The notes below the pieces were generated by a model. The model was not told the DNA's origin. It was given only the letters and a program-made list of their open reading frames with translations, and did not search any database. The position numbers were made by a program, and so were the translations under genes. From positions 1 through 33,240 of the forward strand of contig JACQGM010000395.1 in the NCBI GenBank assembly GCA_016199585.1: a stretch of 33,240 nt of DNA, written 5' to 3'. This document shows, one piece after another, positions 1 to 33,240 of this stretch. The DNA comes from Armatimonadota bacterium. Lineage in GTDB: Bacteria > Armatimonadota > JAAZEB01. The stretch's first letter is position 1; each line of letters opens with the position of its first letter.

Positions 1-411
1 CACTAGCGCCGTGTATTCGCCGAGGGAGAGGCCGGCGTGGGAGTGTGGGGGTGTGGGGGTGTGGGGGTGTGGGGGTGTGGGTGTCAGGGCGACGTCCGGC
101 ACTCCACACTCCACACTCCACACTCCGCACTCCGCACTCCCGCACCCCCATACCCCCACACTCCCATACTCCCGACCAACGAGCGGCACAAGCGCCGCCA
201 CGCTGGCGGCGAGGATGGCCGGCTGGGCGACGCTGGTGCGAGTCAGCTCCGGCTCCGGTCCCTCGAAGCAGAGGCGCACCAGGTCAATACCGGCGGCCTC
301 GGCGGCGGCGTGCATCCATGCCTTCACCTCCGGGTACGCCTGGTAGAGGTCTCGGGCCATGCCGATCCGCTGCACGCCCTGACCGGGGAAGAGAAACGCT
401 ACTCTGCTCAT
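1..411 (-). CDS. fabD: Malonyl-CoA:ACP transacylase FabD, N-terminal part (runs off window start), containing in-frame repeat arrays
   Basis: Minus-strand translation from ATG at 411: MSRVAFLFPGQGVQRIGMARDLYQAYPEV...TRTSVAQPAILAASVAALVPLVG[...]PDVA[...]HAGLSLGEYTALV. FPGQG and GLSLGEY nucleophile-elbow motifs; overlaps fabH stop; fabH-fabD order conserved. Confidence 0.93.
   Translation of the reverse strand, partial: MSRVAFLFPGQGVQRIGMARDLYQAYPEVKAWMHAAAEAAGIDLVRLCFEGPEPELTRTSVAQPAILAASVAALVPLVGREYGSVGVWGCGSAECGVWSVECGVPDVALTPTPPHPHTPTPPHSHAGLSLGEYTALV
37..84. repeat. Array A1: ~6 copies of 8-mer GTGTGGGG inside fabD
   Basis: 43-50, 51-58, 59-66, 67-74 are identical GTGTGGGG, with partial units on both sides. 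Confidence 0.95.
100..173. repeat. Array A2: six 7-mers CACTCCN followed by four 8-mers NNACNCCC inside fabD
   Basis: CACTCCA x3, CACTCCG x2, CACTCCC, then GCACCCCC ATACCCCC ACACTCCC ATACTCCC; broadly complementary to A1. Confidence 0.95.
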
Positions 412-1424
412 CGGTCCTTCCAGGGCGCCTCGGACCAGCGCAGCACCGTGGCGCCCCAGGTGAGCCCGGCGCCGAAGCCGACGAAGACGATGATCGCTCC
501 CTCCTTCACGCGGCCCTCGCGGCGCGCCTGGTCGAAGGCGATTGGCACCGAGGCGGCGGAGGTGTTGCCGAAGCGGTCCACATTGGCGAAGACGCGGTCC
601 AGGGGGATCTCGAGGCGCCGCGCGGCGGCGTCCATGATGCGGATGTTCGCCTGGTGGGGCACGAGCAGGTCAATGTCCCGGGGAGTGAGCCCGCACTTCC
701 CCAGCGCCTCGATCGTCGCGTCCACCATCGCGCGGACGCCGAACTTGAACACTTCGTTTCCCTGCATGCGGATGAAGTGCAGGTGGTGCCCCACGGTGTC
801 GGCGGTGGCCGGGCGGCGGCTCCCGCCGGCCGGAAGGTTCAACAGTTCGGCCCCCGCGCCGTCGCCACCGAGGGCGAAGGCGAGGAACCCGCTCCCTGCG
901 GGCACGGAGCCGAGCACGGCGGCGCCGGCTCCGTCCCCGAAGAGGACGCAGGTAGAGCGGTCGGTCCAGTCCGTGATCCGCGAGAGCACGTCGGCGCCGA
1001 TCACGAGCACCCGCTGGTACAGCCCGGTGCCCACAAGCTGGGCGCCGACCGTGAGCCCGTAGACGAACCCGGAGCACCCGGCGCTGAGGTCGAAGCCGGG
1101 CACGGCGCGCGCGCCGATGTGGTGCTGAACCAGGTTGGCCGTCGCCGGAAAGGCCATGTCCGGGGTGAGGGTGGCAACCAGGATGAGGTCAACGTCCGTG
1201 GCTGCCAGGCCGGCATCCGCGAGGGCTCGTTGAGCGGCGGCGGCGGCCAGGTCCGAGGTGGCCTCGTGGTCGGCGGCGATGCGGCGCTCACGGATACCGG
1301 TGCGCGTGCGGATCCACTCGTCGGTGGTGTCCACCATGCGTTCCAGATCGGCATTGGTGAGCACCCGCTCGGGCACGCAGCTACCCAGCCCGATGATGCC
1401 GACCGCCCTGGGATTTCCTGTCAT
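408..1424 (-). CDS. fabH: Beta-ketoacyl-ACP synthase III
   Basis: 338 aa; IGLGSCVPERVLTN, TDEWIRTRTGIRERRIA, DLSAGCSGFVYGL, VPHQANIRIMDA, FGNTSAASVPIA motifs. Confidence 0.97.
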   Translation of the reverse strand: MTGNPRAVGIIGLGSCVPERVLTNADLERMVDTTDEWIRTRTGIRERRIAADHEATSDLAAAAAQRALADAGLAATDVDLILVATLTPDMAFPATANLVQHHIGARAVPGFDLSAGCSGFVYGLTVGAQLVGTGLYQRVLVIGADVLSRITDWTDRSTCVLFGDGAGAAVLGSVPAGSGFLAFALGGDGAGAELLNLPAGGSRRPATADTVGHHLHFIRMQGNEVFKFGVRAMVDATIEALGKCGLTPRDIDLLVPHQANIRIMDAAARRLEIPLDRVFANVDRFGNTSAASVPIAFDQARREGRVKEGAIIVFVGFGAGLTWGATVLRWSEAPWKDR

Positions 1425-1456
1425 TCCTGCTCCGTAGTCTTCTGTGGCTATCTGTC

Positions 1457-2437
1457 TCAGTGGGCCTGCGCGCAGAGGCCCCGGGTGCTCAGCGCGTCGT
1501 GGATGTGACGGACCATCCCTTGCTCCACGGCAACCTTGGCGACGCGGATGGCGTTGGCGACGGCCTTGGCGCGCGACCGGCCATGACCGATGATGCAGAC
1601 GCCGCGAACGCCGAGGAGCGGCGCCCCGCCGTACTCCGAGTAATCCAGGCGCTTCGCCAGCGCCCCGCGGGTTGCCGCATCCGGGATGGCATCGAGGATC
1701 ATCTCACCGACACCCTCCGCCACCTTGAGAATCGCGTTGCCCACGAATCCGTCGCACACGATAACATCCGCGGCGCCGCGAAAGATGTCCTTGCCATCCA
1801 CGTTCCCGACGAAATGGAGGCCGGCCGCGCGGAGCAAGGGGAAAGTGGCCTTCACCAGGTCGTTCCCCTTCGTCGATTCCTCACCGATGCTGAAGAGGCC
1901 GACCCGCGGCGCCGGAACCCCCAGGATCCGCTCGGCGTAGATGGCGCCCATGACCGCGAACTGCACCAGGTTGTGCGGCTCGCAGTCCACGGTGGCGCCG
2001 GCGTCCAGCAGCACCATGTGCCCGTTCCGGCCGGGGAGGGGCGAGGCGATCGTGGGCCGGCTGATCCCCTCGATGCGTCCCAGGCGCATGGCGGCGACGA
2101 CCATGGCGGCGCCCGTGTGCCCGAGCGCCACCATCGCATCCGCCGCGCTGCTGCGCACCAGCTCGCCGGCGACGACCACGGAGGCATCCGGCTTGCAGCG
2201 CACCGCCGCCGCCGGCGGCTCGTGCATCTCGATCACCTGCGCCGCGTGCTCGATGGTGATGCGGCCGTTGACGCAGACGTAGCGACTCAGCTCCGCGTCC
2301 ACTCGCGCGCGGTCGCCAACCAGGATGATCTCGACCCCATCCAGGTCCGAAGCGGCCTGGACCGCGCCCTTCACCAGCTCGTGGGGCGCGTGGTCGCCTC
2401 CCATGGCATCAACGGCGATGCGCATCCGTACCTCCAT
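1457..2437 (-). CDS. plsX: Phosphate acyltransferase PlsX (start possibly at internal MRIAVDAMGGDHAP, 2425)
   Basis: MRIAVDAMGGDHAPHELVKGAVQA, CDGFVGNAILKVAEG, GAPLLGVRGVCIIGHGRS. Confidence 0.97.
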   Translation of the reverse strand: MEVRMRIAVDAMGGDHAPHELVKGAVQAASDLDGVEIILVGDRARVDAELSRYVCVNGRITIEHAAQVIEMHEPPAAAVRCKPDASVVVAGELVRSSAADAMVALGHTGAAMVVAAMRLGRIEGISRPTIASPLPGRNGHMVLLDAGATVDCEPHNLVQFAVMGAIYAERILGVPAPRVGLFSIGEESTKGNDLVKATFPLLRAAGLHFVGNVDGKDIFRGAADVIVCDGFVGNAILKVAEGVGEMILDAIPDAATRGALAKRLDYSEYGGAPLLGVRGVCIIGHGRSRAKAVANAIRVAKVAVEQGMVRHIHDALSTRGLCAQAH

Positions 2438-2447
2438 GGACCTGCTG

Positions 2448-2633
2448 CTACTCCGTGGCTTTGACCTCGGTCACGAGCCGGTCGTTGTAGTAACCGCAGT
2501 GCTGGCAGGCGTGGTGCGCCAGCCGCAGCCCCCGGCAGCGAGGGCAGGCCGAGATCGCCGGCGGCTTCAGCTTCCAGTGCGTTCGGCGCGAATCCCGGTT
2601 CGACTTCGAGGCTCTTCGCTTCGGCAGTGCCAT
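2448..2633 (-). CDS. rpmF: 50S ribosomal protein L32
   Basis: MALPKRRASKSNRDSRRTHWKLKPPAISACPRCRGLRLAHHACQHCGYYNDR; zinc-ribbon cysteines; rpmF-plsX neighbourhood. Confidence 0.95.
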   Translation of the reverse strand: MALPKRRASKSNRDSRRTHWKLKPPAISACPRCRGLRLAHHACQHCGYYNDRLVTEVKATE

Positions 2634-2676
2634 CCAATAACTCCTTCCTCAACCACAAGCAAGCATCCACCGGGGA

Positions 2677-3204
2677 CTACTCCCGGTCTCCCTCATCCAG
2701 CAACGCGCGCAAGCCGGCCAGGCGGGGATCCACCGTTTCGGGCCGGCAGGTACAGGGTCCTTCGTTCAGATTCTCGCCGCAGCCGGGGCACAACCCCCGG
2801 CAGGCGGCATCGCACACCGGCGCGGTCGGCAGCGCCAGCGACAGGTGCTGGCGCGCCAGCTCATCCACATCGAGGAGGTAGTCGTGCAGGATCGGAGCGC
2901 CCGCGTCCTCATCCGTCTCCCAATGCACCACACCGCGCTCGTCCATGACGGGGAGAGGGAACTCCTCCTCGATCGGCGCCGCCAGGGGCACTTGCACCTG
3001 TTTCAAGCAGCGGGAGCAATCCACCTGCACGATAGTTCGCAGCTCCCCCTGCACCAGCAGGTAGCGCCCGGTGTTGGTGAGCCGGAGCGTGCCCCGCACC
3101 GGCTCGATACACTCCAGGTCGGCATCCGGCGGGCACGGCTGCTCAATCGGTGCGGTGCCCTGCTGGCCGACATTGTTGATGATCTCAGCAATCTCGAGCT
3201 TCAT
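2677..3204 (-). CDS. DUF177 (YceD-like) domain protein
   Basis: Position upstream of rpmF; VDCSRCLKQVQVPLAAPIEEEF and C-terminal CDAACRGLCPGCGENLNEGPC. Confidence 0.9.
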   Translation of the reverse strand: MKLEIAEIINNVGQQGTAPIEQPCPPDADLECIEPVRGTLRLTNTGRYLLVQGELRTIVQVDCSRCLKQVQVPLAAPIEEEFPLPVMDERGVVHWETDEDAGAPILHDYLLDVDELARQHLSLALPTAPVCDAACRGLCPGCGENLNEGPCTCRPETVDPRLAGLRALLDEGDRE

Positions 3205-3210
3205 AGCAGC

Positions 3211-3245
3211 GATTTCAGATTTCAGGTTTCAGATTGCAGATTGCC
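3211..3245. repeat. Array B1: five 7-mers (GATTTCA GATTTCA GGTTTCA GATTGCA GATTGCC)
   Basis: Exact period of 7 read directly; complementary to B2. Confidence 0.93.
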
Positions 3246-3269
3246 AGAACGCCCTGACAGCCCCTCCGA

Positions 3270-3304
3270 CAATCTGCAATCCGAAATCGGAAATCTACAA
3301 TCCA
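3270..3304. repeat. Array B2: five 7-mers (CAATCTG CAATCCG AAATCGG AAATCTA CAATCCA)
   Basis: Exact period of 7; CAATCTGCAATC is the reverse complement of GATTGCAGATTG in B1; overlaps the ackA stop codon. Confidence 0.93.
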
Positions 3305-4509
3305 ATAGTGCCCGCGGTTTCGCGGGCGATGACAAGCTCCTCGTTCGTCGGGATGACGAACACGCGCACGCGGCAGCCGGGCGCCGTGATCTCTCGCTCG
3401 GCGGATCTCCGCGCGTTGAGCGAAGGATCCAGGCACACCCCCAGGAAGCCGAGGCTGCCGCAGACCTGCGCCCGCACTTCTGGGTCGTGCTCGCCGATCC
3501 CGCCGGTGAAGACAATCGCATCCACCCCGCTCATCGCGGCGGCGTACGCGCCAACATACTTTAGTATCCGATAGCAGAAGATATCAAACGCCAGGCGCGC
3601 GCGCTCGTCCCCGCTCTCCCGCCGGGCGTGGATGTCGCGCATGTCATTGCTGTAGCCGGACACCCCCAGCAGCCCGCTCTTCTTGTTCAGAATGCTCATC
3701 ACCGCGTCGGCTGACGCGCCGGTGCGCTCGGCGATGTAGGGCACGATCGCCGGGTCAATATCCCCGGAGCGCGTGCCCATCACCAGACCCTCGGCCGGGG
3801 TGAAGCCCATGCTGGTATCCACCGACACCCCGCCGCGCACCGCCGTCATGCTGCACCCGTTGCCGAGGTGGCAGGTGATCAGGCGCAGCGCCGCCGGGTC
3901 TTGCCCCTCGCGGCGCAGCAGATCGGCCGCCCGGCCGCTGACGTACTGGTGCGACGTGCCGTGGAATCCGTAGCGGCGGACGCCGTAGTCCTCATACCAA
4001 GAGTACGGCACCGCGTACAGGTACGCCGTGCGCGCCATCCGCTGGTGGAACGCCGTATCGAACACCGCCACCTGAGGCGTTCCGGGCATGAGAGACTGAC
4101 AGGCGCGGATCCCGACCAGATTCGGCGGGTTGTGGAGCGGCGCCAGGGGCACGCACTCCTCGATCGCCCCGATCACCTCGGCGTCAATCCGCGCCGCGCC
4201 GGAGAAACGCTCGCCGCCGTGAACCACGCGGTGCCCCACCGCGCCGATCTCCGGCAGCGCGGCGATCACGCCCTGCCGCGCGTCGGTGAGCAGCCGCGCC
4301 ACCTGCGCGAGCGCGACCGCGTGGTCCGGGAGCACCGAGGGGATCCGCGCCGGCTCGCGCCCGGCCGCCCGGTAGTCAATCGTCGCGTCCGCGCCGCCCC
4401 GCTCGCCGATCCGGTCGGCCGTGCCCCGGGCGCGCACCGATTCGTCAGCCATGTCAAAGAGCTGGAACTTCAGCGACGAGCTGCCCGAGTTCAGGACAAG
4501 AATCAGCAC
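3295..4509 (-). CDS. ackA: Acetate kinase
   Basis: MLILVLNSGSSSLKFQLFD, VGHRVVHGGERF, DTAFHQRM, GFHGTSHQYV, HLGNGCSMTAV, FTGGIGEH. Confidence 0.97.
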   Translation of the reverse strand: MLILVLNSGSSSLKFQLFDMADESVRARGTADRIGERGGADATIDYRAAGREPARIPSVLPDHAVALAQVARLLTDARQGVIAALPEIGAVGHRVVHGGERFSGAARIDAEVIGAIEECVPLAPLHNPPNLVGIRACQSLMPGTPQVAVFDTAFHQRMARTAYLYAVPYSWYEDYGVRRYGFHGTSHQYVSGRAADLLRREGQDPAALRLITCHLGNGCSMTAVRGGVSVDTSMGFTPAEGLVMGTRSGDIDPAIVPYIAERTGASADAVMSILNKKSGLLGVSGYSNDMRDIHARRESGDERARLAFDIFCYRILKYVGAYAAAMSGVDAIVFTGGIGEHDPEVRAQVCGSLGFLGVCLDPSLNARRSAEREITAPGCRVRVFVIPTNEELVIARETAGTIGL

Positions 4510-5087
4510 GACCGCTCTTCCCCGCGTTCTTCCGAGACCTGCTGCTCCGCCTGCTGCTCGGCGAGACGCTCCTGGCCTTTCTCCACCGTGCGCAGGATCT
4601 TCCCCACGAAGGAGTTGAGGCTGTCCAGGACATCGCGCGCGTACTCGTCCGAGTCACGGCGCAGGTCGCGCGCGTAGTCCTCGGCGGAGCGCCGCGCCTC
4701 CCGGCCGTGCGCCTCGGCCTCGGCACGGATGCGCGCGCTATCCTGCTCCGCCTGCGCGATCAGTGTCTGGGCGCGCTCGGTGGCCTGGCGCGCGATCTCG
4801 CTCTGCGTCACCAGAAGCTGCGCCTGGTTGTTCGCGTCCTCCAGGATGCGGCTGGCCTCCTCGCGCGCGTCCCCGATGATCCGCTCCTGATCCGAGTGTA
4901 CCCGCCGCGCCTGCCGCAGCTCGTCGGGCAGCGAGGCGCGGATCTTCCCGGTCAGCGTGAAGAAGGTGTCGCGGTCGACGCCCCAGGCCTGCCCGAAGAA
5001 GTGGAACCGGGAGTTATCCACCAGATCATCGAGGCGCTCGATCAGCTTCAGTATGTCTTCGCCGCGGAAGTTGTTGGAGTCAGGCAC
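4503..5087 (-). CDS. Coiled-coil protein, DivIVA/ATP-synthase-subunit-B-like; GTG start inferred at 5087
   Basis: Long helical repeats ARRVHSDQERIIGDAREEASRILEDANNQAQLLVTQSEIARQATERAQ; extended ORF to 5156 overlaps coaD, so VPDSNNFRG start (GTG 5087) preferred. Confidence 0.75.
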   Translation of the reverse strand: MPDSNNFRGEDILKLIERLDDLVDNSRFHFFGQAWGVDRDTFFTLTGKIRASLPDELRQARRVHSDQERIIGDAREEASRILEDANNQAQLLVTQSEIARQATERAQTLIAQAEQDSARIRAEAEAHGREARRSAEDYARDLRRDSDEYARDVLDSLNSFVGKILRTVEKGQERLAEQQAEQQVSEERGEERSC

Positions 5088-5091
5088 GTCG

Positions 5092-5571
5092 CTATCCTCT
5101 CGCGCGGCGCTCCAGGAGCCGGCGCAGCACAGGCTCTGGGACCCACCCGGAGACATCGCCGCCCAGCTCGGCCACCTGCTTCACCAGGCTCGAGCTGAGG
5201 AACGAGTAGGGGTGAGCGGTCATCATGAACACGGTCTCCACGTCTGAATTCAGCGTGCGATTGGCCTGCGCCATCTGGAACTCGAACTCGAAATCCGACA
5301 CGGCGCGCAGTCCCTTGACGATCACCTTCGCCCCCGCCGCGCGCGCGAACTCCACCAGCAGCCCCGGTATGCTGCCCACCGAGACGCCGGGCAGGTGCGC
5401 CGTGCTCTCCCGCAGCATCGCCAGCCGCTCCGCCAGGGCGAAGGTCGGCAGCTTCGATGGGTTCACCGCCGCCGCCACGACCAGCTCCGGGAAGATGCCG
5501 GCCGCGCGCTCGATGACGTCTAGATGTCCGTTCGTAACCGGGTCGAACGTTCCAGGATAGAGCGCCTTCAT
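5092..5571 (-). CDS. coaD: Phosphopantetheine adenylyltransferase (ORF is open upstream to 5670 through array C)
   Basis: [84 protein letters not shown]. Confidence 0.97.
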
Positions 5572-5579
5572 GGGAAGAG

Positions 5580-5628
5580 GAATTGAGAAGTGAAAATTGA
5601 AAAATGAAAAATGAAAATTGAGAAAGTG
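5580..5628. repeat. Array C1: seven 7-mers (GAATTGA GAAGTGA AAATTGA AAAATGA AAAATGA AAATTGA GAAAGTG)
   Basis: Exact period of 7; complementary in character to C2; AT-rich in a GC-rich genome. Confidence 0.95.
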
Positions 5629-5646
5629 CGCGTCCCCCTCTGAGGG

Positions 5647-5688
5647 CAATTTGCACTTTTCAATTTCCAATTCTCAGTTTTCAATCCC
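5647..5688. repeat. Array C2: six 7-mers (CAATTTG CACTTTT CAATTTC CAATTCT CAGTTTT CAATCCC)
   Basis: Exact period of 7; ends 14 bp from the stop codon of the four-helix-bundle gene. Confidence 0.95.
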
Positions 5689-5702
5689 TAACCCTCTTCT
5701 CC

Positions 5703-6077
5703 TCACTGCCCCTTCCTCCGAGCGACCGCGTTCTCTTTCGCTGTCACCACCGACCGCCCGATGATGTTGCACAACTGACAGCACTCGTCCAGCAGTCCCG
5801 CGACCTCCGCAGCCGGGAGCAACTCGGCCTTGACGATCAGCCGCAGCCACAACCGGGACTCGCGCAGCTCCTTCAGGCAGACGCCCAACTTGTGGACGAA
5901 GTCCGCCCGGCTCTCAGCCGCGCACGCTTCCTCGTAGTTCGGCGCCGGCGAGGTGGCACTGCGCACCAACTGGCCGGCAACGTGCCGGCCCAAACGCGTG
6001 TCCGGCAGACGATCCACGAGACGGCCCGCCTCCGCCGCAAACGCCAGCAGGCGATCCGAAAGCTCATCCGAGGTCAT
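5703..6077 (-). CDS. Stand-alone four-helix bundle protein (23S rRNA IVP / S23 family, Avd-like fold)
   Basis: 124 aa; GQLVRSATSPAPNYEEACAAESRADFVHKLGVCLKELRESRLWLRLIVKAELLP matches the typical QL.RSATSIAANY.EA..A.S..DF..KL.I..KE..E..YWL.L family signature. Confidence 0.92.
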   Translation of the reverse strand: MTSDELSDRLLAFAAEAGRLVDRLPDTRLGRHVAGQLVRSATSPAPNYEEACAAESRADFVHKLGVCLKELRESRLWLRLIVKAELLPAAEVAGLLDECCQLCNIIGRSVVTAKENAVARRKGQ

Positions 6078-6642
6078 CGTCCACCTCGTACACCGACAGA
6101 GCCGTGTCCCCGTACGTCCGCGCCTGCGTGCGCCGCAGCCGTCCGGACACCTCCGGGAGCGCCACGCGCTTCGAGTGCTGGATCGTCACCTGCGCGCCCG
6201 GAGCCAGCAGCCGCTGCGACCGCCCGAGTCTCTCTAACACCTTGCCGGGCGCCGCCGCGTCCTCATACGGCGGATCGGCGAAGACGAGGTCGAACTCCCG
6301 GCCTTCGCGCTCCAATGCCCCCGGGGCGGCCAGGGCATCCATCGCGCGCACCTCCGCGGCGCCGGCCGGCAGGTCCCCCAGTACCTTCAGATTCTCGCGG
6401 ACCACCGCCGCTCCCTGTCGGCTCCTCTCCACCAGGACGCACCGCGCCGCCCCCCGGCTCAGCGCCTCGATGCCGACCGCCCCCGTGCCCGCGTACAGAT
6501 CCAGGAAGTGAGCGCCGAGCACGCGCGCGCCCAACGCGCCGAACCAGCTCTCGCGCACGCGGTCGGCCGTGGGACGCACTCCCGGGCCGCGAAACGACTT
6601 GAGGACGCGCCCGCCCGCGCTGCCCGCGATGATCCGCACCAC
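6064..6642 (-). CDS. rsmD: 16S rRNA (guanine966-N2)-methyltransferase RsmD
   Basis: MVRIIAGSAGGRVLKSFRGPGVRPTADRVRESWFGALG, FLDLYAGTGAVGIEALSRGA, FDLVFADPPYE. Confidence 0.97.
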   Translation of the reverse strand: MVRIIAGSAGGRVLKSFRGPGVRPTADRVRESWFGALGARVLGAHFLDLYAGTGAVGIEALSRGAARCVLVERSRQGAAVVRENLKVLGDLPAGAAEVRAMDALAAPGALEREGREFDLVFADPPYEDAAAPGKVLERLGRSQRLLAPGAQVTIQHSKRVALPEVSGRLRRTQARTYGDTALSVYEVDDDLG

Positions 6643-6645
6643 TTT

Positions 6646-8838
6646 CTACCCCACCGCCGTGAACTCGCCGGGCACGGGCGACTCCAGGGCCCGGCGCAGC
6701 CCGGCGTGCTCGGCACGCGCCAGCCCGGGGTCTGCGGCGACCAGGGCGAAAGCCGCGCTGCGCGCCTCCTCCAGCTCGCGGGCATCGCGGAGAACGTTGG
6801 CGATCCGCAGGCCGCCCAGCGCGTCGAAGCCGTGCTGGCGCGTGCCGTAGACTTCGCCGGGACCGCGAATTTGCAGGTCCTCCTCGGCGATGCGGAAGCC
6901 GTCCGTCGTCTCCACCATCACTTTCGTGCGCCGCTGCCCGTCGCCCGCCCCCTGGCCTTCCGCCGCCGGCGCAAACGGGTTGTGCCGGGGGTCGGTCACC
7001 AACAGGCAATACGACCGGTGGCCGCCGCGCCCGACCCGGCCGCGGAGCTGATGGAGCTGCGCCAGCCCGAAGCGGTCGGCGTCCTCGATCACCATCACCG
7101 TGGCATTCGGCACGTCCACCCCCACCTCGATCACCGTTGTGCAGACGAGCACGTCAACGGCGCCGGCACGGAACGCCGCCATCGTCGCCGCGCGGTCGGG
7201 CGTGCGCATCCGTCCGTGCAGGAGACCGACCCGGAACCGCGGGAAGACCTGGCGCAGCTCCTCCGCCTTCTCGACGGCGGACTGGGCGTAGAGCGCCTCC
7301 GACTCCTCGATCAAGGGGCAGACGTAGTATGCCTGGCGTCCCTCCCGCACCTGATCGCGCAGGAACTCGCAGACGATGTCGCGCTCGTCGGCGGCGAACC
7401 ACTGCGTCACCACCGGCTGTCGCCCCGGGGGCAGCGCGTCAATCACCGAGAGATCGAGGTCGCCATAGAGGGTCAGGGCCAGGGTGCGCGGGATCGGCGT
7501 GGCGGTCATCACCAGCAGATCCGGCGCCGCGCCGTGGCCGAAGCCCTTCTCCCGGAGCGACTGGCGCTGCACGACCCCGAAGCGGTGCTGCTCGTCAACG
7601 ATCACCAGGCCGAGGCGGCGGAAGGCCACCCCCTCCTGGATGAGGGCATGGGTGCCGATCACCAGCGCCGTCTCGCCGGCGCTCAGCCGCTCCCGCGCCG
7701 CCTGCCGCTCTCTTTCGGCCAGGCTTCCGGTGAGAAGGTCCACCGCCACCCCCCGTGCGGCGAAGAGCCGCTGGAGGGTGAGAAAGTGCTGCTCCGCCAG
7801 GGTCTCCGTGGGCGCCATCAGCCCCACCTGGAAGCCGCTGCGGATGGCGGCCAGCGCCGCCGCGGCCGCCACTGCCGTCTTTCCCGAGCCCACGTCGCCC
7901 TGGAGCAGGCGGTGCATCGGGCGCGGCGCCCGCATGTCCGCCTGGATCTCGGCCAGGACGCGCGCCTGCGCCCCCGTTAGCGTGAACGGGAGCATCGCCG
8001 CGATCTCGTCGGCGACGTCCGCGTGGAAGGCGATGCCGCTGCGCGCCTCCTCCGCCGTCTTCCGGGCCGCCAGCCGCAATTGCAGGCGGAAGAACTCCTC
8101 GAACACCAGCCGCCGCAGCGCCGCGTCACGCGCCTCCCACGACTCCGGGAAGTGGATGCCGGCGAGCGCCTCCGCCAGGTCCACCAGGGCGTGGCGCTCG
8201 CGCACCGCCGCCGGGAGCGTGTCCGGCAGCCCGCGGAGGTGGGGAAGGAGCGAGAAGATCGCGTTCCGCACCGCGGGCTGAGACAGCCCCTCGGTGAGCG
8301 GATAGACCGGCACGATCCGGCCCATGCCCACCATGTCGCCGCCGGTGATCACCTCGCACTCCGGGCTGCTGATCTGGATCGCCCCGTAGCGCCGCTCCAC
8401 CTTCCCGTGGGCCACCAGGCGCGTGCCCACCGGGAACCGCCGCTGCACGTGCGGCTGGTTGAACCACACCAACTGAGCCGACCCGCTCTCGTCGGCCAGG
8501 AGCACCCGGGTGATCATCAGGCCGCGCCGACGCTCCGTCGCCGCCCCGGTGACACTCCCCGACACCGTCTCGGCCGCCCCGTGCGCCACCAGCCGGATCG
8601 GCTTCAGCCGGCTCCGGTCCTCATGCCGCCGTGGCAGGTGCCGGAGGAGATGTCCCACCGTCTGCACGCCCAGCTTCGAGAGTTGTTCGGCGCGGCGCGG
8701 ACCGACCCCCTTGACATACTGCACGGGCGCGTCGAGATCGATGCCGGGGCCGACGGCTCTGCCGGCAGGGCGAGCCGCACTCGCGCCCGGGCCCGCTCTC
8801 CGCCTGTCCGACGCCCGACCGGAGGGCTGCCGCTCCAC
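6646..8838 (-). CDS. recG: ATP-dependent DNA helicase RecG
   Basis: VKGVGPRRAEQLSKLGVQTVGHLL, LLQGDVGSGKTAVAAAAALAAI, IVDEQHRFGVVQR, MTATPIPRTLALTLYGDLDLS, GRVGRGGHRSYC. Confidence 0.97.
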   Translation of the reverse strand: MERQPSGRASDRRRAGPGASAARPAGRAVGPGIDLDAPVQYVKGVGPRRAEQLSKLGVQTVGHLLRHLPRRHEDRSRLKPIRLVAHGAAETVSGSVTGAATERRRGLMITRVLLADESGSAQLVWFNQPHVQRRFPVGTRLVAHGKVERRYGAIQISSPECEVITGGDMVGMGRIVPVYPLTEGLSQPAVRNAIFSLLPHLRGLPDTLPAAVRERHALVDLAEALAGIHFPESWEARDAALRRLVFEEFFRLQLRLAARKTAEEARSGIAFHADVADEIAAMLPFTLTGAQARVLAEIQADMRAPRPMHRLLQGDVGSGKTAVAAAAALAAIRSGFQVGLMAPTETLAEQHFLTLQRLFAARGVAVDLLTGSLAERERQAARERLSAGETALVIGTHALIQEGVAFRRLGLVIVDEQHRFGVVQRQSLREKGFGHGAAPDLLVMTATPIPRTLALTLYGDLDLSVIDALPPGRQPVVTQWFAADERDIVCEFLRDQVREGRQAYYVCPLIEESEALYAQSAVEKAEELRQVFPRFRVGLLHGRMRTPDRAATMAAFRAGAVDVLVCTTVIEVGVDVPNATVMVIEDADRFGLAQLHQLRGRVGRGGHRSYCLLVTDPRHNPFAPAAEGQGAGDGQRRTKVMVETTDGFRIAEEDLQIRGPGEVYGTRQHGFDALGGLRIANVLRDARELEEARSAAFALVAADPGLARAEHAGLRRALESPVPGEFTAVG

Positions 8839-8869
8839 CGGAGGTGACTCCCTTCGAGAAGACCCCCCT

Positions 8870-8899
8870 ATTATAGCGGCGGCTGCTTCCCGATGTCAA
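8870..8899 (-). promoter_or_regulatory. Sigma70-type promoter for recG: TTGACA-N18-TATAAT
   Basis: Minus strand TTGACA (8899-8894), 18-nt spacer, TATAAT (8875-8870), ~30 nt upstream of the recG start. Confidence 0.8.
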
Positions 8900-8957
8900 G
8901 GCAAACCCCGAGCAAACAGGAGGCTGCCGCACTGGCCCGCTCCACTCCGGCGGGCAC

Positions 8958-8981
8958 AAAAAAGGACGGCTTCTCGCCGTC
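8958..8981 (-). terminator. Terminator-like hairpin: GACGGC-GAGAA-GCCGTC then C and T6
   Basis: Minus strand 6-bp GC stem followed by CTTTTTT; no minus-strand gene directly upstream. Confidence 0.7.
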
Positions 8982-8987
8982 TCCCAC

Positions 8988-9016
8988 AGTATAGCACGAT
9001 TGCGGGGCGCTGTAAA
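8988..9016 (-). promoter_or_regulatory. Promoter-like TTTACA-N17-TGcTATACT (extended -10)
   Basis: Minus strand TTTACA (9016-9011), 17-nt spacer, TATACT (8993-8988) preceded by TGC. Confidence 0.6.
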
Positions 9017-9183
9017 GGCGCTGCGAAGGCGCCTGGATAGGCGGAGGCGGCATTCTCGACGTGAGCAGGATACCGCCGATCGGCGCCGAACTCTCCGGGG
9101 GGTGCCGGGATGGGGTCGGCGCCCCGCGCGGCGAACAGCCGCCGCGCGTCACACGGAAGCGGGATGAGAGGCCGGGTGCCGCG

Positions 9184-9723
9184 ATGGGATATGCTGTGGA
9201 AGTCTACTTCGATCCACAGGCGGAGGCGCGCGTCCGGCTTCTCTGGCAGCGCCTGGCCGATCAAGGGATCAGTTCGCCCCTGTCCGCAGCCGGCTCGCGG
9301 CCGCACGTGAGCCTGGCGGTGTTCGAGCGTGGCGACCCGGTGCGGCTGCGGGAGGAGCTGGCGGCGCTCGTTCCTCGCTGTCCCCCGCTCTCGCTCCTCT
9401 TCTCCTCGGTGGGCGCGTTCCCCACCCAGGAGGGGGTGGTCTTCCTTGCGCCGGTCGTCACCCCGGGCCTGCTGGAGGTCCACCGGCGCTTCCACGGCCA
9501 GCTTCAGGAGGCCGGCATCCGCTCGCTGGAGCACTACCGCCCGGGCCGCTGGGTGCCGCACTGCACGGTCGCCACCAATCTGGCCCCGGCGCAGACCGCG
9601 CTGGCGATGGAGGTCTGCGTCGCCAGCTCCGCGTTCGGCCCCGCGACGCTGACGGAGATCGGCCTCGTGGAGTTCCGGCCCGTGCGCTCGATCTGCGCGC
9701 TGCCCCTGCGGGCCTTGCTCTGA
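9184..9723 (+). CDS. 2'-5' RNA ligase family / cyclic phosphodiesterase-like protein
   Basis: MGYAVEVYFDPQAEARVRLLWQRLA; two H-x-[TS]/[SV] motifs RPHVSLAVF and VPHCTVATN. Confidence 0.85.
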   Translation: MGYAVEVYFDPQAEARVRLLWQRLADQGISSPLSAAGSRPHVSLAVFERGDPVRLREELAALVPRCPPLSLLFSSVGAFPTQEGVVFLAPVVTPGLLEVHRRFHGQLQEAGIRSLEHYRPGRWVPHCTVATNLAPAQTALAMEVCVASSAFGPATLTEIGLVEFRPVRSICALPLRALL

Positions 9724-9765
9724 CGCGCGGCGCGCCGCGGCCGCAGCAGCCGGCCGGCCTGGCGA

Positions 9766-12700
9766 GTGGATGGAGGTGTGTTCGTGGGGATACCGGCGCG
9801 CCGGGTGGCGGCGCTTCTCTATGGATCCGGGATGTGCGCCCTGATCTACCAGGTGGTCTGGCTGCGCGAGTTCCGACTCGTGTTCGGCGCATCCACGGCG
9901 GCCTCGGCGGCGGTGCTGGCGATCTTCATGGGAGGCCTGGGCGTGGGGGGGGCGGTCCTCGGGCGGCGGGCCGACCGTCATCCCCGGCCCCTCGCCTTCT
10001 ATGCCGGCCTGGAACTCCTGATCGCCGGGTCGGCGGCGGCCACGCCCTTCCTGGTGCAGGGTGTGGGCAGCCTCTACCACCTCCTCGGCGGCTCGCCCGC
10101 GCTCGGGCCGGCGCCGGCGGCCCTGGCGCGGCTGGCGCTCTCGGTGCTGGTGTTGGGGGCACCGACCTTCCTGATGGGCGGCACGCTCCCGGCCGCCGCG
10201 CGCGCCGTGGAGACGGATGAGGACGCGGGCCGGCGGCGCCTGGCGCTCCTCTACGGCGCCAATACGCTGGGGGCGGTCACCGGCGCGCTGCTCACCACCT
10301 TCTTCCTGCTGGGGATCTTCGGCGCCCGCCAGTCGCTCTGGATCGGCTGCCTCTGCAACGCGCTCGTCGCCGTGCTGGCGCGCGCGCTGGCGCGGAGCGA
10401 CACGGCCAAGCCCTCGGAGGCCGTGTCGCGGCCTGCCGCGCCCGCCGAGGAGACGCCCGCCGACGCCGGGCCGACGCCGGCGCCCGCCGGATACGTGCTC
10501 GCCGCTGCTGCCGCCACGGGGTTCGCCTTCTTCCTGATGGAGATGGTCTGGTACCGCATGCTCGGGCCGCTGCTCGGCGGCTCCACGTTCACCTTCGGGT
10601 TAATCCTCGCGGTGGTGCTCCTGGGCATCGGCCTGGGCGGTGTCGCCTGGGCGCTGGCCGGCCGGGGCGCGTCTCCCACTCCGGGGCTCTTCGCGCTCAC
10701 CCTGGGCATCGAGGCGCTGTGCATCGCCATCCCCTTCGCCCTCGGCGACCGGCTGGCGGTGCTGGCCGCACAGCTTCGCGCCCTGGGCTCCTTCGGCTTC
10801 GCGGGTGACGTCGCGGGCTGGGGCGTGGTGGCCGGTCTGACCACTTTCCCGGCGGCCTTCGTGGCGGGGATCCAGTTCCCGCTCCTCCTCGGGCTCCTGG
10901 GGAGGGGTCGTCGGGACGTGGGGCGGCAGACGGGCCTGGCGTACGCGTGGAATACCGCGGGGGCGATCGCCGGGTCGCTGGCGGGAGGCTTCGGGCTGCT
11001 GCCGCTGCTGAGCGCTCCGGGCACCTGGCGGGCGGTGGTGGCGCTCCTGGCGCTGATGGCGGTCGGCGCGCTCGTTCTCTCCGTGCGGCGGGAGGGCTGG
11101 CCGCGCACGGCGGGCGCGGCCGCGGGTGCCATCGGCCTGGCGCTGCTGCTCCTGGCGGCGGATGGACCAACGGCCGCCTGGCGCCACAGCCCGATCGGCG
11201 CGGGCCGCGTGGACCTCTTCCAGAGCACGCGCAACGACGTGCGCCGCTGGGCGCACGAGGCGCGGCGTGGCGTGACGTGGGAGGCGGAAGGGGTGGAGAG
11301 CAGCGTGGCCGTAGACACCGGCACCGGCCTCAGCTTCGTCATCAACGGGAAGGTGGACGGGCACGTGCAGACCGATGCGCCGACCCAGGTGATGCTCGGG
11401 CTGGTTGGCGCGGCGCTGCACCCGCGCCCCCGGCGCTCGCTGGTGGTGGGCCTTGGCACCGGGTGCAGCGCGGGTTGGCTGGCGCATGTGGCGGGCATGG
11501 ACCGCGTGGACGTGGTGGAGATGGAGCCGGCGATCCTGGAGGTGGCGCGGCGGTGCGCGCCCGTCAACCGCGACCCGCTGGCGAACCCGAAGGTGCGCGT
11601 CGTCATCGGGGACGCCCGCGAGGTGCTCCTCACCAGCCCTGAGCGGTACGACCTGATCGCCTCGGAGCCCTCGAACCCCTACCGCGCGGGCGTCGCCAGC
11701 CTCTACACCCGGGAGTTCTACCGCGGGGTGGCCTCCCGCCTGACAGAGGGGGGCCTCTTCCTCCAGTGGATCCAGGCCTACGAGGTGGACACCGAGACGG
11801 TGCGCACGATCTATGCCACCCTCGCGAGCGTCTTCCCGGTGGTGACGACCTGGCAGACCAACCCGGCCGACCTCCTCCTGGTCTGCTCGCGGGCGCCGGT
11901 GGCCTACCCGGTGCCGCTGCTGCGGGAACGCCTGCGCCAGGAGCCGTTCCGCTCGGCGCTGGCCCTGAGTTGGCGCGCCGCCGGCCTGGAGGGGTTTCTG
12001 GCGCACCATGCCGCGCGGCCCGAGTTCGCGAAGGTCGCCGCCGCGCCCGGCGAGGGCTCGCTGAGCACGGACGACCGCATGACGGTCGAGTACGGCTTCG
12101 CGCGGACCGTGGGGCGGCGGCAGGCGTTCACTATCGCCGACCTGCGCGGCGCGGCCCGCGCGATGGGGCTCCACCGGCCCGTTCTCACCGGCGGCTCGGT
12201 GGACTGGATGCGCGTCGAGGCCGCCTACGCCCTCATGTTCGCCCTGGATGAGTCCAACCTGCCGCGGCTCGAGGAGCTGCCGGCGGAGCAGCGCGCCTGC
12301 GGCGCCGTCGTGGCCGACTTCCGCCGCGAGCGTCACGCCACCGTGACGGCGGCCTGGCACCGAGGGGTGCTCCCCCCGGAGTCCCCGGCCGCGCGCAGCG
12401 CTGCCGCGTGGTCGCTGGCTGCCGCGGGCGACGCGGGCGCCCCTGAGGTCATCCGGAGACTGCGGGCCGACTCCCCCGCGGAGGCCGACCTGGCCCTCGC
12501 CCAGCTCCACGCGCGCCGGGGAGAGATGACAGCGGCGGCGGCGGCGCTGGTGGCCGCCTTCGAGCGCGCCCGCACCGACCCCTGGGTGCCCCAGTTGCTG
12601 CTGAGTAGGTCGCTGCGCCTGGCCGCCGCCCTCGGCGAGGGCGACCACTCGCTGGCGCCGCCCCTCTACCAGGCGGTGCGGCGTCCCTTCGTGGTGCGCC

Positions 12701-12969
12701 TGGTGGACGAGGAGCGGATGCGCGCCGCCCTGACCATCGCGGCCGTCATCGGCGGCGATGCGCTCGTGGAGGCGCTGGCGGCGTTTGAGCCGTACCCCTT
12801 GTGGGAGACGAAGCCCCTCATCCTGCGCGCCCGCTGCTATCGCGATGCTCGCCACCCGAAGGCGCGCCTCGCCGAGGCCGAGCTGAGCGCCTACCTGCGG
12901 AATGCCACCGTGAAGCTGAGCGAGTTGCTGATCCACGACCCGAGGGAGGCCGGGCGCGCGAGTCCGTGA
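9766..12969 (+). CDS. Fused MFS-like transporter / spermidine synthase-like protein with C-terminal helical repeats
   Basis: N-terminal multi-TM (ALLYGSGMCALIYQVVWLREFRLVFGASTAASAAVLAIFMGGLGVGG), then VVGLGTGCSAGWLAHV...VDVVEMEPAILEVAR...VVIGDAREVLLTSPERYDLIASEPSNPYRAGVASLYTREFY. Confidence 0.9.
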   Translation: MDGGVFVGIPARRVAALLYGSGMCALIYQVVWLREFRLVFGASTAASAAVLAIFMGGLGVGGAVLGRRADRHPRPLAFYAGLELLIAGSAAATPFLVQGVGSLYHLLGGSPALGPAPAALARLALSVLVLGAPTFLMGGTLPAAARAVETDEDAGRRRLALLYGANTLGAVTGALLTTFFLLGIFGARQSLWIGCLCNALVAVLARALARSDTAKPSEAVSRPAAPAEETPADAGPTPAPAGYVLAAAAATGFAFFLMEMVWYRMLGPLLGGSTFTFGLILAVVLLGIGLGGVAWALAGRGASPTPGLFALTLGIEALCIAIPFALGDRLAVLAAQLRALGSFGFAGDVAGWGVVAGLTTFPAAFVAGIQFPLLLGLLGRGRRDVGRQTGLAYAWNTAGAIAGSLAGGFGLLPLLSAPGTWRAVVALLALMAVGALVLSVRREGWPRTAGAAAGAIGLALLLLAADGPTAAWRHSPIGAGRVDLFQSTRNDVRRWAHEARRGVTWEAEGVESSVAVDTGTGLSFVINGKVDGHVQTDAPTQVMLGLVGAALHPRPRRSLVVGLGTGCSAGWLAHVAGMDRVDVVEMEPAILEVARRCAPVNRDPLANPKVRVVIGDAREVLLTSPERYDLIASEPSNPYRAGVASLYTREFYRGVASRLTEGGLFLQWIQAYEVDTETVRTIYATLASVFPVVTTWQTNPADLLLVCSRAPVAYPVPLLRERLRQEPFRSALALSWRAAGLEGFLAHHAARPEFAKVAAAPGEGSLSTDDRMTVEYGFARTVGRRQAFTIADLRGAARAMGLHRPVLTGGSVDWMRVEAAYALMFALDESNLPRLEELPAEQRACGAVVADFRRERHATVTAAWHRGVLPPESPAARSAAAWSLAAAGDAGAPEVIRRLRADSPAEADLALAQLHARRGEMTAAAAALVAAFERARTDPWVPQLLLSRSLRLAAALGEGDHSLAPPLYQAVRRPFVVRLVDEERMRAALTIAAVIGGDALVEALAAFEPYPLWETKPLILRARCYRDARHPKARLAEAELSAYLRNATVKLSELLIHDPREAGRASP

Positions 12970-13156
12970 GGGCGTGCCGGGCCGCACGGGGTGGCCCGGG
13001 GCCTTCCCACCTTCCGGGATGATTAGCGCCCGCGCACTCGGGGTATAACCATCGTGGATGGGTTTCATCGTCGCGTCCTCCACGGCGGGGAGATGGCGGA
13101 CGGGCACAGGGCCGGCGCCCGGGGGGTAGCGCCGGCCCATCGCGGGGCGAGGGGGC

Positions 13157-13185
13157 AAGGGGGCGGCTGCGTCAGCCGCCCCCTT
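13157..13185. terminator. Perfect 13-bp hairpin AAGGGGGCGGCTG-CGT-CAGCCGCCCCCTT, probable terminator
   Basis: Perfect inverted repeat in the intergenic region after 12969. Confidence 0.6.
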
Positions 13186-13244
13186 CTGCTGCCTGATGGA
13201 CCCCGCAGCGGGCTCCGCCGGCCGGTTGCGCGCGGTCCCCGTGC

Positions 13245-13273
13245 TTGCCGCAACTCCCTCCCTCCTGTATAAT
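13245..13273 (+). promoter_or_regulatory. Promoter-like TTGCCG-N17-TATAAT
   Basis: TTGCCG 13245-13250, 17-nt spacer, TATAAT 13268-13273, ~48 nt before ATG 13321. Confidence 0.6.
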
Positions 13274-13320
13274 ACCCGAGGGCATCCTCCGGCGCCCCAA
13301 GATCGGGAATCGGAAATCCC

Positions 13321-16314
13321 ATGGGATCTATCGCCGACGAACTGAGACAACGCATCCGGGGTGAGGTTCACTTCGACCGCCTCACCCGCAAGCTCTACAG
13401 CACCGACGCCAGCATCTACCGCATCGACCCGCTCGGCGTCGTCATCCCCCGCGACGAGGAAGACCTGGCGGCGGTCGCGACCCTTGCCGCACGCGAGCGG
13501 GTGCCCCTCCTTCCCCGCGCCGCCGGCACCAGCCTGGCCGGCCAGAGCGTGGGAAAGGCCCTGGCCCTTGACTGCTCGCGCTCCATGAACGCCATCCTCG
13601 AGTTCAACGCCGAGGAGCGCTGGGTGCGCGTGCAGCCGGGCGTGGTGCTCGACCGGCTCAACGCCTTCCTCCGTCCCCACGGCCTGATGTTCGGGCCGGA
13701 CGTGGCGACCAGCAACCGCGCCTGCATCGGGGGCATGATCGGCAACAACTCAGCCGGGGCGCGCTCGCGTGTCTACGGCATGACCGCCGACCACGTCCTG
13801 GAGCTGCGCGTGCTCCTGGGAGACGGCAGCGCCGCGACGCTCGGCTCGGCCGCGCCCGGGGCGGTGAAGCGCCGGGCCGCCGGGTCCGGCCTCGAGGCGA
13901 GCCTCTACCGTGAGATTCCCGCCCTGGTCTCTGCCCACCGCGAAGAGATCCGCCGCCGCTTCCCCGCGATCCAGCGCCGCGTCTCCGGCTACAGCCTGAA
14001 CCGGCTGGAATCCTCCCTGGCGGAGAGCGGGTCGCTGGACCTGGCGCAGCTCGTCTGCGGCTCCGAGGGCACGCTCGCCATCGTCACCGAGGCGAAGCTG
14101 AACCTGCTCCCCCGACCGCGCTGCGCCGCGCTCGGCGTCGTCGCCTTCAACGACCTGATCGCCGCGACCGAAGCGACGGTGGCCCTGCTGGCGACCGGCC
14201 CTGTCGCCATCGAGATGGTGGACCGGCTCATCCTCGAACTGGCGAAGGAGTCGCGCGAGTACTCCCGTGACTACCTCCCCGTCGCCGGCGACCCGGAGGC
14301 GCTCCTGCTGGTGGAATTCCACGGCGATACGGAGGCCGAGGTGGCCGGGAAGCTGGGTGGGCTGGAGGCGGCCGTGCGCCGCCAGTTCCCGTCCGCGCAG
14401 TTCGCCCGCGCCGCCGACGCGGCGGCCCAGGCCAATATCTGGAAGGTGCGCAAGGCGGGCGTCGGCCTGCTCCTCGGGATGAAGAGCGACCGCAAGCCGA
14501 TCGCCTTCGTCGAGGACACCGCCGTGCCTCCCGAGCACCTCCCCGAGTACGTGCGCCGCTTCCGGGAGATCGTCACCCGCCACGGCACCACCTCCGGCTA
14601 CTACGGGCACGCCAGCGTCGGCTGCCTCCACCTGCGCCCCCTGATCAACATCGGCAATCCCGACGACGTGGCGCGGATGAAGGCGATCGCTGCAGAGGTG
14701 GCCGACCTCGTGCAGGAGTTCGGCGGCGCGATGACCGGCGAGCACGGCGATGGCCTGGTGCGCTCCGGCTGGATCGAGAAACTCTACGGCCCGGAGCTGC
14801 TCCAGGCGTTCCGCGACGTGAAGCGCGCCTTCGATCCGCACGGCATCCTCAACCCGGGGAAGATCGTCGAGGCTCCCCCGATGGACGCGGATCTGCGCGC
14901 GCGCGACCTGCGCCCGCTGGATCTGCGCACGCACCTCAGCTTCGCGCGTGAGGGCGGCATCCTGCGCGCCGTGATGCAGTGCAGCGGCGTGGGGATCTGC
15001 CGCAAGCGCGAGGGGGTCATGTGCCCCTCCTTCATGGCGACCGGCGACGAGCGCCACTCCACCCGCGGCCGCGCCAACGCCCTGCGTGCGGTCCTCGATG
15101 GCGAGCTGCCCCCCGACGCCCTCGCCGGGGATGACCTCTACGAGGCGCTCGACCTCTGCCTCGCCTGCAAGGGCTGCCAGACCGAGTGCCCCTCCGCGGT
15201 GGACATGGCCCGCCTGAAGGTGGAGTACCTGGCGCAGCGTCATGCCCGCACCGGCACGCCCCTCCGGGCCACGGTGATGGGCCACATTGACGTCCTGAGC
15301 CGCTTCGGCTCCTTCGCGGCGCCCGTCGCCAACCCCCTCCTGCGCAGCCGCCCGGTCCGCCTGCTGGTGCAGGCCATCCTCGGCATTGATGCCCGCCGCA
15401 CGCTCCCCGAGTTCGCCGGGCGCACGCTGCTGCAGCGCCTGTCCTCAGCCAGCAGACAGCAGGAGGCAGGGGGTAGGAGGCAGGAGGCAGGATGCAGGAT
15501 GCAGGAGGTAGGCAGCAACGGATTACGCATTACGGATTACTCGTTACCGACTGCGGATCACGCATCACGCATCGCGCATCATAGATCACGAGTCGCTCTC
15601 TTCGTAGACACCTTCGTCAACCACAACTGCCCCGACGTGGGGGAGGCGGCCGTGGCGCTGCTGGAGGGGCTGGGCTGCGAGGTGGTGGTGCCCAAGCGGC
15701 CGTGCTGCGGGCGGGCGGCGCTCTCGCAGGGGCTGGTGGAGCGAGCGCGCTCCCTGGCGCGGGAGAACCTGGAGCGCCTCTGGCCCTACGCGGAGGTACG
15801 CATCCCGATTGTCGGCATCGAACCATCCTGCATCGCCACCCTCCGCGATGAGTACCGTGATCTGCTGGACGATCCGCGCGTGGAGAGGCTGGGGGAGCAG
15901 GTGTTCTTGCTCGAGGAGTTCTTGGTGCGCGAGGCGCGCGAAGGCCGCCTGGAGGGCTGCTTCCGGGCGCGTCCGGAGACCGCCTGGCTCCACGGTCACT
16001 GCCACCAGAAGGCGCTCACCGGCACGGGTCCGGCGTTGGCGGCGCTGCGCCTCATCCCGGAGCTGGAGGTGCGCGAGATCGACTCCGGGTGCTGTGGCAT
16101 GGCGGGGGCGTTCGGCTACGACCGAAAGCACTACGACGTCTCGATGGCGGTGGGCGAGGATCGGCTCTTCCCGGCGATCCGGGCGCTCCCCGAGGGGGCG
16201 CTGATCATCGCCGAGGGGATCTCCTGCCGCCAGCAGATCGAGCACGGCACCGGCCGGCGGGCCTATCACCTGGCGGAGGTGCTGCGCGATTCCTTGAAGG
16301 CGGGGAAGGAGTAG
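13321..16314 (+). CDS. FAD-binding and (Fe-S)-binding fused oxidoreductase (GlcD/GlcF, D-lactate dehydrogenase type) with in-frame repeat array
   Basis: LLPRAAGTSLAGQSVG, GPDVATSNRACIGGMIGNNSAGARS, TGEHGDGLVRS, LCLACKGCQTECPSAVDMARLK, GHCHQKAL, DSGCCGMAGAFGY. Confidence 0.95.
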   Translation: MGSIADELRQRIRGEVHFDRLTRKLYSTDASIYRIDPLGVVIPRDEEDLAAVATLAARERVPLLPRAAGTSLAGQSVGKALALDCSRSMNAILEFNAEERWVRVQPGVVLDRLNAFLRPHGLMFGPDVATSNRACIGGMIGNNSAGARSRVYGMTADHVLELRVLLGDGSAATLGSAAPGAVKRRAAGSGLEASLYREIPALVSAHREEIRRRFPAIQRRVSGYSLNRLESSLAESGSLDLAQLVCGSEGTLAIVTEAKLNLLPRPRCAALGVVAFNDLIAATEATVALLATGPVAIEMVDRLILELAKESREYSRDYLPVAGDPEALLLVEFHGDTEAEVAGKLGGLEAAVRRQFPSAQFARAADAAAQANIWKVRKAGVGLLLGMKSDRKPIAFVEDTAVPPEHLPEYVRRFREIVTRHGTTSGYYGHASVGCLHLRPLINIGNPDDVARMKAIAAEVADLVQEFGGAMTGEHGDGLVRSGWIEKLYGPELLQAFRDVKRAFDPHGILNPGKIVEAPPMDADLRARDLRPLDLRTHLSFAREGGILRAVMQCSGVGICRKREGVMCPSFMATGDERHSTRGRANALRAVLDGELPPDALAGDDLYEALDLCLACKGCQTECPSAVDMARLKVEYLAQRHARTGTPLRATVMGHIDVLSRFGSFAAPVANPLLRSRPVRLLVQAILGIDARRTLPEFAGRTLLQRLSSASRQQEAGGRRQEAGCRMQEVGSNGLRITDYSLPTADHASRIAHHRSRVALFVDTFVNHNCPDVGEAAVALLEGLGCEVVVPKRPCCGRAALSQGLVERARSLARENLERLWPYAEVRIPIVGIEPSCIATLRDEYRDLLDDPRVERLGEQVFLLEEFLVREAREGRLEGCFRARPETAWLHGHCHQKALTGTGPALAALRLIPELEVREIDSGCCGMAGAFGYDRKHYDVSMAVGEDRLFPAIRALPEGALIIAEGISCRQQIEHGTGRRAYHLAEVLRDSLKAGKE
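15460..15515. repeat. Array D1: eight 7-mers, consensus YAGGAKG
   Basis: CAGGAGG CAGGGGG TAGGAGG CAGGAGG CAGGATG CAGGATG CAGGAGG TAGGCAG. Confidence 0.95.
15520..15596. repeat. Array D2: eleven 7-mers, consensus GSATYAC
   Basis: GGATTAC GCATTAC GGATTAC TCGTTAC CGACTGC GGATCAC GCATCAC GCATCGC GCATCAT AGATCAC GAGTCGC. Confidence 0.95.
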
Positions 16315-16317
16315 GGC

Positions 16318-16629
16318 ATGGGAGAAGAGATCGTGGTATTTGTGGCCATCCTGGGCGCCTTCGGCCTGGGCGCCCTGAAGATGATCACGAGGTTCCTGCT
16401 GGAGTGGCGCAAGAGCGGCAGCAGCCAGGAGATCTCCCGGCTCTCGGAGCAGTTGGCCGCCCTGCAGCGCGACTACCAGCAGACCAAGGCCGACCACAAT
16501 GACACGCTGCTCGGCATAGAGGCGACGATGCGCCAGATGGAGAGGCGCCTGGACGGCCTCGCCGGCATTGACGCGCCGCCGCCGGCTGCGGAAGCGAAGA
16601 CGCCCGTGGCCTCTCAGCGCCAGTTGTGA
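16318..16629 (+). CDS. Small membrane-anchored coiled-coil protein, paralog 1
   Basis: N-terminal TM then LSEQLAALQRDYQQTKADHNDTLLGIEATMRQMERRLD...TPVASQRQL; shares QTKADHNDTLLG with next ORF. Confidence 0.8.
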   Translation: MGEEIVVFVAILGAFGLGALKMITRFLLEWRKSGSSQEISRLSEQLAALQRDYQQTKADHNDTLLGIEATMRQMERRLDGLAGIDAPPPAAEAKTPVASQRQL

Positions 16630-16660
16630 CGCACGGCCGTAAGCAGAAGCGAGGGAGAGC

Positions 16661-16960
16661 ATGAACATCGCAGTGGAGATTCTCCTGGTTCTCGTCTCAC
16701 CGGGACTGCTGGCGATTCTGGGCTGGTTCATCCTCGAGCTGCGCAAGGGAGGTGGCGGCAAGGAAGTGCGCCGACTGCGCCAGGAGCTGGACGAGCTGCG
16801 CCGCGACTACGAGCAGACCAAGGCCGACCATAACGACACGCTGCTCGGCCTGGTGAGCGCGGTCGACCGCCTGGAGGAGGCCGGTGGTCGCCGGGCCGGC
16901 GTCGAGACGACCCCGCCAGCGGAGGCAAGAACCCCTGTGGCGCCCCGGCGCCAGTTGTAG
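16661..16960 (+). CDS. Small membrane-anchored coiled-coil protein, paralog 2
   Basis: N-terminal TM then LRQELDELRRDYEQTKADHNDTLLGLVSAVDRLEE...TPVAPRRQL. Confidence 0.8.
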   Translation: MNIAVEILLVLVSPGLLAILGWFILELRKGGGGKEVRRLRQELDELRRDYEQTKADHNDTLLGLVSAVDRLEEAGGRRAGVETTPPAEARTPVAPRRQL

Positions 16961-16981
16961 GCTGGAGTCTGGAGGTGTGAA

Positions 16982-18001
16982 ATGACGGGAATCGGGGACC
17001 TCTTCAACTTCGTCTGCCTGGTGATGTGGCTGCTGGCGATCGGGGCCTGTTTCGTGTTCCTCCTCCGCAAGGCGATGGATGGGGAGCTGGCGCGGGACAC
17101 CTTCGTGCTCCATTGCATCCCCCTGGGCTTCCTCCTCATCGGGTTCCTGGCGACGAACGGCCGGCCCTGGTCGCCGCTCCTCGGGCTGGCGATCCCGGCC
17201 TACATCGGGGTGGTGCTCCTGCGTCTGCACCAGGAGTCGCAGCGCGCCGCCGAAGAGGTGCTGCAGCGCGAGCTGGACAAGTGGGGCCGCGCCGTGGCCG
17301 ACGACGACCGCAACTCCGGGGCGCACCTTTACCTGGGCAACGCCCTGGTGGAGCGCCGCGACTACGAAGCCGCCGCGGCCCACTACCGGCGGGCGCTGGA
17401 GCTGGACCCGACCAACGTGCGCGAGCTGCGCGAGTTCCTCTTGCGATGCCCCGGATCCGTGGCGGCGGAGGTGGAGGCGCGCCTGCCGGACCTGGATCGC
17501 GTCGAGGCGGAGGTGCGGCGGCGGGGCGGCGCGCGGCCGGGGGACTCCGTGTTTGTGGAGAAGGAGTGGCGCGTCGTGGGGGACGTGCGGCACCCACACC
17601 TCGAGGAGCACCATGCCACGATGGTCGTCGCGGCGCCCCCGGGGGAGGTGCCGCGCGAGGCGAACGACGTCGGCCCGGCGCCCCGCCGCGAATGGCTCGG
17701 GGCGGCAGACGAGCCCGGTGACGCGGGGAGCGCGGCGGCCGGGCGTCTCTCCGAGCTGCGCGGGCTGCTGGACCGGAACCCGGACGACACCTTCACGCGC
17801 GCCGCCTACGCCGCCGCCCTGGAAGCGGCCGGCGACCGCGACGGCGCCCGGGCGCAGCTCGAGAAGGTGCTGCGGGCCGAGCCGGGGAACCAGGAAGCCG
17901 CCGCTGCCTTACAGCGCCTGACGGCGCCGGCCGCGGGCGCCGGCCTCTCCGTGTCGTCTTTCGCGCCGCCGGAGAAGAAGGCACAGCCGCCATCAGGTTG
18001 A
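16982..18001 (+). CDS. Membrane-anchored TPR protein
   Basis: N-terminal TM segments; SGAHLYLGNALVERRDYEAAAAHYRRALELDPTN and FTRAAYAAALEAAGDRDGARAQLEKVLRAEPGNQEA. Confidence 0.8.
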   Translation: MTGIGDLFNFVCLVMWLLAIGACFVFLLRKAMDGELARDTFVLHCIPLGFLLIGFLATNGRPWSPLLGLAIPAYIGVVLLRLHQESQRAAEEVLQRELDKWGRAVADDDRNSGAHLYLGNALVERRDYEAAAAHYRRALELDPTNVRELREFLLRCPGSVAAEVEARLPDLDRVEAEVRRRGGARPGDSVFVEKEWRVVGDVRHPHLEEHHATMVVAAPPGEVPREANDVGPAPRREWLGAADEPGDAGSAAAGRLSELRGLLDRNPDDTFTRAAYAAALEAAGDRDGARAQLEKVLRAEPGNQEAAAALQRLTAPAAGAGLSVSSFAPPEKKAQPPSG

Positions 18002-18005
18002 CCAG

Positions 18006-18050
18006 ACGGATCGGTCTGATCAGTCGGATCCGTCTGATCGGACGGAGCGG
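18006..18050. repeat. Array F: five 9-mers (ACGGATCGG TCTGATCAG TCGGATCCG TCTGATCGG ACGGAGCGG)
   Basis: Period of 9 around a GATC core, starting right after the TPR gene stop codon; units partly self-complementary. Confidence 0.85.
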
Positions 18051-18084
18051 CCCGTGGGCGATGGCGCTCGTCCGCGGCCGCCGT

Positions 18085-19353
18085 TCAGCTCCGCTGCGCC
18101 AGCACGCTGCGCTCGTAGGCGCGCACCGCCTCCAGCCAGGCCGAGCCCAGCGGCACGCTCTGCTGCAGGCAGTGGCAGTCCCACACGGCGCCGAAGGGCA
18201 TCGTCTTCAGCTCTTCGAGGAGCGCCAGGCGGCCGGTGAAGTCGCCGGCGGCCTCCATCTCGCGCAGCTTCCCGGCGGGCTCCAGCAGCGCGATCAGCAG
18301 CGCCTTGAGCAGACACCGCGTGCCGATCACCCAGGCGGCCACGCGGTTGATGCTGGCGTCGAAGAAGTCCAGGCCGATGTGAACGCGCCCGAGGAAATCG
18401 CCGCGGACCAGCTCCTCGGCGATGGCGCGGAGGTCATCGGAGAGAACCACCACGTGGTCGCTGTCCCAGCGCACGCCGCGGCTGACGTGGAGCAGGATCT
18501 CGTCCAGGAAGGCGAGGACGGCGGAGATCTTGTCGGCGATCCCCTCGGTGGGGTGGTAGTGCCCTGCATCCAGGCAGAGGAGCTTCCGGCTCTGGATCGC
18601 GTAGCCGAGGTAGAACTCGTGCGAGCCGACGACGTAGCTCTCGGAGGCGATCCCGAAGAGCTTCCCCTCGACGGCATCCCGGTGATAGCGGGGGTCCAGC
18701 GGCTCGGCGAAGACCTCATCGAGCGATTGCCTCAGGCGGACGCGCGGCGCCTTCCGGTCGGCGGGGGTATCCTTGTAGCCGTCGGGGATCCAGACGTTGG
18801 TGACGCACGGGGTGCCAAGGGCCTCGCCGAACGCCGCGCCGATCCGGCGGCAGGCGGCACCGTGGCGCACCCAGAACCGGCGGACCCCCTCGTCCGCGTG
18901 GGCCAGGGTGAAGCCGTCGGCGGCCAGGGGATGCGAAAAGAAGGTGGGGTTGAAGTCGAGGCCCATGTCGCGCGCCTTCGCCCAATCGCGCCAGCGGGCG
19001 AAGTGCTCGGGCGCCAGCTCGTCGCGCTCGACCTTCCGCCCGCCGGTCTCCGCGTAGATGGCGTGCAGGTTGAGGCGGTGCCGGCCGGGGATGAGGCCGA
19101 GGGCGCGATCCAGGTCGGCGCGCAGCTCGTCGGCGGCGCGGGCGCGTCCGGGGTAGTTGCCGGTGGCCTGGATGCCCCCCCCGGTGAGGCCCTCGTCGCT
19201 CTCGAACCCGCCCACGTCGTCGCCCTGCCAGCAGTGCAGCGAGACGGGCACGCCGCCGAGGGCTTCCAGGGCGCGCGCGGTGTCCACGCCGAGGCCGCCA
19301 TAGCGCTCCCGGGCCAGCTCGTAGGCTCTCTCTATGGGTGATGTCTCTGACAT
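18085..19353 (-). CDS. rhaA: L-rhamnose isomerase
   Basis: [93 protein letters not shown]. Confidence 0.95.
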
Positions 19354-19369
19354 GCGTGCGTGCCTCTCC

Positions 19370-19427
19370 CCGGCGCGTGCGCTGCCGGTCCACTCCCCGG
19401 TTCCACGCGGATGCCCCCGGATTCCTC
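19370..19427 (-). promoter_or_regulatory. Copy 1 of 58-bp duplicated leader element, upstream of rhaA
   Basis: 52/58 identical, ungapped, to 21378-21435; directly precedes GGAGAGG ribosome-binding site and ATG 19353. Confidence 0.6.
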
Positions 19428-19467
19428 CCCGCGGCTGCGCTGCTGGCGGCAGCGCTCCCCGGCGAAG

Positions 19468-21339
19468 CTACCCTCCGTCCGCGCGCGCCACCGGGAGCAG
19501 GAGCCGGGAGGGGTGCTCCTTCGCGTGGTAGACCGTGTTGTGCGCCACGCGGCGCTCGTGGTCCTCGGAGGGGTTGCGCCCGGTGTGGGTATTGACATCG
19601 AAATGGGGCCAGCTACTGCTGGTGATGTCCACGCGCAGGCGGTGTCCCGCCTTCAGACGGGCGGCGAGCGGCCGCAGCTCGATGCGGACCCGGTAGACCT
19701 CCCCGGGCGTGAGCAGCTCCGGGCGCTCGCAGCCATTGCGGAACTTCGCGCGCCGGATCCCCTCCGACAGGCCGAGGGCAATCCCCCCGGGGGACGCCGG
19801 TGAGGGCGGGTAGACATCAATCAGCTTCGCCACGAAGTCGGTGTCGGGCGCATCCGAAGAGATGCAGAGCTCGACGACGGGATGGCCCGCCATCTCCAGG
19901 TCCCGGGCGAGCGGCCCCGTCTGGAAGACCAGCACGTCGCTGCGCGCCTCCAGGGGGAGATAGGGCGGCTGGACGCCGTGGAGGTGCGGCCCCTCCACCT
20001 GGTCCCAGAGGCCGTTCGGGTTGATCCGCCGCGAGCCTCCGCCAACCAGGCGGGTGGCGGTGTAGCAGACGCCGGTGCTGCTCGGCGCCGGGTCGTCCGG
20101 GTCGGCGCGGAAGGTGGTGGCGGCGGGTCCGGCCTCCGGCGCGGCGGTCGCCAGGCCGCCGCCGGGATGGAGGTGCCAGGCCGTCATCGTCACGTTCGCG
20201 GGCGGCCACGCCGGGCCGGTTCGCCACTCGCCGCCATGCTCCAGGAGGCCGTCGCCGGCGAGCGTGCCGGGGCCGCCCCCCATGACAAAGTACTGGACCG
20301 GCGCCGCGAAGACGCCGTCATCGTCAACCCCCTTGAACCACCGGTCGAACCAGCGCAGCTCATAGTCCGGGAAGCGGGCCTCTCTCGTGCATGCTTCCCC
20401 GAAGGTGACCTGGCCGATCTTGCGGCCCGTTTCGCCGTGCGTCCAGGGGCCGAACACCACGTGCTGATTCCGGTGGCCCAGGCGGGTCAGGCGGGTGAAC
20501 GCGAGGGTGTCGGGGTGGCAGTAGGGGTAATGGTCGAACCAGCCGCAGATCCAGAGGGTGGGGATGTCGGGCCAGCGGTCGAGGTATTCGGCGGGGCTCA
20601 GCCCGGGCCGGCGCCAGAACTCGTCGAGGCACTCGCGGCGCAGGTAGTCGAAGAAGGTGCGCTCGTAGGAGGGCGCGAGGGCCAGAGGCGACTGCCCTTC
20701 GCGGAGCGGATAGCGCCGCAGCCACTCCTCGAAGCGCATCTGCAGCAGGGCTTCGCGGACGCTCGGATCGGCGCGCGCCTCCTTGCCGTCGCCGGCCATC
20801 CCCACAATGTAGGAGAGCCAGAACACGTCCAGGGCCCCGCCCTGGCGGACGTTGTGGTAGCCGTGGGGGTAGCCGAAGGTCTGGCACATGGCGGCCAGGT
20901 GCGGGGGCGACTGCGTCGCTGCCGAGCCCTGGGAGTATGCCAGGTAGGACGTGCCGAGCATGCCCACGCGGCCGTCGCAGGGGGGCTGCGCGGCGAGCCA
21001 CTCGATGGTGTCGTAGCCATCCTCGGCCTCCTGGACGTTGACCTGGAATACGCCGTCCGAGGCGTAGCGCCCGCGCACGTCCTGCACCGCCACCAGGTAC
21101 CCGTGCCGCGCCAGGCGCATGGCATCCGCTCGGTTGCTCGGGCCTTTGTCGTAGGGGGTGCGCATCAGCAGGGCCGGCATCGGGTCCTCGACCGCCCTGC
21201 CTCCCGCGGCCGGCAGGTAAAGATCGGTGACGAGCGCCACCCTGTCGCGCATCGCGACGCGCACGTCGGGGCGGATGAGCACCTCTTCGTATCGCGGCGC
21301 CCGCCTCGGGGGCGAGCCGGAGCCGTTGGTGGGGTCCAT
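19468..21339 (-). CDS. CocE/NonD family hydrolase (X-Pro dipeptidyl-peptidase-like)
   Basis: VAMRDRVALVTDLYLPA, RTPYDKGPSNRADAMRLARHGYLVAVQDVRGRYASDGVF, GYDTIEWLAAQPPCDGRVGMLGTSYLAYSQ. Confidence 0.93.
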   Translation of the reverse strand: MDPTNGSGSPPRRAPRYEEVLIRPDVRVAMRDRVALVTDLYLPAAGGRAVEDPMPALLMRTPYDKGPSNRADAMRLARHGYLVAVQDVRGRYASDGVFQVNVQEAEDGYDTIEWLAAQPPCDGRVGMLGTSYLAYSQGSAATQSPPHLAAMCQTFGYPHGYHNVRQGGALDVFWLSYIVGMAGDGKEARADPSVREALLQMRFEEWLRRYPLREGQSPLALAPSYERTFFDYLRRECLDEFWRRPGLSPAEYLDRWPDIPTLWICGWFDHYPYCHPDTLAFTRLTRLGHRNQHVVFGPWTHGETGRKIGQVTFGEACTREARFPDYELRWFDRWFKGVDDDGVFAAPVQYFVMGGGPGTLAGDGLLEHGGEWRTGPAWPPANVTMTAWHLHPGGGLATAAPEAGPAATTFRADPDDPAPSSTGVCYTATRLVGGGSRRINPNGLWDQVEGPHLHGVQPPYLPLEARSDVLVFQTGPLARDLEMAGHPVVELCISSDAPDTDFVAKLIDVYPPSPASPGGIALGLSEGIRRAKFRNGCERPELLTPGEVYRVRIELRPLAARLKAGHRLRVDITSSSWPHFDVNTHTGRNPSEDHERRVAHNTVYHAKEHPSRLLLPVARADGG

Positions 21340-21377
21340 GTTTGCGTCTCTCCTTCCGCACACCGCGGATCGCACAG

Positions 21378-21435
21378 CCGGCGCATGCGCTGCCGGGCTA
21401 CTCCCCGGTTCCACGCGGCCACCCCCGGATTCCTC
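21378..21435 (-). promoter_or_regulatory. Copy 2 of 58-bp duplicated leader element, upstream of CocE-type hydrolase
   Basis: 52/58 identical to 19370-19427; lies ~40 nt upstream of ATG 21339. Confidence 0.6.
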
Positions 21436-21574
21436 CTGCCGCGGCGCGCACGGCTGCCCACCGACGGATAGGGGGAATCCCCCCCGTCCGCGTCGTATCC
21501 TGCCGATCAGGAGAAATGCCGGGCGGGCACCACTGCCCCGCTGCTGCCCGGCACACGTCAACACCGAGAGGGAG

Positions 21575-22813
21575 ATGGATATGCGGAAGGTGTTCCCTGT
21601 TCTCTTGGCCGTCGGCCTGCTGGCCGCGCTCCTGCCGGGGGTGCTCAGCGCCAGCCTGCGGCCCGGAGAGTGGCCCGACTGGCGCGGCCCCGCCCGCGAC
21701 GGGAAGTCGCCCGACCGGGGCCTGCTGAAAGCATGGCCGGAGGGCGGCCCGAAGCTCCTCTGGCAGGCCACCGGCATCGGCTCCGGCTACTCGACGGTGA
21801 CGGTTGCCGGCGGGATGGTCTACACCAGCGGCCTCGCGAATGACGAGCTGCGGATCTCCGCCTTCAGTATGAATGGCGAGCCGGCCTGGAGCGTGCCCTT
21901 CGGGCCGGAGTGTACGAACCGCCCCGGCGCCCGCTCGACGCCGGTGTTCGATGAAGGCCGCCTCTACATCGTCTCCGGCACCGGGCGCATCGGCTGCTTC
22001 GACGCGAAGAGCGGTGCCCGGCGGTGGTCCCGGGAGATGAGCGAGTTCGGTGGGAAGGCGCACGCCTGGGGCTATGCCGAGTCGCCCCTCATCTACGAGA
22101 ACTTGGTGATCGTCACGCCCGGCGGCCCGAGCTGCATCGTCGCTCTGGACAAGAAGACGGGGGAACAGGTCTGGGCGAGCAAAGGGGTCTCCATGCCGGC
22201 GCACTACGGCTCCTGCATCGCGGCCACCCACGCGGGCATCCCGATGATCATCGCCGGCACCGGGGGCGGCATCCTCGCGGTGAGCGCGAAGGATGGCTCG
22301 CTCCTCTGGCAGAATGACTTCTGCGCCAAGAACACGGCCAACATCCCCACTCCGGTCTACTCCGACGGCTACGTCTTCTGGGCAAACGGCTACCGCAAGG
22401 GGGGCATCTGCCTGAAGCTCACCGCCGCCAACGGCAGCGTCACCGCCGAGGAAGCCTGGCGCACCACGGAGATGGACTGCCAGATCGGCGGCTACGTTGT
22501 TCTGGACGGCGGCGTCTACGGCAACCACCGGAATGGCTGGACCTGCCTCGACCTGAAGACGGGCGAGGTGAAGTGGTTCGCCCGGGGGGTGGGCAAGGGC
22601 CAGATGTGCTACGCCGACGGGATGCTCTACCTCTTCAACGAGATGAACGGCACGGCGGGGCTGGCCGCCTTCTCACCGGACGGCCTGGAGATGAGGGGGC
22701 AGTTCCAGGTGGCGGGGCAGGGCACGAGCTGGGCCTACCCGGTCGTCACCGGCGGCCGGCTCTACCTCCGCTACGACGACAACCTCTACTGCTTCGATGT
22801 GAAGGCGGGGTAG
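21575..22813 (+). CDS. Secreted PQQ-like beta-propeller protein
   Basis: Signal-peptide-like start MDMRKVFPVLLAVGLLAALLPGVLSA; EWPDWRGPARDGKSPDRGLLKAWPEGGPKLLWQ and repeated W/G blade motifs (GQVW-type). Confidence 0.88.
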   Translation: MDMRKVFPVLLAVGLLAALLPGVLSASLRPGEWPDWRGPARDGKSPDRGLLKAWPEGGPKLLWQATGIGSGYSTVTVAGGMVYTSGLANDELRISAFSMNGEPAWSVPFGPECTNRPGARSTPVFDEGRLYIVSGTGRIGCFDAKSGARRWSREMSEFGGKAHAWGYAESPLIYENLVIVTPGGPSCIVALDKKTGEQVWASKGVSMPAHYGSCIAATHAGIPMIIAGTGGGILAVSAKDGSLLWQNDFCAKNTANIPTPVYSDGYVFWANGYRKGGICLKLTAANGSVTAEEAWRTTEMDCQIGGYVVLDGGVYGNHRNGWTCLDLKTGEVKWFARGVGKGQMCYADGMLYLFNEMNGTAGLAAFSPDGLEMRGQFQVAGQGTSWAYPVVTGGRLYLRYDDNLYCFDVKAG

Positions 22814-22820
22814 AACACGA

Positions 22821-22850
22821 GCCGCGAATGGACGCGGATGGACGCGAATG
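22821..22850. repeat. Array E: three 10-mers (GCCGCGAATG GACGCGGATG GACGCGAATG)
   Basis: Period of 10, 8 bp after stop codon of the beta-propeller gene. Confidence 0.75.
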
Positions 22851-22879
22851 AGCAGCGCGCTGGAGTGAAAGGGCAGTCT

Positions 22880-22960
22880 CCGTGTAGGGGCGGACCGCGT
22901 GTCCGCCCGGCACCGCGAGCGCGCCACACCCGGGCGGACACGCGGTCCGCCCCTACACGG
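22880..22960. repeat. REPIN-like element: perfect 31-bp inverted repeat (22880-22910 / 22930-22960), each arm a GTAG-headed hairpin
   Basis: GTAG + GGGCGGAC-CGCGT-GTCCGCCC at 22884-22908, and its exact reverse complement in the right arm; 19-bp spacer. Confidence 0.85.
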
Positions 22961-23029
22961 CCCGGTTTAGTCGTGGGGGTGCGTGTAGCCGGACCTGGCG
23001 GCACTGGCGCGCGTCATGGAGACCAACCG

Positions 23030-23358
23030 CGGCAGGAGTCCGCGACGCCGACCGGCACAAGGAGACGCGCCACTACCAGGCATGGCGCGATACCGTCGCC
23101 GGGCGGTCTGCGGACGACGGGGCGCCCGGACCCGTCGCAGTGGATGAGTTGCTCCGCCAGTGGGAGCACTACGAGAAGAGCGAGCCGGCGCGGGTCATCG
23201 CGGAGTACTCGCGCTTCTTCCGGGAGCACCAGCCGAGGAGCCCCGAGGACTCGATCCGCCTCTCGCTGCGCTTGGTCGGTCTCTACTACGACGGACAGAA
23301 AGACGCGCAGACGGCCGTGCAGCTCTGCGACTGGGCCTTGACGAGGTACCCGGGGCGG
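23030..23358 (+). pseudogene. Possible remnant of a helical-repeat/TPR-type protein
   Basis: DRHKETRHYQAWRDTVAG...VDELLRQWEHYEKSEPARVIAEYSRFFREHQPRSPEDSIRLSLRLVGLYYDGQKDAQTAVQLCDWALTRYPG looks protein-like, then becomes low-quality sequence; no convincing start or end. Confidence 0.4.
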
Positions 23359-23683
23359 GCGTCGCTGGCCGGCGTGGTGCGGGGGTGTCCCCCATCAGGG
23401 GGCGGCCCCCGTGCCCCCGTGCCTCGGAAGGAATCGAGCGTCTTCCACCCGAACGACGCACCCGAGGCGGAGGAGCGGCTGCCGGGGCCGGCCGTGACGG
23501 TATCGGCCGACCGGAGCCGCCGGGGGTCGGCGCAGCGCCCCGCCGGGTGGACCGATGCCCCGGAGCCGCGGGTGCTGGCCGGCACTGCGCATCCATGCGG
23601 AAGCCCATCGGGCACACCGGGGCTTGCGCAAGGCAGCCTGACAGCGGGATGAGAAGGCGGTCTGCGCCGGAGGTACTCGGACC

Positions 23684-24892
23684 ATGAAGCTCGCAATTGA
23701 TGGGGGAACCCCTGTTCGCGACACGCAGGCCCGGCCGTGGCCCGGGTGGCCGGTCTGGGATGAACGCGAGGAGCAGGCGCTGCTGGAGGTGCTCCGCTCT
23801 GGCCGCTGGGGGATCTGGGACGGCAGCCGCGGCGAGCGCTTCGCCGAGACGTTCGCGCGCTTCCAGGGCGCCGAGTACGGCGTGGTCAACACCAACGGCA
23901 CGGCCGCGCTCGAGATCGCCCTGCGCGCCGCCGGCCTGCAGATGGGCGACGAGGTGATCGTGCCCCCTTACACCTTCATCGCCACCGCGAGCGCGGTGCT
24001 GATGACCAACGGCGTGCCGGTGTTCGCGGATATTGACCCGGATACCTACAACCTCGACCCCAAGGCCGCCGAGGCCGCCATCACCCCGCGCACCCGCGCG
24101 ATCATCGCCGTACACATCGCCGGCTGCCCCGCCGACATGGACGCCCTCACCGCCCTCGCCTACGACAACAGCCTGATCCTCATCGAGGACTGCTGCCAGG
24201 CGCACGCGGCCGAGTGGGGAGGGCGGAAAGTGGGGTCCATCGGCGACATGGGCGCCTTCTCCTTCCAGTCCAGCAAGAACCTGAACGCCGGCGAAGGCGG
24301 CATCGTGGTGACCAACAGCCGGGAGTACTACGAGCGCTGCTGGTCCATCGTCAACGTCGGCCGCGCCATCGGGGGCGCCTGGTACGACCACCCCTTCCTC
24401 GGCAGCAACTACCGCATGACGGAGTTCCAGGCCGCTCTGCTGGAGGCGCAGTTCACCCGTCTTCCCGAGCAGACGGAGCATCGCTGGCGGAACGCGCAGA
24501 TCCTCAACCACCGCCTGGCGGACATCCCCGGCATCCGCCCGATGAAGGTGGACGAGCGCGTGACGGTGCACGCCTGCCATCTCTACGTGTTCCGGGTGGA
24601 CGAGAGCGCCCCGGGCGGCATGACCCGCGCCCGCTTCATCGAGGCGCTCAACGCCGAGGGCGTGCCGTGCAGCGCCGGCTACGTGCCCCTCTACCGAAAC
24701 CACCTCTTCCGCACGCACAACACCGTCGCGGCCACGCGGATGGACTACGCGAAGCTGCGGCTGCCAGTGGCGGAGCGCGCCTGCGACCACGAAGCGGTCT
24801 GGCTGGCGCAGCCGATGCTGCTGGGCACTCCCGAGGACGTGCAGGACATCGTGGACGCGGTGGCCAAGGTGCAGCGGGCGGCGGTCGGCTGA
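23684..24892 (+). CDS. DegT/DnrJ/EryC1/StrS family PLP-dependent aminotransferase
   Basis: VNTNGTAALEIALRAAGLQMGDEVIVPPYTFIATASAVL, LIEDCCQAHAAEWGGRKVGSIGDMGAFSFQSSKNLNAGEGGIVVTN. Confidence 0.95.
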   Translation: MKLAIDGGTPVRDTQARPWPGWPVWDEREEQALLEVLRSGRWGIWDGSRGERFAETFARFQGAEYGVVNTNGTAALEIALRAAGLQMGDEVIVPPYTFIATASAVLMTNGVPVFADIDPDTYNLDPKAAEAAITPRTRAIIAVHIAGCPADMDALTALAYDNSLILIEDCCQAHAAEWGGRKVGSIGDMGAFSFQSSKNLNAGEGGIVVTNSREYYERCWSIVNVGRAIGGAWYDHPFLGSNYRMTEFQAALLEAQFTRLPEQTEHRWRNAQILNHRLADIPGIRPMKVDERVTVHACHLYVFRVDESAPGGMTRARFIEALNAEGVPCSAGYVPLYRNHLFRTHNTVAATRMDYAKLRLPVAERACDHEAVWLAQPMLLGTPEDVQDIVDAVAKVQRAAVG

Positions 24893-24905
24893 ACGGCGCC
24901 CGCCC

Positions 24906-25880
24906 TCACACCGGCTCGAGAGACGAGAGGAGCCGCGCGCGGGTGGTGGTCGCCACGCAGACCACCTGGTCGGCGCCGCCGTAGTAGACCAGGTACTGAT
25001 CGCCGCGCTCCACGAGGCCGCACGCGAAGACCACGTTGCGGACGAGGCCCTGGCGCTCGCAGTCCGCTTCCGGCTCCAGGATCGGCCGGGGCGAGCGCGC
25101 AATGACACGCGACGGGTCGTCGGCGTCGAAGAGGGCGACCCCGAGCTGGTAGATACGGTGGCCGTCTGCCACGCGCGTGCCGTGGTAGATCATCAGCCAG
25201 CCCTCGGGGATCCGGATCGGCGGCGCGCCCGCGCCGATGCGGTCGGAGTCCCAGGAGCCGGCGCGGGGTCCCATCACCCGGCGGTGGCCGTGCCAGCGGC
25301 GCAGGTCGTCGGACCAGGCGATCCAGATCTCCGGGTAGGGACGGTGGAACATCGCAAAGCGGCCGCCGATCTCCTCCGGAAAGAGCACGGCGTTCTTGGA
25401 GTCGCGGTCGGGAATGACGATGCCGATCCGCTCCACCCGCTGGAAGTCATCCGTCACGGCGAGGGCGACGCGAACGCGCCAGGGCGTTCCCAGATCCCAG
25501 GGCCGCGGCGGGCGGCCATCATCGTAGATGGAAGCGGCGGTGAAGGTGATGTAGTGGCGCCCGCCCAGGGGCGTCAGGCGAGGGTCCTCCACGCCGACGC
25601 GCTCCTCGAAGCAATCGGGCAGCGGCGAGAGGAGCGGCACGGGCGCGCGGTGCGCCACGCGGAAGCCGTCGTCGCTCACCGCGTGCCCCAGGCGCGAGAC
25701 TCCCTTCCGATCAATCGCGCGGTAGACGATGTGTACCCTACCGTCGTGCGCGACGGCGGCCGGGTTGCAGACGGCGGCGCTCTCCCACGCGTTCCGGGTG
25801 GGCGCCAGAATCGGGTTGCCGACATATCGTTCCAGGACCAATGCTCCAGAATCTCCCTCCAACAGACGGGGCACGCCCAC
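24906..25880 (-). CDS. GH130 family glycosidase / beta-mannoside phosphorylase-like (exact start uncertain)
   Basis: NPILAPTRNAWESAAVCNPAAVAHDGRVHIVYRA, GVEDPRLTPLGGRHYITFTA, KNAVLFPEEIGGRFAMFHRP, WDSDRIGAGAPPIRIPEGWLMIYHG. Confidence 0.92.
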   Translation of the reverse strand: MGVPRLLEGDSGALVLERYVGNPILAPTRNAWESAAVCNPAAVAHDGRVHIVYRAIDRKGVSRLGHAVSDDGFRVAHRAPVPLLSPLPDCFEERVGVEDPRLTPLGGRHYITFTAASIYDDGRPPRPWDLGTPWRVRVALAVTDDFQRVERIGIVIPDRDSKNAVLFPEEIGGRFAMFHRPYPEIWIAWSDDLRRWHGHRRVMGPRAGSWDSDRIGAGAPPIRIPEGWLMIYHGTRVADGHRIYQLGVALFDADDPSRVIARSPRPILEPEADCERQGLVRNVVFACGLVERGDQYLVYYGGADQVVCVATTTRARLLSSLEPV

Positions 25881-25898
25881 ACCGGGCGCCCCGATGCC

Positions 25899-25927
25899 AT
25901 TCTACCATGCCGGCGGCAGCCTGTCAC
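25899..25927 (-). promoter_or_regulatory. Promoter-like GTGACA-N17-TAGAAT upstream of GH130 gene
   Basis: Minus strand GTGACA (25927-25922), 17-nt spacer, TAGAAT (25904-25899). Confidence 0.5.
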
Positions 25928-26129
25928 CTCCCGGTTCGTCGGTGCCCGCGCGCTGCCTCTCCTGATCCCCCGTCGGGATGAAGGTTTGCGATGGACATGA
26001 CGTCTAAAGGGATGTGGGAGGCAGCGGAGGCATTCTCCCTATGAGGGCAGACCGTGAGCCGGACATTGGCCCGGTCGGGGAAAGGCTGCACCGCCAAGTA
26101 CCACGCCGGGGTAAGGAGGCGGATTCTAC

Positions 26130-26154
26130 GTAGGGGCGGAGCGCGTCTCCGCCC
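26130..26154 (+). repeat. Dispersed GTAG-headed hairpin, second copy of the REP-like family
   Basis: GTAG + GGGCGGAG-CGCGT-CTCCGCCC; same loop and flank (GGCttCGaGCGCGC..CACACC) as 22884-22930, with a paired C->G / G->C change. Confidence 0.75.
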
Positions 26155-26267
26155 GGCTTCGAGCGCGCGCCACACCAGGGCCGACAGGGTCGTTGGCTAA
26201 GGGCGGATGCCAGGGCGGAAGCTGCGTCACTTGATCTCTGACGGTTCCTTGCCGCCGAAAAAACCGC

Positions 26268-26296
26268 TTGACAACAACTCGGACACGGAGTATAAT
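26268..26296 (+). promoter_or_regulatory. Consensus sigma70-type promoter TTGACA-N17-TATAAT
   Basis: TTGACA 26268-26273, 17-nt spacer, TATAAT 26291-26296, followed by a ~290-nt leader. Confidence 0.85.
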
Positions 26297-26584
26297 GATA
26301 TTGGTGCTTTTCAGGCGCCTGTCAGGCGACCGTCTGTCCGGCTCGGGTGTTTCTCTCGGGCACTGTCGTCTGCCCCTCACTGCGAGCCGGCCCGGCCCGT
26401 GCGCCGCAGCCGCGCGCACCCCGAAGCGCAGGGGTGCGTCCCCGCACGCGCGCTGCCCGTCCTGACCGTTGGTCAGGTGAGCCATCTTGACCAACACTTC
26501 GGTCTCACCGTCTCCTGCCGCGCACCCGCGGCGGAGCCCGCCAGGGTTCTCGTTCTGTTCCATCTCAGAAATGGGAGACGGGCC

Positions 26585-28539
26585 GTGAAAACCACAAAGA
26601 TTTGTACCCCCCCCGCAGCCGCCTGCTGACGGCTGTCCTCGTCTGTCTCCTGTCAGTGGTAGCCGTGCGCGCTGACGCCCAGCACACGCACCACTGGTAC
26701 GCCTACTCAGCGCCGGAGTTCTATGGACCGACGGTTTCGGCGGAGTACGTCCGGAAGGCCACCACGGCCGCGCCGCAGTACGTCGGCCTGTATTGGGGCA
26801 TCTACCAGGACTACGACATGTGCTCGCTGGACGGCATAGCGGAAGACCCCGAGTGCCCCGCTCCGTTCTACGGCTTCGCCACCAACGACGCGAAGCCCGT
26901 GGCCTGGTCGGACAACGGCGCCGGCGGCACTTTCGGGAAGCTTGTGGGAAGCACCTTCACCGCACTCGGTAGTGGCGTAAGTGCCGATGAGGTGGACACC
27001 TACCGACTCCCCACGACCCCCTGCGCCATCCAGATCCAGATGCAGGTGGATGACTTCCAGCCCACGACTGAGGACCCGAATGTCTCCAGTTACAACGACG
27101 GTGCGGTCTGGAGCGATCCGGTCGAGTTCACGGTGTGGGAGTTCACGATCGACAACCCCGTCGGCAGTTGGGTGCCCGCGCTCAACGCGTCGCGCACCTT
27201 CACCGCCGAGATCCGACCGCTAACCGACCACGCCAGCAACTCGATGGCGCGCGTCATCACGTTTCGCATCACCCCGTGTTCCCAGGAAGAGGGCTACTGC
27301 CTCAACGCCAACCGGAATGAGGGCGACGACTACGACACCGAAGGGAACGACCTGAAGTTCATCCCGGCCCTCAACGAGGACCTGGACGTCACCAGCACGG
27401 ACGCACCCGCCGGCCGCCACTATGACCAGGCGGCGACGCCCGGCTCGGAGACGGATGCCACGGCGACCGTCACCTGCCTCGACTATGGCGCCTACGGAGA
27501 GGTAAGCGCGCTGGCCGTCCTCTTCGACGCGGAGTACACCAACGCGCACGTGGAGGGGGCCCTGGCGAACTCCTCCGTGCAGATGCCGACCGATGTGCTG
27601 CCTGCGGCGCAGGGCCAGCAGCCTGCAGGGAACCACATCGCTGATGCATCTTCCCACGACGGCAGTGGCGCCGCCGGAAACGAAGACGACGACGACCCGG
27701 AAGGGGACGGCACCCCCGGCGACCGGCTGTCGCGCTACGAGGAGTACCGCGGACTGAAGGTCAATGCCTCGTGGACCCAGTTGGACCCCACTCGCAAAGA
27801 CGTCTTCATTCGGAATGTCCACGGGCTTGACGCCAGTGCGTTGACGACGGAGAACCTGGGGGCTCCCGTCCACTACATGCAGGCCACAGAGGTCGATGAC
27901 TATCGCGCGATCAATTTCAAGTACAGCACCTACCACCTGGGCGCGCAGACGGCGATACGGATCATCAACGGCGAGTACAACAACAACGGGGACTGGGGCG
28001 CGTCCCACGCGATTGGCAGGTCCGTCCCGAACAACGAGGACTTCTGTAAGGTCTATGTCGACCTGATCAATGCCGACGCAGGACCGCCGAGTCCGCGCCT
28101 GGACGGCGGCATCGGCTCCTCCGACACGACCATTCAGGTAGACGACACGTATGACTACCAGAACACCACGGAGCACGGAGTCGGGGGCCACTTCAAGATC
28201 GATAGTGAGGTGGTGGCCTACACGAACAAGTCTGCGACGCAGTTCACCGGCTGTTCGCGTGGGCAGGGGGGCACCACTGCCGCCTCGCACGCCGATGAGG
28301 CCAAGGTGACATGGTTCGCCTATCCCAACTACCAGATCCGGTCCACGTTCGCCCACGAGGCGGGGCATCTGATGGAGTTGGAGCACATGCCCGATTTCTG
28401 GGAGACCGGTGGTTGGCACAACATCATGAACCTGTCCCTGCTCGCCGGGGCGACGGTGGGCAACGGCGACTGGCACGTGTTTCGAGATGCCGGGCGCGGT
28501 GAAGACGCCCTCGAAGACGAATTCTGCGTGGTGCCGTGA
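26585..28539 (+). CDS. Secreted metzincin-like metalloprotease; likely GTG start at 26585 separated from main ORF (26602..28539) by a poly-C frameshift
   Basis: ORF 26602-28539 carries signal-peptide core LLTAVLVCLLSVVAVRADAQ, zinc motif HEAGHLMELEH and downstream IMN Met-turn; GTG AAA ACC ACA AAG with upstream GGGAGA fits a start but is one C out of frame. Confidence 0.75.
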
Positions 28540-28578
28540 CGGCAGACTACACCGGTGCGGTCGGAAGGAGAATGACAG

Positions 28579-29658
28579 ATGCGTAGCCCAACCAGTTTCA
28601 GGTTCTCACTGATGGCGCTGGCGTTGGTACTTGCCCTGGCCGTGCCCGCCGCGATGCGCGCAGTCAGGGCGCAGGCGCCACAGGTGCAGGTCCTCTTGAC
28701 TCTGCCCAAGGACACCTATCTCTACTGGGAGGAGATCCCGTTGCGGATCACAATCACGAATACAGGGCTCGCCGCGGAGCCGCTTCGTCTGCCAGAAGCG
28801 CGGGCTTCCGTGGATTTCGAAGTAGTGGATGCGGTGACCGGGCGCCCCGCCGTCTCCACCATCAAGAGGCGGGGCCCGCGGCCGGTGCGGCAACTCCACA
28901 TGTACACAGCGCCCCCTGTCGAGCAGGGCCGGCCGAGTCCGCCGCCGCCTAAGCTGAAACTCCAGAAGACGGCGGCCCACGCGTCGAGCAAGCATACTCG
29001 AGCGCAACCGATGCCCGCCGGGAAGCAGGCGGAGCCCCGAGAGACCGCCACAGGCCCGAAGTCACGATCGGCGCCGAGAACCGCGCTCCTGGCGGTGCTG
29101 GGCCCCGGCGAGAGCGCCGTGTCGGACTACGAGCTCCTGGAGAAGTACGGGACGATCCAGCCGGGCCGCTACGCCCTGCGCGGTATCTACGCCACCGAAG
29201 GGGCGACGGTGACGACCGAGTGGATCCCCTTCGTGGTGCAGCCTCTGCCCCCGGCGGAGCAGGAGGCGATGCACATGTACCGGCGGGTCATGGATGCCCC
29301 GGACAACCCAAGCGCACTGGCGGCGGGGGCGGATCTCCTGCGGCGCTTCCCGCACAGCATCTTCGTCCGCAAGGCAGGAAGGAGGATGTTGGAAGCCGCC
29401 AGCGGCCCGAACGGCGACCCGCGCGCCGACTGGGAGACAGCGGCGCAACTGGCGCAGTGGCTGCGCCAGGGAGCCGTCTGGCACGGCGAGTACAACGCGC
29501 TCGGGATGTTCCTGGCCAAGGCATGGTGGCACCTCGGCTACCGCGCCGAAGCGGAGGCGCTGATGCGCTCCAACCCCATGGCCAACCCGGAGATCGCCAT
29601 GAAGAACTGGCGGAAGGCCGCCGAGAAGTGGGCGGCCGGGGGCGGCGGCGCGCCGTAG
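28579..29658 (+). CDS. Secreted protein of unknown function with N-terminal Ig-like region
   Basis: Signal-peptide-like FRFSLMALALVLALAVPAAMRAVRAQ; LPKDTYLYWEEIPLRITITNTGLAAEPLRLPEA typical of beta-sandwich domains. Confidence 0.7.
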   Translation: MRSPTSFRFSLMALALVLALAVPAAMRAVRAQAPQVQVLLTLPKDTYLYWEEIPLRITITNTGLAAEPLRLPEARASVDFEVVDAVTGRPAVSTIKRRGPRPVRQLHMYTAPPVEQGRPSPPPPKLKLQKTAAHASSKHTRAQPMPAGKQAEPRETATGPKSRSAPRTALLAVLGPGESAVSDYELLEKYGTIQPGRYALRGIYATEGATVTTEWIPFVVQPLPPAEQEAMHMYRRVMDAPDNPSALAAGADLLRRFPHSIFVRKAGRRMLEAASGPNGDPRADWETAAQLAQWLRQGAVWHGEYNALGMFLAKAWWHLGYRAEAEALMRSNPMANPEIAMKNWRKAAEKWAAGGGGAP

Positions 29659-29782
29659 GCGTCGCTCCGGTGTGGCGGGAGGAGGTGGGGCGCCACGGCA
29701 GACGGGCATCCTGCGCCGGTGACGTTGTCGCGATGGCGCCTGCGTCACGGGACCAGGGCCGGCGCCTGATGGCCCGGAAACA

Positions 29783-29801
29783 GTAGGGCGCACCGCGTGC
29801 G
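29783..29801 (+). repeat. Degenerate third GTAG-headed hairpin (GTAGGGCGCACCGCGTGCG)
   Basis: GTAG followed by CGCAC-CGC-GTGCG; shares ACCGCGTG core with 22884 copy. Confidence 0.4.
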
Positions 29802-29861
29802 GTGGGGGAGGTGAGGGGCATCCCCGCGCCTCCCCCGACCGAGCGATGCCCGGCATCCTCC

Positions 29862-29891
29862 TTGACGCAGGAGCGCCCCCTCCCCTATAAT
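29862..29891 (+). promoter_or_regulatory. Promoter-like TTGACG-N18-TATAAT
   Basis: TTGACG 29862-29867, 18-nt spacer, TATAAT 29886-29891, only ~11 nt before the GTG at 29903. Confidence 0.7.
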
Positions 29892-29902
29892 AGAAAGCGG
29901 GG

Positions 29903-30643
29903 GTGGTCATCGTGCGCTCGCTTCCGTCGCACTGGCTCCTGGCGGCGCTCCTTTTCACCGGGGCGGGGTGGTCCCATGCCGAGGAGTTGCCCGCGCCCCC
30001 GCCGCTGCCCCGGATCACCGTCCGCTTCTCCGGCGCCGACCTCACCGAGACGCTCTACCGGCTTTTCCTCGGCACCGGCCTGCGCTGTGAGGCGCCGGAG
30101 GACTTCCCCGGCACCTTCTCCTGCGACCTGGAGGAGATCCCCCTCGACAAGGCGCTGCGCCTGCTCCTGGAGCCGCGCGGCCTCACCGTCACTCGCGACG
30201 GAGACCGGTTCCTCATCGCGCGCCGGGAGGGCTTCGTCTCCCCCGCCGAGCAGGTGGAGAAGGAGCGCCAGGAGCGCCTCCGCCGCCTGATGATCGAGTT
30301 GAGTCGCAGGCCGCGGCCGCAGGCGGAGCAGCCCAACGTCCGCTTCCTCTACGGCGCGGCGCGGGTGTGGAACGACTACCACCTTCCCCCCGGCTACGAT
30401 GTCGCCCCGATGTGGCTGCCGCCCATCCACGCGCCTGCGCCGGTCACGACGGCGGCGCCGCCGTCGCGCTTCCTGAACCTGGGGCCGCTCAGCATCCCGC
30501 TGCCGCCCGGGTTGAGCATCCAGCCACGCGGCGGCTGGGAGCTCGTCATCCCGAGCGAGGGGGAAGTGACGACCACCACCCCCTTCGGCACCTTCACCAC
30601 CACCGTGCCCGGCAGCGGCGGTCTGACGTTCCGACGGCGGTGA
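29903..30643 (+). CDS. Secreted protein with secretin/TonB short N-terminal (STN)-like domain
   Basis: Signal-like LLAALLFTGAGWSHAEE; ITVRFSGADLTETLYRLFLGTGLRCEAPEDFPGTFSCDLEEIPLDKALRLLLEPRGLTVTRDGDRFLIARRE. Confidence 0.65.
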   Translation: MVIVRSLPSHWLLAALLFTGAGWSHAEELPAPPPLPRITVRFSGADLTETLYRLFLGTGLRCEAPEDFPGTFSCDLEEIPLDKALRLLLEPRGLTVTRDGDRFLIARREGFVSPAEQVEKERQERLRRLMIELSRRPRPQAEQPNVRFLYGAARVWNDYHLPPGYDVAPMWLPPIHAPAPVTTAAPPSRFLNLGPLSIPLPPGLSIQPRGGWELVIPSEGEVTTTTPFGTFTTTVPGSGGLTFRRR

Positions 30644-30660
30644 GCCGACGTCGGAGGGCA

Positions 30661-31854
30661 TCACTCCACCACGACCCGACCCGAGATCCAGACCCGCGCC
30701 ACCCGCGACTGCACGTCGAGGGGGTGGCCCGACCAGAGCACCAGGTCCCCCTCCTTGCCCGGCTCGATGCTGCCGAGGCGGTCGCCCAGGCCGAGGATGC
30801 GCGCCGGGTTCAGGGTGATGGCGGCCAGCGCCTGGTCGGCGGTCATCCCGGCCTTCATCGCCAGCGCCGCCGCCACCGGGAGGTGCTGGATGTGCATCAC
30901 CGAGTGGTCGGTGGTGAGGGCGACGAGGACCCCGGCGCGCGCCAGCACGCCCGCCGTGTCGAAGGACTTCTCCTTCAGCTCGACCTTGGTGAGGCCGTTC
31001 ATCGAGGGGCCGACGATGGCGGGAACGCCCGCGTCGGCCAGCCGGCCCGCGAGCTTGTGCCCCTCGGTGCAGTGCTCGATGACGAGGCGGAGGCTGAACT
31101 CGCGGGCGATGCGCAGAATGGTGGCGATGTCGTCGGCGCGGTGGGCGTGGGCGCGCAGCGGGATCTCGCCGCGCACCACCGGCAGGAGCGCCTCCAGTTT
31201 CAGGTCCGTCTCCACGAAGTCGCCCTTCTCCGCCGCCCGCGCCTGCTTGGTGCCGTAGTCGCGCGCCTTGGCGAGCCACTCGCGGAAGAGGGCGGCGATC
31301 GCCATGCGCGTCGCGGGCGCCTTGTCCTTGCTGCGGTAGACGTTCTTCGGGTTCTCGCCCAGGGCCGCCTTCATGCCGGCGTTGGGGTTCAGCACCATGT
31401 CGTCCACCACGGTGCCGTGGGTGCGAATAACGACGGTGCTCCCGCCGATGACGTTGGCGCTCCCCGGCGCGACGCACGCGGCGGTGACGCCCGCGTGCAG
31501 AGCCCGCGGGATGGCGGTGTCTTCCGGGTTGATCCCGTCAATGGCGCGCAGGTCGGAGGTGACGGGATGGGTGCGCTCGTTGTAGTCGCTCCCCTCGACG
31601 CCGACGGCCTCCTCGCCGATGCCGAGGTGGGTATGGGCGTCAATGAGGCCGGGGGTGAGGAAGCCCCGCTCGCCGTCCACCAGGACGGCGCGGCCGGCGC
31701 GCAGCGCCTCGGCGACGAGCGGCGAGAGCGCGCCCGGCCCTCCTTCTTCAACCGAGCCGACCGCGATGATACGGCCCGCGTCTACCGCCACGGCGCCCAT
31801 CGGAATGGGCGGGGCGGAGACGGGGCAGACAGTGACGTTGTGGATGATGAGCAT
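30661..31854 (-). CDS. Amidohydrolase family protein (imidazolonepropionase-like)
   Basis: Start MLIIHNVTVCPVSAPP at 31854; TPGLIDAHTHLGIGEEAVG, LVIEHCTEGHKLAGRL, LTTDHSVMHIQHLPV, LTLNPARILGLGDRLGSIEPGKEGDLVLWSGHP. Confidence 0.93.
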   Translation of the reverse strand: MLIIHNVTVCPVSAPPIPMGAVAVDAGRIIAVGSVEEGGPGALSPLVAEALRAGRAVLVDGERGFLTPGLIDAHTHLGIGEEAVGVEGSDYNERTHPVTSDLRAIDGINPEDTAIPRALHAGVTAACVAPGSANVIGGSTVVIRTHGTVVDDMVLNPNAGMKAALGENPKNVYRSKDKAPATRMAIAALFREWLAKARDYGTKQARAAEKGDFVETDLKLEALLPVVRGEIPLRAHAHRADDIATILRIAREFSLRLVIEHCTEGHKLAGRLADAGVPAIVGPSMNGLTKVELKEKSFDTAGVLARAGVLVALTTDHSVMHIQHLPVAAALAMKAGMTADQALAAITLNPARILGLGDRLGSIEPGKEGDLVLWSGHPLDVQSRVARVWISGRVVVE

Positions 31855-32059
31855 AGAGGTATCCGCGTTCCGCAGGCGGCGGGAGGACCGAGGCTCACGA
31901 GAGGCTCCTGTCTTCTGTAGACCGGCAGGGCCATGCCTGCGGCATTCCAGAACGGGCTTGCACCGTGCCATGGCACGCCAATTAGCCATGGATCCACCCG
32001 GCAGGGCGTCTCGAATCCGAGAACAAAGGGCCTCGTGACGTAACGCGGGCAGCCTGTGC

Positions 32060-32314
32060 CTACTGCCGCAGCGTCGGGCGAGCCGCGGGTTTCCGTCTCA
32101 CGAAGGCTCGCGTTGGTAGTTGCAGGCTGGTGTTCGTGTCCGGCCTGTTGAAGTACAGCTCCGAGCCCGAGGTGGGAGGGTCGGGCTTGGCAGGCTGCGC
32201 CGGCACTACACCGGTGCCTCCAGGCGTAGCGCGCAGGGACTCCACGCCGCGCGTCACCTCCGAGATCAGCTCCTCCGACCAACCGAGACGCCTTAGCAGA
32301 TCCTTGTCAATCAT
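32060..32314 (-). CDS. Small protein of unknown function, translationally coupled to upstream protease
   Basis: 84 aa MIDKDLLRRLGWSEELISEVTRGVESLR...; ATG overlaps the upstream TGA (ATGA). Confidence 0.6.
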   Translation of the reverse strand: MIDKDLLRRLGWSEELISEVTRGVESLRATPGGTGVVPAQPAKPDPPTSGSELYFNRPDTNTSLQLPTRAFVRRKPAARPTLRQ

Positions 32315-33195
32315 GGCTGTTTCTCCTCGCGCACCTCATGTCTCACGTATCGGTAGTTTGCCGAAGTGATGAACTTGAGAACGTTCGTCTTGTCGAATAC
32401 CCAGTTCAGCAGCGCCCATAGGCGAACCATCGCGCGCTCCAGATCCGGGGCCGGTTCGTCAATGCGGAGCTGGATCTCCTGCCACAGGACATGCCGCGGG
32501 ATTGCGTGACCATGGCTCTTCCAACGCTCATGGGACACGAGTGCAGCAGCGATAGTATCAGCACGATTTTCCCGGTACTCAGCGGTGACCTCCTGCCGGC
32601 TGCTCTCCCGCACTCTCCAGTGCCGGAACTTGTAGCTCTGCAGAAACTGAGAGGCCATCGTCCTTGAGTAGTCGCTCGCAGTGATCGCCTCTGCCAGTTC
32701 CTTCTTGTCGAGGGTATCGATAACCCTTACCGCCGTCCAAGGGACCGGCTGGCCCCTCCGCATCGCTTCATCCCCCTGCTGCCGCAGTTGCTGAACCAAG
32801 AGCAGCAGTGCCTGTGCAGGCACGTACCGCCCATCGACGGTGGGAACTTGAGGATCGATAGGCCCAAGGCATGCCCGCGCCGTCATCCAGATATGATCAC
32901 CAGACAGGGCGAAGAGGGTGCCTGCACTCATGCAGAATGAGGGCACCAGGAAATCAACCTGCTGGAACCGCGCTCGGAGGCAGTTCACGAACCTGCTGAT
33001 CTGATGCGCTGATCCTCCTCGCGTTGCCAGGTATATGTCGACCTCCGCCGCTGCACGTGGACCAGCCTGCACCATCTCCGAGAAAGGGAGATCGTCGGAG
33101 GCATCAATGCCTGACAGACCATTAGAGTCGTTGCGCAATAGCCGAGGAGCCGCGCCGTGCCTGGCGATTCGGCGAGTGGCCGGGATGGCCTGCAA
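32311..33195 (-). CDS. SDH/ClpP-like serine protease family protein (start uncertain, TTG)
   Basis: EVDIYLATRGGSAHQISRFVNCLRARFQQVDFLVPSFCMSAGTLFALSGDHIWMTARACLGPIDPQVP, the ClpP/SppA-like Ser nucleophile (MSAGT) and LGP-DPQ motif. Confidence 0.8.
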   Translation of the reverse strand: MQAIPATRRIARHGAAPRLLRNDSNGLSGIDASDDLPFSEMVQAGPRAAAEVDIYLATRGGSAHQISRFVNCLRARFQQVDFLVPSFCMSAGTLFALSGDHIWMTARACLGPIDPQVPTVDGRYVPAQALLLLVQQLRQQGDEAMRRGQPVPWTAVRVIDTLDKKELAEAITASDYSRTMASQFLQSYKFRHWRVRESSRQEVTAEYRENRADTIAAALVSHERWKSHGHAIPRHVLWQEIQLRIDEPAPDLERAMVRLWALLNWVFDKTNVLKFITSANYRYVRHEVREEKQP

Positions 33196-33240
33196 CCGGC
33201 GTGGCGCAACGCTTCCAGCGATCTGGGCAGCCTATTGCGC

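Follow-up and report, generated by a model that had tools for sequence, protein, structure and literature searches.

A four-helix-bundle gene with complementary heptamer arrays between rsmD and coaD of an Armatimonadota bacterium: a probable mobile element of the rRNA intervening-sequence type

The stretch of DNA analyzed here (the window, 33,240 nt from an Armatimonadota bacterium) probably carries, between rsmD and coaD, a mobile element of the intervening-sequence (IVS) type that was inserted in an operon and consists of a four-helix-bundle (FHB) protein and complementary arms of degenerate repeats. The order rsmD, FHB, coaD proposed by the initial annotation was recovered through separate profile matches for the three genes (table 1). 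The FHB ATG overlaps the 3′ end of rsmD by 14 bp, array C2 ends about 14 bp past the FHB stop, and array C1 ends 8 bp ahead of the coaD ATG. FHB is the only protein encoded by the element according to ORFs and profile searches, which distinguishes it from terminal-inverted-repeat transposons, as a transposase gene is absent.

Table 1. Genes and repeat arrays of the window
Feature	Position	Strand	Basis
FHB gene (four-helix-bundle; S23/IVP, TIGR02436/PF05635), stand-alone, 124 aa	5703..6077	-	profile and structure matches
rsmD, host gene upstream	6064..6642	-	TIGR00095, E 1.2e-42; 3′ end overlaps FHB start
coaD, host gene downstream	5092..5571	-	TIGR01510, E 2.8e-56
Inserted segment between rsmD and coaD, ~490 bp	5572..6063	-	comparison with G001 and G002
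Array C1, distal arm of heptad hairpin, pyrimidine-rich on coding strand	5580..5624	-	period-7 detection and folding
Array C2, proximal arm, purine-rich on coding strand, pairs with C1	5647..5688	-	folding
Array A, ORF-less hairpin; period-8 outer arms, period-7 CACTCCA inner block	37..173		period and folding
Array B, ORF-less heptad hairpin at ackA/DUF177 (yceD-like) junction	3206..3306		folding; comparison with G002
Array D, in-frame heptamer insertion in linker of FAD/FeS oxidase; hairpin-less	15446..15580	+	folding; comparison with G001 and G002

The FHB protein of the window matched TIGR02436 (E 1e-20, 73.9 bits, cut-off 24) and PF05635 (E 6.5e-12, 46 bits, cut-off 33.8). Its AlphaFold model (pLDDT 97.5) was closest in Foldseek to 2RLD (TM 0.80) and 2GSC (~0.77), and more weakly to the Avd structures 4DWL and 8UB7 (~0.7), in agreement with the four-helix-bundle (S23/Avd-like) identity assigned earlier. 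Both 2RLD and 2GSC contain five chains, and a Xanthomonas campestris protein of the same family has been described as a homopentamer (PMC4990558). The protein had no match in PADLOC or PHROG, and a defense-system or phage gene was therefore discarded as its identity; the protein of locus L008 matches the PHROG family “Avd.” Seven pairs of FHB genes gave pN/pS values of 0.07–0.44, which shows that the protein is under purifying selection. In the bacterium's own genome (G000), locus L004 (contig C30, 892-1829) encodes a larger FHB of 289 aa with a C-terminal cysteine motif resembling a zinc ribbon, and its 9-mer arrays are located upstream and in its own 3′ coding part. In L007, L012, and L032, the FHB frame extends into the downstream array and produces repetitive C-termini.

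In each of the two same-family relatives (G002, locus L115, and G001, locus L116), the rsmD stop and the coaD start overlap by 4 bp, which indicates that the FHB gene and the arrays of the window are an insertion. At the rsmD loci of the phylum outside the window, arrays were found in 0 of 29. Together with the overlap in the relatives, this means that the FHB gene and its hairpin are not ordinary members of the operon, and conservation of the FHB gene as an operon component was rejected. The segment of about 490 bp that holds the gene and the hairpin is thus an insertion, made in one event or in more as judged from three genomes. The initial annotation had proposed gene and arrays as one inserted unit and had named their conservation in place across the phylum as the opposite outcome; the insertion stands, and the two parts may have come in together.

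Five period-7 arrays were called in the window by a lag-7 detector, which called none after block shuffling (10 shuffled windows), and degenerate head-to-tail 7-mers exceed chance expectation. C1 pairs with C2 in a single hairpin (−52.7 kcal/mol, z −6.5), and hairpins were also predicted for array B (z −8.0) and array A (z −6.1), the latter being mostly of period 8 with a period-7 block inside. Array D showed no fold (z 0.09); at its site, about 35 aa are absent in G001 and an unrelated linker is present in G002. Both arms of the window element lie 3′ of the gene and none upstream, unlike most FHB loci, and the inverted-repeat score of the sequences flanking the gene is 15. The window copy is, therefore, atypical in that it lacks the arm upstream and has its hairpin between the FHB gene and coaD.

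The association of FHB genes with repeat arms extends widely across Bacteria. All four FHB genes of the own genome are located beside arrays, of period 7 in three cases and of period 9 in L004. In a set of 80 loci that spans more than twelve phyla, 65 arrays were found in the 71 kb lying up to 300 bp from FHB genes, against 82 in the remaining 1,124 kb of the same loci, that is, a 12.6-fold higher density. The respective densities in the window's phylum are 1.12/kb near FHB and 0.12/kb, with an array within 300 bp at 47 of the 74 FHB genes; many of the loci with no called array have shorter degenerate arms when inspected by eye. A comparison of flank complementarity, which is independent of array calling and is rated stronger than the array densities, showed inverted-complementary flanks at 114 of 146 FHB loci (78%) but at 19 of 795 other ORFs (2.4%; Fisher p ~1e-95); the corresponding figure for shuffled partners or distant pairs is 0.7%. 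The enrichment of heptamer arrays near other FHB genes, predicted by the initial annotation, was thus confirmed. Lag analysis of the FHB flanks gave peaks at 7, 14, 21, and 28, with lesser ones at 8 and 16. FHB genes are co-directional with both neighbors in 81% of cases versus 57% for other genes (p 1e-7; orientations of FHB and comparison genes alike called by heuristic amino-acid log-odds), indicating that transcription matters. The array density of FHB-bearing genomes (10 in 399 kb, 6 of the 10 in one region) against FHB-free genomes (4 in 545 kb) is only suggestive.

Orthologous sites were found both filled and empty. For instance, the sites of L182 and L186 are filled versus empty between G033 and G020, two species of one genus, the nuoC-nuoD junction is filled with FHB in rhizobia and empty in Sinorhizobium meliloti pSymB, and the site of L022 (G004), within a host gene, is empty in G043. 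In L022 (1240-2100), the host gene seems by eye to be of the methylase/restriction type, and its frame is uninterrupted across the two arms and the whole FHB gene, which is in another frame. The FHB gene occupies nuoC-nuoD in nine alphaproteobacterial loci (L037, L038, L040, L041, L043, L044, L047, L057, and L089; ~10001-10324). Among these nine elements, FHB identity does not track nuoD identity (rho −0.13, p 0.70). This suggests that elements were inserted or replaced repeatedly at a favored junction, with the reservation that rapid divergence could obscure such a signal. No clear target-site duplication was seen at the empty/filled pairs, whose flanks are too diverged for exact boundaries or a duplication to be fixed. 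The presence or absence at orthologous sites and the unrelated FHB copies at one junction point to mobility.

These distributions bear on a different explanation, in which FHB would be a resident autoregulated operon gene, a translational regulator binding arm RNA near its own start codon and those of others, with the arrays as operators and nothing mobile. The arm often ends shortly ahead of the FHB start, the protein is under purifying selection, and the TAACTGA heptamers of Beggiatoaceae lie mostly just 5′ of start codons (PMC4679880), all of which fit such a regulator. Nevertheless, it is unlikely, given the filled and empty orthologous junctions, the unrelated copies at a single junction, the FHB copy within a 23S rRNA gene (L170, below), and the location of the majority of arrays away from FHB genes.

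The two arms are matched within an element and differ between elements. In detail, the arms of the nuoC-nuoD elements have a median score of 44 within the element, compared with 20 for the same arm between elements. In two Capnocytophaga species with flanks about 87% identical, the arms differ and each pair is self-complementary. Similarly, the site downstream of fabF carries a TTTGATGG-type hairpin in G033 and an AAGTGGA-type hairpin in G020. Array B has a hairpin counterpart at the ackA/DUF177 junction of G002 (L220), so that the position is common to two genera, with different heptamers; the counterpart folds weakly (z −1.6). The two arms of an element evolve jointly, either by concerted change or by replacement of the pair. 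Mismatches between arms include 197 G.T and 185 A.C pairs, that is, no G.U bias; selection on pairing of the sense RNA was accordingly rejected, and the lack of preference argues that complementarity is kept by copying at the DNA level and not by selection for RNA pairing. The 5′ arm shows a G-rich strand polarity (36% G vs. 14% C). Periods 7 and 8 are hardly clustered on the FHB tree (12 changes against a mean of 14 after shuffling), and the FHB clade was rejected as the determinant of the period.

Relatives that lack the ORF are dispersed in the genomes. The octamer of L182 matches exactly at 11 places in G033, of which three belong to the element or its vicinity, versus one place in its sister G020, and the reversed control pattern has none in this comparison. 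Ten of the G033 places with the octamer were examined and are mostly ORF-less hairpins. The claim of gene-less derivatives is hence supported in general, but not for arrays A, B, and D specifically, which had been proposed as derivatives acted on in trans and are not tied to the window gene. In the own genome, seven arrays were counted in 204 kb of sampled contigs compared with four FHB genes in 5.4 Mb.

This excess of ORF-less arrays, the different repeats at one site downstream of fabF, and the position of the window FHB outside the C hairpin are what would be expected if the arrays came first, as slippage-prone intergenic heptamer hairpins arising by themselves, and FHB genes were brought by something else, landing in or beside them. 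Such an order of events is quite unlikely, since the FHB-empty sites (G020 C29, G033 C12, S. meliloti nuoC-nuoD, and G043) have no heptamer array, the 29 FHB-free rsmD loci are likewise array-less, and the arms are complementary across the gene at 78% of the loci.

Intervening sequences of 23S rRNA are excised by RNase III without ligation. A link to them is locus L170 (G003, of the window's phylum), in which an FHB gene is located inside a match to LSU (23S) rRNA, on the same strand and with heptad inverted arms; placed by eye, its flanks resemble the helix-45 site. The window element gave no rRNA match and is located between rsmD and coaD; it shares the S23/IVP ORF with the IVSs of 23S rRNA but differs in its position outside rRNA and in arms that do not flank the gene. 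The Coxiella 23S IVS carries an S23 ORF together with a terminal inverted repeat of 28 bp, is excised by RNase III, and contains tandem GACAGAT heptamers of strain-dependent copy number; its function and origin were termed unclear by the authors (PMC4990558). The IVSs with S23/IVP ORFs of Coxiella and Leptospira (PMC4990558) have in common with FHB elements the protein family, the complementary termini, a size of ~430–550 nt, and a sporadic distribution, and the heptamers of Coxiella are upstream of the ORF, as in FHB elements. On the other hand, the window element and nearly all loci studied are outside rRNA, mostly in operons, and FHB elements have arms that are extended heptad arrays and have dispersed ORF-less relatives. 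The operon copies look like an IVS-kind element outside rRNA.

Profile searches found no RVT_1 in the FHB-bearing genomes G022 (one contig), G020, G033, and G017, and neither RVT_1 nor Y1_Tnp in G054, which carries FHB and long octamer arrays; Y1_Tnp is also absent from other FHB-bearing genomes. In G000, the only RVT_1 match is a partial one on a different contig (C132), and the two Y1 genes are both on other contigs. As FHB-bearing genomes lack them, neither enzyme is obligatory, and a reverse transcriptase (RT) as a necessary partner was rejected. It is very improbable that FHB acts, as Avd, as an accessory to an RT or a Y1/RAYT transposase encoded elsewhere that copies the hairpins in trans, since these five genomes lack RVT_1, and G054 also Y1_Tnp, despite the fold likeness to Avd (TM ~0.7), the PHROG “Avd” match of L008, the G-rich polarity of the 5′ arm, and the dispersed ORF-less copies. 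FHB shares its four-helix-bundle fold with the Avd of diversity-generating retroelements (4DWL, 8UB7), but no RT accompanies the element, the initial annotation saw no TR/VR pair in the window, and several FHB-bearing genomes have no RT.

With regard to the mobile, IVS-type reading of the window, the element has two defining parts, an FHB (S23/IVP) protein of a pentamer-forming family and a pair of complementary arms, the arms being degenerate tandem repeats of 7 nt or, sometimes, 8, 9, or 12 nt. In most copies the arms surround the gene, so that the transcript would fold into a long hairpin whose loop holds the ORF; hairpins without an ORF would be the non-autonomous relatives, and the intervening sequences of rRNA would be members that landed in 23S rRNA. 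The elements are inserted mainly between genes of one direction, a setting in which the transcript may tolerate the hairpin, and processing of the RNase III type could make the insertion tolerable. The FHB pentamer, with a fold shared with Avd, may bind the nucleic acid of the arms and promote mobility and/or arm copying, with catalysis presumably provided by host replication, repair, or RNA-processing enzymes. Points that weigh against this reading are the missing gene-flanking arms of the window copy, the absent G.U bias, the failure to see a clear target-site duplication, the poor fit of periods 7 and 8 to the FHB tree, and the weak difference in array density between FHB-bearing and FHB-free genomes. 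Tentatively, FHB elements might form a bacteria-wide mobile class without a known catalytic gene, which would propagate as hairpins of inverted heptamer arrays, set or overwrite the repeats of both arms at once, and seed in trans the dispersed heptanucleotide repeats that were first described decades ago, with the rRNA IVSs as one special case.

Other repeats are comparable in part. In REPIN/RAYT systems and MITE-type palindromic repeats, a gene of low copy number is accompanied by hairpins scattered in trans; FHB elements differ in that a Y1 transposase is not required and the repeat sequence is element-specific. Rickettsia palindromic elements are hairpin repeats inserted in frame within genes, and array D and L022 resemble them in their in-frame position inside a gene; to our knowledge, they have neither an FHB gene nor heptad arrays. 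Cyanobacterial STRRs are one group of comparable heptanucleotide repeats. The heptanucleotide repeats of cyanobacteria, Bacteroidetes, and Beggiatoaceae (TAACTGA; PMC4679880) are, like FHB arrays, tandem degenerate heptamers, mostly intergenic and sporadic across phyla, and no agent of their spread is known; the inverted-arm architecture distinguishes FHB elements from them. No link between these repeats and FHB genes was found in open-access papers, and an earlier description elsewhere is possible. The results suggest that the unexplained heptamer repeats of bacteria and the ribosomal “intervening sequences” belong to one mobile-element family. Three loose ends, namely, the rRNA IVSs, the heptanucleotide repeats, and the “four helix bundle protein” genes with no assigned role, are thereby joined into one testable system with one protein family, one repeat architecture, and many hosts, cultured cyanobacteria and rhizobia among them.

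Repeat units vary among individual elements. The arms of L017 (G057) consist of 12-mers, other elements, among them those of L008 (G034) and L016 (G054), have 8-mers, and arrays longer than 100 bp occur. In L061 (9923-10340), from a member of Phycisphaerae, the arms ATCAGTT/AACTGAC directly flank the FHB gene and resemble the TAACTGA heptamer of Beggiatoaceae.
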